From positions 1,339,978-1,403,977 of the forward strand of contig NZ_CH672413.1 in the NCBI RefSeq assembly GCF_000152705.1: a stretch of DNA of 64,000 nt, in the 5' to 3' direction. The position numbers and the translations under genes are program-made. Under the pieces are notes generated by a model that had not been told where the DNA came from, did not search any database, and worked only from the letters and a program-made list of their open reading frames with translations. Position 1 is the stretch's first letter. Each line of letters opens with the position of its first letter. The DNA comes from Janibacter sp. HTCC2649. Lineage in GTDB: Bacteria > Actinomycetota > Actinomycetes > Actinomycetales > Dermatophilaceae. This document shows positions 1-64,000 of this stretch, one piece after another.

Positions 1-191
1 TCGCGGGCCCGAGAGGTGCCCCGAGCGCCCATGGCCTGGTCGGCGTGCACATCGGTGGCGCACTCGGCCTTGACGCTGCTCTCACCGGCGGTCTGGATGG
101 CTGACGCGCTCGACATCCCCAGGCCGAGGCTGGCAGCCGACAGGATCGAGGCCGCGAGGATGGCGACGGAACGCAATGGACGAACAGACAT
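1..191 (-). CDS. Exported protein of unknown function (N-terminal part only)
   Basis: The gene runs off the left edge, so only the first 63 residues are visible. The start is an ATG at 189-191 with AAAGGGA a few bases upstream. The protein opens with MSVRPLR, a hydrophobic stretch (VAILAASILSAASLGLGM) and an Ala-rich SSASA cleavage-like site at about residue 32, which reads as a Sec signal peptide. The mature part (QTAGESSVKAECATDV...) is too short to assign. The gene is separated from the next minus-strand gene by 129 bases and is probably transcribed on its own. Function unknown. Confidence 0.6.
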   Translation of the reverse strand, partial: MSVRPLRSVAILAASILSAASLGLGMSSASAIQTAGESSVKAECATDVHADQAMGARGTSRAR

Positions 192-320
192 GTGGTGTCC
201 CTTTCGGTTTGCACAAACCCCTGTGAGGTCTGGATCTTCCGAACCTAGCGAGGCCGTCGTGCTCGCGGATACCAAAGGCGTCCCATGACTCGGTCAAGGT
301 TTGGCAAAGTGGACGAAGGG

Positions 321-632
321 CTACTCGCCGCCGTCCTGGGGCTTGCGCAGGCCTTCGTAGATCTCTTTGCACTCGGGGCAGACCGGAAACTTCTTGGGGT
401 CGCGACCGGGGACCCAGACCTTGCCGCACAGCGCCGTCACCGGTTCGCCGGACAGGGCGGACTCGAGGATCTTCTCCTTGCGCACGTAGTGCGAGAAGCG
501 CTCGTGGTCACCAGGCTCCGCGACCTGAGGGATCGTCTCTTCGCGCTCGAGCACGGCCGTCTGCGTCGACGGGCCGGACGGCTGCTGCTGGGGGGCGTTG
601 GGGTCGCTCATGGGCGTCAGTGGGTCACTCAC
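321..632 (-). CDS. DUF3039 domain protein
   Basis: A 103-residue soluble protein. After a disordered Pro/Gln-rich N-terminus (to about residue 35), the conserved block runs from ERFSHYVRKEKILESAL through ALCGKVWVP to FPVCPECKEIYEGL. The CG and CPEC cysteines suggest a small zinc site; this is inference from spacing. The family is widespread and near-universal in Actinomycetota but has no established function. A second in-frame ATG eight codons in (at about 611) could be the true start. It lies 63 bases downstream of the start side of the YqgE gene region and is read on the same strand, so co-transcription is possible. Confidence 0.8.
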   Translation of the reverse strand: MSDPLTPMSDPNAPQQQPSGPSTQTAVLEREETIPQVAEPGDHERFSHYVRKEKILESALSGEPVTALCGKVWVPGRDPKKFPVCPECKEIYEGLRKPQDGGE

Positions 633-695
633 GCCACCCAGACTACGTCGGGTTGCTCCGGGTTCAGGTGAGCTCGGGCTCGGCTGGGCGCAGGT

Positions 696-1256
696 TCAGT
701 TGAGTTCGGGGTCCGACGGGTAGTAGGCCACGAACGCGAGCTCTCCCCTCTGGCGGCGCAGCACCGATTCCCAGAGGTGGTCGGGGTCGCCGGTGAGCAG
801 GTCGCCGGACTGGGAGTCCACGACGAACCATGACCCACGACGCAGCTCGCCCTCGAGCTGCCCGCTGGACCACCCGGCATATCCGGCAAAGATCCGGAGC
901 CCGCCAACCTCGGGCATGACGAGTGTCGGAGGGGTGTCGAGGTCGACGATGGCGACCGATCCGAAGAGCCGCTTGCTCCCGGGAGGTGGTTCGGCCCCAC
1001 CGCGGAAGGTGATCAACCCGAGGGCGGAGTCCAGCTGGACCGGACCGCCCTGGAAGAGCGTCTGCGGCGAGGAGATGTGTTCGCCCCAACCGGGGAGGAC
1101 GGAATCGACGTCGGCGCCCAAGGGCTTGTTGAGAACAACCCCTTGAGCGCCGTTGACGTCGTGTTGGAGCACGAGGATCACACTGCGGTGAAACACCCCG
1201 TCATCGAGTTGCGGGGTGGAGACGAGAAGTCGTCCCGTCGTGCTGTCAGCGTCCAC
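696..1256 (-). CDS. YqgE/AlgH family protein (UPF0301)
   Basis: About 186 residues, the usual size for YqgE/AlgH proteins. Family hallmarks are visible: GRLLVSTPQLDDGVFHRSVI near the N-terminus, GAQGVVLNKPLG, LFQGGPV, and the late RIFAGYAGWSSGQLEGEL. The biochemical role of the family is unsettled (AlgH was described as a regulator in Pseudomonas). I place the start at the GTG at 1254-1256, which overlaps the last codons of the helicase gene by 11 bases. Another GTG at 1269-1271 is possible. The longer reading frame upstream is only the out-of-frame shadow of the helicase. The overlap implies translational coupling with the helicase. Confidence 0.8.
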   Translation of the reverse strand: MDADSTTGRLLVSTPQLDDGVFHRSVILVLQHDVNGAQGVVLNKPLGADVDSVLPGWGEHISSPQTLFQGGPVQLDSALGLITFRGGAEPPPGSKRLFGSVAIVDLDTPPTLVMPEVGGLRIFAGYAGWSSGQLEGELRRGSWFVVDSQSGDLLTGDPDHLWESVLRRQRGELAFVAYYPSDPELN

Positions 1257-3570
1257 GGTTCCATTCTGCACGGCCACCCGCGCGGCTGCCCGCACCGCGA
1301 CGTTCGCCACCGCGAGGAGCGCCTGAGCCGCCACCAGAACCGTTGCGCGAGGCTCCCTGGAAGCGACGCGGCGGGCCACCGGGGCGACGGCCACGCTGCT
1401 CCTTGGCCTCGAGCAGCGGCATCCAGACGTGGTCCGCCACGGGGACGCCGGAGGGCATGCGACCACCGGCAGCGGCGACGTGCTGGTCACCCGGGATGAC
1501 GCGGATCGGCGCGACGTCGAGCCCAGCGGCCTCGGCGAGACGTTCCATGGTCCGCTTCTGGTGCGGGAGGGCGAAGGTCACGACGGTGCCCTTCTCCCCT
1601 GCGCGGGCCGTGCGGCCGGCGCGGTGCAGGTAGTCCTTGTGGTCCGCGGGCGGGTCGGCCTGGAGGACGAGACCGATGTCGTCGACGTGGATGCCGCGGG
1701 CGGCGACGTCGGTGGCGACGAGCACGGGCAGCGATCCGTCACGAAAGGCACCGAGTGCGCGGTTGCGCAGGTTCTGCGACAGACCACCGTGGATGGCCGC
1801 CGCGAGGACGCCCTTCTCACGGAGCTCGCGAGCGATGCGGTCGGCGCCGAGCTGGGTGCGCACGAAGACCACCGTGCGACCGTCGCGTGCAGCGAGCTCG
1901 GCCGTGAGCTGCTTCTTGTTGTTGGGGTCGATGAGCATGATGTGGTGGCTCATCGTCGTGACGCTGGCCTGCGCGTCCTCGGTCGAGTGCGTGACCGGGT
2001 CGCTGAGGTAGCGGTCGACGAGCTTGTCGATGCCCTTGTCGAGCGTCGCCGAGAAGAGCAGTCGCTGACCACCAGCGGGAATCTTGTCCATGATCGCGGT
2101 GACCTCGGGCATGAAGCCCATGTCGGCCATGTGGTCGGCCTCGTCGAGGATGACGACCTGGACGTCGTCGAGCTCGCAGGCGCCGCGCTCGATGAGGTCG
2201 TTGAGACGACCGGGCGTGGCAACGAGGATGTCGATGCCGCTCTTGAGGGCCCTGACCTGGGGCTCGTAGGACAGGCCACCGGCGACGAGCTTGTGACGCA
2301 GCCCGGTGACGTGCACGAGCGGCTCGAGGGCGTCGCTCACCTGCATGGCGAGCTCACGCGTCGGCACCATGATGAGTGCACGCGGGCGCTTGGGTGCCGG
2401 GCGGGTTCCGTCGACGAGACGGGTGATGGTCGGCAGGCCGAACGCGAGCGTCTTGCCCGAGCCGGTCTGGCCGCGCCCGAGGACGTCGCGACCCGCGAGG
2501 GCGTCGGGGATCGTGGCTTCCTGGATCGGGAACGGCGAGGTGATGCCGTCACGGGCGAGGCGCTCGACGAGACGTGCGTCGACACCGAGCTTGGCGAAGC
2601 CGTTCTCGTCAGTGACCTCGGCGGGGCCGGTGCCCTTCTTGGACTCGTACTTCACCCAGGTGTCGGCCTGAGCGCGCTCGGCCTCGGCCTCTTCGAAGGT
2701 GCGCTGCTCGGGCAGGTCGTTGCGTCGCTCGTCGAAGTGACGGCCTTCGTGGCGGTCACGACGCACGGGGTCGGCGACGCGGCGCGCGGGGGTGTCGCTG
2801 TCGCGACGGAACGGCGGGCGGCCGTCGCGGCGCTCGCCGTAGGAGGTGGTGGGGCGGCTACTGCGCTCGCTACGGTCATCGCGACGGGGGCCTGCGTATC
2901 CGAGGCGCGCGTTGCGCTCGCCGCGCTGAGGGCCGCCGTATGCCGGACGGTCACCGCGGTCGGGGCGGTCACCACGGTCGTCACGGCGGGGAGCGGAGGT
3001 GCCACGGTCGTCGCGACCCTGGTAGCCACCGCGCGAGTCGGGGCGAGAGTCGCGACCCTGGTAGCCACCGCGCGAGTCGGAGCGGTCGTCACGACGCTGG
3101 CCGAAGGCGGGGCGCTCACCACGGCTGTCACCGCGCGAGTCGGGGCGAGAGTCGCGACCCTGGTAGCCACCGCGCGAGTCGGAGCGGTCGTCACGACGCT
3201 GGCCGAAGGCGGGGCGCTCACCACGGCTGTCACCGCGCGAGTCGGGACGAGTGTCGCGACCCTGGTAGCCACCGCGCGAGTCCGAACGGCTGTCGCGACC
3301 CTGGTAACCGCCACGTGAGTCGGAACGGTCGTCACGACGCGGACCCGAGGAGGCGCGGTCGTCGCGACGCTCCGGACGGTCACTGCGCTCGGGACGGGCG
3401 CCTCGGTCCTCGCGGTCCCACCGGGGGCTGCGCTCGGCGCGGGGCGCCTTGGTGCGGGGGCCTTCGGGCTGACCGCGGTGGGTCTTCTTGGGACCCTTGG
3501 ACTGCGCCGCGGACTTCTGCGACGAGGTCCAACGCGGCTTCTTGCCGCCTGAGGAAATCTTCTTGGGCAT
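1246..3570 (-). CDS. DEAD/DEAH-box RNA helicase with long RGG/RDD-rich N-terminal tail
   Basis: 774 residues. The helicase core occupies about residues 320-690 and carries the Q motif region (SPFPIQEATIPD), motif I GQTGSGKT, Ia PTRELA, TPGRL, motif II DEAD, motif III SAT, and motif VI around HRAGRTARAG. ATP-dependent RNA unwinding in ribosome assembly or RNA turnover is the family role. The first 300 residues are highly charged and made largely of SRGGYQGRD and GQRRDDRSDSR units, encoded by tandem DNA repeats, and probably form a disordered RNA-binding tail. A shorter basic Gly/Arg tail closes the protein. Actinobacterial cold-shock helicases often have the basic tail at the C-terminus; such a long N-terminal one is less usual. 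Confidence 0.92.
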   Translation of the reverse strand: MPKKISSGGKKPRWTSSQKSAAQSKGPKKTHRGQPEGPRTKAPRAERSPRWDREDRGARPERSDRPERRDDRASSGPRRDDRSDSRGGYQGRDSRSDSRGGYQGRDTRPDSRGDSRGERPAFGQRRDDRSDSRGGYQGRDSRPDSRGDSRGERPAFGQRRDDRSDSRGGYQGRDSRPDSRGGYQGRDDRGTSAPRRDDRGDRPDRGDRPAYGGPQRGERNARLGYAGPRRDDRSERSSRPTTSYGERRDGRPPFRRDSDTPARRVADPVRRDRHEGRHFDERRNDLPEQRTFEEAEAERAQADTWVKYESKKGTGPAEVTDENGFAKLGVDARLVERLARDGITSPFPIQEATIPDALAGRDVLGRGQTGSGKTLAFGLPTITRLVDGTRPAPKRPRALIMVPTRELAMQVSDALEPLVHVTGLRHKLVAGGLSYEPQVRALKSGIDILVATPGRLNDLIERGACELDDVQVVILDEADHMADMGFMPEVTAIMDKIPAGGQRLLFSATLDKGIDKLVDRYLSDPVTHSTEDAQASVTTMSHHIMLIDPNNKKQLTAELAARDGRTVVFVRTQLGADRIARELREKGVLAAAIHGGLSQNLRNRALGAFRDGSLPVLVATDVAARGIHVDDIGLVLQADPPADHKDYLHRAGRTARAGEKGTVVTFALPHQKRTMERLAEAAGLDVAPIRVIPGDQHVAAAGGRMPSGVPVADHVWMPLLEAKEQRGRRPGGPPRRFQGASRNGSGGGSGAPRGGERRGAGSRAGGRAEWNRGR
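3000..3345. repeat. Tandem coding repeat in helicase N-terminal tail (102-bp unit)
   Basis: A near-identical 102-base unit recurs with starts at about 3041 and 3143, followed by a partial third unit and shorter variants up to about 3345. It encodes a 34-residue period containing SRGGYQGRD, GERPAFGQRRDD and RSDSRG. It lies entirely inside the helicase coding sequence and stays in frame, so copy-number changes would alter tail length without breaking the gene. Confidence 0.8.
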
Positions 3571-3688
3571 GCTGAATCACTCGATCCGAGTCGATGGTGT
3601 GGGCGTATACGGCCCTCCACGCGACGTCTGTGTCAACGAGATTCAACGGGCTGGAACGCGGGCGCCGGAAGTGGCGCAAGGGTCCATC

Positions 3689-4051
3689 CTACCAGCGTTC
3701 GCCCTTATCACTGTTCAGCACGGCGTGGGCGGCGATGGCTCCGATCGTCACCCCGACGAGATCGGCGACGACGTCCCAGGGGTCCCCCGAACGGTTCGGC
3801 AGCAGGGTCCACTGGATGAGCTCGCTCACCGGGGCATGCAGTGCCAGGACGGCGATCACGGGGACGCGCGGCAGTCCGGCCAGCAACGCGAAGAACACGG
3901 GCAAGGCGAACATCGCGCCGTGGACCAGCTTGTCGAAGTTCGGGAACGGCGAGATGCCACCACCGGACGGCGAATAGAGCAGGACCAGCTGGAGCACGAC
4001 GGCCACGAGGACCGGGGCGTACGACCAGAGGCGGGAGCGACCGTCCCTCAC
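3689..4051 (-). CDS. VanZ-like family membrane protein
   Basis: A 120-residue protein with about four hydrophobic segments: APVLVAVVLQLVLLYS, HGAMFALPVFFALLAGL, VPVIAVLALHAPVSELIQ, and VVADLVGVTIGAIAAHAVL. The arrangement, with FDKLVHGAMFA and the late SGDPWDVVADLVG motif, matches small VanZ-like proteins; the founding member confers teicoplanin resistance, but most members are uncharacterised. The start overlaps the malic enzyme stop by four bases, so the two are translationally coupled. No catalytic function can be inferred. Confidence 0.8.
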   Translation of the reverse strand: MRDGRSRLWSYAPVLVAVVLQLVLLYSPSGGGISPFPNFDKLVHGAMFALPVFFALLAGLPRVPVIAVLALHAPVSELIQWTLLPNRSGDPWDVVADLVGVTIGAIAAHAVLNSDKGERW

Positions 4052-5520
4052 GCCGTCGCGGGACTGGGCGCCGAGACGGAAGCGTCTGACTCCTTGTCCA
4101 CCGGAACAGCCCCAGCCGCTGCGAGCGCCGCCTTGGACACGGCGGCCGCCACGACGCCGGCGACGTCGGGGTGGAAGACGCTCGGAATGATGTAGGTCGC
4201 GTTGCGCTCCTCGTCCTTGACCACGGCGGCAAGCGCGTCCGCGGCGGCGAGGAGCACCTCGGGCGTGAGCACCTTGGACCCGGAGTCGAGCAGCCCGCGG
4301 AACACGCCGGGGAATACGAGGACGTTGTTGATCTGGTTCGAGAAGTCGGAGCGACCCGTGGCGACGACGGCCGCGTGCTTGGACGCCTCGATCGGGTCGA
4401 CTTCGGGCGTCGGGTTGGCCATCGCGAAGACGACGGCGTCGTCGGCCATCGTCGCGATGTCGTCACCGGTGAGGATGTTGGGTGCCGAGACGCCGAGGAA
4501 GACGTCGGCGCCGGCGAGGGCCTCGACCAGAGTCCCCGAGAGTCCCTGCGGGTTGGTGTGCTCGGCGATCCACGCCTGGTTGGGGTGATCACCCGACAGC
4601 ACGTCCTCGCGCTGGGTGTGGATCACGCCGTACATGTCGGCGACCACGACGTTGCGCAGACCGGCATACAGAAGAAGCTTGAGGATCGCGGTGCCGGCAG
4701 CGCCAGCGCCACTCATGACGAGCGTGACCTCTTCGAGCTTCTTGCCGACGACCGCGAGCGCGTTGCGCATGGCGGCGAGGCACACGATCGCCGTGCCGTG
4801 CTGGTCGTCGTGGAAGACGGGGATATCGAGCTCTTCGCGCAGGCGGGCCTCGATCTCGAAGCAGCGGGGCGCTGAGATGTCCTCGAGGTTGATGCCGGCG
4901 AAGACCGGCGAGATCGCCTTGACCGCGGTGATGATCTCTTCGGTGTCCGTGGTGTCGAGGCAGATCGGGAAGGCGTCGATGTCGGCGAAGCGCTTGAACA
5001 GCGCGGCCTTGCCCTCCATGACCGGAAGCGCAGCCAAGGGGCCGATGTCGCCCAGCCCCAGGACTGCTGTGCCATCGGTGACCACGGCGACGGTGTTGCG
5101 CTTGATCGTCAGGCGGCGCGCGTCCTCGGGGTTCGCGGCGATCGCGAGGCAGACGCGCGCGACCCCCGGGGTGTAGATGAGCGACAGGTCGTCGCGGTTG
5201 CGGATCGGGACCTTGGACTCGATGCTCAGCTTGCCGCCGAGGTGCATGAGGAAGGTGCGGTCCGAGACCTTGCCGATCTCGACGCCCTCGACGGTGCGCA
5301 TGCGCTCGACGATCTCGTCGGCGTGGCCCGGGTCGCGGGTCATGAGGGTGACGTCGACGCGGATGCGTTCGTGGCCGGACGCCGTGACGTCGAGGCCGGT
5401 CACCACTCCCCCGGCCTGCTCCACGACGCTGGTGAGCTCGCTGACCGCGGTGGCTCGCGCGGGGACGATCAGTCGGACAGTGACGGAGTTCGCGGCAGAC
5501 GGCAAGGCAGGCATGAACAC
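4048..5520 (-). CDS. NAD(P)-dependent malic enzyme with N-terminal ACT domain
   Basis: 490 residues. The enzyme oxidatively decarboxylates malate to pyruvate, linking the TCA cycle and pyruvate pools. Residues about 10-90 form an ACT-type regulatory domain (VRLIVPARATAVSELTSVV). The catalytic part follows, with SLIYTPGVARVC, the lysine in VMEGKAALFKRFADIDAFP, the metal-site region FAGINLEDISAP and FHDDQHGTAIV, and a dinucleotide-binding GAGAAGTAILKLL. I keep the GTG at 5518-5520 because AGG lies seven bases upstream; an ATG two codons later is the alternative. A VanZ-like gene is coupled downstream. Pyruvate carboxylase at 10.8 kb serves the opposite anaplerotic direction but is not in the same operon. 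Confidence 0.93.
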   Translation of the reverse strand: MFMPALPSAANSVTVRLIVPARATAVSELTSVVEQAGGVVTGLDVTASGHERIRVDVTLMTRDPGHADEIVERMRTVEGVEIGKVSDRTFLMHLGGKLSIESKVPIRNRDDLSLIYTPGVARVCLAIAANPEDARRLTIKRNTVAVVTDGTAVLGLGDIGPLAALPVMEGKAALFKRFADIDAFPICLDTTDTEEIITAVKAISPVFAGINLEDISAPRCFEIEARLREELDIPVFHDDQHGTAIVCLAAMRNALAVVGKKLEEVTLVMSGAGAAGTAILKLLLYAGLRNVVVADMYGVIHTQREDVLSGDHPNQAWIAEHTNPQGLSGTLVEALAGADVFLGVSAPNILTGDDIATMADDAVVFAMANPTPEVDPIEASKHAAVVATGRSDFSNQINNVLVFPGVFRGLLDSGSKVLTPEVLLAAADALAAVVKDEERNATYIIPSVFHPDVAGVVAAAVSKAALAAAGAVPVDKESDASVSAPSPATA

Positions 5521-5622
5521 GATTCAACCTGCTACTGACGAGTTCCGCCGCATTGTGTTCATAGAGCACCGGCGTGGCGAAGGCGCCGACCCCGAGCACG
5601 CACCGGACCTACAGTTGCCCCC

Positions 5623-6240
5623 ATGACCGAACACGTCGAAGTCACCGGCCGCGGAGCGAGCCACGTCGTCCCCGACCTCGTCATCGTGAGGGCGCGATTG
5701 CAGTCGGATGCCAAGGACGTTGCCTCCGCTCTGACGGAGTCCTCGAACCGCACCGCGGCGGCGCTGCAGGCCGCCTCCGACCACGGCATCGAGGCGCGGG
5801 ACCGCCGCACCGACGACGTCGGGATCCATCCGCGTCACGACCAGAACGGCCGCAAGGTCATCGGCTACACGGCATACCAGGCGTTCCGACTCACGGTCCG
5901 CGACCGTGACCGCGTCGGCGATCTCCTCCAGGCCCTGGCCGGGGCCGCAGGCGACGCGCTCGCCGTCGACGGGATCGAGATGGCCGCCGACCAGACCGAG
6001 GCGGCGGTGTCCGCGGCACGCGATGCGGCCTTCGAGGACGCGCGTACTCGCGCCACCCAGTTCGCGCACCTGGCCGGCACCGAGCTCGGCAAGGTCATCC
6101 GCATTCGTGAAGGCAGGGTCGACGACCAGATGCCGCGCCCGATGTTTGCCCGCTCGGCCGACTTCGCCGGTTCCATGCCCATCGAGGGTGGCACCCAGGC
6201 GATCTCCACCACCGTCACGGTCCGCTGGGAACTGGCGTGA
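5623..6240 (+). CDS. SIMPL domain (DUF541) protein
   Basis: 205 residues with the SIMPL/DUF541 pattern: an N-terminal VEVTGRGASHVVPDLVIV, a central GYTAYQAFRLTVRDRDRVGDLL, and a C-terminal GGTQAISTTVTVRWEL strand. Family members are usually periplasmic or surface proteins; the name comes from a mouse signalling protein that interacts with a pelle-like kinase, and bacterial roles are poorly defined. There is no clear signal peptide here, so the protein may be cytoplasmic. The gene diverges from malic enzyme across 102 bases, and its stop overlaps the next start as GTGA, so the two downstream products are coupled. Confidence 0.85.
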   Translation: MTEHVEVTGRGASHVVPDLVIVRARLQSDAKDVASALTESSNRTAAALQAASDHGIEARDRRTDDVGIHPRHDQNGRKVIGYTAYQAFRLTVRDRDRVGDLLQALAGAAGDALAVDGIEMAADQTEAAVSAARDAAFEDARTRATQFAHLAGTELGKVIRIREGRVDDQMPRPMFARSADFAGSMPIEGGTQAISTTVTVRWELA

Positions 6241-6899
6241 GCTGGGTCGATGCCCTCGGCTGGTTCGGGTCGGCGCTCCTCGTCTTCTCGCTCCTGCAGG
6301 CGCGCATCCTGCGACTGCGGCTCCTCAACACGATCGCGTGCGTCATCCTCATCGTCTTCAACGCCATCCTCGGCATCTGGCCGATGGTGGCCATGAACAT
6401 CGTGCTCTCCGCCATCAACCTCTGGTTCATCGCCAAGATGCTGCGCGAGAAGAACGACCCCAACGCCTTCACCGTCATCGAGGTGGAGGAGGACGACGCC
6501 TACCTGCAGCACTTCCTCGAGGTCCAGCACAGCGACATCGCGAAGTTCAACCCCGGTTTCAGCGGGGTCACCGAGTCGGCCGAGCGCTTCGCCTACCTCG
6601 TCCTCCACGGCAACGAAACCGTCGGCGTCGTCGTCGTGCGCGATGCCGGTGATGGCGTCGGTCAGGTCGAGCTCGACTACGTGACCGTGCGCTACCGCGA
6701 CTTCACCCCCGGCGAGTTCGTCTGGCGCCACAGCGGCCTCTTCGCCGGTCACGGCTGGCGCACGATTCGCACCCCCGACGCCATGGTGGGCGCCTACTAC
6801 GAGAAGTTGGGCTTCCACCGGGACGGCGAGGCGTGGGCGCTCGACATCGCCGGAGTCACGCGACGCTCGAACGAGAGCGACGCCGTCGATCCAGCGTGA
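6237..6899 (+). CDS. YgjV-like inner-membrane domain fused to a GNAT-like C-terminal domain
   Basis: 220 residues starting at GTG, overlapping the SIMPL gene by four bases. Residues 1-75 contain about three hydrophobic helices (GWFGSALLVFSLLQARI, IACVILIVFNAILGIW, MVAMNIVLSAINLWFIAKML), the arrangement of YgjV-type inner-membrane proteins. From about residue 80 there is a soluble domain ending in AMVGAYYEKLGFHRDG, the typical final beta-alpha-beta of GNAT acetyltransferases. No acetyl-CoA loop is obvious, so catalysis is uncertain. The 3' end overlaps the convergent PAP2 gene by 44 bases. Confidence 0.75.
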   Translation: MSWVDALGWFGSALLVFSLLQARILRLRLLNTIACVILIVFNAILGIWPMVAMNIVLSAINLWFIAKMLREKNDPNAFTVIEVEEDDAYLQHFLEVQHSDIAKFNPGFSGVTESAERFAYLVLHGNETVGVVVVRDAGDGVGQVELDYVTVRYRDFTPGEFVWRHSGLFAGHGWRTIRTPDAMVGAYYEKLGFHRDGEAWALDIAGVTRRSNESDAVDPA

Positions 6900-7692
6900 T
6901 CATCACCCGATGACCGGTGATGACGCTCGCCAACCAGGCGAGCCCGATGGCCCAGCCCGCGATGACGTCGGTGAGCCAGTGGTGACCGAGGAAGACGCGT
7001 GACAACCCCATCGCGACGATGAGGATGCCGAGCGTCACGACGGCCAGGACGCGCCACCGCTTGCGGTGCGCCCAGACGACGATCAGGTATGCCGTGAGTC
7101 CCAGGACCACGGTCGCGTTCAGGGTGTGCCCCGAAGGGAAGCTTGCCGAGCTCTCGAACGGAGGCACCGCGAGCGCCTGCGGCGGTCGGGCGCGGCCCGT
7201 CAGCTCCTTGCCGCTCACGGTGATGACGAGGGAACCCAGACTCGCGATCGCCATGAGGATGAGCGGCGTCCAGCGTCGCCACGCGAGCGCGATGGCGACA
7301 GCCACGACAACGGCGATGACCGGCATCCCCACCTTGCCGCCGAGGTCGGTGAAGTCCGTGGCGAGCTGTGCGGTCAGGGGTGTGCGGGCACGCACGGCGG
7401 CGTCGAGGACCGGCTGGTCGATCAGCGCGATGCCGTCCCTGTCCATGACGTCCTCGTAGACCTCGGCGGAGGCCCCGGTGAATCCCCAGACGAGGGCGAG
7501 GCCGATCCCGACCGTCAGGACGAGGGCGACGTTGCTGGCCGACCAGCGCACGACCCGGGCGATGACCTCGGCGACGTGCACGAGCCAACCGGCCACGAGT
7601 CGGCCTGCGGCAGAACGCCATTGGGCCAGGTCACGGGTCCCGACCTGCTCGTCCTCGCGAGGTGGGGTGCGCTGGGAGTCTGCGGACGGCAT
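6856..7692 (-). CDS. PAP2 superfamily phosphatase (membrane)
   Basis: 278 residues with five to six hydrophobic segments. The three PAP2 signature motifs are present and intact: KELTGRARP (KxxxxxxRP), PSGH in ASFPSGHTLNAT, and SRVFLGHHWLTDV (SRxxxxxHxxxD). Such enzymes dephosphorylate lipid phosphates such as phosphatidic acid or undecaprenyl pyrophosphate at the outer face of the membrane; the exact substrate cannot be read from sequence. The N-terminal 35 residues are hydrophilic. It converges with the upstream plus-strand gene, overlapping its 3' end. Confidence 0.92.
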   Translation of the reverse strand: MPSADSQRTPPREDEQVGTRDLAQWRSAAGRLVAGWLVHVAEVIARVVRWSASNVALVLTVGIGLALVWGFTGASAEVYEDVMDRDGIALIDQPVLDAAVRARTPLTAQLATDFTDLGGKVGMPVIAVVVAVAIALAWRRWTPLILMAIASLGSLVITVSGKELTGRARPPQALAVPPFESSASFPSGHTLNATVVLGLTAYLIVVWAHRKRWRVLAVVTLGILIVAMGLSRVFLGHHWLTDVIAGWAIGLAWLASVITGHRVMITLDRRRRSRSSVA

Positions 7693-7740
7693 ACGCGATC
7701 GTCACACATCGGGCCGGATCGTCAGCATGCGGACACACGA

Positions 7741-7778
7741 ACACCCGGTGCGACCAGCGTTGCTGACCGACCGGGTGT
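7741..7778 (-). terminator. Stem-loop terminator candidate downstream of tmRNA
   Basis: A perfect 9-bp stem (ACACCCGGT / ACCGGGTGT) encloses a 20-base loop with an inner CAGC-GCTG stem. It starts 24 bases after the tmRNA 3' CCA in the direction of tmRNA transcription and lacks a U-tract, as is common for actinobacterial terminators. Confidence 0.6.
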
Positions 7779-7801
7779 CGATGATGGTGGGATGACCACG
7801 G

Positions 7802-8168
7802 TGGTGGAGGTGGCGGGAATCGAACCCGCGTCCACTGACGGGAAACCAAGACTTCTCCGGGTGCAGTGCGCTGTGGATTTTCTCGGCCCCAGGGCTCGCG
7901 CGCACACGTTCCCTGACAGGCCCAGTCGGATTAAGTCCCACGCCACCCCCCGACAAGAGTGACGCAGCCAGTTCTCTAGATGGCGCCAGGCACTGAGTCG
8001 AGATCTAGCTCAGGCTGACGGACTTCGGAGCTCGCTCAGGCGGCGAGGGCGAAGTCGGTGCGCTTGGAGTTGGCACCTATTGGTTTGCACGGATCGTTAA
8101 CGAGATAACCGTGCATCCTCGACCCGCTTCCCTTGACCTGCCGATCAATGTCGAAACCGATCACCCCC
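7802..8168 (-). ncRNA. ssrA: Transfer-messenger RNA (tmRNA, ssrA)
   Basis: Read on the minus strand this is a 367-nt tmRNA. The 5' end GGGGGUGAUCGGUUUCGAC and 3' end ...CACCUCCACCA form a 7-bp acceptor stem (one G-U pair), and CCA is encoded. The 3' part carries the tRNA-like T arm (GGGUUCGAUUCCC). The tag reading frame at 8036-8074 starts at a GCC resume codon and encodes ANSKRTDFALAA before TGA, ending in the ALAA degron recognised by ClpXP-type proteases. With SmpB (17.2-17.7 kb) it rescues stalled ribosomes. Short reading frames across this interval are not genes. Confidence 0.96.
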
Positions 8169-8266
8169 GTGAGGGGGCTCATCCCACGCTGTTCAGTTGT
8201 GTCTTCGAACTGTACCTGCCAACGCGTGGCGGCCTCGAATCATTTCCGCGCTGTGCTGATCCCCTG

Positions 8267-8308
8267 TGTCCTGCCAAACGCGGGCTAGAACACGCGTGTG
8301 GCAGGACA
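8267..8308 (-). terminator. Inverted repeat, probable terminator of the NmrA-like gene
   Basis: Arms TGTCCTGCCAAACGCG and CGCGTGTGGCAGGACA pair over 16 bases with one mismatch around a 10-base loop. It lies 25 bases past the stop of the minus-strand oxidoreductase gene and just upstream of tmRNA, so it would separate the two transcription units. Confidence 0.6.
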
Positions 8309-8332
8309 TAGCGCTCAGATCTGCATGGCAGT

Positions 8333-9193
8333 TCAGACGAGGGCTGCCTTGATGGCCTGCGTCAAGGACGTCGTCGGGCGGCCGATGAGGCGCGACAGAT
8401 CACCGGTCTCGACGAGCAGGCCACCCTGCTTGAGGCCGTCGTCGCTCGAGGCGAGCACGTTGGCGTAGCCCTCGGGCAGGCCGGCCCCGACGAGGGCGGC
8501 GCTGTAGTCGGCCACGGACAGGTCCTGGTAGGCGACGGGGGCGTTGGCTGCGGCGGAGAGTTCGGCGGCGTACTCCCCCAGCGTGAAGGCGTTGTCGGAG
8601 CCCAGCTCGTAGACCTTGCCGACCTGGTCGTCGGCCGTGATGACCGCGGCTGCGGCCTCGGCGTAGTCGGCGCGAGTGGCCGCGCTGACGCGCCCCTCGC
8701 CCGCCGCGCCCAGGACGACGCCGTGCTCGAGCTGCACCGGGATCTGCGCGGTGTAGTTCTCGAGGTACCAGGAGTTGCGCAGGAGGGCAGTGGGCAGACC
8801 TGCTGCTGCGAGCGCCTCCTCGGTGACCTTGTGCTCGGCCGCGAGGGCGAGCGGTGAGGTGTCGGCGCGGACGATGCTCGTGTAGGCGACGAGCTCGACG
8901 TCCGCGCGCACGGCGGCGTCGATGACGTTCTGGTGCTGGGCGACGCGCTGGCCGACCTCGGAGCCGGAGATGAAGAGGACGCGGTCCACGCCAGCGAGGG
9001 CGGCGTCGAGGGACGCCGGGTCCTCGAAGGTGCCGACGCGGACCTGCACGCCACGGTCGGCGAGGTCGGCGGCCTTGGCCGGGTCGCGCACGAGGGCCAC
9101 GACGTCACCGGGCGCCGTGCCGCGGGCCAGGAGGGAGTCGATGGCGAGTCGGCCGAGCTGTCCGGTGGCGCCGGTGACGAGGATCGTGGTCAT
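8333..9193 (-). CDS. NmrA-like / QorB-type NAD(P)-binding oxidoreductase
   Basis: 286 residues from the ATG at 9191-9193; AAAGG lies about 11 bases upstream. The N-terminus MTTILVTGATGQLGRLAIDSL is an atypical-SDR Rossmann nucleotide-binding loop (GATGQLG), and LRNSWYLENY in the middle is typical of NmrA-like / NAD(P)H:quinone oxidoreductase type 2 proteins. The role is probably quinone or electrophile reduction in the cytoplasm. The longer in-frame extension upstream has no supporting Shine-Dalgarno site. It is divergent from an HxlR regulator, the usual arrangement for electrophile-responsive qorB/ytfG-type pairs. Confidence 0.88.
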   Translation of the reverse strand: MTTILVTGATGQLGRLAIDSLLARGTAPGDVVALVRDPAKAADLADRGVQVRVGTFEDPASLDAALAGVDRVLFISGSEVGQRVAQHQNVIDAAVRADVELVAYTSIVRADTSPLALAAEHKVTEEALAAAGLPTALLRNSWYLENYTAQIPVQLEHGVVLGAAGEGRVSAATRADYAEAAAAVITADDQVGKVYELGSDNAFTLGEYAAELSAAANAPVAYQDLSVADYSAALVGAGLPEGYANVLASSDDGLKQGGLLVETGDLSRLIGRPTTSLTQAIKAALV

Positions 9194-9277
9194 GGTGGTG
9201 GGGCCTTTCGAGGTGAACCAAAGGAACGGTGACACCTCATCGAACGAGCGAGCGGACGGCATACTTCCCAAGAGTTA

Positions 9278-9300
9278 GTACCCACTTTGAAGTAAGGTAC
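9278..9300. promoter_or_regulatory. Operator candidate for the HxlR regulator
   Basis: Between the divergent oxidoreductase and hxlR-type genes sits GTACC-CACTT-tga-AGTAA-GGTAC. It is an interrupted dyad (GTACC/GGTAC outer arms, CACTT/AAGT inner arms) ending five bases before the regulator ATG. Size and position suit a winged-helix dimer, and binding here would block both promoters. No direct evidence. Confidence 0.45.
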
Positions 9301-9304
9301 GCAC

Positions 9305-9691
9305 ATGAAAGTAAGCCCGTCGTTGCGTGAGTTCTTTCCCGACGCCGTCTTCGCCGCGGGCTGCCCGAGCCGCACCGTCCTCGACCACGTCATGAGCAAG
9401 TGGGGGCTGCTCGTCCTCCTCGCCCTCGGCGACGGCGAGCCGCTGCGCTGGAGCGAGCTGCGTCGCCGCGCCGAGGGCGTCAGCGAGAAGATGCTTGCTC
9501 AGACACTGCGCACCCTCGTCGCCGACGGCTTCGTGCTGCGCGACGCACGCCCGGTCGTGCCGCCGCACGTCGAGTACTCCCTGACGCCGCGCGGACTCGA
9601 GCTCGCCGCCCTGCTCAACCCGCTCATGGTGTGGGTCGTGCAGAACGCGCCCGACATTCTCAACTCGGGGTCAGACGCCGCCGCCTCCTGA
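9305..9691 (+). CDS. HxlR/DUF24 family transcriptional regulator
   Basis: 128 residues with the HxlR winged-helix plan: an N-terminal cysteine (AAGCPSRTVLDHV), the helix-turn-helix around LRWSELRRRAEGVSEKMLAQTLR, and the wing plus YSLTPRGLEL. The cysteine at about residue 20 is in the position of the redox-sensing Cys of HypR/YodB-type members. It lies divergent to an NmrA/QorB-like oxidoreductase gene, which is its likely target. This is inferred from the family precedent and from the dyad between them. Its stop lies five bases before a convergent hairpin. Confidence 0.9.
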   Translation: MKVSPSLREFFPDAVFAAGCPSRTVLDHVMSKWGLLVLLALGDGEPLRWSELRRRAEGVSEKMLAQTLRTLVADGFVLRDARPVVPPHVEYSLTPRGLELAALLNPLMVWVVQNAPDILNSGSDAAAS

Positions 9692-9695
9692 GGTT

Positions 9696-9760
9696 CGATT
9701 TCGTGCCCCGTACGGACATGAGGAGCGCAGCGACGAGTGTCCGTTTCGGGCACGAAGTCG
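9696..9760. repeat. REP-like palindrome, copy 1, between convergent genes
   Basis: Arms of about 23 bases with outer ends CGATTTCGTGCCC and GGGCACGAAGTCG pair almost completely around a purine-rich loop (TGAGGAGCGCAGCGACGAG). The element fills the gap between the hxlR-type stop (9691) and the phosphodiesterase stop (9762). It therefore probably acts as a bidirectional terminator. A related copy sits at 23115-23177. Confidence 0.75.
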
Positions 9761-9761
9761 T

Positions 9762-10673
9762 TTACGCGGCGCGAGCGGCGCTCTGCTCCGCCGGGTCCTC
9801 GGCGAGCAGGAAGCGCTGCAGCGCAGCCAGGTCGTCGGTGTTGAGGACGTCGACGTCGGCCGCGACGAGCTCGCGCCACACGGCCTCACGGTTGGGCAGC
9901 GCGAGGTCCGGCGTCTCCCAGAAGCGCACCTGCTGACCGTTGGCGTGCGCCGTGGCGACGATCTCGTGGAGCTTGGCGCGTTCGGCCGCAGGCATCTCGC
10001 CGACCCCGCGCCAGGTGAAGAACTTCGTCCAGTTGTCGCTGATGAGCGGCACGAGACTCGCCGGCAGCGGCCCGCCGAGATCGCTCATCCGACCGTCATA
10101 GAACGAGAACCGCGTCGTTGCTGCCCGCATCGCGGCCAGGTCGCGGTTGCCAGAAATGACCGCCGTGACCGCGCGCTCGTGGACACGTCCCTGACGGGAC
10201 GCAGAAAACAACTGCGGGTATGCCGCGAGCTGCCTTTCGATGACCGGCCAGGCTGCGGTGCCCTCGCTCTTGACGTCGATGAGGAGGCGGAAGTCGGCCC
10301 GCCACCGCGGATGGATCGCGCCACCGTTCGCGCGGAACCGCTGCGCGAGGGGGGCGAGGTACTCGGCTTTGAGTGTGCGGTTGAGGTCGGGGCCGTCGTG
10401 ACCGAGGTAGAGCTCACCGTCGACGAGCCAGACGTCCGCCTCGGCGGAGGTGAAGCCGTGGTCGAGGGCGTCGAGGAGCGGGCGGTCGTGCTCGTAGTCG
10501 TTGTGGGCGTGGGCCCGCTCCAAGGGCTGCACGCTCGAGCGCGGGGCCTGGGCCACGACACTTCTCGGCGGTGCGTCAGCCGCAGTCGTGGCGGTCGCGG
10601 AAGCGGCCGGTGAGGCGAGGAAACCGGCGCCGAGCAGGGCGGCAAGGAGGACGGCAGGGCGAGGGAACGGCAT
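9762..10673 (-). CDS. Secreted PI-PLC/glycerophosphodiester phosphodiesterase-like protein
   Basis: About 303 residues. I choose the ATG at 10671-10673 because GAAGGA lies some 10 bases upstream; an ATG three codons earlier would sit almost on the Shine-Dalgarno site. A signal peptide is visible (AVLLAALLGAGFLASPAASA). The mature protein begins its catalytic barrel with ERAHAHNDYEHDRPLLDAL, has GFTSAEADVWLVDGELYLGHD and FRLLIDVKSEG, and ends with DVDVLNTDDL. These are the metal and substrate positions of the TIM-barrel phosphodiesterase superfamily. The product is probably extracellular, acting on glycerophosphodiesters or phosphoinositides. It diverges from pyruvate carboxylase. Confidence 0.85.
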   Translation of the reverse strand: MPFPRPAVLLAALLGAGFLASPAASATATTAADAPPRSVVAQAPRSSVQPLERAHAHNDYEHDRPLLDALDHGFTSAEADVWLVDGELYLGHDGPDLNRTLKAEYLAPLAQRFRANGGAIHPRWRADFRLLIDVKSEGTAAWPVIERQLAAYPQLFSASRQGRVHERAVTAVISGNRDLAAMRAATTRFSFYDGRMSDLGGPLPASLVPLISDNWTKFFTWRGVGEMPAAERAKLHEIVATAHANGQQVRFWETPDLALPNREAVWRELVAADVDVLNTDDLAALQRFLLAEDPAEQSAARAA

Positions 10674-10821
10674 ACGTGACATGTCCTTCACCTTGCCCCT
10701 GTCCGGTGAACCGCGCGCGTCGAGAACGCGAACACGTCCGGACTGTGAGCAGACCGTCTCACCACGTGAGCGGTCACTACGATCGGTCGAAAGTGTTTCG
10801 CACCACATCTGGAGGTACGCC

Positions 10822-13800
10822 GTGTTCCGCAAGGTCCTCGTTGCCAACCGAGGTGAGATCGCCGTGCGCGCCTTCCGCGCCGCCACCGAGCTCGGCGCCA
10901 AGACGGTCGCCGTCTTCCCCCATGAGGACCGCAACTCCGAGCATCGTCTCAAGGCTGACGAGTCGTACCAGATCGGCGAGGAGGGCCACCCGGTCCGGGC
11001 CTACCTTGACCACGAGAACATCGTGCGGGTTGCGGTCGAGTGCGGTGCCGACGCGATCTACCCCGGCTACGGGTTTCTCTCCGAGAACCCGCTGCTCGCC
11101 GAAGAAGCGGCAGCCCACGGCATCACCTTCATCGGCCCGCCACCCGAGGTCCTCCACCTCACCGGCAACAAGTCCAAGGCCATCGCCGCTGCCCGCGAGG
11201 CCGGCCTCCCGACCCTGCACGGATCCGAGGCCGGGACCGACCTCGACGTGCTCGAGGCCGCTGCCGCGGACTTCAGCTTCCCGCTCTTCGTCAAGGCGGT
11301 CTCCGGTGGTGGCGGTCGCGGCATGCGTCGCGTTGACGACGCAGCCCACCTGCGCGACGCCCTCGAGGCCGCGCAGCGCGAGGCCGACGCGGCGTTCGGC
11401 GACCCAACCCTCTACATCGAGGAAGCCGTCATCGACCCGCGGCACATCGAGGTCCAGATCCTCAGCGACGGCACCGGCACGATCGACGACGACAAGGGAA
11501 TCCTCCACCTCTTCGAGCGTGACTGCTCGGTGCAGCGTCGCCACCAGAAGGTCGTCGAGATCGCACCGGCGCCCAACCTCGACCCCGCCACCCGTGAGCA
11601 GATGTGCGCCGATGCGGTGCGCTTCGCGCGAGGCATCGGCTACGTCAACGCCGGCACCGTCGAGTTCCTCCTCGGCAAGGACGGGCGCTACGTCTTCATC
11701 GAGATGAACCCGCGCATCCAGGTCGAGCACACCGTCACCGAAGAGGTGACCGACATCGACCTCGTCGTCTCGCAGATGCGCATCGCGTCCGGCGAGACCT
11801 TCGAGGACCTCGAGCTGCGCCAGGAGGACATCGTCGTGCGCGGGTTCGCGCTGCAGTGCCGGATCACGACCGAGGACCCGTCCAACGGGTTCCGTCCCGA
11901 CGCAGGCACGATCACCGTCTATCGCTCGGCTGGCGGCGGCGGCGTACGCCTCGACGGTGGCACGGTCTTCGTCGGCGCCAAGGTCTCGGCCCACTTCGAC
12001 TCGATGCTCGTCAAGCTCACCTGTCGCGGACGGTCGTTCCCCATGGCTGTGCGCCGAGCGCGAAGAGCGCTGGCGGAGTTCCGAATTCGCGGCGTCTCCA
12101 CCAACATCCGCTTCCTCGAGGGTGTCCTCGCGGACCCCGTGTTCCAGGCCGGCGAGGCCACGACATCATTCATCGACGAGCGCCCCGAGCTGCTCACGGC
12201 CCGCACCCCCGCCGACCGTGGCACCAAGCTGCTGACCTATCTCGCCGACCTCACGGTCAACCAGCCGAACGGTCCGGCTCGCACGACCCTGCGGCCGCGC
12301 ACCAAGCTGCCCGTCCTCGACCTCGACGCACCCGTGCCGCCCGGCTCGCGCGATCTGCTCCAGCGTGTCGGGCCGGCGCAGTTCGCCCGGCAGCTGCGTG
12401 AGCGCACCGACGTCGCCGTCACGGACACGACCTTCCGCGACGCGCACCAGTCCCTGCTCGCGACCCGCATGCGCACCCGCGACCTGCTCCACGTCGCCGG
12501 CCACGTCTCGCGGCTCACGCCCGAGCTGCTGTCGATGGAGGCCTGGGGCGGAGCGACCTACGACGTGGGCCTGCGCTTCCTCAGCGAGGACCCGTGGGAG
12601 CGGCTCGCCCTCCTGCGCGAGGCCATGCCCAACATCCCGTTGCAGATGCTCCTGCGCGGTCGCAACACCGTGGGCTACACGCCCTATCCGACCAAGGTCA
12701 CCGACGTCTTCGTCCAGGAGGCGGCCCGCACGGGACTCGACATCTTCCGGATCTTCGACTCGCTCAACGACGTGAGCCAGATGCGTCCGGCCGTCGAGGC
12801 CGTCCTCGCCACCGACACGGCCGTGGCCGAGGTCGCGCTCTGCTACACCGGCAACCTCAGTGACCCTGCCGAGAAGCTCTACACACTCGACTACTACCTG
12901 CGCCTGGCCGAGCAGATCGTCGACACGGGCGCACACGTGCTGGCGATCAAGGACATGGCGGGACTCCTGCGCGCCCCAGCTGCCCGCACGCTCGTCACCG
13001 CCCTGCGCGAGCGGTTCGACCTACCCGTCCACCTCCACACCCACGACACGGCTGGAGGCCAGATCGGCACCCTGCTCGCGGCCATCGATGCCGGCGTGGA
13101 CGCGGTCGACGCCGCGTGCGCCGCGATGGCCGGGACGACGAGCCAGCCCTCACTGTCTGCCCTCGTCGCCGCCACGGACGGCACGGAGCGTCCGACCGGG
13201 CTCGACATCGACAACGTCTTCGCGCTCGAGCCCTACTGGGAGGCCGTGCGTCACCTCTACGCCCCCTTCGAGTCCGGACTGCCCTCCCCCACCGGGCGCG
13301 TCTACTTCCACGAGATCCCCGGTGGCCAGCTCTCGAACCTGCGCCAACAGGCCATCGCCCTAGGGCTCGGCGACCGCTTCGAGGACATCGAAGACATGTA
13401 TGCCGCGGCCAACCGGATCCTCGGCAACCTCGTCAAGGTCACCCCGAGCAGCAAGGTCGTCGGCGACCTCGCCCTCGCTCTCGTCGGGGCAAGTGCGGAC
13501 CCGGACGACTTCGAGAGCAACCCCACGAAGTACGACATTCCCGACTCCGTCATCGGCTTCCTCGAGGGTGAGCTCGGTGACCCACCCGGCGGCTGGCCCG
13601 AGCCGTTCCGGACCAAGGCCCTGCAGGGTCGCAAGGGCAAGCCACGCGTCACCGAGCTGACACCCGAGCAGGACGAGGCGCTCGACGAGAGCCCACGCGC
13701 TGCGCTCAACGAGCTGCTCTTCCCGGGACCGACGAAGGACTACCTGTTGTCGCGTGAGCGCTACGGCGACCTGTCCGTCCTCGGCACGGTCGAGTTCCTC

Positions 13801-14220
13801 CACGGGCTCGACCAGGACCGCGAGTACGAGGTCGAGATCGAGGCCGGCAAGCGCCTCCTTCTCGGGGTGTCCTCGATCGGTGACGCCGACGCCAAGGGCA
13901 TGCGCACCGTCATGTGCACCCTCAACGGCCAGTTCCGGCCGATCACGGTGCGTGACAACGCCATTCAGGTGGACGTCAAGACCGCCGAGAAGGCCGAGGC
14001 GGGCAACTCCACCCACATCCCCGCACCCTTCGCCGGTGTCGTCACGCCGGTGGTCGCCGAGGGTGACTCCGTCGAGGTGGGCGCCGTCGTCGCGACGATC
14101 GAGGCGATGAAGATGGAGGCCAACATCACCGCCCCCATCGCGGGAACAGTGGAGCGTCTGGCCATCGGCAGTCATCAACAGGTCGAGGGTGGGGACCTCC
14201 TTCTCGTCCTGAAGGGTTAG
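10822..14220 (+). CDS. pyc: Pyruvate carboxylase
   Basis: 1132 residues, the full length of single-chain pyruvate carboxylase, which makes oxaloacetate from pyruvate, bicarbonate and ATP. The GTG start at 10822 has GGAGG six bases upstream; longer upstream extensions lack homology. Domains in order: biotin carboxylase (MFRKVLVANRGEIAVRAF, ATP-grasp loop KAVSGGGGRGMRRV, EMNPRIQVEHTVTEE), carboxyltransferase (VTDTTFRDAHQSLLATRMRT, with KDMAGLL), and a C-terminal biotinyl domain with EAMKMEA, where K1097 is the biotinylated lysine. A small dyad (CTCAC-CAC-GTGAG, 10758-10770) lies in the upstream region and could be an operator. The gene is monocistronic; CsbD follows after 78 bases. Confidence 0.97.
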   Translation: MFRKVLVANRGEIAVRAFRAATELGAKTVAVFPHEDRNSEHRLKADESYQIGEEGHPVRAYLDHENIVRVAVECGADAIYPGYGFLSENPLLAEEAAAHGITFIGPPPEVLHLTGNKSKAIAAAREAGLPTLHGSEAGTDLDVLEAAAADFSFPLFVKAVSGGGGRGMRRVDDAAHLRDALEAAQREADAAFGDPTLYIEEAVIDPRHIEVQILSDGTGTIDDDKGILHLFERDCSVQRRHQKVVEIAPAPNLDPATREQMCADAVRFARGIGYVNAGTVEFLLGKDGRYVFIEMNPRIQVEHTVTEEVTDIDLVVSQMRIASGETFEDLELRQEDIVVRGFALQCRITTEDPSNGFRPDAGTITVYRSAGGGGVRLDGGTVFVGAKVSAHFDSMLVKLTCRGRSFPMAVRRARRALAEFRIRGVSTNIRFLEGVLADPVFQAGEATTSFIDERPELLTARTPADRGTKLLTYLADLTVNQPNGPARTTLRPRTKLPVLDLDAPVPPGSRDLLQRVGPAQFARQLRERTDVAVTDTTFRDAHQSLLATRMRTRDLLHVAGHVSRLTPELLSMEAWGGATYDVGLRFLSEDPWERLALLREAMPNIPLQMLLRGRNTVGYTPYPTKVTDVFVQEAARTGLDIFRIFDSLNDVSQMRPAVEAVLATDTAVAEVALCYTGNLSDPAEKLYTLDYYLRLAEQIVDTGAHVLAIKDMAGLLRAPAARTLVTALRERFDLPVHLHTHDTAGGQIGTLLAAIDAGVDAVDAACAAMAGTTSQPSLSALVAATDGTERPTGLDIDNVFALEPYWEAVRHLYAPFESGLPSPTGRVYFHEIPGGQLSNLRQQAIALGLGDRFEDIEDMYAAANRILGNLVKVTPSSKVVGDLALALVGASADPDDFESNPTKYDIPDSVIGFLEGELGDPPGGWPEPFRTKALQGRKGKPRVTELTPEQDEALDESPRAALNELLFPGPTKDYLLSRERYGDLSVLGTVEFLHGLDQDREYEVEIEAGKRLLLGVSSIGDADAKGMRTVMCTLNGQFRPITVRDNAIQVDVKTAEKAEAGNSTHIPAPFAGVVTPVVAEGDSVEVGAVVATIEAMKMEANITAPIAGTVERLAIGSHQQVEGGDLLLVLKG

Positions 14221-14298
14221 CCTGAAGGAGCATCGAATCGTCAAGAAGCGGCGTTTGCTCGATGCAGATCACCATCCGCACAACCAAGGAGATTCACC

Positions 14299-14472
14299 AT
14301 GGGTATCGGAGACAAGATCGAGAACATGAAGGACAAGGTCGTCGGCGAGGGCAAGGAGCAGGTCGGTGACGTCACCGACAACGAGCGCCTCGAAGCCGAG
14401 GGCAAGGCCCAGCAGACCGAGGGTGACCTCAAGCAGGCTGGCGAGAAGGTCAAGGACGCGTTCAAGAACTGA
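14299..14472 (+). CDS. CsbD family stress-response protein
   Basis: A 57-residue hydrophilic protein starting at the ATG 14299-14301, with AAGGAG eight bases upstream. The sequence begins MGIGDKIENMKDKVVGEGKE and continues with repeated Lys/Glu-rich amphipathic stretches, with EGKAQQTEGDLKQAG near the C-terminus, which is the CsbD pattern. CsbD is a sigma-B-controlled general-stress protein of unknown biochemical role in Bacillus. The gene has its own strong terminator 14 bases after the stop. Confidence 0.9.
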   Translation: MGIGDKIENMKDKVVGEGKEQVGDVTDNERLEAEGKAQQTEGDLKQAGEKVKDAFKN

Positions 14473-14486
14473 CGCGTCACATCAGC

Positions 14487-14520
14487 GAAGGCCGGTCACC
14501 CTCATGGGTGGCCGGCCTTC
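14487..14520 (+). terminator. Rho-independent-type terminator after csbD
   Basis: A 14-bp stem (GAAGGCCGGTCACC / GGTGGCCGGCCTTC, one G-U pair) surrounds the loop CTCATG, followed by GTCGTCTG. It lies directly downstream of the csbD stop and could also serve the convergent DJ-1-type gene ending at 14536. Confidence 0.85.
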
Positions 14521-14535
14521 GTCGTCTGCGCATGC

Positions 14536-15060
14536 TCAGCCGAGCGCGTCGAGCAGGGCCCGGGTGAAGGCGGGGATGTCATCAGGGTTGCGGCTGGTGA
14601 TGAGGTTGGCGTCGATGACGACCTCCTCGTCCTGCCAGGTCGCCCCGGCGTTGCGCAGGTCGGTCTGGAGGCTTGGCCACGAGGCGAGGGTTCGCCCCTG
14701 GACGACTCCTGCCTCGATCAGGGTCCACGGTGCGTGGCAGATGGCCGCAACGGGCTTGCCCGACTCGACGAACGCCTTGACGAAGGCCACAGCGTCCGCG
14801 TCGCCGCGCAGGGCGTCCGGGTTGGCCACGCCTCCGGGCAGGACCAGGGCGTCGTAGTCGTCGACCGAGGCCTCCTTCACGAGGCCGTCCACCGGACGGG
14901 TCTCGGCCTTGTCGAGGTGGTCGTAGGTCTGCACGGTGCCGGACTCGGTGCTCAGCAGGGTGGCCGAGTGGCCGGCCTCGGTCACCGTGTCCCAGGGGTC
15001 GGTGAGCTCGACTCGCTCGATGCCCTCGGGTGCGGTCAGGAATGCGATCTTCTTGGTCAT
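14536..15060 (-). CDS. DJ-1/PfpI family (type 1 glutamine amidotransferase-like) protein
   Basis: 174 residues, the family's usual length. The nucleophile elbow is AAICHAPW (Cys followed by His), preceded by DDYDALVLPGGVANPD, which supplies the acidic partner region. YhbO/PfpI-type members are proposed to be glyoxalases, deglycases or peptidases and are linked to oxidative and electrophile stress; which activity applies cannot be decided here. The N-terminus MTKKIAFLTAPEGIERVEL fits a cytoplasmic protein. It converges with csbD, another stress gene, and is followed upstream by a long inverted repeat. Confidence 0.9.
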   Translation of the reverse strand: MTKKIAFLTAPEGIERVELTDPWDTVTEAGHSATLLSTESGTVQTYDHLDKAETRPVDGLVKEASVDDYDALVLPGGVANPDALRGDADAVAFVKAFVESGKPVAAICHAPWTLIEAGVVQGRTLASWPSLQTDLRNAGATWQDEEVVIDANLITSRNPDDIPAFTRALLDALG

Positions 15061-15109
15061 GCCCTCCAGACCATCACAGTGACAGGAGCGCCGACCACAC
15101 CCCTGCGGG

Positions 15110-15186
15110 TGGAATCTCGAGCATCACCATGGGCGCGTTTGCGACGAAGGAGCAACTGAGCGTGCATGGTGATGCTCGAGATTCCA
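15110..15186. repeat. Long perfect inverted repeat (22-bp arms)
   Basis: Arms starting TGGAATCTCGAGCATCACC and ending GGTGATGCTCGAGATTCCA are exact reverse complements over 22 bases, separated by a 33-base loop containing GACGAAGGAGCAACTGAGCG. It lies between the start of the DJ-1-type gene and the stop of the DUF2207 gene, both on the minus strand. It would form a very stable hairpin and may terminate the upstream smpB-DUF2207 transcript. The arms differ from the 9.7 and 23.1 kb palindromes, but the purine-rich loop is similar. Confidence 0.8.
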
Positions 15187-15210
15187 ACGGGCCACGTGAT
15201 CGACGCGCGG

Positions 15211-17184
15211 CTACCAGGAGCCGCCGCCACCGCCTCCGCCACCACCACCGGAGAACCCGCCACCACCGGAGAAGCCTCCGCCGCCGAGCCCTGAACCTCC
15301 GGACGAGCCGGGCGTGGAGACGAAGGTGCCAGCGGCCTGGGTGGAGAACGAGTCCATGCTCGAGGCGACGTGACCGAAGTTCCAGCCCGTCATGGAGCCG
15401 ACGTACCAGGTGGGTGCCCCGATGACGTGACCAGCCGCAGCTGCGGCCGACGCGACGTCCTCGAAGACCTTGGCCCACCGGTCGGCGAGGCCGAAGACGA
15501 TGGCGTACGGCAGGAACGTGGAGAAGACGTCCTGCGCCTCCTCCCACTTGATCTGGTTGGCCTCGGCCGTGGCGATGTATTGCTCGAAGCCCTTGGACTG
15601 GGCGAGGACGGCGCTGCCCTCGGCCGTGCGTGAGGCCATCCGACGACCCAGCGTCTGGACGATGAGGCCGGCGACGACGAGGCCGATGCCGAAGACCCAG
15701 CCCATGCCGACGAGGCTGGCGCCGCCGAGTCCACCGAGAGCGGACGTCAGGAAGAAGAGGGAGAGCCCACCCAGGACGAGCAGAAGCATCCCGAAGCCCT
15801 TCCACACGGCTCGTTGCGCGTCCGGCGACCGGCGGAACCAGTGCCGTTGCACGGCTTCGGTGTACATCGTTCCCTGGACCTGCTTGAGGGTGCCGGCGAA
15901 GGTGTTCTTGAGGGCGGACAGCCTGGTCTCGTTGCCCGCGGAGAAGACACCGTCGAGGAGCTGCTGCTCATAGGGCGCCAGCGCGACGGCGCCGGTCGGC
16001 GGAGTGGTCCGGGTGAGGAGCCAGTCGTCGCTGCGGAAGCGTCCGCGTTCTTCGTTGGTCAGGGTGAGGTGGCCACGCACGGCGAGGTCGATGAGGGTGG
16101 CCGTGACGTCGACGACGTCGGCCTTCTCGTCCATGATCGTGCCGACCATGCCCGGTTGGACTCCCGCGGGCGGTGTGAACTGCACCGCGATCGTGGGTGC
16201 ACTCCCCCGCACGACGGGGGCGCTCTCACCGGCGCCGGGGGTCAGGCCTGGCGTCAGTCCGGCATAGACCTCGTCGCGCCCACGCGTCCACACGAGCAGT
16301 CCCATGAGGCCACCGGCGAGCAGCGGGATGAGCACGCCACCACCGGCGAGGGCCGCGCCGAGGTACTTCGACTGGTCGGCGCTCAGCGACGGGCCAGGGT
16401 CGCCGTAGCCGCCGCCGAACCCGCCGTCGGACTCGGTCTCGCGCAGGTCGGGGGTGAGGTCACCGAAGGCCGTGCGCGGCCACGAGACGACGATCGTCGC
16501 TCCCTGACCCGGCTCGATGTCGGGGACGGTGAACTTCGACGTCGCCCCTGCAGTGCCGGTGCAGATCGTGTCCTCGTGCAGCGCGCCGTAGTAGCAGGCG
16601 ACCTTCGTCGCGGGCACGGGTCCGGTGACATCCGCGCTGACGTTGCGGTAGACGTACTCGTTCGAGGGGTCGATGTGGTTGTAGTAGAGCTCGGCCGTCC
16701 CGTCACCGATGTCGTTGATGACGTTGCCGAGGGTGTAGGTGAGGACGTAGTCCTGCACACCTTCGACGGTCTCGTCGGCGCTGCCGATGCGCACCTGCTC
16801 ATAGGCGCCGAAGTCCGAGATGTCGGTGTCGGTGGGCGCGCCCGTCGGTGAGGTGACCTTGACGTCGGACAGCTCGTAGTGGCGGTACTGCGTCGTCGAC
16901 TCCTGGTAGCCGGCGCGCGTCTGGATCGTGCGATAGATGCCGTGGCGCTCCTCCCCCTGCGGGAAGTCCCAGCGAATGCGCTGGGCGACCTTCATCGAAC
17001 CGTCCGCCTGCACGGCATACGTGACGTTGAAACTGGTGGCGTCGTCGTCCATCGGGACGAAGCCGACGAGGGAGGCGGGCGCGTCAGCCGAGGGCAACGC
17101 GAGAGCCGCACCGACCGGCATACCCAGGACAAGGACCGCAGCGGCCCCGAAAGCTGCCATCCAGAACCGAAGCCGACCCGTCAC
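15211..17184 (-). CDS. DUF2207 family membrane protein with Gly-rich C-terminus
   Basis: 657 residues. A signal peptide (residues about 5-30, AAFGAAAVLVLGMPVGAALA) precedes an extracytoplasmic beta-rich domain with YAVQADGSMKVAQRIRWDFP and RHGIYRTIQ, the DUF2207 signature. A transmembrane helix follows at about residue 275 (LAGGGVLIPLLAGGLMGLLVW), then a cytoplasmic part with VDVTATLIDLAVRGHLTL, then two adjacent helices near residue 480-520. The last 35 residues are almost all Gly, Ser and Phe, ending in SW. Function is unknown across the family. Its start is three bases after smpB, so it is part of that operon. Confidence 0.85.
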   Translation of the reverse strand: MTGRLRFWMAAFGAAAVLVLGMPVGAALALPSADAPASLVGFVPMDDDATSFNVTYAVQADGSMKVAQRIRWDFPQGEERHGIYRTIQTRAGYQESTTQYRHYELSDVKVTSPTGAPTDTDISDFGAYEQVRIGSADETVEGVQDYVLTYTLGNVINDIGDGTAELYYNHIDPSNEYVYRNVSADVTGPVPATKVACYYGALHEDTICTGTAGATSKFTVPDIEPGQGATIVVSWPRTAFGDLTPDLRETESDGGFGGGYGDPGPSLSADQSKYLGAALAGGGVLIPLLAGGLMGLLVWTRGRDEVYAGLTPGLTPGAGESAPVVRGSAPTIAVQFTPPAGVQPGMVGTIMDEKADVVDVTATLIDLAVRGHLTLTNEERGRFRSDDWLLTRTTPPTGAVALAPYEQQLLDGVFSAGNETRLSALKNTFAGTLKQVQGTMYTEAVQRHWFRRSPDAQRAVWKGFGMLLLVLGGLSLFFLTSALGGLGGASLVGMGWVFGIGLVVAGLIVQTLGRRMASRTAEGSAVLAQSKGFEQYIATAEANQIKWEEAQDVFSTFLPYAIVFGLADRWAKVFEDVASAAAAAGHVIGAPTWYVGSMTGWNFGHVASSMDSFSTQAAGTFVSTPGSSGGSGLGGGGFSGGGGFSGGGGGGGGGGSW

Positions 17185-17187
17185 GGA

Positions 17188-17682
17188 CTACCCCCTGTTT
17201 GCGCCGAGCTCGCGCTCGGTCTCACGACGATCCTGACGCTCACGCAACGCGTGGCGCTTGTCGTACTCCTTCTTGCCCTTGGCGATCGCGATCTCGACCT
17301 TGGCCCGCCCGTCCTTGAAGTACAGCTGCAGGGGGACGATCGTGTGGCCGCTCTCGCGAGTCTTGTGCATGATGCGGTCGAGCTCCTTGCGGTTGAGCAG
17401 GAGCTTGCGACGGCGGCGCGGCGTGTGGTTGGTCCACGACCCCGACAGGTATTCGGGGATGTGGACGCCCTCGAGGAAGAGCTCGTCACCGGTGAAGCTC
17501 GCCCAGCCGTCGACGAGGGTCGCGCGCCCCATGCGCAACGCCTTGACCTCGGTGCCCATGAGCACGAGGCCGGCCTCGAAGGTGTCCTCGATGAGGTAGT
17601 CGTGGCGGGCCTTCTTGTTGCTGGCGATGAGCTTGCGCCCATCGTCTTCCTTCTTCTTCGCGGTCTTGACCACGGCAGTCAC
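17188..17682 (-). CDS. smpB: SsrA-binding protein SmpB
   Basis: 164 residues, the family length plus a short Lys-rich N-terminus. Hallmarks are [50 protein letters not shown], and the basic C-terminal tail [15 protein letters not shown] that becomes helical in the ribosome. SmpB binds the tRNA-like end of tmRNA and places it in the A site of stalled ribosomes; the tmRNA gene is at 7802-8168. The order ftsE-ftsX-peptidase-smpB is common in Actinomycetota. Confidence 0.97.
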
Positions 17683-17762
17683 CTCCTCGTCGGCATGAGT
17701 TCCACAGGCTACGTCAGCGTATGCCGTGTGCGCGCCTGCGTTTGCCCCGCCCAGTTCTCGAC

Positions 17763-19154
17763 TCAGAGGTAGTTGCGGGGGTCGACGAAGTTGCCGTCCT
17801 CGTAGACCTCGAAGTGGATGTGGCAGCCGTTGGAGTTGCCCGTGGAGCCTTCGTAGCCGACGACCGTGCCCCGCTTGACCCGACCGGAGCGGACCTTGAT
17901 CCGCTCCATGTGGTTGTAGGTCGTCGTGAGGGCGACACCGTTGAGGACGCCGTGGTCAACGATCACGCGGTTGCCGTAGCCGGGGTTGTAGCCGGACTCG
18001 ATGATGACTCCGTCGGCAGCAGCGTGGACCGGAGTGCCACACGGCGCGGCGTAGTCACGACCGCTGTGCAGCTTCCAGATGTGCTGGATCGGGTGGAAGC
18101 GCATGCCGTACTCGGAGCTGATCCAGCCGAGCGTCGTGGGTGGGCTGAGCGGACCGCCGTTGGAGGTGGAGCCGCCGCCGGAGCTCCCGCCCGAGCTGCT
18201 GCCCGAGTGGTTGGCCTGGTTGCGCTTGGCGCGAGCGGCGGCGTCAGCCTTGGCCTTGGCGTTGGCGGCGGCGCGGACCCGGGCCCGGGCCAGGGCTGCG
18301 GCGGCGCGCGCCTTGATGACGGCGCTGAGTCGGTTGGACTCGACCTGCATCTGCTGGAGCCTGGCAGTCTCGGCGATCGACTGGGCCTTGACGACCGTGG
18401 CCTGACGCGCCTGCTGCGCCGCGAGGGCATCGAGCGCGGTCTTGGCCGCCGTGGCCTTGTCGCGTGCCGCGTTGGCCGCGGCGAGCGAGGCCTCGGCCTT
18501 GCGCTTGGCCTTCTCGGAGTCGGCCCGCATGGCGGAGAGGCGGTCCTCCTGCGCGGTCTGGCTGGCCTTGGCGGTCGCGAGCGCCACCATCGACTGGCCC
18601 TGGAGGTCCATGACGGTGCCGATGAGGGCGATGCGGTCGGCGAACTGCTGCGGAGTCGTCGACGTCATCGCCATGTCGAACTCGCCGAAGCCCTGCTCCT
18701 GGTAGATCTGCGCGGCGAACTGGGCGACCTCGCCACGGCTCTCGCGGATGTGCCTCGTGGTGGCGGACAGCTCGTCCTCGGCCTTGGTCTCGTTGGCCTG
18801 TGCGACCTCGAGCTCCTGGGCGGCCATGGCGTTGGCGGTCTCTGCTCGTGCTGCCGCTCCCTGCGCCTGGTCGAGCGCGGCCTGGGCGCCGGGAAGCTTG
18901 GCCTGAGTCCCCTGAAGGGCCGTGAACGCGGCAGCCAACGTCGAGTTGGTCTCGCTGAGGTCCTCACGGAGCTGGTCGATCTGGGAGTCGACCTTGCGCT
19001 TCTGCTGGTTGGGATCCGGGTCGGCCCCCGGCATCGCCGACGACGGAGCCACAAGAGCAAGGGAGCACACGAGCGCCGCCGTGACGCCGACGTACCGGCG
19101 CAAGGAAGCTGATCGGGGCGCAGGGGTTCGCCACATAGTCACCATTGGTAACAC
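17763..19154 (-). CDS. M23 family peptidoglycan peptidase with coiled-coil domain (EnvC-like)
   Basis: 463 residues. The GTG at 19152-19154 is chosen because GGGAG lies six bases upstream. A signal peptide ([20 protein letters not shown]) is followed by a long Ala/Gln-rich coiled coil (about residues 45-290), a Gly/Ser linker, and a C-terminal LytM/M23 domain with [15 protein letters not shown] and [12 protein letters not shown]. The zinc ligands and the HxH are intact, so unlike EnvC itself it may be an active endopeptidase. The position directly downstream of ftsEX suggests that FtsX controls it during septal wall splitting. Confidence 0.92.
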
Positions 19155-19295
19155 GAGTCACTCCCAAATGGAACCTCCCGTGCCGGAAAGTTCTGGATTG
19201 TCAGTCACTCCCTTGCGGCAGCAAGGACCTAGCAGGGCACATCATTCTCGCGGAAGCGCGAGCGTCGCGCAGGGGAATGGGGGTCGCGGAGCTCG

Positions 19296-20201
19296 TCAGA
19301 CGCGCAGGTAGCGACGCAGGGTCACCACGCTCGTGAGCACCGCGATGACGATGACGCCACCGAACAGCCACGGCGTGAAGTACCAGACGTCGCTCGCCCC
19401 GATGAGGGCCTTGTTGAGGACGACCTGGTTGAAACCGAGGTTGAAGATCAGGCGCAGCCCGAGCCACAACATGCCCACGGCGAGCGCCACGCCAATCGCG
19501 GCGACGACGAGCATCTCGATGATGAAGGGCATGCGGATGGTCCAGTTCGAGGCACCCACGAGCCGCATGATCCCGATCTCGCGTCTTCGGATGAAAGCCG
19601 CCTGGCGGATCGTCGTCGCCATGAGGAGCGTGGCGCAGATGACCATGAGGCCGGCGAGGAAGACGGAGAAGATGGTGATCCAGTTGATGATCTGGAAGAA
19701 GCGTTTGAGGACCTTCTCCTGGTCCTGGACGCTCGCGACACCTGGGGCGCGTTCGAACTGGCTCGTGACGACGGCGAACTTCGTCGGGTCCTTGAGCTGG
19801 ACCCGGAAGCTCTGCGGGATGTCACCCAGCTGGACGTTGCCGGTGATCGGGCTGTTGCGGAACTGCTCCTTGAAGCGTTCGAAGGCGTCGGCCTCCGACT
19901 CGTGGAAGACCTGCTTGACCTCGGGCATGGCCTTGAGCTGGTTCTCGATGCTCACCTGCTGAGCCTCGGTCGCCGGCTGCCCCTGACAGTTGGGCTGGGA
20001 GGAGTTCTCGGCACACAGGTAGATCGAGACCTGGATCCGGTCGTACCAGTAGCCCTTCATGGTGTCGGCCTGACGCTGCGCGAGCAGCCCCATGCCGAGG
20101 AGGAACATCGACACCATCGTCACGAGAATGACGGACAGGGCCATGGAGAGGTTGCGGCGCAGGCCGGACCAGACCTCGCCCGCGATGAAACCGGCCTTCA
20201 C
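19296..20201 (-). CDS. ftsX: Cell division protein FtsX (permease-like subunit)
   Basis: 301 residues starting at a GTG that overlaps the ftsE stop by four bases. There are four transmembrane segments: one near residues 20-42, then three in the C-terminal 140 residues ([38 protein letters not shown] and [16 protein letters not shown]). The large extracytoplasmic loop between the first and second carries two cysteines ([12 protein letters not shown]) likely to form a disulfide, as in mycobacterial Fts[15 protein letters not shown] is the conserved cytoplasmic coupling segment. With FtsE it transmits ATP hydrolysis to a periplasmic hydrolase, here probably the adjacent M23 peptidase. Confidence 0.96.
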
Positions 20202-20896
20202 TTGTCCCCCTCCGGAGCGAGATAGGTGGCGTCCTCGGCGTCGCGCACGACCACTCCGTCCTCGAGCTGGACGACGCGTCGACGCATCTGGTTGACCGTG
20301 TCGGCGTCGTGCGTGGCCATGACGACGGTCGTGCCCGAACGGTTGATCCGGTCGAGCAGGTGGACGATGTCGAGGCTGATCTTGGGGTCGAGGTTTCCCG
20401 TGGGCTCGTCACACAGGAGGATCTGCGGCTTGTTGACGACCGCTCGGGCGATGGCGACTCGCTGCTGCTCACCACCGGAGAGCTGGTGCGGAAGGCGCTT
20501 GCCCTTGCCCTCGAGCCCGACCATCTCGAGGGTCTCGGGGACGAGCTGGCGGATCGCCGAGGTCGGCTTGCCGATGACCTGCAGCGCGAACGCGACGTTC
20601 TGGTCGACGGTCTTGCCCGGCAGGAGGCGGAAGTCCTGGAAGACCGCACCGATCCCCCGGCGGAAGCGCGGGACCTTGCGGGCCGACAGGGTGCCGAGGT
20701 CCAGGCCGGCGACGAGGACCGTGCCGGCGGTCGCCTTCTCCTCGCGCAGGGCGAGTCGGAGCATCGTGGACTTGCCGGACCCCGAGGGGCCGACGACGAA
20801 GACGAACTCGCCGCGCTCGACGTTGACGTTCACGTCGGTGAGCGCAGGGCGGGTCGACCTCGGATAGACCTTGGAGACGTTGTCGAAGCGAATCAT
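20198..20896 (-). CDS. ftsE: Cell division ATP-binding protein FtsE
   Basis: 232 residues, a compact ABC ATPase. Motifs: Walker [11 protein letters not shown]-loop FQDFRLLPG, signature LSGGEQQR, Walker [13 protein letters not shown], and the H-loop in [17 protein letters not shown]. The opening [14 protein letters not shown] is typical for FtsE. It forms a heterotetramer with FtsX at the septum. Its first codon is 147 bases from the divergent marR-type gene. In many relatives prfB lies directly upstream; here prfB is about 4.3 kb away, separated by an exporter and hydrolase block. Confidence 0.96.
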
Positions 20897-21005
20897 GCGC
20901 TGGGGTCAGGCCTCACGGCTCGGGGGAAGGATGCCTGTCGAGCATAGGTTCCGCGCCTGTGGGTGGGGCGCAACCCCACGTTGGACGGCGTGCCCGCGCA
21001 ATGAA

Positions 21006-21051
21006 GTTGCTTGACGCAACCAACAGGGTGTCTAATAGTTGACATGGTCAA
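21006..21051 (+). promoter_or_regulatory. Promoter of marR with overlapping palindromes; leaderless transcript predicted
   Basis: A -35 TTGACG (21011-21016) and a -10 TAATAG (21033-21038) are 16 bases apart and place the transcription start at or next to the ATG at 21044, so the mRNA is probably leaderless. The palindrome GTTGC-TTGAC-GCAAC (21006-21020) covers the -35, and TTGAC-ATG-GTCAA (21039-21051) covers the start codon. Both are good sites for autorepression by the encoded MarR protein. Confidence 0.55.
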
Positions 21052-21541
21052 GCAATTGAACGACGACGCCTTCGAGGCGTTCAGCACGAGCCTCTTCCGG
21101 CTCACGCGTTCGTTGCGGTCGACCTCGCACCTCTGGGTGCAGCTGCCGGGCAACCTCAAGCGCACGGACGTCACGATCCTCACCGTGCTCTCCGACCACG
21201 GCGACTGCCGCCCCGGCTTCATCGCGGACCAGCTCAACGTCGGCGCATCGGTCGTGAGCCGCCAGCTCGTCACCCTGGCCGCTGACGGCCTCGTCGTGCG
21301 ACGCAAGGACCCCGACGACGGCCGAGCCGAGCGGATCACGCTCTCAGCGCAAGGCAAGGAGCGACTCGTCGCCCTGCGCACGGCATACGTGCGTTCTCTG
21401 CGGGAGCAGTTCACCGACTGGGACGACGCCAAGGCCAACGAGGCGGCGGCCCTGCTCCACGAGATCTCCAACCACATCGTTCCGGCGCTCAGTGGCCCGG
21501 AGGCACACCACACCAAGGACACCAAGGACACGCATGTCTGA
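21044..21541 (+). CDS. MarR family transcriptional regulator
   Basis: 165 residues from the ATG at 21044; a longer frame upstream would run through the promoter. The winged helix is visible around LSDHGDCRPGFIADQLNVGA, SVVSRQLVTLAADGLVVRR and the wing KDPDDGRAERITLSAQGKE. The stop overlaps the exporter gene by eight bases, the classical layout of a MarR repressor co-transcribed with the efflux pump it controls. Ligand unknown. An unusual C-terminal tail, HHTKDTKDTHV, is repeat-like. Confidence 0.9.
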   Translation: MVKQLNDDAFEAFSTSLFRLTRSLRSTSHLWVQLPGNLKRTDVTILTVLSDHGDCRPGFIADQLNVGASVVSRQLVTLAADGLVVRRKDPDDGRAERITLSAQGKERLVALRTAYVRSLREQFTDWDDAKANEAAALLHEISNHIVPALSGPEAHHTKDTKDTHV

Positions 21542-23102
21542 CGCCACCACGTTCAAGGAACCCGACCTCAGCCACAAGGAGATCCTGGAGGTCCTCGTCG
21601 GACTGCTCTCGATGCTCTTCGTGGCGATGGTCAGCTCCACCATCGTCAGCACGGCCCTGCCGACGATCATCGGCGACCTCAAGGGCAGCCAGACGTCGTA
21701 CACGTGGGTCGTCACGACGACCCTGCTGGCGATGACGGTGACCAGCCCCATCTGGTCCAAGCTTTCCGACCTGTTCGACAAGAAGCTGCTCGTCCAGATC
21801 TCGGGCGTCATCTTCCTGTTCGGCGCACTCGCAGCCGGCTTCGCGCAGAACGTGCCGCAGCTCCTGGCCGCACGTGGCCTCCAGGGCCTCGGCGTCGGCG
21901 GCCTGCTGGCCCTGTCGCAGGCCATCATGGGCTCGATCATTCCGCCGCGTGAGCGTGGTCGCTATACCGGCTACATGGCCGCGGTCATGGCCGTCGCCAC
22001 CGTCTCCGGCCCGCTCCTCGGCGGACTGCTTGTCGACAGCGTCGGCTGGCGCTGGTGCTTCTGGGCCGCCGTGCCCATCTCCCTCGCGGGCCTCGGCATG
22101 CTCCAGAAGTTCCTCCACCTCGAGCACGTCCGTCGTGAGGTCCGGATCGACTGGTGGGGCGCGATCCTCATCTCGGTCGCGGCCAGCCTCCCGCTCATCT
22201 GGGTCTCGTTCGCCGGCAACCGCTACGACTGGATCTCGCTCGAGACGGCGTACTTCCTCGTCCCCACGGCCTTGGCCGTCATTGCCCTGATCCTCGTCGA
22301 GCGCAGCCACCCCGACCCGCTCATCCCCGGCCGGATCCTCCTCGAGAGGACCACCAGCCTGGCCATCATCGGCAGCATCGGGGTCGGCATCGCGCAGTTC
22401 GGCACCTCGGTCTTCCTCAGCCAGTTCTTCCAGGTGGCCCAGGGCTTCTCCCCCACCGAGGCCGGCCTGCTCATGCTGCCGCTCATCCTCGGCAGCATGG
22501 TCGGCGCCACCGTCTCCGGCCAGCTCATCACTCGCACGGGCGTGTGGAAGCCCTACATGCTCGGCGGGACGGTCCTGCTCATCCTCGGCCTCGGCCTCAT
22601 GGGCTTCACCGACCACACGACGGCCATCTGGCACCTGTCGATCTACATGGTCCTCATGGGCATCGGCCAGGGCACGCTCATGCAGAACCTCGTGCTCGTC
22701 GTCCAGAACACCGTCGACATCAACGAGATCGGCACTGCCAGTGGGGTCGTGAGCTTCTTCCGCTCGCTCGGTGGCACCGTCGGCATCGCCGTGCTCGGAG
22801 CCATCCTCGCCACCCGCGTCGGCAACCACATCACGACCGGAATGCAGGAGCAGGGCATCCCCGTGCCTGCCGGAGGCAGCAGTGGCGGCGGCACCCTCGA
22901 CCTCGACAAGCTCCGCGAGCCCATCCTGTCGATCGTGCGGCACGCCTATGGCGACAGCACCGGCTACATCTTCGTGATCGCCGCCGTCGTGACCGTGGCG
23001 ACCCTGATCGCGGTCGCGCTCATGCCACAGACGGAGCTGCGGACCACCGTGGCCAAGCACGACGAGAAGGACCCGCTCGGCCTCGAGCAGCCCATCGACT
23101 GA
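21534..23102 (+). CDS. DHA2 family (EmrB/QacA-type) MFS drug exporter
   Basis: 522 residues with 14 predicted membrane segments. The start is the ATG at 21534, preceded by AAGGAC; longer frames overlap the regulator. MFS landmarks are AMVSSTIVSTALPTIIGDL in helix 1, WSKLSDLFDKK (motif A) after helix 2, and ARGLQGLGVGGLLALSQAI in the fourth-helix region. Proton-driven export of lipophilic or cationic compounds across the cell membrane is the family function. It is translationally coupled to the marR-type gene and ends at a REP-like hairpin that separates it from the convergent hydrolase. Confidence 0.93.
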   Translation: MSDATTFKEPDLSHKEILEVLVGLLSMLFVAMVSSTIVSTALPTIIGDLKGSQTSYTWVVTTTLLAMTVTSPIWSKLSDLFDKKLLVQISGVIFLFGALAAGFAQNVPQLLAARGLQGLGVGGLLALSQAIMGSIIPPRERGRYTGYMAAVMAVATVSGPLLGGLLVDSVGWRWCFWAAVPISLAGLGMLQKFLHLEHVRREVRIDWWGAILISVAASLPLIWVSFAGNRYDWISLETAYFLVPTALAVIALILVERSHPDPLIPGRILLERTTSLAIIGSIGVGIAQFGTSVFLSQFFQVAQGFSPTEAGLLMLPLILGSMVGATVSGQLITRTGVWKPYMLGGTVLLILGLGLMGFTDHTTAIWHLSIYMVLMGIGQGTLMQNLVLVVQNTVDINEIGTASGVVSFFRSLGGTVGIAVLGAILATRVGNHITTGMQEQGIPVPAGGSSGGGTLDLDKLREPILSIVRHAYGDSTGYIFVIAAVVTVATLIAVALMPQTELRTTVAKHDEKDPLGLEQPID

Positions 23103-23114
23103 CGGATCGGGCCG

Positions 23115-23177
23115 CGACTTCGTGCCCTTCCTGGACTCGCGAGGGTAGCGAGCGTGTCCGGGAAGGGCACGAAGTCG
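23115..23177. repeat. REP-like palindrome, copy 2, between convergent genes
   Basis: Arms of 22 bases (outer ends CGACTTCGTGCCC and GGGCACGAAGTCG) pair with a single G-U position around the loop TCGCGAGGGTAGCGAGCGT. It occupies the gap between the exporter stop (23102) and the hydrolase stop (23184). It shares its outer 13 bases with the copy at 9696-9760, while the inner arm differs in both strands in a compensating way. Confidence 0.78.
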
Positions 23178-23183
23178 TTTCGG

Positions 23184-24575
23184 TCAGAGGGTGCAGGTGT
23201 TGAGCAGGTCCCCGGACGTCGGGCGCGGCACGGTCGCATCGGCTGGCGGCGCGGTGCCGTCCTCGACCCAGGCGGTCAGCGCGGAGAATCCCGCACGTGC
23301 GCAGGGCAGCAGCGGGCGGAGCTTGTCCGGGAACGCCGGGACCAGCGCGTCCGTGTGGGTGCCGTCGACGATGCGGTAGTAGCGGTGGCTCGCACCCGCT
23401 CCGGCGTCGTCGATGAGCCCGTCGTAGACGTCGGAGTCCGTGGCGATCGGCAGCAGCGTGTCCATGTCACCGTGCACCGTGATCATCGGCTTGCCGATCC
23501 TCCCGGTGAGCTCCACCGAGCGCATGGCCTCCTTGACGGCGGCCGGACGACTCGCGTAGTCGTAGTCGGCATCGCACTGCGGAGTCCCACTGGCGCAGTA
23601 CGGAGTTCCCGCCTGGGTCGCGCCATCGAAGGTCGGGTCGAACTCCTCGCGATAGATCCGCTGCGTGAGGTCCCAGTAGACGGTGTTGTGGAACGGCCAG
23701 AGGAACTCGCTGCCGGGTGCGAACCCCGCGCCGATCATCGCCGCGTGCGCCTCGGGACTGGCGGTCGCGGCATACGCGGGGTAGTTCTTGAGTGCAGTGG
23801 GCAGGTAGGTGAGCAGGTTCGGGCCGTCTGCTCGCAGCAGAGTGCCCTCCCAGTCGAGGCCGCCGTCGTAGAGGTCGGGCCGGTTCTCCAACTGCCAGCG
23901 GACGAGGTAGCCGCCGTTGGAGAGTCCCGCCATCCACGTGTGCTGCGGCGACTTGGCGCGAACCTGCTTGACAACGCGCTTGGCCGCGAGCGTGAGCTGC
24001 GTGACGCGTGAATTCCATTCGCGCACACTGCCACCCGGCTCAGAGCCGTCGTCATAGAACTTCAGCCCCATGTTGCCCTTGTCGGTGCTGGCGAACGCAT
24101 ACCCCTGTGCGAGAACCCAATCCGACCAGACGAAGTCATTGGCGTACTGGGTGCGGTTGCCCGGCGCGCCCGTGATGACGAGGCCGCCGTTCCAGTTGTC
24201 GGGGATGCGCAGGACGAACTGGCTGTCGTGGTTCCACCCGTTGTTGACATTCGTCGTCGACCTGTCCGGGAAGTACCCATCCACCTGTATGCCGGGCACT
24301 CCCGTCGGGTTGACCGTGCCGGGTGTGTGCAGGCCGGCGAAGTCGGCGGCGACGCTGTGACCGGAGGGGATGGTACCTGCGGTCGTGAGGTCGTCGAGGC
24401 AGGACACCTTCTGCTTCTCGGCGCCCGGGACGGCGATCTTGGACTGGCGGGCACAGTGGCCACCACCGGGCTTGTCGGCAGTGGCGGCGGGCGCCGCTGC
24501 CACGAGAGCGGCGGAGGCGGCGAGGGCGGTCAGGGTCGCGAGGACCGTGCGAGGAGACGTCATTGTCGGGCGCAT
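23184..24575 (-). CDS. Secreted alpha/beta hydrolase (tannase/feruloyl-esterase-like)
   Basis: About 463 residues. The ATG at 24573-24575 is preferred because AGGA lies 11 bases upstream; ATGs at 24587 and 24563 are alternatives. The signal peptide (LATLTALAASAALVAAAPAA) ends near an AxA site. The mature enzyme has an oxyanion-type GGLVITGAPGNRT, the nucleophile elbow AGLSNGGY with Ser, and a late MITVHGDMDTLLPIA and DGTHTDAL supplying Asp and His. Cysteines suggest disulfides. The closest family by pattern is the tannase/feruloyl esterase or hydroxybutyrate-oligomer hydrolase group; substrate uncertain. Two bases in the middle give rare codons, but no frameshift is seen. Confidence 0.75.
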   Translation of the reverse strand: MRPTMTSPRTVLATLTALAASAALVAAAPAATADKPGGGHCARQSKIAVPGAEKQKVSCLDDLTTAGTIPSGHSVAADFAGLHTPGTVNPTGVPGIQVDGYFPDRSTTNVNNGWNHDSQFVLRIPDNWNGGLVITGAPGNRTQYANDFVWSDWVLAQGYAFASTDKGNMGLKFYDDGSEPGGSVREWNSRVTQLTLAAKRVVKQVRAKSPQHTWMAGLSNGGYLVRWQLENRPDLYDGGLDWEGTLLRADGPNLLTYLPTALKNYPAYAATASPEAHAAMIGAGFAPGSEFLWPFHNTVYWDLTQRIYREEFDPTFDGATQAGTPYCASGTPQCDADYDYASRPAAVKEAMRSVELTGRIGKPMITVHGDMDTLLPIATDSDVYDGLIDDAGAGASHRYYRIVDGTHTDALVPAFPDKLRPLLPCARAGFSALTAWVEDGTAPPADATVPRPTSGDLLNTCTL

Positions 24576-24660
24576 GGCGTTGAGCATCCTCGCGCGCGCA
24601 GCCGCGGCCCATGTGCCGCGAACCCACTCCCCCGCGCGGCGTGTGTGCTGCTGCGTTGGC

Positions 24661-25134
24661 TCAGTCGGTGAGGACGAAGACCTCGCGCAGGGTGCGGGTC
24701 ACGAGGTCAGCAGCCGCCCTGGCGTCCGAGAGGGACAGGTAGGCCGACGCGGGGACGTCGTCGGGGAACCAGCGGCTCCAGATGCGCGCCTCGATCGGGT
24801 CGTTGCCGGGGCGGCGCCAGCCGAGGGCGTCGATCCGGTCCTCGTCCTCCGTGGCCAGGAGGTAGTCACCGCCGAAGTTCTCGCTGCCGATGAGCTCGGC
24901 GACGGCATGCTCCTCGTCGCGACGGATCCGCACCCAGGGCGACGTGTCCTCCATCGAGGCCGGGATCAGCCCGAAGATCCGGCTCTGGCGGAGCATGTGC
25001 GGGCGGGTCACCCCCGGGATCGAGACGAGGACGTCCTCCTCCGGCCCCAGAGAGCGGATCCGGGCTGCGAGGCTTGCCGACCACGCAGCCCAGTCCTCGG
25101 GTCCACGCGCGGGCAACTCAACGGCATACGTCAT
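24661..25134 (-). CDS. Conserved-looking protein of unknown function
   Basis: 157 residues, soluble and acidic, which I do not recognise with certainty. It starts MTYAVELPARGPEDWAAW and contains EEDVLVSIPGVTRPHMLRQS, SPWVRIRRDEEHAVAELIGS and DEDRIDALGWRRPG; the last phrase, followed by a helix with LSLSDARAAADLVTRTLREV, resembles the C-terminal pattern of the YbjN/type III chaperone-like (TY-Chap) domains found in Actinomycetota. That match is tentative. It sits 35 bases downstream of prfB on the same strand and could be co-transcribed. Confidence 0.7.
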   Translation of the reverse strand: MTYAVELPARGPEDWAAWSASLAARIRSLGPEEDVLVSIPGVTRPHMLRQSRIFGLIPASMEDTSPWVRIRRDEEHAVAELIGSENFGGDYLLATEDEDRIDALGWRRPGNDPIEARIWSRWFPDDVPASAYLSLSDARAAADLVTRTLREVFVLTD

Positions 25135-25169
25135 CGTTTGTCTCGAATCTCAGTGTCCCGCAGGGGAAC

Positions 25170-26282
25170 TCACTCGGCAGCCTTGCGCTCGGCGATCTGC
25201 CAGCGGATGCCGGCCTCGATGAAGCCGTCGATGTCGCCGTCGAAGACGGCGGTCGGGTTGCCGGTCTCGAACTCGGTGCGCAGGTCCTTGACCATCTGGT
25301 ACGGGTTGAGCACGTAGGAGCGCATTTGGTCGCCCCAGCTCGCCTTGACGTCGCCGGCCATCTCCTTCTTGACGGCGGCCTCCTCGGCACGCTTGAGCAG
25401 GAGGAGTCGCGACTGCATGACGCGCAGGGCGGCGGCGCGGTTCTGGATCTGCGACTTCTCGTTCTGCATCGACACGACGGTGCCCGTGGGGATGTGCGTC
25501 ATGCGGACGGCGGAGTCGGTGGTGTTGACCGACTGACCCCCCGGGCCCGAGGAGCGGAAGACGTCGATCTTGAGGTCGTTCTCGGGGATCTCGATCGAGT
25601 CGGTGCCCTCGATGAGCGGGATGACCTCGACGGCGACGAAGCTGGTCTGGCGGCGGCCCTGGTTGTCGAACGGGCTGATCCGGACGAGGCGGTGCGTGCC
25701 GCCCTCGACGGAGAGGTTGCCGAAGGCGTAGGGGACGTTGACCTCGAAGGTCGCGGACTTGATGCCGGCCTCCTCGGCGTAGGACGTGTCCATGACCTTC
25801 GTCGGGTAGCCGTGGCGCTCGGCCCAGCGCAGATACATGCGCATGAGCATCTCGGCGAAGTCCGCGGCGTCGACACCACCGGCGCCGGCGCGGATCGTGA
25901 CGACGGCGGAGCGCTCGTCCCACTCGCCGCTGAGCAGGGTGCGGACCTCGAGCTCGCCGACCGCCTTCTTGACGATCTTGAGCTCCTTCTCGGCCTCGAG
26001 GAGGGTCTCGGCGTCGTTCTCCTCCTGGCCCATCTCGACGAGGGCCTCGAGGTCATCGACCTTGGTGTCCATGCCGGTGACGCGGTCGTACTCGGCCTTG
26101 GCGCGAGAGAGCAGCGAGGTCACGGCCTGCGCCTTCTCCTGGTCGTCCCAGAGGTCGGGCGCTGCCACCTGCTCCTCGAGGTCGGCGATCGTCGCCTCGA
26201 GCGCGGTCAGGTCGGTGACGTCACGCACGGACGTCATCGTCGTGCGGAGGTCTTTGATCTCTTGCTGGAAGTCGGTTGCCAC
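25170..26282 (-). CDS. prfB: Peptide chain release factor 2
   Basis: 370 residues. The GTG at 26280-26282 gives the usual actinobacterial N-terminus ([12 protein letters not shown]); a TTG three codons earlier is possible. The peptidyl-hydrolysis motif [12 protein letters not shown] is intact, as is the stop-codon recognition region near [16 protein letters not shown]2 terminates at UGA and UAA. The reading frame is continuous, so the programmed frameshift of E. coli prfB is absent. An ATG-less leader with TAGTCT about 12 bases upstream hints at a leaderless mRNA. prfB often precedes ftsE in this phylum; here other genes intervene. Confidence 0.95.
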
Positions 26283-26316
26283 AAGAACCAAGACTACGTG
26301 CCCGTATGCCGCGCGC

Positions 26317-27081
26317 TCACCGTGCGCTGGCTGCGCGCCGCTCGTCCGTGTGGTCCCGGACGCCGGGCAGGCGCGGATCGAGCTTCATCGCACCCCAGGT
26401 GAGGGCCAGCAGGAGGACGGCGACACCGGCGCAGGCGAGCAGGGCCCGCGGGTAGCCGTGCAGGCCGACGTCGAGGAACGGGTAGGGGTACCAGTCGACG
26501 ATGGCTCCGCGCACGAGCGTGTAGACCAGCCACCCGATCGGGTAGATGAGCGAGGGCACCAGCAGGCTCGCCTCGACCTTGTCGCGCGGGCCGAAGACGG
26601 CCCAACCGATGACGGCCACGAGCGGGACGACGACGTGGAGCAGCTTGTCCGCGAGGTAGTCGGCGCCGCTGAGGTCAAGGAGCGGGCGCAGGAAGAACCA
26701 GTGGATGAGTCCGGTGACGGCGATCCCGACGATGGCGTTGAGGCGCAGGACCTTCCACCACCGTGGCGCCGCCGTCTGCCCGAGCACCAGCGTCGTCGTG
26801 GTGATCGCCACAAGCAGGTTGGTGAGGATGGTGAAGTAGGAGATGAAGCGAATGAGCCTGGTGCCCAGTGCCGGCGGGTTGACCTCGTCGAGGACGACTC
26901 CCCCGCGGACGACAAGGACCAACTGGAGCAGCAGGGCAGCCCAGGTCAGAACTGCGGTGAAGGTGTGCCACGGCTTGGCCAGTCGCTGGGTGTCCACCGC
27001 AACATCATGGCCTGCCACCGAGGTTCGCGTGGGGACCTCGGGGACTTCATCCACCGGCGTTCGTTGACACCTCCATCGCAC
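26317..27081 (-). CDS. Pr6Pr family membrane protein
   Basis: Up to 254 residues with six hydrophobic segments: [92 protein letters not shown] and [18 protein letters not shown]. The NLLV, HVVVP and YPFLDV positions are typical of the Pr6Pr/FAR-17a-like family, some of whose eukaryotic members hydrolyse lipids; bacterial function is unknown. The first 35 residues before the first helix look poorly conserved, so a start near 27000 is also possible. Confidence 0.82.
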
Positions 27082-27163
27082 GAGCGAAGACCTGTGTCAG
27101 ATCGCGCATGCTGCAGGCGGCCTGGGCGTGTGGGGGCGCCACCGCGGAACGGCTTCCCAAGCC

Positions 27164-27360
27164 ATGATGCGCATCGGGCCGCCAGCGGCGGATACCAACG
27201 TTGTGGGGGTCGTGGCGGGAGGTGACTGGCTGACGTTCGTTCAGACCGATGATCTGGACGACTGGGAACTCGCCCACGGCGTGATCCTCAACCCCGATGG
27301 CAATCTCGTCCTTGAGCGCGGCGGCCGGGGCCGTGAGCTGCGTGGCTACTCGACGTCCGC
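27164..27360 (+). pseudogene. Possible gene remnant in the 27.1-27.3 kb gap
   Basis: The 264-base gap between the Pr6Pr gene and the Tad operon contains a plus-strand frame from ATG 27164. It reads MMRIGPPAADTNVVGVVAGG, then DWLTFVQTDDLDDWELAHGV and ILNPDGNLVLERGG. This stretch has protein-like composition and predicted beta character, but it then runs antisense into the TadG-like gene without a stop until 27535. I therefore see it as either a truncated leftover or chance. No family recognised. Confidence 0.3.
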
Positions 27361-27825
27361 GCGAGCGCGTGACACGACATTGACCCGGACGCCGTCGCCG
27401 AGCATCCACCCGATGAAGGGCACCTCGGCGACGCAGGACATGTGGACGACGGCCAGCTCACCGTCCGGCGTGCCCGTCTCACCGCTCAGTCCCCACTCCG
27501 CCATACCGGCAGGCATGGGACGACTTGCAACATAGGCGCCTGCAGTGTCGCGGACCGTGGCGTTGCTCAGGGGAACCGCCTCCCCGACACCACCTCCGTA
27601 GGCCGAGTCGTCGAGGGCGTTGGCCGCGGCCAGCGCCGCACCATCAGCGACATCGAGCAGCTTCATGCGGGACAAGTGGATGGACGTGACGGCGATGACA
27701 CCGGTGATGAGCAGGATGCAGATCATCGTGAAGACGAGGATGAGGAGCATGACCCGACCTTCTTCATCACGCTGAAGCGGCCTCTGCCACAGGCGCTTTC
27801 GCAAGGGGGTCACTCGCCGGGTCAC
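27346..27825 (-). CDS. TadG-like pilus-associated protein
   Basis: 159 residues. A basic N-terminus with DEEGRVMLLILVFTMICILL resembles a prepilin-type leader and helix but lacks the +5 glutamate of TadE/TadF pseudopilins. The following RMKLLDVADGAALAAANAL is the hallmark of TadG/Flp-assembly proteins (Tad_N-like). The C-terminal 90 residues would be outside the membrane. It is the last gene of the Tad operon, overlapping the preceding TadE-like gene by four bases. Role inferred: minor component or anchor of the Flp-type pilus. Confidence 0.78.
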   Translation of the reverse strand: MTRRVTPLRKRLWQRPLQRDEEGRVMLLILVFTMICILLITGVIAVTSIHLSRMKLLDVADGAALAAANALDDSAYGGGVGEAVPLSNATVRDTAGAYVASRPMPAGMAEWGLSGETGTPDGELAVVHMSCVAEVPFIGWMLGDGVRVNVVSRARADVE

Positions 27826-28298
27826 GGCGCGCCTCGGAAGCGGTCGACGGTCGAGAGGTGGCTCGCGGAGAGTGGGATCTCAAGGGGGACGACGTCTCGG
27901 GCGAACGCCGGAATGAGTGGCAGGGGCACCGTGACCCGGGCCGTGGTCTCGATGCGGGCACCGGGAGTCAGGCACGGAGACGTGGAACAGGAGACCTCGA
28001 GCGATCCCATCCCGCTGAAGCCTTGGTCAATGAAGGCGATGTCGGCCGCGGCCCTGGCCCGACTGGTGGCGTCCTGCCCGGTCGTGGTCGTCACATAGGC
28101 GCGGCCCGCTTCGCGTGCGGCCGTGGTCACGGCATACGAGCCCGCCTGAATCCTCGCGAGTGCCATGACGAGATAGACGAGGGGAACGAGCATGAGGACG
28201 CCGAGGAAGATGAACTCGATGATGGCGCTCCCCTCCTCGCTGCGCGCTCGGGCCAGGCGATCACGCCAGGTGAGGTTGCTCATCGCGACGCCCCTCAC
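27822..28298 (-). CDS. TadE-like minor pseudopilin (second)
   Basis: 158 residues, or 153 from the internal ATG (MSNLTW). The leader and helix are SEEGSAIIEFIFLGVLMLVP, with Gly before Ser and Glu at +5, the recognition pattern for prepilin processing. AREAGRAYVTTTTGQDA after the helix is typical of TadE-like proteins. Two cysteines (SCSTSPC) may form a disulfide in the exported part. The GTG start overlaps the previous stop (GTGA). It probably acts as a minor pilin in Flp pilus assembly. Confidence 0.85.
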   Translation of the reverse strand: MRGVAMSNLTWRDRLARARSEEGSAIIEFIFLGVLMLVPLVYLVMALARIQAGSYAVTTAAREAGRAYVTTTTGQDATSRARAAADIAFIDQGFSGMGSLEVSCSTSPCLTPGARIETTARVTVPLPLIPAFARDVVPLEIPLSASHLSTVDRFRGAP

Positions 28299-28684
28299 TG
28301 TCTCTCCAGAAACGCGCGTCCGGTGACATCCAGCTGCCCGTCGGGGCCGAGGAGCCCGATGACGGGGAAGGGTGCGCGGACGCGGACCTCGACGACCTGC
28401 ACTCCCCCGACGACTCCCGTCCCAACCGTCACGTTGTCCGCATACTCGTCGGCCAGCGATGACTCGATGAGTTCGCGCGCCCGGACGGCGCCCATCCCCG
28501 GGTCGGCATCGGCCCGGGCACCCAGGCGCGCACCCTCGCTCGCACAGGAGATGAGGGTGTTGCGGATGTGAAGGACGAGCCCGAGCTGGAAGACCGCCAT
28601 GAAGAGGAACACGACAAGCCCCGAGACCATGACGAACTCCGCCACGGCCGACCCGCGCTCGTCCCGACGGACGAGCGCGCCCAT
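28295..28684 (-). CDS. TadE-like minor pseudopilin (first)
   Basis: 129 residues from the ATG at 28682-28684; the longer upstream frame overlaps the pilin gene. MGALVRRDERGSAVAEFVMV carries the processing site Gly-Ser with Glu at +5, followed by a hydrophobic helix (SGLVVFLFMAVFQLGLVLHI) and CASEGARLGARADADPG, all standard for TadE. The remaining 70 residues are an exported beta domain. It lies one base after the pilin gene and is coupled to the second TadE-like gene. Confidence 0.87.
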   Translation of the reverse strand: MGALVRRDERGSAVAEFVMVSGLVVFLFMAVFQLGLVLHIRNTLISCASEGARLGARADADPGMGAVRARELIESSLADEYADNVTVGTGVVGGVQVVEVRVRAPFPVIGLLGPDGQLDVTGRAFLERQ

Positions 28685-28685
28685 C

Positions 28686-28898
28686 TCAGCGGCCTGAGAC
28701 CTTGCTGATGGCTCTCGTGAACAGGTTCTGCAGCTGGGTGTCAGCCACCGTCCAGATCGCGGCAACGAGTCCGGCAGTCATGAGGGTGATGAGGACCCAC
28801 CCCGGGACGTCACCACGCTCGCGTCGGCGTCCTGCGTGGTCGATGACGTCCATGGCCGCGAACTGCGCTCGGACGAGGGATCGGTGGATGGTTTGCAT
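28686..28898 (-). CDS. Flp-type pilin-like small membrane protein
   Basis: 70 residues starting at the ATG 28896-28898 with AAAGG nine bases upstream. A basic N-terminus of about 30 residues precedes RRERGDVPGWVLITLMTAGL, one hydrophobic helix, then a short amphipathic tail (LQNLFTRAISKVSGR). Length, single helix and location between tadC and tadE fit the major Flp pilin. However, the expected Glu five residues after the cleavage Gly is replaced (GDVPGW), and Flp usually has GATAIEY. It may belong to the divergent actinobacterial pilin group (DUF4244-like). Confidence 0.72.
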   Translation of the reverse strand: MQTIHRSLVRAQFAAMDVIDHAGRRRERGDVPGWVLITLMTAGLVAAIWTVADTQLQNLFTRAISKVSGR

Positions 28899-28918
28899 GG
28901 TGCTGCCTTTCAGTGGTG

Positions 28919-29851
28919 TCACATCGTGAAGTTGAGGAAGGAAAAGCCGGGGAAGATGGCGAAGAGGACCGTGATGGGAAGCACCAGAAAGACGACCGGA
29001 ATCATCATGGCGATCTCTTTCTTGCCCCCGGCCTCCATGATCGCCCGGCGCCCTTCCTCCCGCACGTCCTGCGCCTGGGCTCGCAGGACGTCCGCGAGGG
29101 GGGTGCCGCGTTCGACCGCGATGACGATGCCGTCGACAAATCGGGTGAGGCTCATGAGGCCGGTTCGGTCGGCGAGGCCGTGCAGTGCTACGGGAAGACT
29201 GGCGCCGGCGCGGGCGTCGCCGAGGCAACGACGGAGCTCGTCGGAGAGCTCCCCCCGGGAAAGCCGGCAGACTCGTTCAAGTGCACCAACGGCCCCTTCA
29301 CCGGCCCCGACCGCCAGGGCCAGGAGCTCAGCGACTGTCGGAAACTCGGCAAGCATCCGCTCCTCGCGCTGGTTGGCGCGACGGCTGAGGAAGACGTCGG
29401 CAGCCACGACACCCGACGCGATCCCGATGGCGGTGAGGAGGACGACGAGGACCGGGCTCGAGCCGCGGGTGACGGCGGAGAGAGTGCCCACTGCCAACAT
29501 GCCGAGGCCGCCACCCACTCCCCAGATGACCTGCTGCGCCCGGAACTTGTCGACATCGGGCGCCAAACCCGCTCGCAGGAGCCTGCGGCGCACCGAGGCC
29601 GTGCCGCCCATGACCCGCTCGACGTGCCCGGACAGCTCACCGACGATCGGCGCGAAGAGCGTCCCGATGGCACCTCTGGTCTGGGCATTCGCGGCAAGCA
29701 GGTTCGAAGGCCGCGGGGTGTCGCGAAGATAGGGCAGCACCCGGTCTGCCAGGCCCGCCTGCCGATGACGCGGCAGGCCGAACCACGCCAGGAGCAGCCC
29801 GACTCCGGTGAGAAAACCGAGGATGGCGCCCGAACGTGCGAGGTCGTTCAT
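28919..29851 (-). CDS. tadC: TadC-like type II secretion F family protein
   Basis: 310 residues. An N-terminal helix (AILGFLTGVGLLLAWFGL), two central helices (residues about 100-145), the T2SSF cytoplasmic domain (FPTVAELLALAVGAGEGAV ... ALHGLADRTGLMSLTRFVD), and a C-terminal helix (IPVVFLVLPITVLFAIFPGF). F-family proteins form the inner-membrane platform of the pilus motor, working with the ATPase. The start overlaps the tadB stop (ATGA-type), so assembly subunits are made in equal amounts. Confidence 0.88.
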   Translation of the reverse strand: MNDLARSGAILGFLTGVGLLLAWFGLPRHRQAGLADRVLPYLRDTPRPSNLLAANAQTRGAIGTLFAPIVGELSGHVERVMGGTASVRRRLLRAGLAPDVDKFRAQQVIWGVGGGLGMLAVGTLSAVTRGSSPVLVVLLTAIGIASGVVAADVFLSRRANQREERMLAEFPTVAELLALAVGAGEGAVGALERVCRLSRGELSDELRRCLGDARAGASLPVALHGLADRTGLMSLTRFVDGIVIAVERGTPLADVLRAQAQDVREEGRRAIMEAGGKKEIAMMIPVVFLVLPITVLFAIFPGFSFLNFTM

Positions 29852-30717
29852 CGCAGCACCCGCTCGTCCTCGGGGAGGCGTCCGATGCGAACCATGACCC
29901 AGTAGGCAACTGCGGTCATGACTGCGCCAAAGAACAGGATGAGCGCCCCTGTTCCCGTCGAGTAGGCCTGCACCGACTCCGGTCTCGTCGACAGCATGGC
30001 GAGGACGATCCACGGCGCGGCCACAGCGAGCCGGGCCGCGTTGACCGTCCAGGATTGGCGGGTCTCGAGTTCGGACCGCGTCCGCGAGTCCTCGCGCAGG
30101 AACACTGACAGCGTCCTGAGGAGCCGACCGAGATCGCTCCCACCGACCTCACGCGCGATTCGCAGCGACTCGATGAGCCGGTCGGCGACGGGGTCGCTCA
30201 GCCGCTCCTTGAGCCGGTCGAGGCAGTCGTGGAAGCGCCCGGTGATGCGGTAGTCCTGCGCGAACGCCTGGAAGGCCGGCCGCAGTTCCTCGGGACCTCG
30301 CAGGCCGAGCTGCGCGACCGCCTCAGGAAGGGACATACCTGCGCGCACGGCGGAGGTGATGTTGTCGACGGCGTCGGGCCACAGGTCACGCAAACGGTTG
30401 CGCCGCTGGCGCGCTCGCATCCGCACCAAGGCATAGGGACCCCATGCGGCCATGAGGCCGAAACAGAGGCTGATCGCGGGAACGCCGACGACGGCATACA
30501 CGAACAGAAACACGAGGAGGAAGGCTGCCGTGCACCCGACGAGGAGAGCGCGAGGCGTCACCGTGGGATAACCGGCCTGGACGAGCTCGTCCCTGAGGCG
30601 GCGGATCAGCTTGGGCGACTCGGACTCTCGGTCAGGGTCCTCCTCGCGCACCCAGAAGCTCCACCAGATGCAGAAGAGCCCGGTGCCGAAGAGGAGGCCG
30701 AGGACGACCCCTGTCAC
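29848..30717 (-). CDS. tadB: TadB-like type II secretion F family protein
   Basis: 289 residues with an N-terminal helix (VVLGLLFGTGLFCIWWSFW), paired helices at about residues 60-95, and the T2SSF domain with LWPDAVDNITSAVRAGMSLP, REVGGSDLGRLLRTLSVFLR and LETRQSWTVNAARLAVAAPW, characteristic of TadB. A C-terminal helix ends the protein. Together with TadC it forms the membrane platform. It is coupled to the ATPase gene by a four-base overlap. Confidence 0.9.
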   Translation of the reverse strand: MTGVVLGLLFGTGLFCIWWSFWVREEDPDRESESPKLIRRLRDELVQAGYPTVTPRALLVGCTAAFLLVFLFVYAVVGVPAISLCFGLMAAWGPYALVRMRARQRRNRLRDLWPDAVDNITSAVRAGMSLPEAVAQLGLRGPEELRPAFQAFAQDYRITGRFHDCLDRLKERLSDPVADRLIESLRIAREVGGSDLGRLLRTLSVFLREDSRTRSELETRQSWTVNAARLAVAAPWIVLAMLSTRPESVQAYSTGTGALILFFGAVMTAVAYWVMVRIGRLPEDERVLR

Positions 30718-31943
30718 GCGGGCTCCTGGGCGAGCAGGGCCGGGAGGTCATATCCCGCCCGTTCGAAGCGGTCACGGTGCGGCGGGTAGCCGTCGGCGCG
30801 CACCAGTTGGCCGCCGCGCTGGACGAAGAGGTCGGCGATCTCGATGATGTCGCCCTCGACCCGTCCGGGGACCGCAGCGATCTCTCGGATGCGACGGGTG
30901 CCGTCCCGTTCGAGGGCGGCATGGATGACGATGTCGATCGACCCGGCAACGGTGGGGACGACGAACCGACTGCCGACGTTCTCCCCGGCGAGCAGTGGGA
31001 GCGTGCACATCTTCGTGATGGCCTCGCGGGCACTGTTGGCGTGAATGGTGCACATGCCCGGCAATCCGCTGTTGAGGGCGATGAGCAGGTCGAGACTCTC
31101 GGCCTGACGGACCTCGCCGACGATGATTCGCGAGGGCCTCATGCGCAGCGCCTCCTTGACGAGCCGGCGCAGCGGCACTTCCCCGGTGCCCTCGAGCGAC
31201 GGCTGGCGGCACTGCATCGAGGCCACGTCGCGCATGGGGATCTTGAGTTCGAAGACCTCTTCGCAGGTGACGACCCGCTCGCGCGCAGGGATGGCCGACG
31301 CGAGGCAGTTGAGCATGGTGGTCTTGCCCGCCTGCGTTCCTCCGGCGACGAGAACGTTGAGTCCCGACGCCACAGCGGCGTCGAGGAAGGTTGCGGCCTG
31401 ACGCGTCACCGTCCCCAGGCGAACGAGGTCGTCGAGGCTGTCGGCCTTGACGATGAATTTTCTGATGTTGACGTGCCAGTGCTCGCGGGTGATGTCGGGG
31501 ATGACGACGTGGAGTCGGGATCCGTCGTGGAGGACGGCGTCGACAAAGGGGCTGGAGAGATCCACCCGCCGACCCGATGACTTGAGCATCCGCTCGACGA
31601 GGTCGCGCACCTCGTCCCCGGTGAGGAGAGTGGTCGTCAGTTCGGCCACTCCACCGCGAGCAACGAAGACGCGGGTCGGCTCATTGATCCAGATCTCTTC
31701 GATCGTCGGGTCATCGAAGTACTTCTGCAGCGGACCGAAGCCGGCGACGGTGTCCCACACGGACTTCTCGGCCTCGGCCACGTCGACGAGGACCGGCATA
31801 CCACCATGCATCGACCGCTGGTCATAGTCGGCAACGGCGTCGCGAACCAGCCGCTGCACAGCCTTGGGATCGCGCGCGGGGTCCAGTCCGGAGCGACGGA
31901 TGAGCTCCCGGACCTCGGTCTCAACAGTGCGCACGGCGTCCAA
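30714..31943 (-). CDS. tadA: TadA/CpaF family pilus assembly ATPase
   Basis: 409 residues. Secretion-ATPase motifs are intact: FDDPTIEEIWINEP in the N-terminal domain, Walker A VAGGTQAGKTTMLN, Asp box VVTCEEVFELKI, Walker B RPSRIIVGEVRQAE and the His box GMCTIHANSA. It hydrolyses ATP in the cytoplasm to drive Flp pilus assembly. The TTG at 31941-31943 has GGAGGGG at good spacing; a GTG three codons on is the alternative. It is the first gene of the seven-gene operon. No TadZ/CpaE, TadV peptidase or secretin gene lies in the window. Confidence 0.94.
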   Translation of the reverse strand: MDAVRTVETEVRELIRRSGLDPARDPKAVQRLVRDAVADYDQRSMHGGMPVLVDVAEAEKSVWDTVAGFGPLQKYFDDPTIEEIWINEPTRVFVARGGVAELTTTLLTGDEVRDLVERMLKSSGRRVDLSSPFVDAVLHDGSRLHVVIPDITREHWHVNIRKFIVKADSLDDLVRLGTVTRQAATFLDAAVASGLNVLVAGGTQAGKTTMLNCLASAIPARERVVTCEEVFELKIPMRDVASMQCRQPSLEGTGEVPLRRLVKEALRMRPSRIIVGEVRQAESLDLLIALNSGLPGMCTIHANSAREAITKMCTLPLLAGENVGSRFVVPTVAGSIDIVIHAALERDGTRRIREIAAVPGRVEGDIIEIADLFVQRGGQLVRADGYPPHRDRFERAGYDLPALLAQEPA

Positions 31944-32216
31944 CGGGACCCCTCCCCCTCAATGCTCGCGCTCGCCCTGACTGGCTTGCGCGTCGATGTG
32001 AATCTCTTTCGTCGCTGTCCCTGCACAGCCATGAAAGCAAGTTTTGCGACGACGGCCGTGGAGTTGTCCACAGGCCTTGACCAACGTGTTGACCACAGGG
32101 TAACCAGAGTGGCGCCACCTCGCCCGTCGAGCAGATCTGAGGCCTGGGCCACGCCCCTGCCTCTCAATCGCCCGGTTGCTCTCGCCGCCACCTCGATGCT
32201 CTGACAGGATCAGCGC
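31944..32216. promoter_or_regulatory. Divergent intergenic region with two DnaA-box-like sites
   Basis: This 273-base gap separates the Tad operon from the FHA gene and should hold both promoters. It contains TTGTCCACA (32064-32072), a perfect high-GC DnaA box, and TTGACCACA (32089-32097), one base off, 25 bases apart. There is no other origin-like feature, so I read them as possible DnaA regulatory sites only. Confidence 0.35.
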
Positions 32217-33050
32217 GTGCTCAGAGTGATGGTGCGGGGTGGGGGCGTTCAACCGACGGTGCTCGGTTCGGGCGAGACCCTTCTTGTGGGGCGTGCGCCG
32301 GGCGCCGAGCTCGCCAACGCCGATGCGGAGGCCCAGCTGCGCACGACCGCCCTCGACCTGCCCGACGTGGCACCGCACGTCTCCCGCGTCGTGGCCGAGG
32401 TCGTCGTGGGTGAGGAAGTCGTGCGGTTGCGCTGGCACGGCTCGACCGAGGCCCAGCTGTCCAGCCTCTTCGACGCCCCTGGGGGCGCCCGCCGCGTCGC
32501 CCTCGGCACCGGGATGTCCGCTCTGCTCGACGAGGGCGAGAACCAGCTGCTCCTGCTGCGCGGCCTCGCCGATCCCGCCGGCGGCTTCAGCGACCTCACC
32601 CTCGAGATCGACATCGCGCAGGTGGGCGACGAGGAGCAACCCCCTCCCCCTGCGCGCGTGCACGATCCGGACTCGACCGCCACTGCACCCGCGCCGCGAC
32701 TCGAGCGCTGGACCAAGGAGTGGTTCGTCGCCCTCGCCCTCGCGGAGCCGTGGCTCACCGGACTCGACGACTACCCCCGCCCCCCGTCCAACCGCGAGAT
32801 CTATGAGCGCGTCCGCGAGTGGCACGGCTATGCCTGGAACCTCGAACGCCCACAACGCGTCGACGAGTCCATCCGCTCCGTTGCCGCGCTCGCCTTCGGG
32901 GCCGGCGACAACCCGTTCACCATCTCCGCCGGTCGGGTTCAGAACGTCCGGTATGCCGTCGGGTTGCGTGCCGCCGAGACCCGTCTCGTCACTGCCGCGG
33001 ACCTGGCAGAGGTCAACGCCAAGGCTTCGGGACGTTCGGCCAAAAAGTAG
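32217..33050 (+). CDS. FHA-like domain protein at the head of the WXG100 locus
   Basis: 277 residues from GTG. The N-terminal 130 residues resemble an FHA domain (SGETLLVGRAPGAELANAD, then a region with PHVSRVVAEV), although the canonical SxxH is altered to PHVSR. After a Pro-rich linker, residues 160-240 contain RWTKEWFVALALAEPWLTG and SNREIYERVREWHGYAW, a winged-helix-like segment seen in FHA proteins next to type VII loci. It ends with AETRLVTAADLAEVNAKA. FHA domains bind phosphothreonine, and a Ser/Thr kinase is encoded at 49.6-51.2 kb. The last 110 bases are duplicated at 35.4 kb. Confidence 0.75.
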   Translation: MLRVMVRGGGVQPTVLGSGETLLVGRAPGAELANADAEAQLRTTALDLPDVAPHVSRVVAEVVVGEEVVRLRWHGSTEAQLSSLFDAPGGARRVALGTGMSALLDEGENQLLLLRGLADPAGGFSDLTLEIDIAQVGDEEQPPPPARVHDPDSTATAPAPRLERWTKEWFVALALAEPWLTGLDDYPRPPSNREIYERVREWHGYAWNLERPQRVDESIRSVAALAFGAGDNPFTISAGRVQNVRYAVGLRAAETRLVTAADLAEVNAKASGRSAKK

Positions 33051-33086
33051 CGAACTGTCCGTCCAGTGCCGCAGCGTCGTTGAGCC
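32917..33086 (+). repeat. Direct repeat, left copy, flanking the toxin cassette
   Basis: About 165 bases covering the final 45 codons of the FHA gene and 36 bases beyond its stop. They match 35371-35533 in the same orientation with few substitutions and small indels (identical runs include CAGAACGTCCGGTATGCCGT and CTCGTCACTGCCGCGGACCT). The similarity continues past the stop codon up to TTGAGC, directly where the cassette begins. Confidence 0.85.
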
Positions 33087-33097
33087 TTCCCTGAGGC

Positions 33098-33550
33098 CTA
33101 CGCCTCTACTCCACAATGTTCCCGTGCCTCGAGGACGGCCTGGCCGATGGTCAGGGCGTCACTGGACGCTTCGAGATGAGTCGTCCAGCTGTCCCTCGTG
33201 GCGCCGAAGGAGAGACTGTGGGTCGTGGACGCCTGGACCTTCAGACGGGAGTCGCGGCGGCGGACGGTCACTGCGTTCGGCTTCTTCCGCATCATGTCGT
33301 CAAAGCCCTTCAGTCCGAAGGCAACGGCGACCGGCGACCCCTCGGTATCGCGCGTAATGACAGGTGCCTTGAAGTCCTGCTCCGACTGGCCCAGCCCCCG
33401 GAGGACGGCCTCGCCCAATTCCTCCGCGTCAGCGGCCGCCTCCAACGTTGTGGTCCACCCATTGGCGATGCCTAGAGCGCCCTCATACGAGTACGACTCG
33501 ATGCCAATACGGTCGCCTAGGAAGACGACGTAAACAGCTTGAATGATCAA
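33098..33550 (-). CDS. Probable immunity protein of the adjacent toxin (CdiI-like)
   Basis: 150 residues from a TTG start with AAGG about 10 bases upstream. It begins 30 bases after the toxin stop, the canonical toxin-immunity order. There is no signal peptide or membrane segment, fitting a cytoplasmic inhibitor. Two similar halves, TTTLEAAADAEELGEAVLRG and TTHLEASSDALTIGQAVLEA, look like an internal duplication. The pattern resembles DUF1436/CdiI immunity proteins paired with CdiA-type nucleases, but I cannot confirm this. Base composition is visibly lower in GC than the surrounding genes. Confidence 0.7.
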   Translation of the reverse strand: MIIQAVYVVFLGDRIGIESYSYEGALGIANGWTTTLEAAADAEELGEAVLRGLGQSEQDFKAPVITRDTEGSPVAVAFGLKGFDDMMRKKPNAVTVRRRDSRLKVQASTTHSLSFGATRDSWTTHLEASSDALTIGQAVLEAREHCGVEA

Positions 33551-33580
33551 AGTTCGACTACCTTCACGATGACGGGTGCC

Positions 33581-34924
33581 TCATCTGGGTGGAGACGTGA
33601 ACTCGCTTGCTCGCTCTATCGCCCTATCAAGCACCTCCTTCTGTGCAGTGGTTGCAGACCCCTCCGGGATGACGAACTCCAAGGTTCGCGCCTGCAGGAA
33701 GGTGCTATCGATATCAACACCCTGTCGTGCTGAAGCCTCAAAGTTCGTGACGGAGTCGAGGTAGCGATTCAATCTACGTTCAACCGCCCTAGGTGATTCG
33801 ACGTATGAGGGCGCCGAGAGATCCATCGACTTCACAGATGTGGCCACACGCCCGTCGAATCGGTCGAAAACACGGAAGGCATATGGGAGGTTCCCGGCAC
33901 GGATGGCCTCCACGATGTAGCCGCGGTCGAAAGGCCGCACCCGCCACATCTCATTGACGCTGCTCACGGAATGCTTGGCAATCAACTGCTCTGCGCGCAC
34001 GAGTCCAAGCTCGGCAGCCCGCTTCATCGTCATGCCCGCCTTGCCCTCAGGCCCCGCCGCGTTCATGAGGATCTCCCGGCCCAGAAGGACACCCGCCCCA
34101 ACCGATACCGAAGACGGATCCATCCCGTTCTGCCAAGCCCAGGTGTTAGTGGCTGACTTCCACGTCTCCTGTGTCACGGGACTGTTCGGCGCCCCCGACA
34201 TCATCACATCACCCACGCCGATGAGGAGGCCAGCACCGAACTCGCGCTGAAGGTTGGGGTCGCGGTTCAACATCGCCAACGTGAACCAGGTATTCGAATC
34301 ACTCAAGGTGTCCCAGTTCGACCCAATCAGCAGAGCACCCGGCGAAAACCCTGTGGCGAATTGGACCCCGCGCTGCCAAGCCGACTCACGTGGCGGAGAG
34401 GCGTCCGTCAAGGCCCGGGCAGCAGCGTCTCCAGCGGCCTTCACCTCTCCCCTGGCGACCTCAAGGACCCTGGCCGCCCTCTCCATCTCGGAGCCCCCGG
34501 CCCCGGTGTTCGGCTCGATGTAGACACGAACCCCCTCAGCCCGCATCTTGACGCGGAGCTTGCGAGCACTGTCCAGTGCGGCAGTCCGCTTTTCCACCCC
34601 CGTGTCGTACAGCGTGCGGGCAAACTCGGCCGACTCACGGGCCCCGACCAAGGCAGTGCGATAAGTGTCTAGGGCAGTAGCCGCCGCGCTGAACGCGTCG
34701 TCCGCAGCTCGCCACCTTCCCGTCTGCTTGAGTCGAGCGCTGTGCCAGGCCTGAAAAGCCGAGCCGGTCCACAGCGGCTCGACCGTGGCCAGTCCATGGT
34801 CAATGAGACGACATGCGGCACCCCAGGTGTCCATCACCTCGGCCGCTGTGAACAGCGTGCCAACCTCGCCGGAGATCAACTGTGCAGGGGACTTGCCCGC
34901 TGCCAGATCCGTTCGAGCGCTCAC
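33581..34924 (-). CDS. Polymorphic toxin with C-terminal nuclease-like domain
   Basis: 447 residues starting at GTG, overlapping the WXG100-like gene by four bases. Residues 1-180 are long helices with a WTG motif (VEPLWTGSAFQAW), the trafficking part expected of a type VII effector. Residues 190-300 form a linker domain. Residues 330-447 are a probable toxin domain: RPFDRGYIVEAIRAGNLPYA, FDRFDGRVATSVKSMDL and ERRLNRYLDSV. This resembles CdiA-type PD-(D/E)xK nucleases, with E339, D354 and K365 as candidate catalytic residues. Predicted to be delivered into neighbouring cells and cleave nucleic acid; inferred from family pattern. Confidence 0.8.
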   Translation of the reverse strand: MSARTDLAAGKSPAQLISGEVGTLFTAAEVMDTWGAACRLIDHGLATVEPLWTGSAFQAWHSARLKQTGRWRAADDAFSAAATALDTYRTALVGARESAEFARTLYDTGVEKRTAALDSARKLRVKMRAEGVRVYIEPNTGAGGSEMERAARVLEVARGEVKAAGDAAARALTDASPPRESAWQRGVQFATGFSPGALLIGSNWDTLSDSNTWFTLAMLNRDPNLQREFGAGLLIGVGDVMMSGAPNSPVTQETWKSATNTWAWQNGMDPSSVSVGAGVLLGREILMNAAGPEGKAGMTMKRAAELGLVRAEQLIAKHSVSSVNEMWRVRPFDRGYIVEAIRAGNLPYAFRVFDRFDGRVATSVKSMDLSAPSYVESPRAVERRLNRYLDSVTNFEASARQGVDIDSTFLQARTLEFVIPEGSATTAQKEVLDRAIERASEFTSPPR

Positions 34925-35217
34925 CGCCCGGCCCCCAGAATGTCCTCGGCGGCCGAATCATCCGCATCGGCGTAGGTGCGGGCGCAGAGTCGGAGGCCGT
35001 CTGCCTTCTCAGAGTTCTGCTCCGCCAAACCCTCCATCTCCGCGCTCCACGTCTCCCCGAATGCCCCAAGGGCGTGGTCCAGACTCGAGGACCCAGTGGT
35101 TTGAAGGTCCCCCAACTCCGAGAGCGCCTCACTCTTCGCGGCCGCCTCCAGCCCATCGATGGCTGCAGCGGATGCCCGGATGGTTTCTACGTCGACCTTG
35201 AAATCGAGATTTCCCAT
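34921..35217 (-). CDS. WXG100-like small helical protein, probable effector chaperone
   Basis: 98 residues, the WXG100 size, with GGGGGAA five bases upstream of ATG. Predicted as two helices: the first around IRASAAAIDGLEAAAKSEAL and the second around MEGLAEQNSEKADGLRLCAR. The turn region GAFGETWSAEM has W-S-A in place of W-x-G, as in some ESX-partner proteins. Being first in the cassette and coupled to the toxin gene, it is likely the helical partner that leads the toxin to the secretion ATPase. Confidence 0.75.
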   Translation of the reverse strand: MGNLDFKVDVETIRASAAAIDGLEAAAKSEALSELGDLQTTGSSSLDHALGAFGETWSAEMEGLAEQNSEKADGLRLCARTYADADDSAAEDILGAGR

Positions 35218-35370
35218 AGTTCCCCCTGAACTCGGCCTTCGACCTCACGACGGTCTGCCGACAGCCCCGCGAACGGAAGGTAAGAGTTTGGTCAGGATCG
35301 GCTTTACGCAGCCTTTACCCACTCGTCGCAGTCCTCTTCTCCGCTCTGGCCCGCGCTGCACACCCGACCA

Positions 35371-35533
35371 TCACCTCTCTCGGCCGGGTTCAGAACGTCC
35401 GGTATGCCGTCGGGTTGCATGCCGCTGAGACCCGTCTCGTCACTGCCGCGGACCTGGCCGAGGTCAACGCAAAGGCGAGCGCACGGCATACGTCGAGGTA
35501 GTGAATTGCGCTGTGCCACAGCGTAATTGAGCG
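35371..35533 (+). repeat. Direct repeat, right copy, flanking the toxin cassette
   Basis: Copy of 32917-33086 at the other end of the minus-strand cassette. It holds the truncated FHA 3' end and the first bases of its downstream region, ending TTGAGC. The 153 bases from the cassette's WXG100-like ATG (35217) to this repeat contain that gene's promoter and nothing else recognised. Confidence 0.85.
35382..35501 (+). pseudogene. Duplicated 3' fragment of the FHA gene
   Basis: This encodes GRVQNVRYAVGLHAAETRLV, then TAADLAEVNAKASARHTSR, then TAG. It matches the FHA protein C-terminus with only a few changes, but no start or upstream coding part is present. It marks the ancestral junction between the FHA gene and the WXG100 operon. 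The remaining bases up to 35650 hold the operon leader, with AGGAGAGGGCA before the next ATG. Confidence 0.88.
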
Positions 35534-35650
35534 ATACGAGCGTATTGCAGCCTGAACTAGGTGGAAGTTTCCACCCCTCTGGGCACAGACAGCGACACCT
35601 TTCGCTGCCTACCTTCTCCATCAACACCACTTGGGGTGAAGGAGAGGGCA

Positions 35651-35929
35651 ATGAACTACGACCGCAGCAAGTTCTACGGGATGGACCCGGACGAGGCCGA
35701 GCACGGTTCGCGCCGGATGAACGAGGGGGCCGAGCAGGTGCGCGGCATCGTCGGCCAGGTGTCGGCATTGCTCGACTCCGTCGTCTGGCAGGGCGCTGAC
35801 TCCCAGCGCTTCATGGGCGACTGGGACGGCAGCCTGCGACCCGAGCTCAACCGGGCCATGGACAACCTCCAGGGCAACGCCGACGAGCTCGCCCGTCGCG
35901 CCCAGATGCAGCGCCAGGCGAGTTCCTGA
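35651..35929 (+). CDS. WXG100 family protein (first)
   Basis: 92 residues, with GGAGAGGG six bases before the ATG. It has the helix-turn-helix hairpin of ESAT-6-like proteins: GAEQVRGIVGQVSALLDSV, then WQG as the WxG turn, then MDNLQGNADELARRAQMQRQ. WXG100 proteins are exported by type VII systems as dimers and bind the ATPase's third domain. The stop overlaps the next start (TGATG), so the two are coupled. Confidence 0.92.
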   Translation: MNYDRSKFYGMDPDEAEHGSRRMNEGAEQVRGIVGQVSALLDSVVWQGADSQRFMGDWDGSLRPELNRAMDNLQGNADELARRAQMQRQASS

Positions 35930-37392
35930 TGTCCGGCTTCCAAGGTGCAGATGTCGACGGGCTCGACACCACCGCCAGCCGGATGCTCCAGGCCGCGCAG
36001 GCCTGCACGACCATCGCCACGGCTCTCGCGGCTCTCGCCACGGCCCTCGAGGCGATGTCGTGGACCGGCTTCGCCGCAGCGTTCGCGGCCTACCTTCGCG
36101 GGGTCGTCATCCCCTGGGTGAAGGCGACCGGTGCGGCGCTGCAGGCCTTCGGCAAGCTGCTCGAGCTCACGAGCAGCGACCAGAAGGCCACCAGTGGCGA
36201 CACCCCCGTCATCACGACCGGCAGCGGTGGCTACACCTCCCCGCAGATGCCCCAGGTGTCGTGTGGCGACGGACCGCAGGTCGCCAGCATCACCATCAAC
36301 ATCACCAACGGTCAGATGGGCCAGGGCTCCGGTGTGCAGGTCGACCGGCCGGCCCTGCCTGGCTCCATCCCGGGCTCGGTCGTCAACCCCGGCGGCGGCT
36401 CGTCGGGCAGTGGCGCAGGCGCACCCGTTCCCAGCGCTCCGACACCGACCCCGATCCCGACCGGGTCAGGGTCGTCGGGCCAAGGATCGGGCTCGGTGGT
36501 CGGCCCCGGCACCATCGGCGGGTCAGCCATTCCGAGCGGCAGCGTCGGCGCTGCCTCGGGTGGTTCGGCTCCGGTCTCCGGCGCCGGGTCGACGGGGGGC
36601 GGCGGAGCCAGCGGAGGCTGGAGCGGAAACCTCGGGGTGTCGAGCCGACCGGACGGTGGCATCGACGTCGAGGGCAGCTTCCGCGGCACCATCGGCGGCG
36701 ACCCTGCGTCGACCAGCACGCCAGTCGTCCCCGGCCAGGGCCACAGCTCCATCGACAGCGGCGTCACGACGGGCAAGACCCCCGGCGGAGCGCCGGGCGG
36801 GCTCAACGCCGGCCTGCTCGCGGCGCCCCTCGGCCTTGCCGGGTTGGGCGCAGCGCTCCTGGGCGCCAAGGGTGCCGGGGCCAGCGGAGCCACCGAACCG
36901 ACCGGCGCGGGGACGAGCCCCGCGGCTGGCGGAACGTCCACTCCCGCGGGCACATCCCCCGCACCCACCCCGGCCCCAGCGACCGGTAGCGGCAGCCTCG
37001 ACGACGAGTCGGGGTGGCGCGTGCTCGCCACCGCCGGCGCTGACGGGCAGCTCGCCCTCTCGCTCGTCGCGGACACCGACCAGGTGCCGTCGGCGCTCGA
37101 CCTCGGCGGCGCGGCGGGACAGACCCCCAAGATCCTCGGCTGGCTCGACGGTGACGGCGACTACGGGTTCGTGGCCGACGACCTCGTCTTCACGACGCCC
37201 GCCGGTGAGGTCACGATCGACCACCTCACGCTCGAGGGCAGCCTCGCCGACGAACCGACCAGCGCAGCCGCTGTCCGTGGCTGGTGGGCGACCGCGCTCG
37301 CCGAGGGCACCGCCAGCACGACACCCGCACCAGTGCCCCTGCCCGCACCTGCGCTCACGCCTGCACTCGCCACCACTGCCAAGGAGTCCTGA
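35929..37392 (+). CDS. WXG-domain protein with long Gly/Ser/Pro linker and C-terminal domain
   Basis: 487 residues. Residues 1-100 are helical with WTG (EAMSWTGFAAAFAAYLRGV), a WXG100-like module. Residues about 115-355 are low complexity: Gly, Ser, Thr and Pro runs such as NPGGGSSGSGAGAPVPSAP, interrupted by a short hydrophobic stretch (GLLAAPLGLAGLGAALLGAK). Residues 355-470 form a folded domain with WRVLATAGADGQLALSLVAD and ILGWLDGDGDYGFVADDLVF. It is probably a secreted structural component or substrate of the system. Unknown otherwise. Confidence 0.75.
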   Translation: MSGFQGADVDGLDTTASRMLQAAQACTTIATALAALATALEAMSWTGFAAAFAAYLRGVVIPWVKATGAALQAFGKLLELTSSDQKATSGDTPVITTGSGGYTSPQMPQVSCGDGPQVASITINITNGQMGQGSGVQVDRPALPGSIPGSVVNPGGGSSGSGAGAPVPSAPTPTPIPTGSGSSGQGSGSVVGPGTIGGSAIPSGSVGAASGGSAPVSGAGSTGGGGASGGWSGNLGVSSRPDGGIDVEGSFRGTIGGDPASTSTPVVPGQGHSSIDSGVTTGKTPGGAPGGLNAGLLAAPLGLAGLGAALLGAKGAGASGATEPTGAGTSPAAGGTSTPAGTSPAPTPAPATGSGSLDDESGWRVLATAGADGQLALSLVADTDQVPSALDLGGAAGQTPKILGWLDGDGDYGFVADDLVFTTPAGEVTIDHLTLEGSLADEPTSAAAVRGWWATALAEGTASTTPAPVPLPAPALTPALATTAKES

Positions 37393-37856
37393 TGACTGTC
37401 ACCGCCGCCTACCCGAGCATGCTCCTGCCGGCTCCCCCGCCCTTCACGATCGACGTGCCCGAAGGCTTCATCGCGCACGCGGCACCGCGGGCCCTTGCGA
37501 TGCTGCGCCGGGCGGACGCTCAGGACGCGTCCACCCACCACGTCACGGTGAGCTCGGACCTCGTCCAGGCCGGAGCCACTCCTCGCGACCTGCTCGACAC
37601 CCTGCTCGGTCGTCACGACGATGCGACCACTGTCGAGGAGCCGCACTTGGTGAACGGCATCGCCAGCAGCGTCATCGCGAGAACCGTTGCGGGACAACCG
37701 GTTCAGCAGAGCGTGAACGTTCACGTCATGCCCACCCGGTATGCCGGCGACGTCACCACCGCGCTGACCGTCGTGGCCACGTGGCCGCAGGACGACACCG
37801 AAGCGGGCGCCAGCGTCCGCGCCATCCAGGACTCGTTCAGCGTCACCGGCGTCTGA
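37392..37856 (+). CDS. Unknown small protein of the WXG100 locus
   Basis: 154 residues, overlapping the previous stop by one base. No signal peptide. It begins with PSMLLPAPPPFTIDVPEGF and ends with ALTVVATWPQDDTEAGASVR and IQDSFSV; the overall plan (a strand after a VPEGF motif and a final domain with an amphipathic helix before the last strand) recalls the PsbP/LpqN-like fold. That is a tentative guess. The location between two WXG proteins suggests a chaperone or adaptor in secretion. Confidence 0.7.
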   Translation: MTVTAAYPSMLLPAPPPFTIDVPEGFIAHAAPRALAMLRRADAQDASTHHVTVSSDLVQAGATPRDLLDTLLGRHDDATTVEEPHLVNGIASSVIARTVAGQPVQQSVNVHVMPTRYAGDVTTALTVVATWPQDDTEAGASVRAIQDSFSVTGV

Positions 37857-37869
37857 ACGCGCACCACCG

Positions 37870-37942
37870 AGATTCACCACCCAGCACCACCACTTCCAGC
37901 ACCACTCACATCCAGCACCACCCACACGAAAGAGAGAACACC
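37870..37942 (+). promoter_or_regulatory. C/A-rich leader with three CCAGCACCAC repeats before the second WXG100 gene
   Basis: CCAGCACCAC occurs at 37881, 37896 and 37912 (period about 15-16 bases) in a stretch almost free of G and therefore unstructured as RNA. It ends in a GAAAGAGAGAA Shine-Dalgarno-like tract. It may be a ribosome-loading leader allowing high expression of the WXG100 protein. Confidence 0.4.
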
Positions 37943-38212
37943 ATGTCCGCAAACATCCAGGGAATGGACACCGAGGCCGCTTTCAACCTCGTGCGCCTCA
38001 TGACGAACGACGCCGACCAGATCGACACCCTCTCGCGCGGCCTCACCGTCACCCTGCAGAACACCACGTGGTTCGGCAACGACGCCAACACCTTCCGTGG
38101 CGACTGGGACGGCCAGTACGTGCCGACCCTGCAGCAGATCACCAACGCGCTGCGGGAGAACGCCACGACGCTGCAGCGTCAGGCCGAGGACCAGGTCGCG
38201 GCCTCCAGCTGA
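37943..38212 (+). CDS. WXG100 family protein (second)
   Basis: 89 residues with AGAGAGAA nine bases before the ATG. The first helix runs through RLMTNDADQIDTLSRGLTVT, the turn is WFG (NTTWFGNDA), and the second helix runs through LQQITNALRENATTLQRQAE. It is likely a secreted partner or structural component of the type VII-like machine, possibly the major exported species since it has its own leader and is followed by a strong hairpin. The protein lacks the C-terminal YxxxD/E export signal as far as I can see. Confidence 0.9.
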   Translation: MSANIQGMDTEAAFNLVRLMTNDADQIDTLSRGLTVTLQNTTWFGNDANTFRGDWDGQYVPTLQQITNALRENATTLQRQAEDQVAASS

Positions 38213-38219
38213 CCCCCTC

Positions 38220-38252
38220 GGCGGGCGGCAGGGAACTCCCCTGCCGCCCGCC
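38220..38252 (+). terminator. Strong stem-loop between WXG100 and the secretion ATPase
   Basis: A perfect 14-bp GC stem (GGCGGGCGGCAGGG / CCCTGCCGCCCGCC) has a five-base loop and starts eight bases after the WXG100 stop, with no U-tract. It could partially terminate, or protect the upstream mRNA 3' end, so that WXG100 protein exceeds ATPase. Confidence 0.7.
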
Positions 38253-38309
38253 CCTGCGTCCCGAGACAGCACTCCTGAAGCACCATCGATCCCTCCGAGG
38301 AGACAGCAA

Positions 38310-41300
38310 ATGTGGCGACTGAGCATCGTGCCGGCACCGGACAGCGGCTACGCCCCGTGCGACGTGGTCATCCACGCCGGACCGGAAGCCACCGTCGCCG
38401 ATCTGGCGCGGGCCCTCGGACGCCACCTCGGCCACGACCGGCTCAGCACACCGCTGCTCGCGCCCACCACCGACGACCGACCGTGGCCTGCAAGCGCCGC
38501 ACTCACCTCCTGCGGGTTGCGCCACGGCGCCGTCGTCCCCGTCGCCACCGTCGGCAAGGACTGGCTCGACCGACCGTCGCTGCGCCGGACGCCCACCGCC
38601 ACCGCCCGGGTCGTCGCCGGGCCCGACGCCGGGCTCGAGGTGGCCGTCGAGGGCCAGTCCTTCACCGTCGGTCGATCCGCGTCGAGCACGGTCAGGCTGA
38701 CCGACCCCCTCGTCTCCCGCGAGCACGCACGCGTCGTGCTCGACCCCCTGCCCGTCGTCACGGACGAGGGCTCAGCCCACGGGACGGCCGTCGGCGGGCG
38801 ACCCGTCCGCCGCGCCGAGACCGCGCAGTGGGGCGAGCCGATCACGGTGGGAGACACCACGATCGTCCTCGACCGCGGAGAAGGCACCGGGGCCGCCGAA
38901 GTCTCCGTCGTCCGCCCGCCCCGCCTCGGCGACCACGTCGAGGAAGCGGAAGTGGACCTTCCCACGCCTCCGCAGACTCCACGGCCCCGGCAGATGCCGT
39001 GGACCATGGTGCTCATGCCGGTCGTCCTCGGCGCAGCAATGTTCGCGACCACCCGGAGCCGCTTCGCCCTGATGTACATCGCGGTGTGGCCGGTGATGAT
39101 GCTCTCCACCCACGTCATGCAGAGCCGCCAGCAGAAGAAGGAGCACGCGGCCGAGGTCGCTGCCTGGCGCGAAGAGGTCGCGGACGTGATGTCCGGGCTC
39201 GACGAGTCCGCCGCCAGCCAGCGCCAGCAGCTCTCGCTCGACGAGCCGCGACCCGACGAGCTGCGTGGCCTCGTCGTCGCCGGCGACCAGCGCCTCTGGC
39301 AGCGCCAGCGCCGCCACGATGACCACCTGTCGATCGCCACCGGCCTCGGCCCGGTTCCCGCCCTGCGGAAGGCCAAACCCACCACAAGCGGTGACCGCGT
39401 CCTGCGCCAGGAGGTCAACACCGCCGCCACCGAGCGAGGCCTCCTTCTCGACCTCCCCGTCCGCATCCCCCTCGCGGAGCACGCCTGCGTCGCCGTGGTT
39501 GCGGCCGACTCGCAGGTCCGTCACGCCGCCCTGCGCGCCCTGCTCACCCGGCTCGCCGTCACCCACTCCCCCGCCGACGTCGCCATCGCAGCCGTCCTGT
39601 CCCCGGCCAACCGCCACGTCGAGACCTGGCTGCGCTGGCTGCCCCACACCGGTCGACGCATCGACGGCCTGCCGCCGGTGGCCATCGGCGCCGGCGAAGG
39701 CGTCACCCTGCTCCAACAGGCCGTGGTCGACACGTCGTTCGCCGGCGACCTCGTCATCGTCATCGACGAGGAGTCAGGCGTCCCTGTGCGCACCGTGGAG
39801 TCCCTCGTCGCCCAAGTGCAGGCGAACGCCGACGACGGAACGGGCGGGGCGGCATACGGCAAAACTCCCCGACCACGCATCCACGTCCTGTGGATCGGAA
39901 GCAGTGCTCGCCTGGCACCCCCGTCGAGCGGAATCGTCGTGACCCTCGATGACGACGCGTCGGTCTCGTTGAGTGATCGTGGAGGCAGCACGCCCCTCAC
40001 CGCAGTTGACGGGCTAGACCTCGCCACAACGTGGCACATCGCCCGCAGCCTCAATGCCTGCCGCGACGACGCGGCCCTCGTGCCACCGGAATTCGCGATC
40101 CCCGAGCTGGTGCGACTCACCGACCTCGGCGGCGACCTGCGCGACCCCGGCGACGTCGAGGGTGTGCTCGCGAGGTGGGTCGCCGGCCGTGGCCTGCGCG
40201 CCCAACTGGGCGCCGGTGCCGATGGTGTGGTGACGATCGACCTGCGCGAGGACGGCCCGCACGGACTCGTGGCCGGCACCACCGGCTCGGGCAAGAGTGA
40301 GCTGTTGCAGAGCCTCATCTGCTCGCTCGCGATCAACAACCCACCGAGCCGGATCACCTTCCTGCTCGTGGACTACAAGGGTGGCGCGGCCTTTCGCGAG
40401 TGTGCCGACCTGCCGCACAGCGTCGGCTACATCACCGACCTCACGCCGGCCCTCGTGCAACGCGCGCTCGTCTCGCTGCACGCCGAGCTCACGACGCGCG
40501 AGCACCTGCTCGAGCGGTACGGCGCCAAGGACCTCGTCGCTCTCGAGCGCAGCCACCCCGACGTCGCGCCGCCCGCCATGTTGATCTGCATCGACGAGTT
40601 CGCGGCCCTCACGACGGAGGTGCCCGAGTTCGTCGACGGCATGGTGAGCATCGCCCAACGCGGCCGGTCGCTCGGGATGCACATGATCCTGGCGACGCAG
40701 CGCCCCGCGGGTGTGGTCACGCCCCAGATCAAGGCCAACACCGACCTCCGCATCGCCCTGCGCATCGCGTCCGACGACGACTCGCACGACGTCATCGACG
40801 CCCCGGACGCCGCGCGCCTGTCGCGTCGCACGCCCGGACGCGCGTGGGTCAAGCGCACCGGGCACGGCACGACCGAGCTGGTGCAGGTGGCCTTCGCCGG
40901 GGCCCGCGAGCGGCTGCGCGCTGCGCAGGAGCCGGTGCAGGTCGAGGCCTTCACCGCTGCCTCGACAACGGCGACCGAGGCACCCCTGGGCACCACGAGT
41001 GAGGCGACCGATCTCCACCCGCGCTCGGACCTCGACCGTCTCGTCACGACGATCGGCGACGCCTTCGCCCGCAGCGGCGTGCCTGCCCCACGCAAGCCGT
41101 GGCTGCCGGCGCTCACGGCCGACGTGCAGCTCGACGCCACGGCCGGCGTGAGCCTCACGACCGTCGACGGCATCGTCGGGGTGGAGCCGCACGACGGATC
41201 CGTCGTCGTGGGGCTGGTGGACCGGCCCTCCGACCAGACCCAGCTGCCGCTCGTCGTCGACTACGCCAAGGACGGGCACCTGCTGATCTTCGGTTCGTCG

Positions 41301-42728
41301 GGGTCGGGCAAGACGGAGGCACTGCGCACGATCGCCGTGAGCGCCACGGCCGGCACCCCCACGGACTCGGCGCCGCCCTACGTCTATGCGCTCGACTGCG
41401 GCGGCGGCGGACTCTCCGTCCTCACGGGCCTGCCGAGCGTGGGTTCGGTCGTCCAGGAGCAGAACCTCGACCGGTGCCTGCGGATGATCCGGATGGTGCA
41501 CCGCACCGTTGCGGACCGCAACGCGACGTTGGCTGCCCATGGTGCCGCCGACATCGCCGGCCTCGCCACCATGGGTGTGGCCCTGCCCCGAGTGCACCTG
41601 CTCATCGACAACCTGCCAGCCCTCGTCGACGCCATCGAGCGTGGCGGTGCCGCGCGACGCGGACACGTCGACCAGCTCGTCCAGGTGCTGCAGGAAGGTC
41701 GTCGTTGTGGCGTGCACGTGTCCGCCACGACGCCTCAGCGGATCGGACTGCCGGCCGCGATGATGGCCTGCTTCGCCCAGCGGTTGGTGCTGCGGATGAC
41801 CGTCGACGACGACTACACGATGTTGGGCGCGCCCGTCGGAGTCGTGGACCGCGACAGCGATCCCGGACGCGGCCTGCACGGCGGCCACGAGGTCCAGCTC
41901 GCGACGCTGGGTGGCGCCGGGACCCCCGTTCAGGGCGAACGTCTCGCCCTCGTGGCCGACGCAATTCAGAGCCGGTATGCCGCCCGCCCAGCTGTGGAGG
42001 TGGCCGCCATGCCGACTCGGTTGCCCATGGACGTGCTCCCGCAGGCCCAGGGATCGCGTGTCTGCCTGGCCGTCGACGCCGACGTCGTCGGTGGTGTGTG
42101 GCTCGACCTGCGAGACGGACCACTCACCGTGTTCGGGCGCACCCGGAGCGGCCGCACGAGCTTCCTGCGCGCCGTCGCGGGCCTGGCGCGGTCCTCGGAA
42201 CAGCCACCCGCACGCGTCGTGCTCATCGGCCCCCGGGCCGGCGAATGGGCAGGTGACGAGGCGTTTGACCACGTGGCTAGCGACCCGGACGAGGTCGTGA
42301 GAGAGCTCGAGGCCATCGCGGGTGAGTCACGTGGGCCGGGCAAGTGGACCCTCCTCCTGATCGATGACGCCCACGAGTGGGAGCGCGGTGCCGAACAGGG
42401 AGGAAACTTCCGGGAGCTCTGTGAGCAGATCACCACTAGCATCGCGAGTGCACAGGATCGCTCCATCGCCGTGGTCCTCGCCGGTGATCCCGACGAGGCA
42501 CGACAGCGTCAGCACCTTGCGGGGCCGGTCAAGGCCGCCCGCCTGGGCCGACGGGTGATGTTGCTGGCCCCCGACCTCGCGGACGGGACGCTGGCAGGCG
42601 CGATGGTGCCGGGGGCCACGCTCGAACCGACCTCCGGAATCGGACGCGGCGTCCTGTGCACGGCAGGAACGGTGCAGGTGGTCCAGGTGGCCACCGCGCC
42701 GGAGTCAGATGCATTGATGGGGAGCTGA
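38310..42728 (+). CDS. EssC/EccC-type FHA-FtsK/SpoIIIE secretion ATPase
   Basis: 1472 residues, ATG with GAGGAG upstream. Residues 1-90 are a ubiquitin-like/YukD-type segment. Residues 100-190 are an FHA domain (VGRSASSTVRLTDPLVSREH). Two transmembrane helices lie at about 230-275. Three ATPase domains follow: D1 with GTTGSGKS (K662) and ICIDEF; D2 with GSSGSGKT (K1001); D3 with GRTRSGRT, where the Walker lysine is Arg1282. One-chain organisation with an N-terminal FHA resembles EssC of Firmicutes rather than split EccCa/EccCb. It is the motor that recruits and exports WXG100 proteins. Confidence 0.92.
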   Translation: MWRLSIVPAPDSGYAPCDVVIHAGPEATVADLARALGRHLGHDRLSTPLLAPTTDDRPWPASAALTSCGLRHGAVVPVATVGKDWLDRPSLRRTPTATARVVAGPDAGLEVAVEGQSFTVGRSASSTVRLTDPLVSREHARVVLDPLPVVTDEGSAHGTAVGGRPVRRAETAQWGEPITVGDTTIVLDRGEGTGAAEVSVVRPPRLGDHVEEAEVDLPTPPQTPRPRQMPWTMVLMPVVLGAAMFATTRSRFALMYIAVWPVMMLSTHVMQSRQQKKEHAAEVAAWREEVADVMSGLDESAASQRQQLSLDEPRPDELRGLVVAGDQRLWQRQRRHDDHLSIATGLGPVPALRKAKPTTSGDRVLRQEVNTAATERGLLLDLPVRIPLAEHACVAVVAADSQVRHAALRALLTRLAVTHSPADVAIAAVLSPANRHVETWLRWLPHTGRRIDGLPPVAIGAGEGVTLLQQAVVDTSFAGDLVIVIDEESGVPVRTVESLVAQVQANADDGTGGAAYGKTPRPRIHVLWIGSSARLAPPSSGIVVTLDDDASVSLSDRGGSTPLTAVDGLDLATTWHIARSLNACRDDAALVPPEFAIPELVRLTDLGGDLRDPGDVEGVLARWVAGRGLRAQLGAGADGVVTIDLREDGPHGLVAGTTGSGKSELLQSLICSLAINNPPSRITFLLVDYKGGAAFRECADLPHSVGYITDLTPALVQRALVSLHAELTTREHLLERYGAKDLVALERSHPDVAPPAMLICIDEFAALTTEVPEFVDGMVSIAQRGRSLGMHMILATQRPAGVVTPQIKANTDLRIALRIASDDDSHDVIDAPDAARLSRRTPGRAWVKRTGHGTTELVQVAFAGARERLRAAQEPVQVEAFTAASTTATEAPLGTTSEATDLHPRSDLDRLVTTIGDAFARSGVPAPRKPWLPALTADVQLDATAGVSLTTVDGIVGVEPHDGSVVVGLVDRPSDQTQLPLVVDYAKDGHLLIFGSSGSGKTEALRTIAVSATAGTPTDSAPPYVYALDCGGGGLSVLTGLPSVGSVVQEQNLDRCLRMIRMVHRTVADRNATLAAHGAADIAGLATMGVALPRVHLLIDNLPALVDAIERGGAARRGHVDQLVQVLQEGRRCGVHVSATTPQRIGLPAAMMACFAQRLVLRMTVDDDYTMLGAPVGVVDRDSDPGRGLHGGHEVQLATLGGAGTPVQGERLALVADAIQSRYAARPAVEVAAMPTRLPMDVLPQAQGSRVCLAVDADVVGGVWLDLRDGPLTVFGRTRSGRTSFLRAVAGLARSSEQPPARVVLIGPRAGEWAGDEAFDHVASDPDEVVRELEAIAGESRGPGKWTLLLIDDAHEWERGAEQGGNFRELCEQITTSIASAQDRSIAVVLAGDPDEARQRQHLAGPVKAARLGRRVMLLAPDLADGTLAGAMVPGATLEPTSGIGRGVLCTAGTVQVVQVATAPESDALMGS

Positions 42729-42729
42729 A

Positions 42730-45234
42730 ATGGCACGCACACGCTGGCAGGGTCTGGCCGGAGCATGGAGTGGCACTCTCGGGCGCGCCTGGGAGAAGGG
42801 CGCGGTCGAGGTCGGCGCGGTCGCCGTCGCGGCGTCCCTGCTCGTGGGCGCCGTGGCCGGTCAGGGCCTGGCGACCGTGGCCCTCGACGTCGCCGACGGG
42901 GTCACCTGGCTCCCCGACGACGCCAGCGGCCAGATCGTCGAGATCAACCCGAGCACCGGACAGCCCCAGACCCGTCTCCAGCTGGCCGGAACCGGCAGCT
43001 CCCTGCAGATCAGCCAGCGCGACGGACGCCTGCTCGTCATGGACGGCAAGACGGGGCAGATCAGCTCGGTCAACCTCGCGACGCTCCTCGCCAGCGGGCG
43101 CCGGGCCGGCGCCCCCGTTGGCAACTCGAAACTGCTCGTCGGCACCGGTCGCGTCTACCTCGTCGACCTCAGCACCGGTTCCCTGCGCCGGGTCGACCCG
43201 ATCACCCTCACCGACCTGGGCAACGAGCTCAAGCTCGGCCCGCTCGCCGACGCCGTCGTCGACGGACGAGGCACGGTGTGGTTGGCCCAGGCCGACGGCG
43301 AGGTCGTCTCGGTGCGATGGTCCGACGAGGCCGACCGGTTCGTCGGCCAGGAGCACCAGAAGGTCGCCGGGAGCGGTCCGAGCGCGCGCCTCGTGGCGCA
43401 CCCCAGCGGCGTGACCGTCTTCGGCTCCGACGGTGGGGTCGTCGTGCAGGTCGGCACCGACAAGGACGTCGCCGTCCCCCTGCCCGCACTTCAGGGTGAG
43501 GTCCAGGCTGCGGCCGAGTCGCCGCGCGACCTCGTGGCAGCCGCCCTGCCCGACACCGGCGCTGTCGTCATGCTCAGCCAGGGCAAGCTCCTCGACCTCG
43601 CCGTGGGTGCGCTCGGCTGCTCCGCTCCCCAACGCCCGATCATCTTCGGCGGCCGGGTCTATGTGCCCTGCGCCAACGCCGGCCGCGTCCTGGTCCTTGG
43701 CCCCGACGGACGGCGAGCGGCACCCGACATCCTGACCGAGGACCGCCGCACCCCCACCCTGGTCATCGACGACGGTCGGCTCGTCGTCTCGTCGCCGGGC
43801 GCCGCCACGGGCGTCGTCGTCGACAACCAGGGCAACACCCGCACGGTGAAGCTCAAGGACGACAGCGTTCCGGTGCGACGCGTCGACACGCCCCCGCCGC
43901 CGCCGGTCGTGCCCGCCGTGCCCCCCGTCCTGCGACCGGACCCGCCGGCTCCGACCCGAACCGAGCAGCCACGCCCGTCCACCACCCCCGGCAACAAGCC
44001 ATCCACCTCACCGTCCGGCCGGGGCCCGAACCAGTCAGGACCTGGTAACAGCAACAGCAACAGCAACGGCAACGGGCAGGGCAACGGCAACGGCTCCCCG
44101 CCCGGCACCACGACCGGGCCCCGACCTGTCTCGGCCGTGGTGGCGTCTGCCCGGGCCGACGGTGTCGTCGTCGTGTCGTGGTCGCCGACCCTGCCTTCGG
44201 AGGCCGTCGACAGCTACACCATTCGACCTGTCGGAGGCGGCGTCGGCACCGCGGCCTCGGCGGGAGCCACGAGCGTCCAGGTGTCCGGTCTGGCCGCCGG
44301 CACGACTGTGTCCTTCGTCGTCATCTCGACGGCGAACGGTCGCTCCGCCACGTCGGTGATGAGCAACCCGGTCACCGTGGCCGGTGGCGGTCCCGGGACA
44401 CCCACCCCCGCCCCGACCACAGCGGCGCCGACTCCCACGCCCACGGTGACGACTCCCCGGCCGACCACGACGACACCGCCGCCCACGACACCTCCGCCCC
44501 CTCCGCCAGCCACGACACCGCCGCCGACCACGACGACGCCGCCACCCACGACTCCGCCCCCGCCACCGCCACCGGACACGAGCGAGGTGCCAGCCTCCGG
44601 CGGAGCGGTGATCACCTCGATCTACCAGGACGGCTACGCGCTCGGCGACAACGTCTACGCCACCCTCGGTGGTGCGTGGGCCTCGCACAAGGGATCGTGC
44701 GTCGTCATCAAGCAGCTCAACTCCCTCACCCCCACGACGGCGGCCCTCCCCAACTGCGGCTCGCAAACGGTGACCGTCGGACGCGTGGCTCGCGTGGGCA
44801 AGACGCTCAAGGTGACCATCCGGGCCACGAGCGAGGACGGGAGCCGCACTTCGGACTCGGCTCAGGAGGCGTACTTCATCGAGCCCGACCAGACCTCGTG
44901 CCTGTCGGCACCGGCGTCCTTCTCGGGCAACGCCAATGATGAGTACCTCCAGGTGTTCGCGCCGGCGCTACCTCCGTGTGGCTGCCCCACCGAACCCGGG
45001 ACCATGTGCCCCGTGAGCCCGGTGTCCACTGCACCCGAGGACCCGGCCAAGGCACCCGTTGACGGCCGCTACACCTGGGCCGGACTCCTCTTCGGCGGCG
45101 CCGCCCTGCTGCGCACCCTGCGTCTGCGCGGTCGCAAGAACGACGGCGACACGGACCCGGAAACGGGCCACACGGCATACCCCACATTCACGTCAGACCC
45201 AGCCCGACGGCCAGGCGAAGGAACGCACCGATGA
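42730..45234 (+). CDS. Membrane-anchored propeller and fibronectin III protein
   Basis: 834 residues. An N-terminal helix at about residue 20-45 (VGAVAVAASLLVGAVAGQGL) anchors a long extracytoplasmic region. Residues 50-370 have a beta-propeller-like repeat (GQIVEINPSTGQPQTRLQLA, GRVYLVDLSTGSLRRVD, GEVVSVRWSD). A Pro-rich linker and an Asn/Gly run follow. A fibronectin III domain sits at about 455-555 (VVVVSWSPTLPSEAVDSYTI). Then come a Thr/Pro linker, a Cys-containing C-terminal domain and a last helix near 780-800. It is probably the extracellular scaffold of the secretion system. It starts one base after the ATPase stop. Confidence 0.82.
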   Translation: MARTRWQGLAGAWSGTLGRAWEKGAVEVGAVAVAASLLVGAVAGQGLATVALDVADGVTWLPDDASGQIVEINPSTGQPQTRLQLAGTGSSLQISQRDGRLLVMDGKTGQISSVNLATLLASGRRAGAPVGNSKLLVGTGRVYLVDLSTGSLRRVDPITLTDLGNELKLGPLADAVVDGRGTVWLAQADGEVVSVRWSDEADRFVGQEHQKVAGSGPSARLVAHPSGVTVFGSDGGVVVQVGTDKDVAVPLPALQGEVQAAAESPRDLVAAALPDTGAVVMLSQGKLLDLAVGALGCSAPQRPIIFGGRVYVPCANAGRVLVLGPDGRRAAPDILTEDRRTPTLVIDDGRLVVSSPGAATGVVVDNQGNTRTVKLKDDSVPVRRVDTPPPPPVVPAVPPVLRPDPPAPTRTEQPRPSTTPGNKPSTSPSGRGPNQSGPGNSNSNSNGNGQGNGNGSPPGTTTGPRPVSAVVASARADGVVVVSWSPTLPSEAVDSYTIRPVGGGVGTAASAGATSVQVSGLAAGTTVSFVVISTANGRSATSVMSNPVTVAGGGPGTPTPAPTTAAPTPTPTVTTPRPTTTTPPPTTPPPPPPATTPPPTTTTPPPTTPPPPPPPDTSEVPASGGAVITSIYQDGYALGDNVYATLGGAWASHKGSCVVIKQLNSLTPTTAALPNCGSQTVTVGRVARVGKTLKVTIRATSEDGSRTSDSAQEAYFIEPDQTSCLSAPASFSGNANDEYLQVFAPALPPCGCPTEPGTMCPVSPVSTAPEDPAKAPVDGRYTWAGLLFGGAALLRTLRLRGRKNDGDTDPETGHTAYPTFTSDPARRPGEGTHR

Positions 45235-46220
45235 CGACCACCACCGGCAGCTCGCCGATGACCGAGGCGCAGGTCGCCGCCTTCCGCCAGCTCCACTCCA
45301 AGGTGGTCGACGCGGTCGAGTCCGCCGTGCACGGCAAGCGCGGCGTCGTCGAGCTCGTCGTGATGACGATGTTCGCCGGCGGCCACGTGCTGCTCGAGGA
45401 CGTGCCGGGCACGGGCAAGACGACCCTGGCACGCGCCGTCGCCGGCGCCCTGGGCGGGAAGTCCAGCCGGGTGCAGTTCACACCCGACCTGCTCCCGAGC
45501 GACGTCACCGGGACGACGATCTACGACCCGCGCACGGGTGAGGTGAGCTTTCGTGAGGGTCCCGTCTTCAGCCACGTCGTGCTCGCCGACGAGATCAACC
45601 GGGCGGCGGCCAAGACCCAGTCGGCCCTCCTCGAGGTCATGGAGGAGCACACGGTCACGGTCGACGGAGTGCCTCACCCCGTGCCGAACCCGTTCCTCGT
45701 CGTCGCGACCCAGAACCCGGTCGACCTCGACGGGACCTATCGGCTGCCCGAGGCGCAGCTCGACCGGTTCATGATCCGCACGAGCATCGGCTACCCCGAC
45801 AGCGAGTTCGAGATCGGCGTCCTGCGGCCGGGCACGACAGCGGGCAACGTCGGCGCGGTGCAGACCGTCACCGATCCCGAGACCGTCGCCGGACACACGG
45901 CCGACCTGGCCCGACTGCACGTGGCCGACGAGATCCTGCACTACGTGCGTGCGCTCGGTGCGGCCACTCGCAGCGACACCCGGCTGCGGATGGGCGCGAG
46001 CACCCGTGGACTGCGTTCTCTGGTGCGCGCCGCCCAGGTGCATGCGGCCGCGCAGGGCCGCCACTTCGTCGTGCCCAGCGACGTCCAGCGACTCGCCGGA
46101 CCGGTCCTGTCACACCGCGTCATCGTCCAGCGCGACGTCGCCGTGGGCGGAGTCACCGGCGCACGAGTCATCGCCGAGATCGTCGACGCCACAGCCGTCC
46201 CGCGCCCGAGCGCTGGGTGA
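45231..46220 (+). CDS. MoxR family AAA+ ATPase
   Basis: 329 residues starting in the previous gene's stop (ATGA). Walker A VPGTGKTTLARAVAG, Walker B VVLADEINRAAAKTQSALLE, sensor VATQNPVDLDGTYRLPEAQL and the lid domain are all present. MoxR proteins act as chaperones that load or activate VWA/DUF58 partner proteins, and the partner DUF58 gene follows seven bases later. Here the pair is likely recruited for assembly of the secretion complex, an inference from synteny. Confidence 0.94.
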   Translation: MTTTTGSSPMTEAQVAAFRQLHSKVVDAVESAVHGKRGVVELVVMTMFAGGHVLLEDVPGTGKTTLARAVAGALGGKSSRVQFTPDLLPSDVTGTTIYDPRTGEVSFREGPVFSHVVLADEINRAAAKTQSALLEVMEEHTVTVDGVPHPVPNPFLVVATQNPVDLDGTYRLPEAQLDRFMIRTSIGYPDSEFEIGVLRPGTTAGNVGAVQTVTDPETVAGHTADLARLHVADEILHYVRALGAATRSDTRLRMGASTRGLRSLVRAAQVHAAAQGRHFVVPSDVQRLAGPVLSHRVIVQRDVAVGGVTGARVIAEIVDATAVPRPSAG

Positions 46221-46227
46221 CCTGAGC

Positions 46228-47418
46228 GTGTCCGCCTCATCGCGCGAGGTGACTCGCGTGCGGCCCACTGTCCGTGGGGTCGTCGCGGTGATCACCGGCG
46301 CGGTGCTCCTCGTTGCCGGCATGTGGGCCGGCTACCCGACGGTGCGCGGCCTCGGGGCGGGGTTCCTCGTGCTCGTGCTCGTGAGCCTTGTCAGTGTCCT
46401 GCTTCCACTCCCCCTGTCCGTCGACCGGGTCGTTTCCCCGTCGCGGGTGTCGCGCGGCGATGCCTGCGAAGGGCAGCTGACGGTGCACAACGGCTCGGCC
46501 CGCTTCGGGACGAGCCTCGACGCCACCGACTGGGTGAGCGGCGGAGACACCTCCGTCGAGGTGCCGGTCGACGTGCCCTGGCTGCCTGCCGGCGAGTCGC
46601 GCACAGTGGCGTTCCCGCTGCCCACCGCTCGTGTTGGTCGCCTCACCATCGGACCAATGGCCCTGCGGCGCAACGGATTTGGCGGTCTGTGGCTGCGCGC
46701 AGGCCAAGTCGGAGACACCCGGGACCTCCTCGTCACGCCGAGGCTCCTGCCGTGCCATGGCGTGCCCACCGGCGTGACCCGTGGACACGTCGGCGCCGAC
46801 GAACGGGTCGAGCGCGGCGGCACCGACCTCACCGGGCTGCGCGAATACGTCCCCGGTGACGACCTGCGCCGACTCCACTGGGCGACGACGGCCCGCACCG
46901 GCACGCTCATGATCCGCGAGGACAGTGATCCGTCGCGCGCCCACCTCACCGTCCTCGTCGACGACACCCCCGCGGCCCTCGTCGCCGACGGTGATCTCGA
47001 CGAGATGGCCGACGTGGCTGCCAGCATCCTGCGGGCCGCCGTCGCAGCAGGGCACCCCTGTCGCCTCACCTCGGCCCGCGGCGGCATCGACATCGACCTG
47101 GCAGCCGGAATCGGCATCGCCGTCAACCCGGCAGCCGTCCTCGAACCGGCCCTCGTCGCCCTGTGCGACCTCGCGTCTCAGCCCCCGTCGACAACGGGGT
47201 CACCACCTGCACTGCACGACACCGACGTACTCGCAGTGGTGGGCAGCCGACACAGCGACCGCTCCCGACTCGCCACCCTCGCCGGCTCCCTCCGTCCCAC
47301 CCTGCTGCTCATCGATCCGACTGCGACACAGGGCATTTCGTGGTCCGCAGGTGCAGCGACCCTCAGCGGTGCGCGCGCCACGGACGTCCTCGCCGCGTGG
47401 GACTCGGTGACGTCATGA
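46228..47418 (+). CDS. DUF58 domain membrane protein
   Basis: 396 residues from GTG at 46228. Two hydrophobic helices lie in the first 75 residues (GVVAVITGAVLLVAGMWAGY, GLGAGFLVLVLVSLVSVLLP). A beta domain is followed by the DUF58 signature LREYVPGDDLRRLHWATTAR and TLMIREDSDPSRAHLTVLVD, a VWA-like fold. It is partnered by the MoxR ATPase upstream and the transglutaminase-fold protein downstream, the standard three-gene MoxR-DUF58-TGc module. The stop overlaps the next start (ATGA). Confidence 0.92.
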   Translation: MSASSREVTRVRPTVRGVVAVITGAVLLVAGMWAGYPTVRGLGAGFLVLVLVSLVSVLLPLPLSVDRVVSPSRVSRGDACEGQLTVHNGSARFGTSLDATDWVSGGDTSVEVPVDVPWLPAGESRTVAFPLPTARVGRLTIGPMALRRNGFGGLWLRAGQVGDTRDLLVTPRLLPCHGVPTGVTRGHVGADERVERGGTDLTGLREYVPGDDLRRLHWATTARTGTLMIREDSDPSRAHLTVLVDDTPAALVADGDLDEMADVAASILRAAVAAGHPCRLTSARGGIDIDLAAGIGIAVNPAAVLEPALVALCDLASQPPSTTGSPPALHDTDVLAVVGSRHSDRSRLATLAGSLRPTLLLIDPTATQGISWSAGAATLSGARATDVLAAWDSVTS

Positions 47419-49535
47419 CCCGGGCCATCGTCGTGCGGGTGGTCTGGGCCGGCGCCCTCGTCGCCCTCGCCTCCACGGTCTTTTCTCCGGCGTATGCCGG
47501 CCGCACCCTTGCGCTCCCGGCGACCGTTCCGATGTCGCTGGGTGCCGTCCTGCTCGCGGCGATTCTGGCCCTCGCGACAGCCCGCCTGAGGCTTCCCCGA
47601 TGGACCGTCGCCCTCGCTGTGACAGTGCTGACCTCGGTCGCCCTCTCGCTCGTCGTCCCCAATGTTCTCGACGCCCTCCCGCGCCTGCTGACCGCCCCGC
47701 GCCCTGCTCCAGCGACCCCTGAGACGCTGGCGCCCGTCGTGGCCGTCGTCTTCGTCGCCGCCGTCGTGGCGTGTCTCGCCGAGGTACGACCCCGGGCCAC
47801 CGCGGCGGCCGTGGCGCCTGCCGCAGCTGGCCTGATCTATCTGCTGGCAGCGCTGCTCACGGCGGGGAGGACCGACTCCCATGGCCTCGTGGCTCTGGCG
47901 CTCGTCCTGGTGACCGCGGTGGGGTGGATCCTGCTCCCCCGCGACGCCCCGGCGTCCGCGGCCGGCGGATCCGTCTCTGCGCGACGGCCCCTGCGCGCCA
48001 CCGTCACGGCCCTGGTCGCCTCGGTCGCAACTGCGCTGCTCGTCGCACCTCTGGCCGGGCTGGGGTCCGTGCGGCCGGATGCCTTCGACCCCCGTTCCCT
48101 CGTCACCACTCCCCGTCAGGACACGCAGGTGCTCAGCCCGCTGCCCATGCTCGGCGTGTGGGCCGACCAGACCGACCTTCCCCTCATCGAGGTGACCGGA
48201 CGACCTCCCGCTCGCCTCACGCTGGCCGTTCTCCCCGACTTCGAAGGGGCCTCGTGGTCGAACAACGGACGCTTCACGGTGCCCGGTGCTGCACCCGTGG
48301 CCGACCTGCCGACGGGCCCGAGCACGCTGGCCTATGACCTGCGCGTTCGCGTGATTGCCCTCAGCGGTGGCTGGGTGCCCTCGGCGGGCAGCCCCACGGC
48401 GATCGACCTCGATGAGGTGCGAGTCGATGCCGACTCCGGTGCCGTCGTGGCGCTGAAGGGCCTGCGCGAGGACCAGCGCTACCACCTCGCCGGGCAGGTC
48501 GCCGCTGCCGATGATGCGGTCCTTGCCGGCGCGGCCGTGCCCGCAGCCGATGTGGCGAGTCGCTATCTGCGGACCCCTCAGATGCCTGCTGCGTTCGCCA
48601 CCTATGCGCGAAGTGGCGTGGCCAGGGCCACGACCCGGCTCGAACAGGCCGTCGCCCTCGAGGAGCTCGTGCGGTCCGGGCGCAGGTTCAGCCCCAAGGC
48701 CCCCAGTGGGTCGTCCTACGCCCACCTCGAGCAGTTCCTCTTCCCGGCCGCCGGATCGTCGGTGGGCACCAGCGAGCAGTTCGCCGCGTCCTACGTCCTC
48801 CTCGCGCGGTCGGTGGGGCTCCCCTCCCGCCTCGTCGTGGGGCTTCAGCTCCCCGAGGGCGCGACCACACCGGTGACCCTCACCGGCGGCACGGTGCAGG
48901 CCTGGCCCGAGGTCTACTTCTCCGGGGTCGGCTGGGTGCCCTTCGACCCGACGCCGACGCAAGAGGGAAGCGCGCGCAGCGCCCCCCGTCAGCAGGTGCT
49001 CGATCGCCTCGGCGAATCGGCCGACGCCGACGATGAGAACGGCGACGACACGGTCAACCCCAACGCGCAGCGGGGCCCGGAGAGCCGCCTCAGCGAACTC
49101 TCCACCCAGGATCGGGCCCTCCTGGTCAGTGGCGCCGTCGTCCTGATCGCCCTGCTGCTCGTCATCGCCCTGGGCATCGCTCGGCAGCGCCGACGAGTGC
49201 GGCTGCGTCGGATGGGTGCCATCGGCGCCTGGCAACAGCAGATCGATGCACTCGTCCTGGCCGGCACGCCGCCTGCTCCCCCAGAGTCGGCGACGGTGAT
49301 CGCGGGGCGCGTGGCCGGCGAACACCCCAGCGTGGCCGAATCGGCAGGCGAGCTGCTCGTGCGAGCCGAGCACGCGGCATACGCACCCGAAGGGTCCTCG
49401 ATCACGGATGGTGACGACTCCTGGCAGCAGGCCGTCGCGATCACCACCGCGATCCGACGGGCGGCGCCCTGGTGGCGGCGGGCGATCTGGTGGTGCGACC
49501 CGCGGGTCCTGCGTCGCGGACGTCCACGCGGCTGA
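47415..49535 (+). CDS. Transglutaminase-fold membrane protein, catalytic residues replaced
   Basis: 706 residues. Five to six N-terminal membrane helices (residues 1-210), an extracytoplasmic region with the transglutaminase core at about 430-520, and a C-terminal helix near 570-590 with a cytoplasmic tail. The core aligns to the usual pattern, but the nucleophile Cys is Ser (GTSEQFAASYVLLARSVGLP, S453) and the His is Gln (TVQAWPEVYF, Q495); Asp511 remains (FDPTP). It is therefore probably inactive as a protease or transglutaminase and may act as a binding scaffold. It is the third member of the MoxR-DUF58-TGc module. Confidence 0.9.
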   Translation: MTRAIVVRVVWAGALVALASTVFSPAYAGRTLALPATVPMSLGAVLLAAILALATARLRLPRWTVALAVTVLTSVALSLVVPNVLDALPRLLTAPRPAPATPETLAPVVAVVFVAAVVACLAEVRPRATAAAVAPAAAGLIYLLAALLTAGRTDSHGLVALALVLVTAVGWILLPRDAPASAAGGSVSARRPLRATVTALVASVATALLVAPLAGLGSVRPDAFDPRSLVTTPRQDTQVLSPLPMLGVWADQTDLPLIEVTGRPPARLTLAVLPDFEGASWSNNGRFTVPGAAPVADLPTGPSTLAYDLRVRVIALSGGWVPSAGSPTAIDLDEVRVDADSGAVVALKGLREDQRYHLAGQVAAADDAVLAGAAVPAADVASRYLRTPQMPAAFATYARSGVARATTRLEQAVALEELVRSGRRFSPKAPSGSSYAHLEQFLFPAAGSSVGTSEQFAASYVLLARSVGLPSRLVVGLQLPEGATTPVTLTGGTVQAWPEVYFSGVGWVPFDPTPTQEGSARSAPRQQVLDRLGESADADDENGDDTVNPNAQRGPESRLSELSTQDRALLVSGAVVLIALLLVIALGIARQRRRVRLRRMGAIGAWQQQIDALVLAGTPPAPPESATVIAGRVAGEHPSVAESAGELLVRAEHAAYAPEGSSITDGDDSWQQAVAITTAIRRAAPWWRRAIWWCDPRVLRRGRPRG

Positions 49536-49558
49536 ACGACACCTCGCGTGCCCACGAC

Positions 49559-51229
49559 TCAGTCGCGCTGGCGGCAGACCTTGCGACTGGCGCCGGAGTC
49601 CTGAACGCCTGACTGCACGACGATCGCTGCGACCTGGAAGCAGACTTCGCGAGCCGTTGGGTCGATGCCTTCCACCGTGGTGCTCGTGGTGCCCGACGCA
49701 ACCTGCTGGACGGCCTTGTTGGCATCGGTCGTGGCGTCGACGATGACGAAGGTCGCGGCGCCCTTGGTCGGGTCGGTCCAGCGCAGCAGCACAGAGGATC
49801 CCCGGTCCTCGATCTGCACGTCGGCGGGCGCCAGCTTGGGGTTGCCGATGTCGTAGGGCTTGGCCGTGACGGTGGCTCCGGTCGGCGTGCCGGAAGCCGT
49901 CGGAACCGGCGCCGCCTTCGTGGGGGTCGACGCGTTGCCCACGGGATCCTCGGAGGACCCGGCGACCTTGACGAGCACACCGACGGTCAGGCCGACGAGC
50001 ACGGCCACGGCGATGACGGCGATGAGTCGGCGCAGCGTTCTCGCCCGCGGTTCGTCCTCTTCGGCCGCGGCCTGCGTGTCGGCCTGCGGGACGAGTCCGG
50101 TGGGTTCGGCGTCGGCCTGGCTGGCCCCATGCGACGGGGTCGGGTCGAAGTGCGCCACCGCGGAGGTGGAGGGAGCCACAGCGGCGACGAGGGTCTCTGG
50201 TGTGGAAACCGGAGGCGTGGGGTCGGGCACGGAAGGCACGGGAGGTTCGGGCGCGACCGGGGTCGGGGTGGGCGCCGGCGGTGTGGGCGTCGGCGCGGCG
50301 TCCTGACCCGTCGAGACGACCGGTGCGCCCCCGGGCTGCCACGCCCACTGCTCCCCGGCCAGCGCCGCGACCTCATGACGAAGGTGCGCCATCGACGGAC
50401 GCTGCTCAGGTGCCGGCGCCAGGCAGGCGTCGACGAGCGCGGCCAGTCGAGCAGGCAGGTCGTCACGGCGCAGGGCTCGACGCTCGCCCCGGCGCACCCG
50501 CCCCAGGTAGGCGAGCGCGGTGTCGTCGGCAGGGTCCTCCGCGCCGAAAGGAGCCCGCCCGTCGAGCAGCGTGAACAGGGTCGACCCGAGCGACCAGATG
50601 TCGTCGGCCTCGGTGGGCGGCACGCCGTCGAGAACCTGCGGTGAGGCATGGCGGTACGAGAAGCGTTCGAGCGACGCGGTGTGTCCCGCGTCGGCCATGC
50701 GCGCAATGCCGAAGTCGGCGAGGACGTACGACGTGGGCAGGACCAGCACGTTCTGGGGCTTGACGTCGCGGTGGAGGATGCCTTGGCTGTGCGCGAAGTC
50801 CAGAGCGTCAGCCACGGCAGCGGCCGCCTTGATGACGTCGGTGACGGGCAGCGGTCCCGTCGCGACGAGTCGATCGTGCAGCGACCCGAGCTCGTGGTAC
50901 TCCATGACGATCGCGGCGCGCCCGTCGGATGTCGTCCCGGTGTCGATCACCGTGACGATGTGCGGGTGCTGACGGCCCAGGCCGAGAGTGATCTCGAGCT
51001 CGCGGGTGAAGCGGGCACCGCCCGAGGTCTCGGCGATGTCGACCGTCTTGACGGCGACGAGGCGGTCGAGGGCGTTCTGGCGGGCCCGGTAGACGACGCT
51101 GTCACCGCCGCGGGCAATCTCGACGAAGTCGCTGTAGCCGGGCAGCCCCATCCCCGGGTCAGCCGCCGACGGCGTGGGAGGTGCCCACGCACTGTCTGGC
51201 ACGTTCGCGCCCGCGTCCCCCTCAGTCAT
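49559..51229 (-). CDS. Transmembrane Ser/Thr protein kinase (PknD/PknB-like) with FnIII-like sensor
   Basis: 556 residues from ATG 51227-51229. Kinase domain at about 30-290: a modified Gly loop IARGGDSVVYRAR, VAVKTV lysine, HRDVKPQNVL, and LADFGIARM (DFG). The usual APE is SPQ. A Pro/Thr-rich juxtamembrane segment follows. One transmembrane helix (LIAVIAVAVLVGLTVGVLV) lies at about 410-430, and an extracellular fibronectin-III-like domain (about 455-556, with LLRWTDPTKGAATFVIVDAT and paired Cys) ends the protein. It probably phosphorylates FHA-recognised partners in the locus. It converges with the TGc gene and diverges from the next pair. Confidence 0.9.
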   Translation of the reverse strand: MTEGDAGANVPDSAWAPPTPSAADPGMGLPGYSDFVEIARGGDSVVYRARQNALDRLVAVKTVDIAETSGGARFTRELEITLGLGRQHPHIVTVIDTGTTSDGRAAIVMEYHELGSLHDRLVATGPLPVTDVIKAAAAVADALDFAHSQGILHRDVKPQNVLVLPTSYVLADFGIARMADAGHTASLERFSYRHASPQVLDGVPPTEADDIWSLGSTLFTLLDGRAPFGAEDPADDTALAYLGRVRRGERRALRRDDLPARLAALVDACLAPAPEQRPSMAHLRHEVAALAGEQWAWQPGGAPVVSTGQDAAPTPTPPAPTPTPVAPEPPVPSVPDPTPPVSTPETLVAAVAPSTSAVAHFDPTPSHGASQADAEPTGLVPQADTQAAAEEDEPRARTLRRLIAVIAVAVLVGLTVGVLVKVAGSSEDPVGNASTPTKAAPVPTASGTPTGATVTAKPYDIGNPKLAPADVQIEDRGSSVLLRWTDPTKGAATFVIVDATTDANKAVQQVASGTTSTTVEGIDPTAREVCFQVAAIVVQSGVQDSGASRKVCRQRD

Positions 51230-51363
51230 GACCACATCATGCACTGGGAGGTGGTCACGTCTGCTCACTCACGGCATACATGGCAGGGAGTTCGTGTCGT
51301 AGTTTGACGTCCATGGCGCGACCACCGCAGCTCACCACATCCGACGACGCCGGCTGACCGGCG

Positions 51364-51735
51364 ATGGGCAAGTTCGTGTCACGGCCGTTGGTGCTGCTGC
51401 CCCTCGGCGTCGCACTGCTGCTCGCCGGGCTGCTCACGGGCCTCAACAGCGTCGGCGCGTGGCGATGGGGCAGCGTGCTCGACGACCAACGCTTCTGCGG
51501 CGCCGACCATCAGGGCATGTGCCTCGTCCGTGAGGACGTCACGATCGACGGACCGCGCAACACGTGGCGCAGCGCCGGAGACGACTGGGACCTGCGACCG
51601 ACCTCGGGTCGCGCCCACGAGGTCTCCCTCCCCGACGGCGACTCCGACGCGCTCGACGACGCCCAGGTGCACGACGGCGCGATGCTCTCGCAGCCCGACG
51701 GTGACGTCGTGGGCGTCGAGGTGGACGGCGCATGA
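51364..51735 (+). CDS. Small membrane-anchored protein, unknown
   Basis: 123 residues. One N-terminal transmembrane helix (LVLLPLGVALLLAGLLTGLN), then an acidic exported part with two cysteines (DDQRFCGADHQGMC). No known family. It diverges from the kinase across 134 bases and overlaps the next gene by four bases (ATGA). TTGACG at about 51304 may be a -35. Its position suggests a link with the kinase or the secretion locus; no function is assigned. Confidence 0.7.
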   Translation: MGKFVSRPLVLLPLGVALLLAGLLTGLNSVGAWRWGSVLDDQRFCGADHQGMCLVREDVTIDGPRNTWRSAGDDWDLRPTSGRAHEVSLPDGDSDALDDAQVHDGAMLSQPDGDVVGVEVDGA

Positions 51736-51959
51736 TCGGCACGACGTCCGTGGGTGCCTACGGCGCGCTCCAGCTCGTCGGCCTGGGGTTGCTCGTCACC
51801 AGCCTGGGAGCGGGGATGGTGCTCGCGGCCCGTCGGATGCGCCGCGCGACCGGGTCGTGGGTCGAGCACGAGCCCCTGCAGAAGCACGGTTCGGCCGCGT
51901 TGGCGCTGCCGATCGTCCTGGGCTTCGTCCTGTGGGTGCTGCCGCGCTTCATCTGGTGA
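51732..51959 (+). CDS. Small two-helix membrane protein, unknown
   Basis: 75 residues starting within the previous stop. Two hydrophobic helices: YGALQLVGLGLLVTSLGAGM near the N-terminus and ALALPIVLGFVLWVLPRF at the C-terminus, with a basic cytoplasmic loop (ARRMRRATGSWVEHEPLQKH). No family recognised. Ends eight bases before the stop of the convergent 1509-residue gene. Confidence 0.68.
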   Translation: MIGTTSVGAYGALQLVGLGLLVTSLGAGMVLAARRMRRATGSWVEHEPLQKHGSAALALPIVLGFVLWVLPRFIW

Positions 51960-51966
51960 GCCGCGC

Positions 51967-54900
51967 TCATTTGCCGGCAGGGGTGGGTGTCGACGGCATC
52001 CACTCGCTGACGCCGGGTTCGGTGCGTCCGTTGGGGCCCGAGATGACGTCGAAGCCCAGGGTGAACATCGAGCGCCACTGGTCGACCGTCAGCCGCTCGG
52101 CGTTGACACCGGACTGTGGCTCGGTGAGCAGCACGCTGCCGTCCGGGCTGTGGATGTCGAGGTAGAACGTCGGCGCACCCGACTCCTGCTTGACGAGCAG
52201 GACGTAGATGTAGCCCTTGGACTCGGTCGCGACGTCGAGGTAGGTCACGCCAGTGCTCGCCGCCTCCCGCAGTGGCAGGTAGGAGACCACCTGCTGCACG
52301 ACGAGATCTCCGTTGGGCGGCTTGGTGATGTGATGGCGGGTGAAGTTCGTCGTGTCCTCCACGAGCCACGAAGCACCCACGCTCTCGAGTGTCACGATGA
52401 GCGTCGGCGCGATGTAGGCGTCGAGGTAGGGAACGCCGTACTCGTCGCTCTCCAGACGGAGATCGAGGACCAGGCCCGACGTCGTGTCGGTGAGCAACCA
52501 GAGGTGCCCGGCCGTCGTGGTGAGCACCGAGTACGCATCCGGTTGGTTTCCCGTCGACCCGAAACCGGCGCGGGTGAGCGCGTCGATGAGGGTGGCATCC
52601 ACCACGCCCGCATCGAGGTGGGCGACCACGGGGGCCGGGTCCTTGACCGCGAACTTGGGCGCGGAGGGTGCCTTGGCCCCGGCCTGGAAGGCCTGGACGA
52701 GAGCCGGCGGCGCCTCGTGAGCATCGAGGTCCTTGACGAACTGCGTCCCGATGAGGAAGTGCGGTTGACCCACGGAGAAGCAGGCGACGGGGTTGCCCAT
52801 GACGTCGAAGGCCTGGATGCGGCGGTTGCCCTCCTCGAGCACGAGGATGCGCCCGTCAGCCGTGATCGTCAGGGCCTGTGGGTTCTGCATGAGACCCTCC
52901 CGCACCCCCTCCCCGGCGAGCGGCATGGCGCAGGGCGCGTCGTCGCTCGGCAGGGCGGCCGCGGGGAGCTTGAGGCAGTAGAGCTTGTGGTTGACGTAGT
53001 CGACGCCAACGACGTAGCCCTGAGGGTGGACCGTGAGGCCCTGCAGGTTCCCGGCGTTCATGAACCGACCCCAGGCCGTGGTCCCTTCGTAGTCGAACGT
53101 GTGCGTGCCGAGGCCCTGGTCCAGGTCGACGCCGCGCAGGTAGAACACGGGGTTCGCCGCCGTGTGAGAGCGCGGGTCGAGATAGAAGTTGTCGAGGCCG
53201 GGCACGGGGTAGGCGTAGACGGCGATGTGGCTCGTCGTGGCGGTGGTCTTCGGGTCCTTCGCCGCCGCAACCGGGTCGGTGACGGTGACCAGGTCGAGCT
53301 CGTAGAGCGGGCTCTGACCGGCCACGCCGATGGTCCAGGCCGACCCCGCGGTGACGACTGCCACCTGGCTGCTGCTCGGCAGGGTGCGACCGAAGCCGGC
53401 GAACTCATGGGCGACGTCGGGCGGGACGGGGCCGGCGACCAGTTCGCCGGCCATCGCGGAAGGCAGGGGAAAGAGCTCGGTGAGTCCGAACTGGTCGTAG
53501 GCGATGAGGGTCGGAAGGCTGAAGCCACGGGTCGGCTCGAAGATGAGGTCCTCGGGTCGGGCGAGGGTCGAGATGCTCTGCATCGCATACATGGGGACGT
53601 CCTGCGGCTGGTCGCCGTGATCGAGCGGCAGGTTCTGCCCGCTGGCCATCCAGGCGTAGCCCAGCTGGTAGGCCGTGTTGTTGTGGACGATGTTCTGCAG
53701 GAAACCGAGGTGGTGACCGGTGGGCCCCTTGGGCAGCGGATAGGTGGCTGGCAGTGGGGGCACCTCGTGCTGGGTGTCGACCACCTTGAGCTCCGAGTCG
53801 GTGCTGTCCGGGATCGGGGCGAGCGCCACCGAGAAGGCCGCGCCGGTCGTGGTGTCGCTGATGGTCCACGAGGAGTGTGGCGTCACCACGGTGATCTTCG
53901 CTGTCGCGGCGAGCGGGTTCCCCTCTGCGGCAAAGGCGGCGACGAGGTCTGCCGAGGGGCTCCCGCCGGCGTCGAGCCCGGACGCGAGCGCCGCCTTCAG
54001 GCTGAACCGCGTGACCCTCCAGACGTGGGTTCCGCCGGCATACGTGAGCGCCTGCTTCTGGCTGTAGGTCGTCGTCGGGGTGAGCGGCACGAGCACCTCG
54101 GTGATGGCGCCCTCGACCGAGATGGAGTCGCCGCTCGTCGGGACGGCGCTGACCCACCCACTGGACCACTGACCGCACAGCCAGTTGGTGTCGGAGTAGA
54201 GGCCCGCGGTGACCTCGACCTTGCCCCCGGCGGGGATGTGCGTGAAGGTCACGACGATCGGCTCGTCGTGGACAGCGGGCATCGGCCCGGCGAGCGTGTA
54301 GGTCGTGCCGCCGCCCTGACCGGGGGCCGCGGGATAGGTGACGCGCACGACGTAGTGGTCGCTCACCAACGGCCACACCGGCTTCTGGTTCTTGGTGCCG
54401 TGCTTGGGATCGGGGCTGACCGTGACCTGCAGGTCCATGGTGCGCAGGACATCGAGCTGGTAGGTCGCCGGAGACAGCACGCACTCGACCGTCGTCGCCG
54501 TGAGCGAGGCCAGGGAGGCAGCGATGCTCACCACCTTGAGGGCCCAGCCCGCCACGGGGACCTGCTCCAGCGCCTCCTCGGCGGTCATCTCGGCGACGAA
54601 CTCGGCCGTGGCCTCTGTCAGCCCCTTGATGGCGGCCTTGGCGCCCATGACGATGAGGCGCTCCATGATCTTGCCGAACACGACGCCGGTGGCGATCCCC
54701 GCGAGCTTGGACAGCACCATCTTGCCGAAGCTCGAGTCGAACGTGCCCGCACCGGTGACGATGCCCGCCGCCCCCAGACAGCCGGCCACGGCGAAGAACC
54801 CCACGCCCCACTCCTCCTGGAGCCACTTGATGAAGGGGTTGATGATGTAGACCTGCGCCAGCATCGCGATCGCACCGATGCCGTAGCAGACGATGCCCGT

Positions 54901-56496
54901 CGCCAGGACGCCAACGATGTCGACGTCGCTGTCCCAGTCCGTGAACCCCGACGCGCAGCCGAGGCCACCGAGCAGGATGGCGGCATGTGTGGCGTCGTCG
55001 GGCCACAAAAAGGACAGTTCGGTGCGCTGGGTGAGGAAGGGTGTCGGCGCTCCGAACAGGGCCGAGCCCGCCGACGAGAAGCCGAGGTAGTTCTTGGTGT
55101 CACTGGGCTCGACGAAGCCGCGCACCATCTCGAGCGGCAGCCGGTCCTCCCACGTGAAGGGCTTGCTCGGGTCCTTGGGGTTGGTCGCCGTGATCTTTGC
55201 CCTGCTGATGGCGGTGCCGTCGGACCGCAGGAAGGAGACGTAGAGCCCGAGGTAGCGCGACGGCCAGTTCTTCACCGGGATCGTCAGCATCTTCTTGTCG
55301 TCGTCCCAGGTCAGCTCCGTGTCGTACAACCACAGGCCGTAGGTCGACGTGACGTTCTTGACGCCGAACGCGCTGGCCGATGACGAGAGCGCACCCGCAC
55401 TCGTGGCGGCGGCGACGGCCGGGGCGACGGCGGCCAGCGGTCCCGGGCGTCCACCTCGCAGGTCGGGGCGCAGCTGCGGCGCGGGCGTGGGAGCGGGGGT
55501 CGCCACGGGCATCGGCGCGGGCATCGGCGCAGGCGTCGCAGGGGCAGTGGCAGTGCGCTCGGTGGTGCCGGTCGGCTGGGTCCACATCAGTCCGCGCAGG
55601 GCCGAGTCGTCCTTCGTGGCCCGCAACACGTCGGAGACGACCGCCGTCGCCGCTCCGATGACTCCGAGGTCCGATGAGTTGCCGGCGGGCGGGTCGTACT
55701 CGTCGGTGAGGTCGTAGGTGGCCAGGCCCGGAGCGTTCGAGCCCGGAGGTGTGTGCCACGTGGTGATCTTCTCGCCGTTCTTGTAGACCAGCTCCGTGTT
55801 GGCCTCCGCAGGCACGAGCGGCCCTGTGCCGTCAGGGTTCTGCGACCACGAGACCCACGACTTGTTGTACCAGCAGCTTTCGCTGTTCGGGCCGTTCTCC
55901 TGGAGGTAGGTCACGAGGTCCTGGAAGGAGATCCCCTCACTGACGTAGGTGTCGAGGACGTACTGCGCCACCATCCCGTTGACGGTGCCGATCTCGGGGT
56001 GCTGCATGACGATCGACTGCGCCGTGACGTGCGGCGGCTTCACCGCGGTCGCCGCGAGGTGGACCCCGTGGTAGTTGTCGAACGTCGCCTCGCGCTCGAC
56101 CCCGTAGCTCGCGAGCGCAAGGTGATGCCGGCCGCGGTCGCGATAGCCCGGCATACGGTGCAGTGCGTCCTCGACGTCCTGGCGGCCCACGTGCATGAAG
56201 GCCATCGCGATCTCCGGGAGCGGGTGCTCATCGAGGGACGGGAAGACGACTCGATGCATCGCCACCCCCCGCACCAGCAGGGGCGCCTCCTCGACGAAGT
56301 GGGTCATCTGGGTGAGCTGGTCCTCCTGCACCAGGGCCAGCGCCGCATTGGTGGACCGGTGCTCGTCGAGCTTGGACGGCTCGTCCGCATAGCGCCGCAG
56401 CGGCACACCACCGGGCACGCCGCACAGGAGGCGGTACTCGAGCTCGGACGAGTGGGCGGAGAGGTCGAAGTGCAGGGTGCTCGGCTGGACGGTCAT
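51967..56496 (-). CDS. Giant multidomain protein with hydrophobic core and NHL-like repeats
   Basis: 1509 residues; no signal peptide. Residues 1-300 are a globular region with several His (GVAMHRVVFPSLDEHPLPEI). A Pro/Ala/Thr linker lies at about 310-345. Residues about 505-670 are hydrophobic helices with Gly/Ala motifs (VGVLATGIVCYGIGAIAMLA), reminiscent of pore-forming or membrane-inserting proteins. Residues 680-1000 are beta-rich. About 1110-1250 are NHL/propeller-like (GLMQNPQALTITADGRILVL, EEGNRRIQAFDVMGNPVACF). A module repeats around 836-906, 1011-1073 and 1296-1364 and also occurs in the next gene's product. Family not recognised. It is the last gene of the six-gene operon. Confidence 0.82.
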   Translation of the reverse strand: MTVQPSTLHFDLSAHSSELEYRLLCGVPGGVPLRRYADEPSKLDEHRSTNAALALVQEDQLTQMTHFVEEAPLLVRGVAMHRVVFPSLDEHPLPEIAMAFMHVGRQDVEDALHRMPGYRDRGRHHLALASYGVEREATFDNYHGVHLAATAVKPPHVTAQSIVMQHPEIGTVNGMVAQYVLDTYVSEGISFQDLVTYLQENGPNSESCWYNKSWVSWSQNPDGTGPLVPAEANTELVYKNGEKITTWHTPPGSNAPGLATYDLTDEYDPPAGNSSDLGVIGAATAVVSDVLRATKDDSALRGLMWTQPTGTTERTATAPATPAPMPAPMPVATPAPTPAPQLRPDLRGGRPGPLAAVAPAVAAATSAGALSSSASAFGVKNVTSTYGLWLYDTELTWDDDKKMLTIPVKNWPSRYLGLYVSFLRSDGTAISRAKITATNPKDPSKPFTWEDRLPLEMVRGFVEPSDTKNYLGFSSAGSALFGAPTPFLTQRTELSFLWPDDATHAAILLGGLGCASGFTDWDSDVDIVGVLATGIVCYGIGAIAMLAQVYIINPFIKWLQEEWGVGFFAVAGCLGAAGIVTGAGTFDSSFGKMVLSKLAGIATGVVFGKIMERLIVMGAKAAIKGLTEATAEFVAEMTAEEALEQVPVAGWALKVVSIAASLASLTATTVECVLSPATYQLDVLRTMDLQVTVSPDPKHGTKNQKPVWPLVSDHYVVRVTYPAAPGQGGGTTYTLAGPMPAVHDEPIVVTFTHIPAGGKVEVTAGLYSDTNWLCGQWSSGWVSAVPTSGDSISVEGAITEVLVPLTPTTTYSQKQALTYAGGTHVWRVTRFSLKAALASGLDAGGSPSADLVAAFAAEGNPLAATAKITVVTPHSSWTISDTTTGAAFSVALAPIPDSTDSELKVVDTQHEVPPLPATYPLPKGPTGHHLGFLQNIVHNNTAYQLGYAWMASGQNLPLDHGDQPQDVPMYAMQSISTLARPEDLIFEPTRGFSLPTLIAYDQFGLTELFPLPSAMAGELVAGPVPPDVAHEFAGFGRTLPSSSQVAVVTAGSAWTIGVAGQSPLYELDLVTVTDPVAAAKDPKTTATTSHIAVYAYPVPGLDNFYLDPRSHTAANPVFYLRGVDLDQGLGTHTFDYEGTTAWGRFMNAGNLQGLTVHPQGYVVGVDYVNHKLYCLKLPAAALPSDDAPCAMPLAGEGVREGLMQNPQALTITADGRILVLEEGNRRIQAFDVMGNPVACFSVGQPHFLIGTQFVKDLDAHEAPPALVQAFQAGAKAPSAPKFAVKDPAPVVAHLDAGVVDATLIDALTRAGFGSTGNQPDAYSVLTTTAGHLWLLTDTTSGLVLDLRLESDEYGVPYLDAYIAPTLIVTLESVGASWLVEDTTNFTRHHITKPPNGDLVVQQVVSYLPLREAASTGVTYLDVATESKGYIYVLLVKQESGAPTFYLDIHSPDGSVLLTEPQSGVNAERLTVDQWRSMFTLGFDVISGPNGRTEPGVSEWMPSTPTPAGK

Positions 56497-56538
56497 GATC
56501 TCTCCTGGGATGGGGTCCTGGTGCGGTCCGGGTGCGGT

Positions 56539-59421
56539 TCAGATCGGGCAGATGAAGTTGCCGTCGGGGTCGGGGACGCAGAATGGCGGTCGGGACAGGA
56601 AGCGGGCCCACATCCACTGGTCATAGGGCAGGCCGCTCGAGGTGTTGGCCGACACCGGGGCGCCATTGGGGCAGATCGTGCTGGTGCCCGGCGACAGCAC
56701 GCTCGAGGGCAGGATCGTGATCGCGCAGGGGACGTTGACGAACTCCTCCTGGCCCGGCCCCGACGACCGGACGATCCGGATCATGCGTCCGTAGACGTCG
56801 AGCCCGCCGTCGGCTGACGGGAGCGCGGTGAACTCGATGTAGCCGCGCGCGCTGCTGAACGGGTCCTCGGCGTCGTTCGAGATCCGCCAGCCCTTCGTGC
56901 GCAACGACGTCACGGTGGCAATCGCGCTGAGAGGAACCGACGAGCCGCCGAAGAGGGAGACGACCGTGGCGAGGGCCGAGCGCACGGTGATCGTCGTGTC
57001 GACACCGCGCACGGACGACGAGAACGACAGCCACAGCGTGTAGGTCGTCGCCCCGTCGATGACCTGCCAGGACTCGGGCGTCATGTCCGTCGTCATCGTC
57101 GCGGTCGCGGCGAGGGGGTGTCCCGCCTTCTCGAAGGCGCTCCGGATGCTCGCCGCGACTGCCCCGTTGCCGCAGGCGCTCATGAGGCTGAGCGGGAGGA
57201 AGAACGACGCAGAAACGGTGTATGCCGTTCCGCTCGCCACTCCGAGCGCCGGACTGTAGTCGTTGTCGACGGTGCGGAACACGACCCACGAGTTCGATCC
57301 GTCGGTCACCCGCCAGTAGACACCGATGGTGAGCACCGCCAGCAGTGCCGAGCCGGACAGGGTGATGCCGGCCTTCTTGAACGACGTCGCCACCCCGATC
57401 GGCACGGCGCCGGTCGCCTGCATCTGCGGCAGGACTGCGGTGGGCACGGTGAAACCCTTGGTGGCTGCCTGCAGCTCCGGGACGGCGATGACGGCCTGGT
57501 CCGGTGGGAGGCTGAACAGCCACACGCCGGCAGCTGCTTTGGCATCCGAGGGATCGGCCACCGCCACCGCGGCGTTGGACAGGATGACGTCACGCAGGGT
57601 GGCCCCGGTGAAGTCGGCCCCCTGGAGGTTGGCACCGTTGAACGACGGCTGGCCGCCCGTGGAGTCCACCGACACGGTCGCACCGATGAACTTGGCGCCC
57701 GTGAGGACGGCGTAGTCGAAGTTGACCCCCGTCAGGGACGCCTGGCTGAGGTCCACCAGACCGAGGTTGGCGTTGTTGGCCTGGAGCCCCTCGATGATGG
57801 CCTTGTTGAGGTTCACGGTGCGCCCCTGGGTGGCATAGAGCTGCGCACCCGACGCGCGCACGCCGAAGAGGTTTGCACTCTTGAGGTCGACGTCGACGAG
57901 GAAGGCGTTCGTCAGCACCGCCGGCAGGGTCGGTTGGTAGACGGTGAGGGACTTCGCCGCACTCCCGGGAGTCATCGACTCGAGGAACACCAAGTAGGTC
58001 TGCTCCACTCCGCCGCCCTGCACCGACCACGCACGGTCGGGCGCGAACGTCGACTGCCGCACGGCGAACGGTGCCGTGAGTGGGTGCTTTGCCGTGGCGA
58101 AGGTCTCGGTGACCACGGCCGCATCGGCGGAGTCGAGCGCCGCTCGGAAGGCGGCATACGTCGGCTGGTCCGACCCCACGCGGAAGACCTCACCGACGGC
58201 GCCGAGCTGCGCCCCGGTCAGGTCCGCCCGGCGCAGGCTGGCACTCGACAGGTTGGTCCCGTGCATGCCCACACCACCGGTGATGGTGGTGTGGTCGAGC
58301 ACCGCGAAGCCGAGGTTGGCGCCGTCGAGCTTGCTCTGGTCCAGCACACAGCCCGTGAGATCGGCGCCCGAGAAGTTGATCGTGCGCAGGTCGTAGCCAC
58401 TGAGATCGAGCCGTTGGATCCTGGCGCGGGGAAACTTCGTCTGCGCATTGATGACGAGGTTGCCCGGATAGATGTCCAGCCCGCCCCCATCGGGGTTGTT
58501 GAGGGTGGCACCGGTGAGGTCCGCGCCGGAGATGTCCATCTTCCCGGTCACGGAGGAGCCGGTGAAGTCGACCCGGGTGAGCGTGGCACCCACGAAGCTC
58601 GTCTGGTAGATGTTCGCTGCCCGGACCAGGATCGCATCGGTCATCACGGCGCCCGCGAACACCGCGTGGGCCAGGTTCGTCGAGTCGGTCAGGTCGGCGC
58701 GGGCGAAGGTGGCACCCGTGCAGTCGGCTCCGGAGAGGTCGACGCCCACGAGCTTGGCGTCGTCGAAATGCGCCTGCTTCAGTGTGGCTTCGCCGAGGAT
58801 GGCGTGCGGCATGGTGGCGTGTCGCAGGTCGAGGCCCGTCGCCCTGGCCTTCTGGAAGCCGGTGCCCGAGGAGAACGTCACCCCCGACAGGTCGGCTCCG
58901 GTGAGGTCGCTCTTGCTGAGGTCGATGAGCTGTTTGGCCGCGGCGAAGTCGGTGCCGTGCAGGTCTGCCCACGAGAGGTCCGGCTCGTTCGTGATCCCCT
59001 GGGCCAGGATCTGCGTGAGGCCGACCGTGACGACGCTCTGGTCGAACTGGGACGACGCGGTCGGCGCGGCTCCGTCGACCGGGACGACACCACCCGCGAC
59101 GACGCTCCACACCAGGTTCGTCGGGTGGTCGCGGTCCCGGCCGAGGTCGACGACGAGGACGGCCGCCCCCACCCCGGCGCTGCGGAGCGTGAACCAGTTG
59201 GCCGCGTCCGGGGTGCCCGCGGTCGCTGCGTAGGTCGTCCCGGTGCCCACGACCCAGCGACCGTCGAGTCCGCTCCGGAGCCGGAACGCCGGGTCCGTGC
59301 CATCGCCGTTGAAGCGGTCGCTGTGATCGCTCGGTGGGGCGCCGGCCCGCAACACGCCCGACACCGGGTCGACGAGGACGTGGGTCGACCCCTGACCGAG
59401 GACCCACTTCCCGAGGAACAC
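56539..59421 (-). CDS. Pentapeptide-repeat protein with N-terminal trefoil-like and C-terminal shared modules
   Basis: 960 residues from GTG, five bases after the previous stop. Residues 1-125 resemble a beta-trefoil or propeller fragment (MFLGKWVLGQGSTHVLVDPV, GRWVVGTGTTYAA). Residues about 150-420 and 490-610 are pentapeptide repeats of the A(D/N)LxG type (ADLHGTDFAAAK, SDLTGADLSGVTF, ANLQGADFTGATL), a right-handed quadrilateral beta-helix. Residues about 640-870 hold the module shared with the 1509-residue protein (AGHPLAATATMTTDMTPESW). Cys residues cluster at the C-terminus. No signal peptide is seen. Probably a structural surface or complex component. Confidence 0.83.
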   Translation of the reverse strand: MFLGKWVLGQGSTHVLVDPVSGVLRAGAPPSDHSDRFNGDGTDPAFRLRSGLDGRWVVGTGTTYAATAGTPDAANWFTLRSAGVGAAVLVVDLGRDRDHPTNLVWSVVAGGVVPVDGAAPTASSQFDQSVVTVGLTQILAQGITNEPDLSWADLHGTDFAAAKQLIDLSKSDLTGADLSGVTFSSGTGFQKARATGLDLRHATMPHAILGEATLKQAHFDDAKLVGVDLSGADCTGATFARADLTDSTNLAHAVFAGAVMTDAILVRAANIYQTSFVGATLTRVDFTGSSVTGKMDISGADLTGATLNNPDGGGLDIYPGNLVINAQTKFPRARIQRLDLSGYDLRTINFSGADLTGCVLDQSKLDGANLGFAVLDHTTITGGVGMHGTNLSSASLRRADLTGAQLGAVGEVFRVGSDQPTYAAFRAALDSADAAVVTETFATAKHPLTAPFAVRQSTFAPDRAWSVQGGGVEQTYLVFLESMTPGSAAKSLTVYQPTLPAVLTNAFLVDVDLKSANLFGVRASGAQLYATQGRTVNLNKAIIEGLQANNANLGLVDLSQASLTGVNFDYAVLTGAKFIGATVSVDSTGGQPSFNGANLQGADFTGATLRDVILSNAAVAVADPSDAKAAAGVWLFSLPPDQAVIAVPELQAATKGFTVPTAVLPQMQATGAVPIGVATSFKKAGITLSGSALLAVLTIGVYWRVTDGSNSWVVFRTVDNDYSPALGVASGTAYTVSASFFLPLSLMSACGNGAVAASIRSAFEKAGHPLAATATMTTDMTPESWQVIDGATTYTLWLSFSSSVRGVDTTITVRSALATVVSLFGGSSVPLSAIATVTSLRTKGWRISNDAEDPFSSARGYIEFTALPSADGGLDVYGRMIRIVRSSGPGQEEFVNVPCAITILPSSVLSPGTSTICPNGAPVSANTSSGLPYDQWMWARFLSRPPFCVPDPDGNFICPI

Positions 59422-59425
59422 GGCC

Positions 59426-60175
59426 TCAGCCGTGCTGCAGCGGCAGGATGGTGATGAGGATCGCCGTGGGACCCATGGAGGAGTCGCTCTTCAGGGACAT
59501 CGACCCCGACTGGCCAGCCTTGCCGGGAAGCCCGGCGTGGCCGGGTCCGAGCTGGCCGGCGGGAGGTGCCAGGGTCCCGTCACTCTTGTGACCGCTGGCT
59601 CCGGGAGTGCCGGCGCCGCCGGGTTGGCCCTCGTCACCAGCCCGGCCCGCCCTGCTGTCGACCGAGACCAGGCTGCTCGGCAGGCCCGAACCCAGAACCA
59701 CGGTGAGGTTGCCGCCTGAGCCGGCGTTGCCTCCGCTGCCCGCTCGGCCGCCCATCCCGCCGCGCCCGCCGGAACCTCCGGCGATGACGTCCCGACAGGC
59801 CTTGGGTTGCTTGCCCGCGTTCCCTCCGGGGCTGCCGTTGCCACCCGTCCCGGCGGTGGCGCCCTTGCCGCCGTTGCCGCCGTGGTTCCACACGTCCAGT
59901 GAGGCACCGACGAACTCGTCGCACGTGAACCTGCCACCGGGGGCGCTCTCGCCGTTGACGCCCGAGTTCGCCGGTGGCGCCGTGCCACCGTCGATCCCGG
60001 GGAGTCCGGGACCTGCCGGGTGCTCGCACTTGATGCCGAAGAGGTCGGCCTTGCCCGGCTCCCCGTTGCCTGCCGGGCCGAGGGGTGGCCCGTCCTTGCC
60101 GGTGGGGATGGGGTCGGGCTGGACCGCATCCGGGCCGTCGGCCCCGCAGAACATCAATGTCGCCGTCACGGTCAT
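59426..60175 (-). CDS. Collagen-like Gly-rich protein (first-type, 249 aa)
   Basis: 249 residues, over 30% Gly. Gly-X-Y stretches occur near residue 27-60 (GPPLGPAGNGEPGKA, GPGLPGIDGG), 100-160, and 175-225, where GDEGQPGGAGTPGASGHK and GHAGLPGKAGQSG are true Gly-X-Y runs with Pro in the Y position. Between them are beta-type insertions (NLTVVLGSGLPSSLVSV) and cysteines. It has no signal peptide; the start is MTVTATLMFCG. X-Pro-Gly is the classical substrate sequence of prolyl 4-hydroxylase, and such an enzyme is encoded first in this operon. Probably an oligomeric scaffold; inference. Confidence 0.78.
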   Translation of the reverse strand: MTVTATLMFCGADGPDAVQPDPIPTGKDGPPLGPAGNGEPGKADLFGIKCEHPAGPGLPGIDGGTAPPANSGVNGESAPGGRFTCDEFVGASLDVWNHGGNGGKGATAGTGGNGSPGGNAGKQPKACRDVIAGGSGGRGGMGGRAGSGGNAGSGGNLTVVLGSGLPSSLVSVDSRAGRAGDEGQPGGAGTPGASGHKSDGTLAPPAGQLGPGHAGLPGKAGQSGSMSLKSDSSMGPTAILITILPLQHG

Positions 60176-60190
60176 CGCCTCGTCCTCTCG

Positions 60191-60853
60191 TCAGCTCGGG
60201 TTCTGTTTTTTGCCGTTGAGGAAGAACTGGCCGCCCTTGCCCGCAACGCCCTTGTGGCCGTAGTCCCCGCCGCCGAGGGACCCGCCGCCGCCCGTGCCCG
60301 CACCTGGCGCACCGCCGGCGCCCGGGTTCCCGCTGGACCCTCCGGTGCCGGGTTGGATCGTGGCTGCGAAGGTGGGGCTGCCCTGGGCGAAGGTGATGTA
60401 GATGTCGCCGGCATCACCACCGTCCGGACCGTCTCCCCCGGTCCCGCCCTTCCCACCGGGCCCAGCAGGGCCGCTTGCGTTCGCCGAGCAGTCCGAGGGT
60501 TTGCTGCCCGGAGGACCACCGTCCTGGCCGGTCCCGCCCGTGCCACCCGGACCGCCGTTGCCCGCGTTGCCGCCCTTGACCGTGAGGACGTAGTGGCCCT
60601 CCATCACGGCAAGGTCGATCTTGATCTGGTTGCCATTGCCCGGAGTGCCTCCGTCCTGGCCCTTGATCCCGGTGTTCCCGTGGACTCCTGGGTTGCCCTG
60701 GCCGGGCTGCACCGAGCAGCTCTTCTTGCCCTCCACCCCGGGTGTCCCCTGCGCTGCCTGAACGGGGTCGATGCTCGCGGGCAGCGGAGGCGCCGGTGCC
60801 GCGGCATTGTCCTTGCCGTCCGGACCAGTGTTGCTGATCGTGTTGTCGGACAT
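60191..60853 (-). CDS. Collagen-like Gly-rich protein (second-type, 220 aa)
   Basis: 220 residues. Gly-X-Y-like runs include GNPGVHGNTGIKGQDGG, GGNAGNGGPGGTGGTG, GPAGPGGKGGTGGDG and GNPGAGGAPGAGTG. Short beta segments interrupt them (QIKIDLAVMEGHYVLTVKGG and DIYITFAQGSPTFAATIQ), the same plan as the neighbouring 249-residue protein. Cys residues (SCSV, SDCS) could crosslink chains. It lies 15 bases upstream of that gene in the same operon and is likely its partner in a heteromeric fibre. The triple helix is not proven because many runs are Gly-Gly-X rather than strict Gly-X-Y. Confidence 0.78.
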   Translation of the reverse strand: MSDNTISNTGPDGKDNAAAPAPPLPASIDPVQAAQGTPGVEGKKSCSVQPGQGNPGVHGNTGIKGQDGGTPGNGNQIKIDLAVMEGHYVLTVKGGNAGNGGPGGTGGTGQDGGPPGSKPSDCSANASGPAGPGGKGGTGGDGPDGGDAGDIYITFAQGSPTFAATIQPGTGGSSGNPGAGGAPGAGTGGGGSLGGGDYGHKGVAGKGGQFFLNGKKQNPS

Positions 60854-60858
60854 GGCGC

Positions 60859-61473
60859 TCAGCTCGCCCCGGGTCCGGGTGCGTCGGACTTGATCATCTT
60901 CTGGCAGTGGAAGTCGACGTTGCCCTCGAACTTGATCGATCCTCCGGCATAGATCGTCACCAGACCGTAGATGTGCCCGCTCTCGGCCGTGATGACGTAG
61001 GGGCTGTTCGCCGTGGTGATGACCAGCTCCTCGGCAGCGAAGACCGGAATCACCTTCGGGTAGTCCATCGCGTTGATCACGTCGCGGTAGCTCTCGACCC
61101 GACTCGAGTTGCCATAGAGCCAGACGAGGTGCGCGTGATGGATCTCGGCGAGTTCCTCGGCGCTCGCCTCCTTACGGGTCAGCTGGCTGCGCTCACCAGG
61201 CCATTCGTCGGGGATGCGGTGGTGCTCTTCCATGAGTCCGCTCGTGTAATGACTGTCCGGTATGCCGGCCAGTTCCTTGAGCGTGCCGACGTCCTTGACC
61301 GTCATGAGGTGAGGTCGAATCGTGGACACGTCCGGGTCGGGACTGGCCACCAGCTGGCCCGGATGCGTGTCGGGGCCCACCAGGGCCGCGACGTCGGCGG
61401 GCTCGATCCCCGCCTGCGCGAGTCGTGCTCGAAAGGCCGCCTGCTGTGAGTCGGTGAGGTCGCTGAGTGGCAT
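60859..61473 (-). CDS. Unknown 204-residue protein of the collagen-like operon
   Basis: 204 residues, GAGGAG six bases upstream of ATG. The N-terminal half is helical (TDSQQAAFRARLAQAGIEPA, EASAEELAEIHHAHLVWLYG). The C-terminal half is a beta domain with PKVIPVFAAEELVITTANSP, YVITAESGHIYGLVTIYAGG and SIKFEGNVDFHCQKM, which looks like a short beta-helix rung set (ITTA / ITAE / VTIY / IKFE). No known family. Its beta part has the alternating pattern of capping or polymerising domains. It is cotranscribed between the oxygenase and the collagen-like genes. Confidence 0.75.
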   Translation of the reverse strand: MPLSDLTDSQQAAFRARLAQAGIEPADVAALVGPDTHPGQLVASPDPDVSTIRPHLMTVKDVGTLKELAGIPDSHYTSGLMEEHHRIPDEWPGERSQLTRKEASAEELAEIHHAHLVWLYGNSSRVESYRDVINAMDYPKVIPVFAAEELVITTANSPYVITAESGHIYGLVTIYAGGSIKFEGNVDFHCQKMIKSDAPGPGAS

Positions 61474-61491
61474 GGACGCTCCTCGGTGGTG

Positions 61492-63627
61492 TCAGGTGAT
61501 GGATGGTGTGGGTGAGAGAGCGGGAGCTGGCTGACGGGCGTCCTCGTAGAACGCGATGAGGGACCAGCGGTCACCGTGCGTGACGCGGCGGACTCCGTGG
61601 ATGAGGGCCCCGGGATGGCTGATGGCCCAGCCACGCCGCCGCTCGACCACGCGCAACCCGCCATCGAGCAACATGACCAACTCGCCCCCGGAGGTCTGGT
61701 CGGGGTCCTCGAGCGGCACGTTGACGGTCCAGTGACTGTCGTCGGGGTGGAACGGGATGAAGGGTCTCGTGCGCTCGGAGAAATGACGCACGAACACTCC
61801 CCGCGGCACGGCGTGATCGGGTGCGGCGCCCTGCAGGCGCCGGGTGACGCTCTCTCCCAGGACCGCCTCGAGCTCGTCGAGCCCGAAGTCGACCTGGTAC
61901 TCGGGTCGACCGTCCACCGAGTCGATCACGAGCCCGCTGAGCCGTTCACGGGCCCGGTGCACGAGGGTCTCGCACTCCCAGTCCTCCAGGACCGACGTCC
62001 GGGTCACGTCGTCGCTGCCCGTCGGCTCGACCCCGCGCGTCCCCACCGGTCCGATGGCTGCAGCGGTGGCGGCCGAGAGCGCGGTGAGCGCCTCGATCTC
62101 CTCGGCCCGCAGGGTCGCCAGCTCCTCCGAGCGGTCGAGCAGCCTGGCGGAGATCTCGCGAAGGACGCGTCCCTCGTCGGCCCTCCCGGCGGCACCGACG
62201 GAGCCAGCTGGGCCAGCTGCGTCGGAGGTGTCCGCGGTGTCGGCGGGTGTTTCCCCGTGTGCCCGGGCAGCAGCCCCGACCACGGAAGCGCTCGGACGTG
62301 GGGCGGACAGTGGCAGGGCGGTGGCCATGAAGAACGCCGCCACGTCCGACATCGATGCACCGCACGTCGAGGACGCCGCCCCGGTGCGTGCCAACGACGG
62401 CACGTCGATCCCGACCCGCATCACGGTCCCCCGCCCGACGAGGCGACTCGTGAGGTATCCCCCGCAGACCAGCACACAACGCGGGGCCAGTTCCCACTGC
62501 TCGGCGTCGTCGCCGTCACCGACTGCGAGGTGGCACTCCCCACCCTCGTCCAGTCGCACCCAGGCCACGAGGTCGGTCCCGGCACGGGCACCCTGCTTCT
62601 CCTCGTCCACCGTCACCACGGCTGGCGGCTCGACGAGGGCCCCCATCGTCGCGATCCCCCGTGTCGTCAGCACCTCGTCGACGACGTCGACGACGCACCG
62701 GAAGGCCTCGAGGAGGTTCGACGAGCCCGACTCCGCGTCGGTGGACGAGTCATCCGACAGCTCATCGACGGGCAGGGCGCTCACCGCGGCGAGCGCCGCA
62801 GAAGTCACCCGGCGGCTCAGCACCTCGTCCCGACGGGTCACCGACCAGAGCAGGTGGCCCCGGGGATCGACGAACGCGTGGCGTGCCCTGCGCGGACCCC
62901 GGCTCAGTGCGGCCAGCTCGACCCGGCCCCCGGCGACGGCCTGCTCCTCGACCGCCGGCCTGGGCAGCCGACGCCACCGGTCCGGCGGCGGCATGTCGAA
63001 CTCGTGGACTCCCCCGGGCAGGTCGGCCCTCGAGCTCACGACCAGGTCGTAGGAGACAGACACGCGTGCCTCCGCCCCGCCGTGGGGCAGCACCTCGTGA
63101 CGCTGCTTCGCAGGGAAGACGAGCAGCCGTCCCGCGACGGCTTGGTAGACCGCACTGCCATGGCTGAGTGGCCCCTGACCCGATGCCGCACCCGCCCCGG
63201 CGCCGGTCGCCAGCTCGTTGGGGTGACCGGTGTTGGCAAAGCTCAGCTCCCCGCCCGGTCCGGGCGCTCGCAGATGGACCACCGCGCTCACATGGGCCGT
63301 GGGGTGGACGTGCGGCGCCACCCGCGACCCCGGCGCCGCGACAACCGGCCACGCGCGCTGGACGAGGAGGTCGAGCTCGTGGGTGGGGTGGCCGAGCTCG
63401 GCAAGGTAGGCCCATACCCCGGCGGCCACGGCTGCCGTCAGCTCGTCGAAATCGGGATCGTGGTGCAGGGTGTCGACCCCGTCGATGTCACCCGTCCAGG
63501 CAGCGCCTTCGGCGGGTGTGCGGCCGGCGAGGGAGAGGGCAGCCAGGACGAGCCGCTCGAGGGTCTCCGGGGCGAGGTCGAGGTCCTCATGGTGCACAGC
63601 GAGCGGGAACCACGTGTCCAGAGCCAT
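61492..63627 (-). CDS. Protein with two 2-oxoglutarate/Fe(II) oxygenase domains (prolyl-hydroxylase-like)
   Basis: 711 residues from the ATG 63625-63627, with GAGGAG five bases upstream; an upstream in-frame extension has no such site. Residues about 95-200 form one double-stranded beta-helix with HVHP (106-109), distal His177 and Arg188 (GRLLVFPAKQRHEVLP), like the TIGR02466 group. Residues about 600-705 form a prolyl-4-hydroxylase-like domain with HPD (H627, D629), H677 and R687 (VTHGDRWSLIAF). A 400-residue middle region has Cys and acidic stretches. Both sites appear complete, so it probably hydroxylates operon-encoded proteins. First gene of the operon. Confidence 0.85.
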   Translation of the reverse strand: MALDTWFPLAVHHEDLDLAPETLERLVLAALSLAGRTPAEGAAWTGDIDGVDTLHHDPDFDELTAAVAAGVWAYLAELGHPTHELDLLVQRAWPVVAAPGSRVAPHVHPTAHVSAVVHLRAPGPGGELSFANTGHPNELATGAGAGAASGQGPLSHGSAVYQAVAGRLLVFPAKQRHEVLPHGGAEARVSVSYDLVVSSRADLPGGVHEFDMPPPDRWRRLPRPAVEEQAVAGGRVELAALSRGPRRARHAFVDPRGHLLWSVTRRDEVLSRRVTSAALAAVSALPVDELSDDSSTDAESGSSNLLEAFRCVVDVVDEVLTTRGIATMGALVEPPAVVTVDEEKQGARAGTDLVAWVRLDEGGECHLAVGDGDDAEQWELAPRCVLVCGGYLTSRLVGRGTVMRVGIDVPSLARTGAASSTCGASMSDVAAFFMATALPLSAPRPSASVVGAAARAHGETPADTADTSDAAGPAGSVGAAGRADEGRVLREISARLLDRSEELATLRAEEIEALTALSAATAAAIGPVGTRGVEPTGSDDVTRTSVLEDWECETLVHRARERLSGLVIDSVDGRPEYQVDFGLDELEAVLGESVTRRLQGAAPDHAVPRGVFVRHFSERTRPFIPFHPDDSHWTVNVPLEDPDQTSGGELVMLLDGGLRVVERRRGWAISHPGALIHGVRRVTHGDRWSLIAFYEDARQPAPALSPTPSIT

Positions 63628-64000
63628 GGAACTCCTCACACCTTGCACAGGGGCGAATTCCGGGCACAAAGAAATGGCAGAATTCACTGTGTGAATTGAC
63701 GCAAGCAAGGGCGGGCGCATGAATGCGTCGCGATTTCCGAAAACCCACAACGGAGCCCGGAAGGACGGGTGGAGATTGCTTTCCCGAAGCCGTTCAGGTG
63801 CCGGTCCCCGGACATTCCTGAACAATCAGTCAGACTATTGCTCCTGCTTCTTCCGCGCAAGTAAATCGTCGAAACCCACGGCCCTCGATGGGCCAGCCGT
63901 CGCCCGGCTGATCCGCCAAACCCCACTGCCACAACGTCATTGGCCCCCCACAGGCCGCAGCGCGCGCCCGACTCGGTCAGCTCACCCGGGACAAAAAATT
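63628..64000. promoter_or_regulatory. Upstream region of the oxygenase/collagen-like operon; palindrome at 63681-63697
   Basis: This 373-base region is noticeably richer in A and T than its surroundings and carries no gene I can support. It contains the perfect palindrome AATTCAC-TGT-GTGAATT (63681-63697), 54 bases upstream of the oxygenase ATG, and the smaller dyad CGCAT-GA-ATGCG near 63713. The first is a good operator candidate for the operon's promoter. Nothing else is recognised up to the window's end. Confidence 0.5.

What the first reader, a model, noticed from the sequence alone, without database searches (positions are those of the whole stretch)
51967..59421. Recurring module shared by the 1509- and 960-residue proteins
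Both proteins contain a ~60-residue unit: a helix ending in (A/E)G(N/H)PL-AATA, a strand, TPxSW-x-(I/V)-x-D, then an aromatic strand. The clearest pair is AEGNPLAATAKITVVTPHSS in one and KAGHPLAATATMTTDMTPES in the other. Weaker copies lie around residues 1011-1073 and 1296-1364 of the larger protein and in the C-terminal 250 residues of the smaller. I know no named domain with this pattern. It could be a binding or assembly unit joining the two.
Basis: seen in the sequence. Interest (0 to 1): 0.65.

Follow-up and report, generated by a model that had tools for sequence, protein, structure and literature searches.

The report
Shuffled 80-residue add-on protein module
Two large neighbouring bacterial proteins carry several copies of a small, so far unnamed folding unit that also appears, spliced into different places, in unrelated giant proteins of other bacteria, so it behaves like a reusable add-on part whose job is still to be tested.

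Summary
Confirmed and widened. A has three full copies and one without helices; B has four, two of them weakly supported. In strict leave-one-out tests 20 of 24 copies beat all 300 shuffles. I found no Pfam, NCBIfam or PHROG family over it and no PDB sequence match. The predicted fold is propeller-blade-like, without significance.

A and B belong to a gene set shared with Xenorhabdus, Photorhabdus and Pectobacterium. The modules are insertions: A's first two copies fall almost wholly in alignment gaps, and Dyella's A and pentapeptide frames have none. Copies also sit in two homologous RHS proteins, a giant multicopper oxidase and a 3971-residue frame.

So this is an unnamed mobile accessory domain. 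Binding is the likeliest role, only inferred. 'Joins A to B' is not shown: Dyella's pair lacks it, though presence is all-or-none across A and B in five lineages.

The parts
51967..56496 (-). Protein A, 1509 aa: conserved N-terminal region, hydrophobic segments near residues 525-584, beta region, NHL-propeller-like C-terminal part, carrying modules at three sites
   Evidence: ORF; 35% identity, E 3e-50, to Xenorhabdus A; NHL similarity of the A family to TRIM71/Thin, E 1.8e-18; hydropathy
56539..59421 (-). Protein B, 960 aa: two pentapeptide-repeat solenoids with module copy 1 between them and copies 2-4 at the C-terminus
   Evidence: Pentapeptide E 2e-45; 29% identity, E 5e-34, to Xenorhabdus pentapeptide protein
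53776..54021 (-). Module copy A-1, residues about 826-907, insertion relative to Xenorhabdus A
   Evidence: leave-one-out 30.9 bits, 39.6 with upstream segment; all but its last residues fall in a gap of Xenorhabdus A
53212..53490 (-). Module copy A-2, residues about 1003-1095, insertion relative to Xenorhabdus A
   Evidence: leave-one-out 12.3 bits, 19.1 extended; falls almost wholly in a gap of Xenorhabdus A
52411..52665 (-).
   Evidence: single sequence not significant, but homologue profile E 4.6e-9 and 5.4e-7; same predicted secondary structure
52285..52401 (-). Helix-less unit A-3b, residues about 1366-1404, four predicted strands
   Evidence: profile-profile E 1.9e-6; strands in model
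57934..58185 (-). Module copy B-1, residues about 413-496, between pentapeptide solenoids; weakest of the B copies
   Evidence: no leave-one-out match, 2.8 bits extended with 1 of 300 shuffles as good; same position as copies in Xenorhabdus, Pectobacterium and G702 pentapeptide proteins
57232..57468 (-). Module copy B-2, residues about 652-730
   Evidence: leave-one-out 24.6 bits, 29.5 extended
56977..57222 (-). Module copy B-3, residues about 734-815 (contains KAGHPLAATA)
   Evidence: leave-one-out 16.3 bits, 24.3 extended
56788..56970 (-). Module copy B-4, residues about 818-878, follows B-3 directly and lacks the upstream segment
   Evidence: leave-one-out 3.8 bits against a shuffle maximum of 3.1; extended 5.7 bits with 1 of 300 shuffles as good; position matches the Xenorhabdus pentapeptide C-terminal copy
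59426..60175 (-). Gene C, 249 aa glycine-rich, collagen-like composition
   Evidence: Collagen profile E 0.0049, below curated cut-off; counterpart gene by place and composition in the Xenorhabdus set
60191..60853 (-). Gene D, 220 aa glycine-rich
   Evidence: no Pfam match; a glycine-rich part is fused behind the E-like domain in Xenorhabdus, by sequence reading
60859..61473 (-). Gene E, 204 aa, related to the N-terminal half of Xenorhabdus xb_420
   Evidence: 31% identity, E 4e-25
61492..63825 (-). Gene F, 777 aa, 2OG-Fe(II) oxygenase, first gene of the island
   Evidence: PF13759 E 2.3e-16; TIGR02466 E 4e-21, above cut-off

Best explanation
The recurring unit is an undescribed mobile accessory domain of about 75-80 residues: an upstream helical segment, a helix and a four-stranded antiparallel meander. 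It has been inserted or appended several times in loops and at the ends of large multidomain proteins. Shown by computation: homology of most copies, insertion relative to relatives, host proteins of different families, and a predicted fold. Inferred: the conserved positions are mostly hydrophobic plus a Trp and an Asp, so they hold the fold, while the variable surface most likely binds a ligand (protein, glycan or lipid). On A and B the copies would be surface-exposed binding units decorating an NHL-propeller protein and a pentapeptide solenoid of one gene set, possibly exported. A rough split: about 0.85 that it is a real, mobile domain; about 0.5 that its main role is ligand binding.
For: Homology: strict leave-one-out, 20 of 24 copies above all 300 shuffles; the upstream extension raises the score of 22 of 24 copies, for example the G635 RHS copy 21.1 to 40.6 and the Pectobacterium B C-terminal copy 16.2 to 43.9 bits. 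Insertion: A-1 and A-2 lie almost wholly in gaps of Xenorhabdus A, which has its own C-terminal copy that A lacks; Dyella A closes up where site 3 stands, and its genome has no match; G773 A has none up to its contig end. Different hosts: homologous RHS proteins in Pectobacterium and G635 (30% identity over 2493 columns, copy at the same place), a multicopper oxidase in G577 whose 8 fetched plasmid relatives (of 28 matched) have no match, and a 3971-residue frame in G700. Fold: module model pLDDT 82.6, pTM 0.62; helix plus four strands again at all three A sites in a second, weaker model.
Against: No ligand, catalytic site or partner is shown. Four of 24 copies fail the strict test and five of 24 the extended one. 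Copies outside A and B first came from genome searches with E-values from 1.5e-5 to 9e-3, so the weakest, G700, could be chance there, although its leave-one-out score is 14.2 bits. The larger structure model is poor (mean pLDDT 58). Export of A is suggested only by one homologue's Tat-like, lipobox-like start (by eye); A itself shows no such start.
Confidence: 0.6

Rival explanations
1. Assembly unit: the copies in A and B bind each other, or a common scaffold such as the glycine-rich proteins, and so join A and B.
For: In five lineages with both proteins readable, copies are in both or in neither; A and B are neighbours in one gene set across phyla.
Against: Dyella keeps the A and pentapeptide frames side by side without any copy; the unit also sits in RHS and multicopper oxidase proteins. 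The alignments show no conserved polar patch of the kind a fixed interface would need.
Confidence: 0.2
2. Structural filler: blade-like meanders that extend or cap propellers and solenoids, with no binding role of their own.
For: The top structural neighbours are propeller blades: Hsv2 Z 6.2, rmsd 2.9 over 63 residues; a chain of the SSU processome, prob 0.98, TM 0.59 (that these chains are propellers is recalled). A site 3 sits between propeller-like repeats.
Against: All Foldseek E-values are 0.4 or higher, Z under 8 is common, and phosphotransferases and an NTF2-like protein are listed too; pentapeptide solenoids, RHS shells and multicopper oxidases have no blade to extend; copies come and go between homologues.
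Confidence: 0.18
3. Chance or compositional similarity of Ala/Thr/Val-rich stretches in a 69% G+C genome.
For: Single-pair BLAST is weak (E 7e-4 and 0.26); the A-only profile did not exceed shuffles on B.
Against: Leave-one-out and profile-profile results; copies in Xenorhabdus, Photorhabdus and Pectobacterium homologues; rarity: 2 of 296, 3 of 295 and 7 of 398 genomes matched.
Confidence: 0.02

Closest known systems
Single blades of beta-propellers (Hsv2, DDB1 and others; family names recalled)
   Same: four-stranded antiparallel meander of similar size; best structural neighbours
   Different: no significant score, no sequence match; here a helix-headed unit is used singly in non-propeller hosts too
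NHL-repeat propellers (TRIM71, Thin, Brat)
   Same: the A family contains NHL-like repeats, E 1.8e-18
   Different: that is the host protein, not the module; the windows A1090-1159 and A1160-1229 do not match the module profile (E 0.36 and 0.52)
Pentapeptide-repeat proteins
   Same: B's solenoids, E 2e-45
   Different: Qnr, MfpA and HetL models match only below their cut-offs; I saw none that describes the inserted modules
Gene set A - E/D - C - pentapeptide - polyketide synthase of Xenorhabdus and Photorhabdus
   Same: homologous A, B and E genes and counterpart glycine-rich genes
   Different: no polyketide synthase among the island genes here; a 2OG-Fe(II) oxygenase instead; different module number and places

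Membership tests
Any described domain family (Pfam-A, NCBIfam, PHROGs) | profile match over the module | tested here: not met
   16 module copies against Pfam: six families hit by one member each, best E 0.0097; whole A and B in Pfam, NCBIfam and PHROGs show nothing above cut-off over the modules. Module copies alone were not scanned in NCBIfam or PHROGs
Beta-propeller blade | four-stranded antiparallel meander | tested here: met
   predicted E23-28, E32-37, E42-50, E57-66, a model and not a structure
Beta-propeller blade | significant structural or sequence match to a propeller family | tested here: inconclusive
   Z at most 6.2, Foldseek E at least 0.41, no sequence match
Beta-propeller blade | several blades closing a ring | not testable with these tools
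   single units in RHS and multicopper oxidase hosts argue against it
NHL-repeat protein (protein A) | NHL repeats | tested here: met
   A family profile against TRIM71/Thin NHL, E 1.8e-18; the single sequence stays below Pfam's cut-off, E 0.12
Pentapeptide-repeat protein (protein B) | pentapeptide repeats | tested here: met
   PF00805 E 2e-45, above cut-off
Gyrase-protecting Qnr/MfpA pentapeptide proteins | score above the family cut-off | tested here: not met
   QnrA 47.7 of 450 bits, MfpA 39.7 of 360

The most novel reading that the evidence does not exclude
The module marks an undescribed multi-protein surface or secreted system: an NHL-propeller protein with a hydrophobic core, a pentapeptide solenoid and poly-glycine/collagen-like proteins, all carried as one horizontally moving gene set by insect-associated bacteria and this actinobacterium. 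The shuffled modules would be its exchangeable receptor- or ligand-binding parts, much as receptor-binding domains are swapped on tail fibres.
Probability: 0.2. Interest if true: 0.75.

Novelty: new member of a known kind. Interest (0 to 1): 0.45.

Why it matters
If right, one small profile would link several families of very large uncharacterised proteins (NHL/pentapeptide pairs in Photorhabdus and Xenorhabdus, RHS proteins, a giant multicopper oxidase) and give each a testable binding part. It also exposes a conserved gene set of unknown function shared by insect pathogens and an actinobacterium. As it stands, it is a well-supported new domain with an unknown ligand.

Tried and rejected
Led nowhere: tblastn of A in phages, no match; viral contigs, none; genome contigs with A alone, none, but 16 loci with the two-row alignment; B N-terminus and the RHS N-terminus in plasmids, none; profile search in 297 genomes around the Deltaproteobacteria MAG, 0 of 297 and without a positive control; PDB with module profiles, best E 0.29 and 0.59; viral fold library, best E 0.17. 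Five paper searches (listings with abstract starts only, no paper opened) showed nothing on the module or the gene set; the library lacks most subscription journals, so this is not proof of absence in print.

Considered and dropped: recent exchange of one copy between A and B. The tree of 24 copies is poorly resolved and the AATA pair is only 27.6% identical, so it gives no support. G085, a repeat-rich protein matched at E 4.5e-4, looks like chance by eye. G710 and G742 matches lie in short frames of 49 and 116 residues, each with a stop inside, and were set aside. The C-terminal row is circular, because it contains query copies, and is not used.

Against my reading: the A-only profile stayed below shuffles on B; A-3 and B-1 are not significant alone and B-4 only narrowly or not; the upstream 24 residues alone beat all shuffles in only 3 of 24 copies; the two RHS hosts are homologues and so count as one host family.

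Checked late: that the G635 frame is an RHS protein, and that the G702 and Dyella frames are pentapeptide proteins, was first read by eye and then confirmed by Pfam.

Full report
What was checked.

Is the module real? Profile tests are stronger. Trained on B's four copies, an HMM finds A852-892 at 14.3 bits, while 2,200 shuffled proteins reach at most 4.8; the reverse direction, trained on two A copies, stays below its shuffle maximum. With 24 copies from this and other genomes, and with all copies of the same protein and the same site left out, 20 of 24 beat all 300 shuffles. The four that do not are A-3, B-1, Xenorhabdus B copy 1 and G702 B copy 3. A-3 becomes significant when its homologues are used (E 4.6e-9; E 5.4e-7). 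B-1 is supported mainly by its place, between the two pentapeptide solenoids, where other lineages also have a copy.

Size and fold. Reading 42 residues upstream of each copy showed a further shared segment in most, roughly a hydrophobic-x-Leu start and a Leu-Asp/Asn-x-Gly-like stretch before the helix. Adding 24 residues raised the score of 22 of 24 copies; 19 of 24 beat all shuffles in that form, the misses being A-3, B-1, B-4, Pectobacterium B copy 1 and G702 A site 3. That segment alone beats all shuffles in 3 of 24. AlphaFold2 on 46 copies gives a helix and four strands, pLDDT 82.6 and pTM 0.62. A second model of A740-1509 has poor overall confidence (58) but repeats helix-helix-four strands at sites 1, 2 and 3, and four strands without helices at 1366-1404. 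The best Foldseek and VIA-align neighbours are mostly single propeller blades (propeller names recalled), with phosphotransferases and an NTF2-like protein lower down, and none is significant; the viral library gives nothing at E 0.001.

Where it occurs. Relatives of A were found in Xenorhabdus, Photorhabdus, Pectobacterium, a Lysobacteraceae MAG, Dyella and, as a fragment, a Deltaproteobacteria MAG: 16 loci. In 12 of 12 Xenorhabdus/Photorhabdus loci A is followed by an E/D-like gene, a C-like gene and a pentapeptide gene; Pectobacterium has three E/D-like genes and no C-like match before its pentapeptide gene; polyketide synthase coding lies downstream in all 13. In the same 12 loci A carries a C-terminal copy and the pentapeptide protein two; the profile for this held X. 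bovienii copies, so for these close relatives it is not independent. A whole-genome profile search of 13 genomes matched 11 at E 0.01; in this genome all six matches are in A and B. Draws of other genomes: 2 of 296 in the own phylum (own genome and one weak match) and 3 of 295 around Pectobacterium, both at E 0.001; 7 of 398 around Dyella at E 0.01, two of them already known and two set aside. These searches gave copies in new hosts: homologous RHS proteins of Pectobacterium (res 144-195) and G635, a Cu-oxidase_3 protein in G577, a 3971-residue frame in G700 without Pfam match, and a further A/pentapeptide pair in G702.

Insertion, not inheritance of a fixed part. In the A/Xenorhabdus A alignment, copies A-1 and A-2 fall almost wholly into gaps, and the Xenorhabdus C-terminal copy has no counterpart in A. 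Dyella A runs straight through where site 3 stands; neither it nor its two pentapeptide frames gives a module match. A search with a module-free part of A matched 5 of 398 genomes and added G773, whose A has no copy up to the end of its contig. The G577 oxidase copy lies in a stretch of 175 residues for which the nearest relative has 56, and none of the 8 plasmid relatives fetched (of 28 matched) has a match.

The island. Proteins F to A were not found within about 11 kb of glycogen phosphorylase on that side in 7 of 7 sister genomes fetched; A was absent from 8 of 8 other same-genus genomes and 18 of 18 relatives. In 1 of 7 the small gene that follows A here (o123) lies about 360 bases from the phosphorylase gene, an apparent empty site. 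G+C of the island (69.3%) hardly differs from the first 51 kb of the window (69.0%).

Function. The conserved columns are mostly hydrophobic positions, a Trp and an Asp. This fits a shared fold without a shared active site. With different hosts and shifting places, a surface binding or decorating part is the likeliest role; this is inference. But Dyella shows that the pair exists without them, and other hosts are not A or B. A has hydrophobic segments near 525-584, and its homologues have such segments too; the G773 homologue starts with what looks by eye like a Tat signal and lipobox, so export of the family is plausible.

Noticed in passing
window 59426-60853 and 61492-63825: A 2OG-Fe(II) oxygenase gene (F) stands near two glycine-rich, collagen-like genes (C, D); it might hydroxylate them, as animal prolyl hydroxylases do to collagen (recalled). 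Not tested.
   Followed up: no
L008, L010, L012 (Photorhabdus), upstream of A: Four to five further paralogues of the E/D glycine-rich gene lie upstream of A in these loci, beside the one downstream: a local gene family expansion.
   Followed up: no
L002:12737-17863 and matching loci: A type I polyketide synthase gene (ketosynthase, acyltransferase, dehydratase, ketoreductase and carrier domains by Pfam) directly follows the pentapeptide gene in X. bovienii; related synthase coding is downstream in the Photorhabdus, Xenorhabdus and Pectobacterium loci.
   Followed up: partly
L079:10526-12310 (-): In G702 a 594-residue protein with an LBP/BPI/CETP C-terminal domain match (E 1.5e-7) stands between A and the pentapeptide gene, in place of the glycine-rich genes.
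   Followed up: no
L081:5102-15494 (-): The module-bearing giant multicopper oxidase of G577 lies in a cluster with a LodA-type L-lysine epsilon oxidase.
   Followed up: no
L019:275-1513: In the Deltaproteobacteria MAG a fragment of A runs on from a transporter-like N-terminus (by eye); a fusion remnant or a mis-assembly.
   Followed up: no
window 51364-51735 and L095:2956-3288: The small gene following A lies about 360 bases from glycogen phosphorylase in one of seven sister genomes, an apparent empty site for the 12-kb island.
   Followed up: partly
window A residues 1230-1299: A borderline profile match (E 0.0015) just before copy A-3 may be a helix-only half copy.
   Followed up: no
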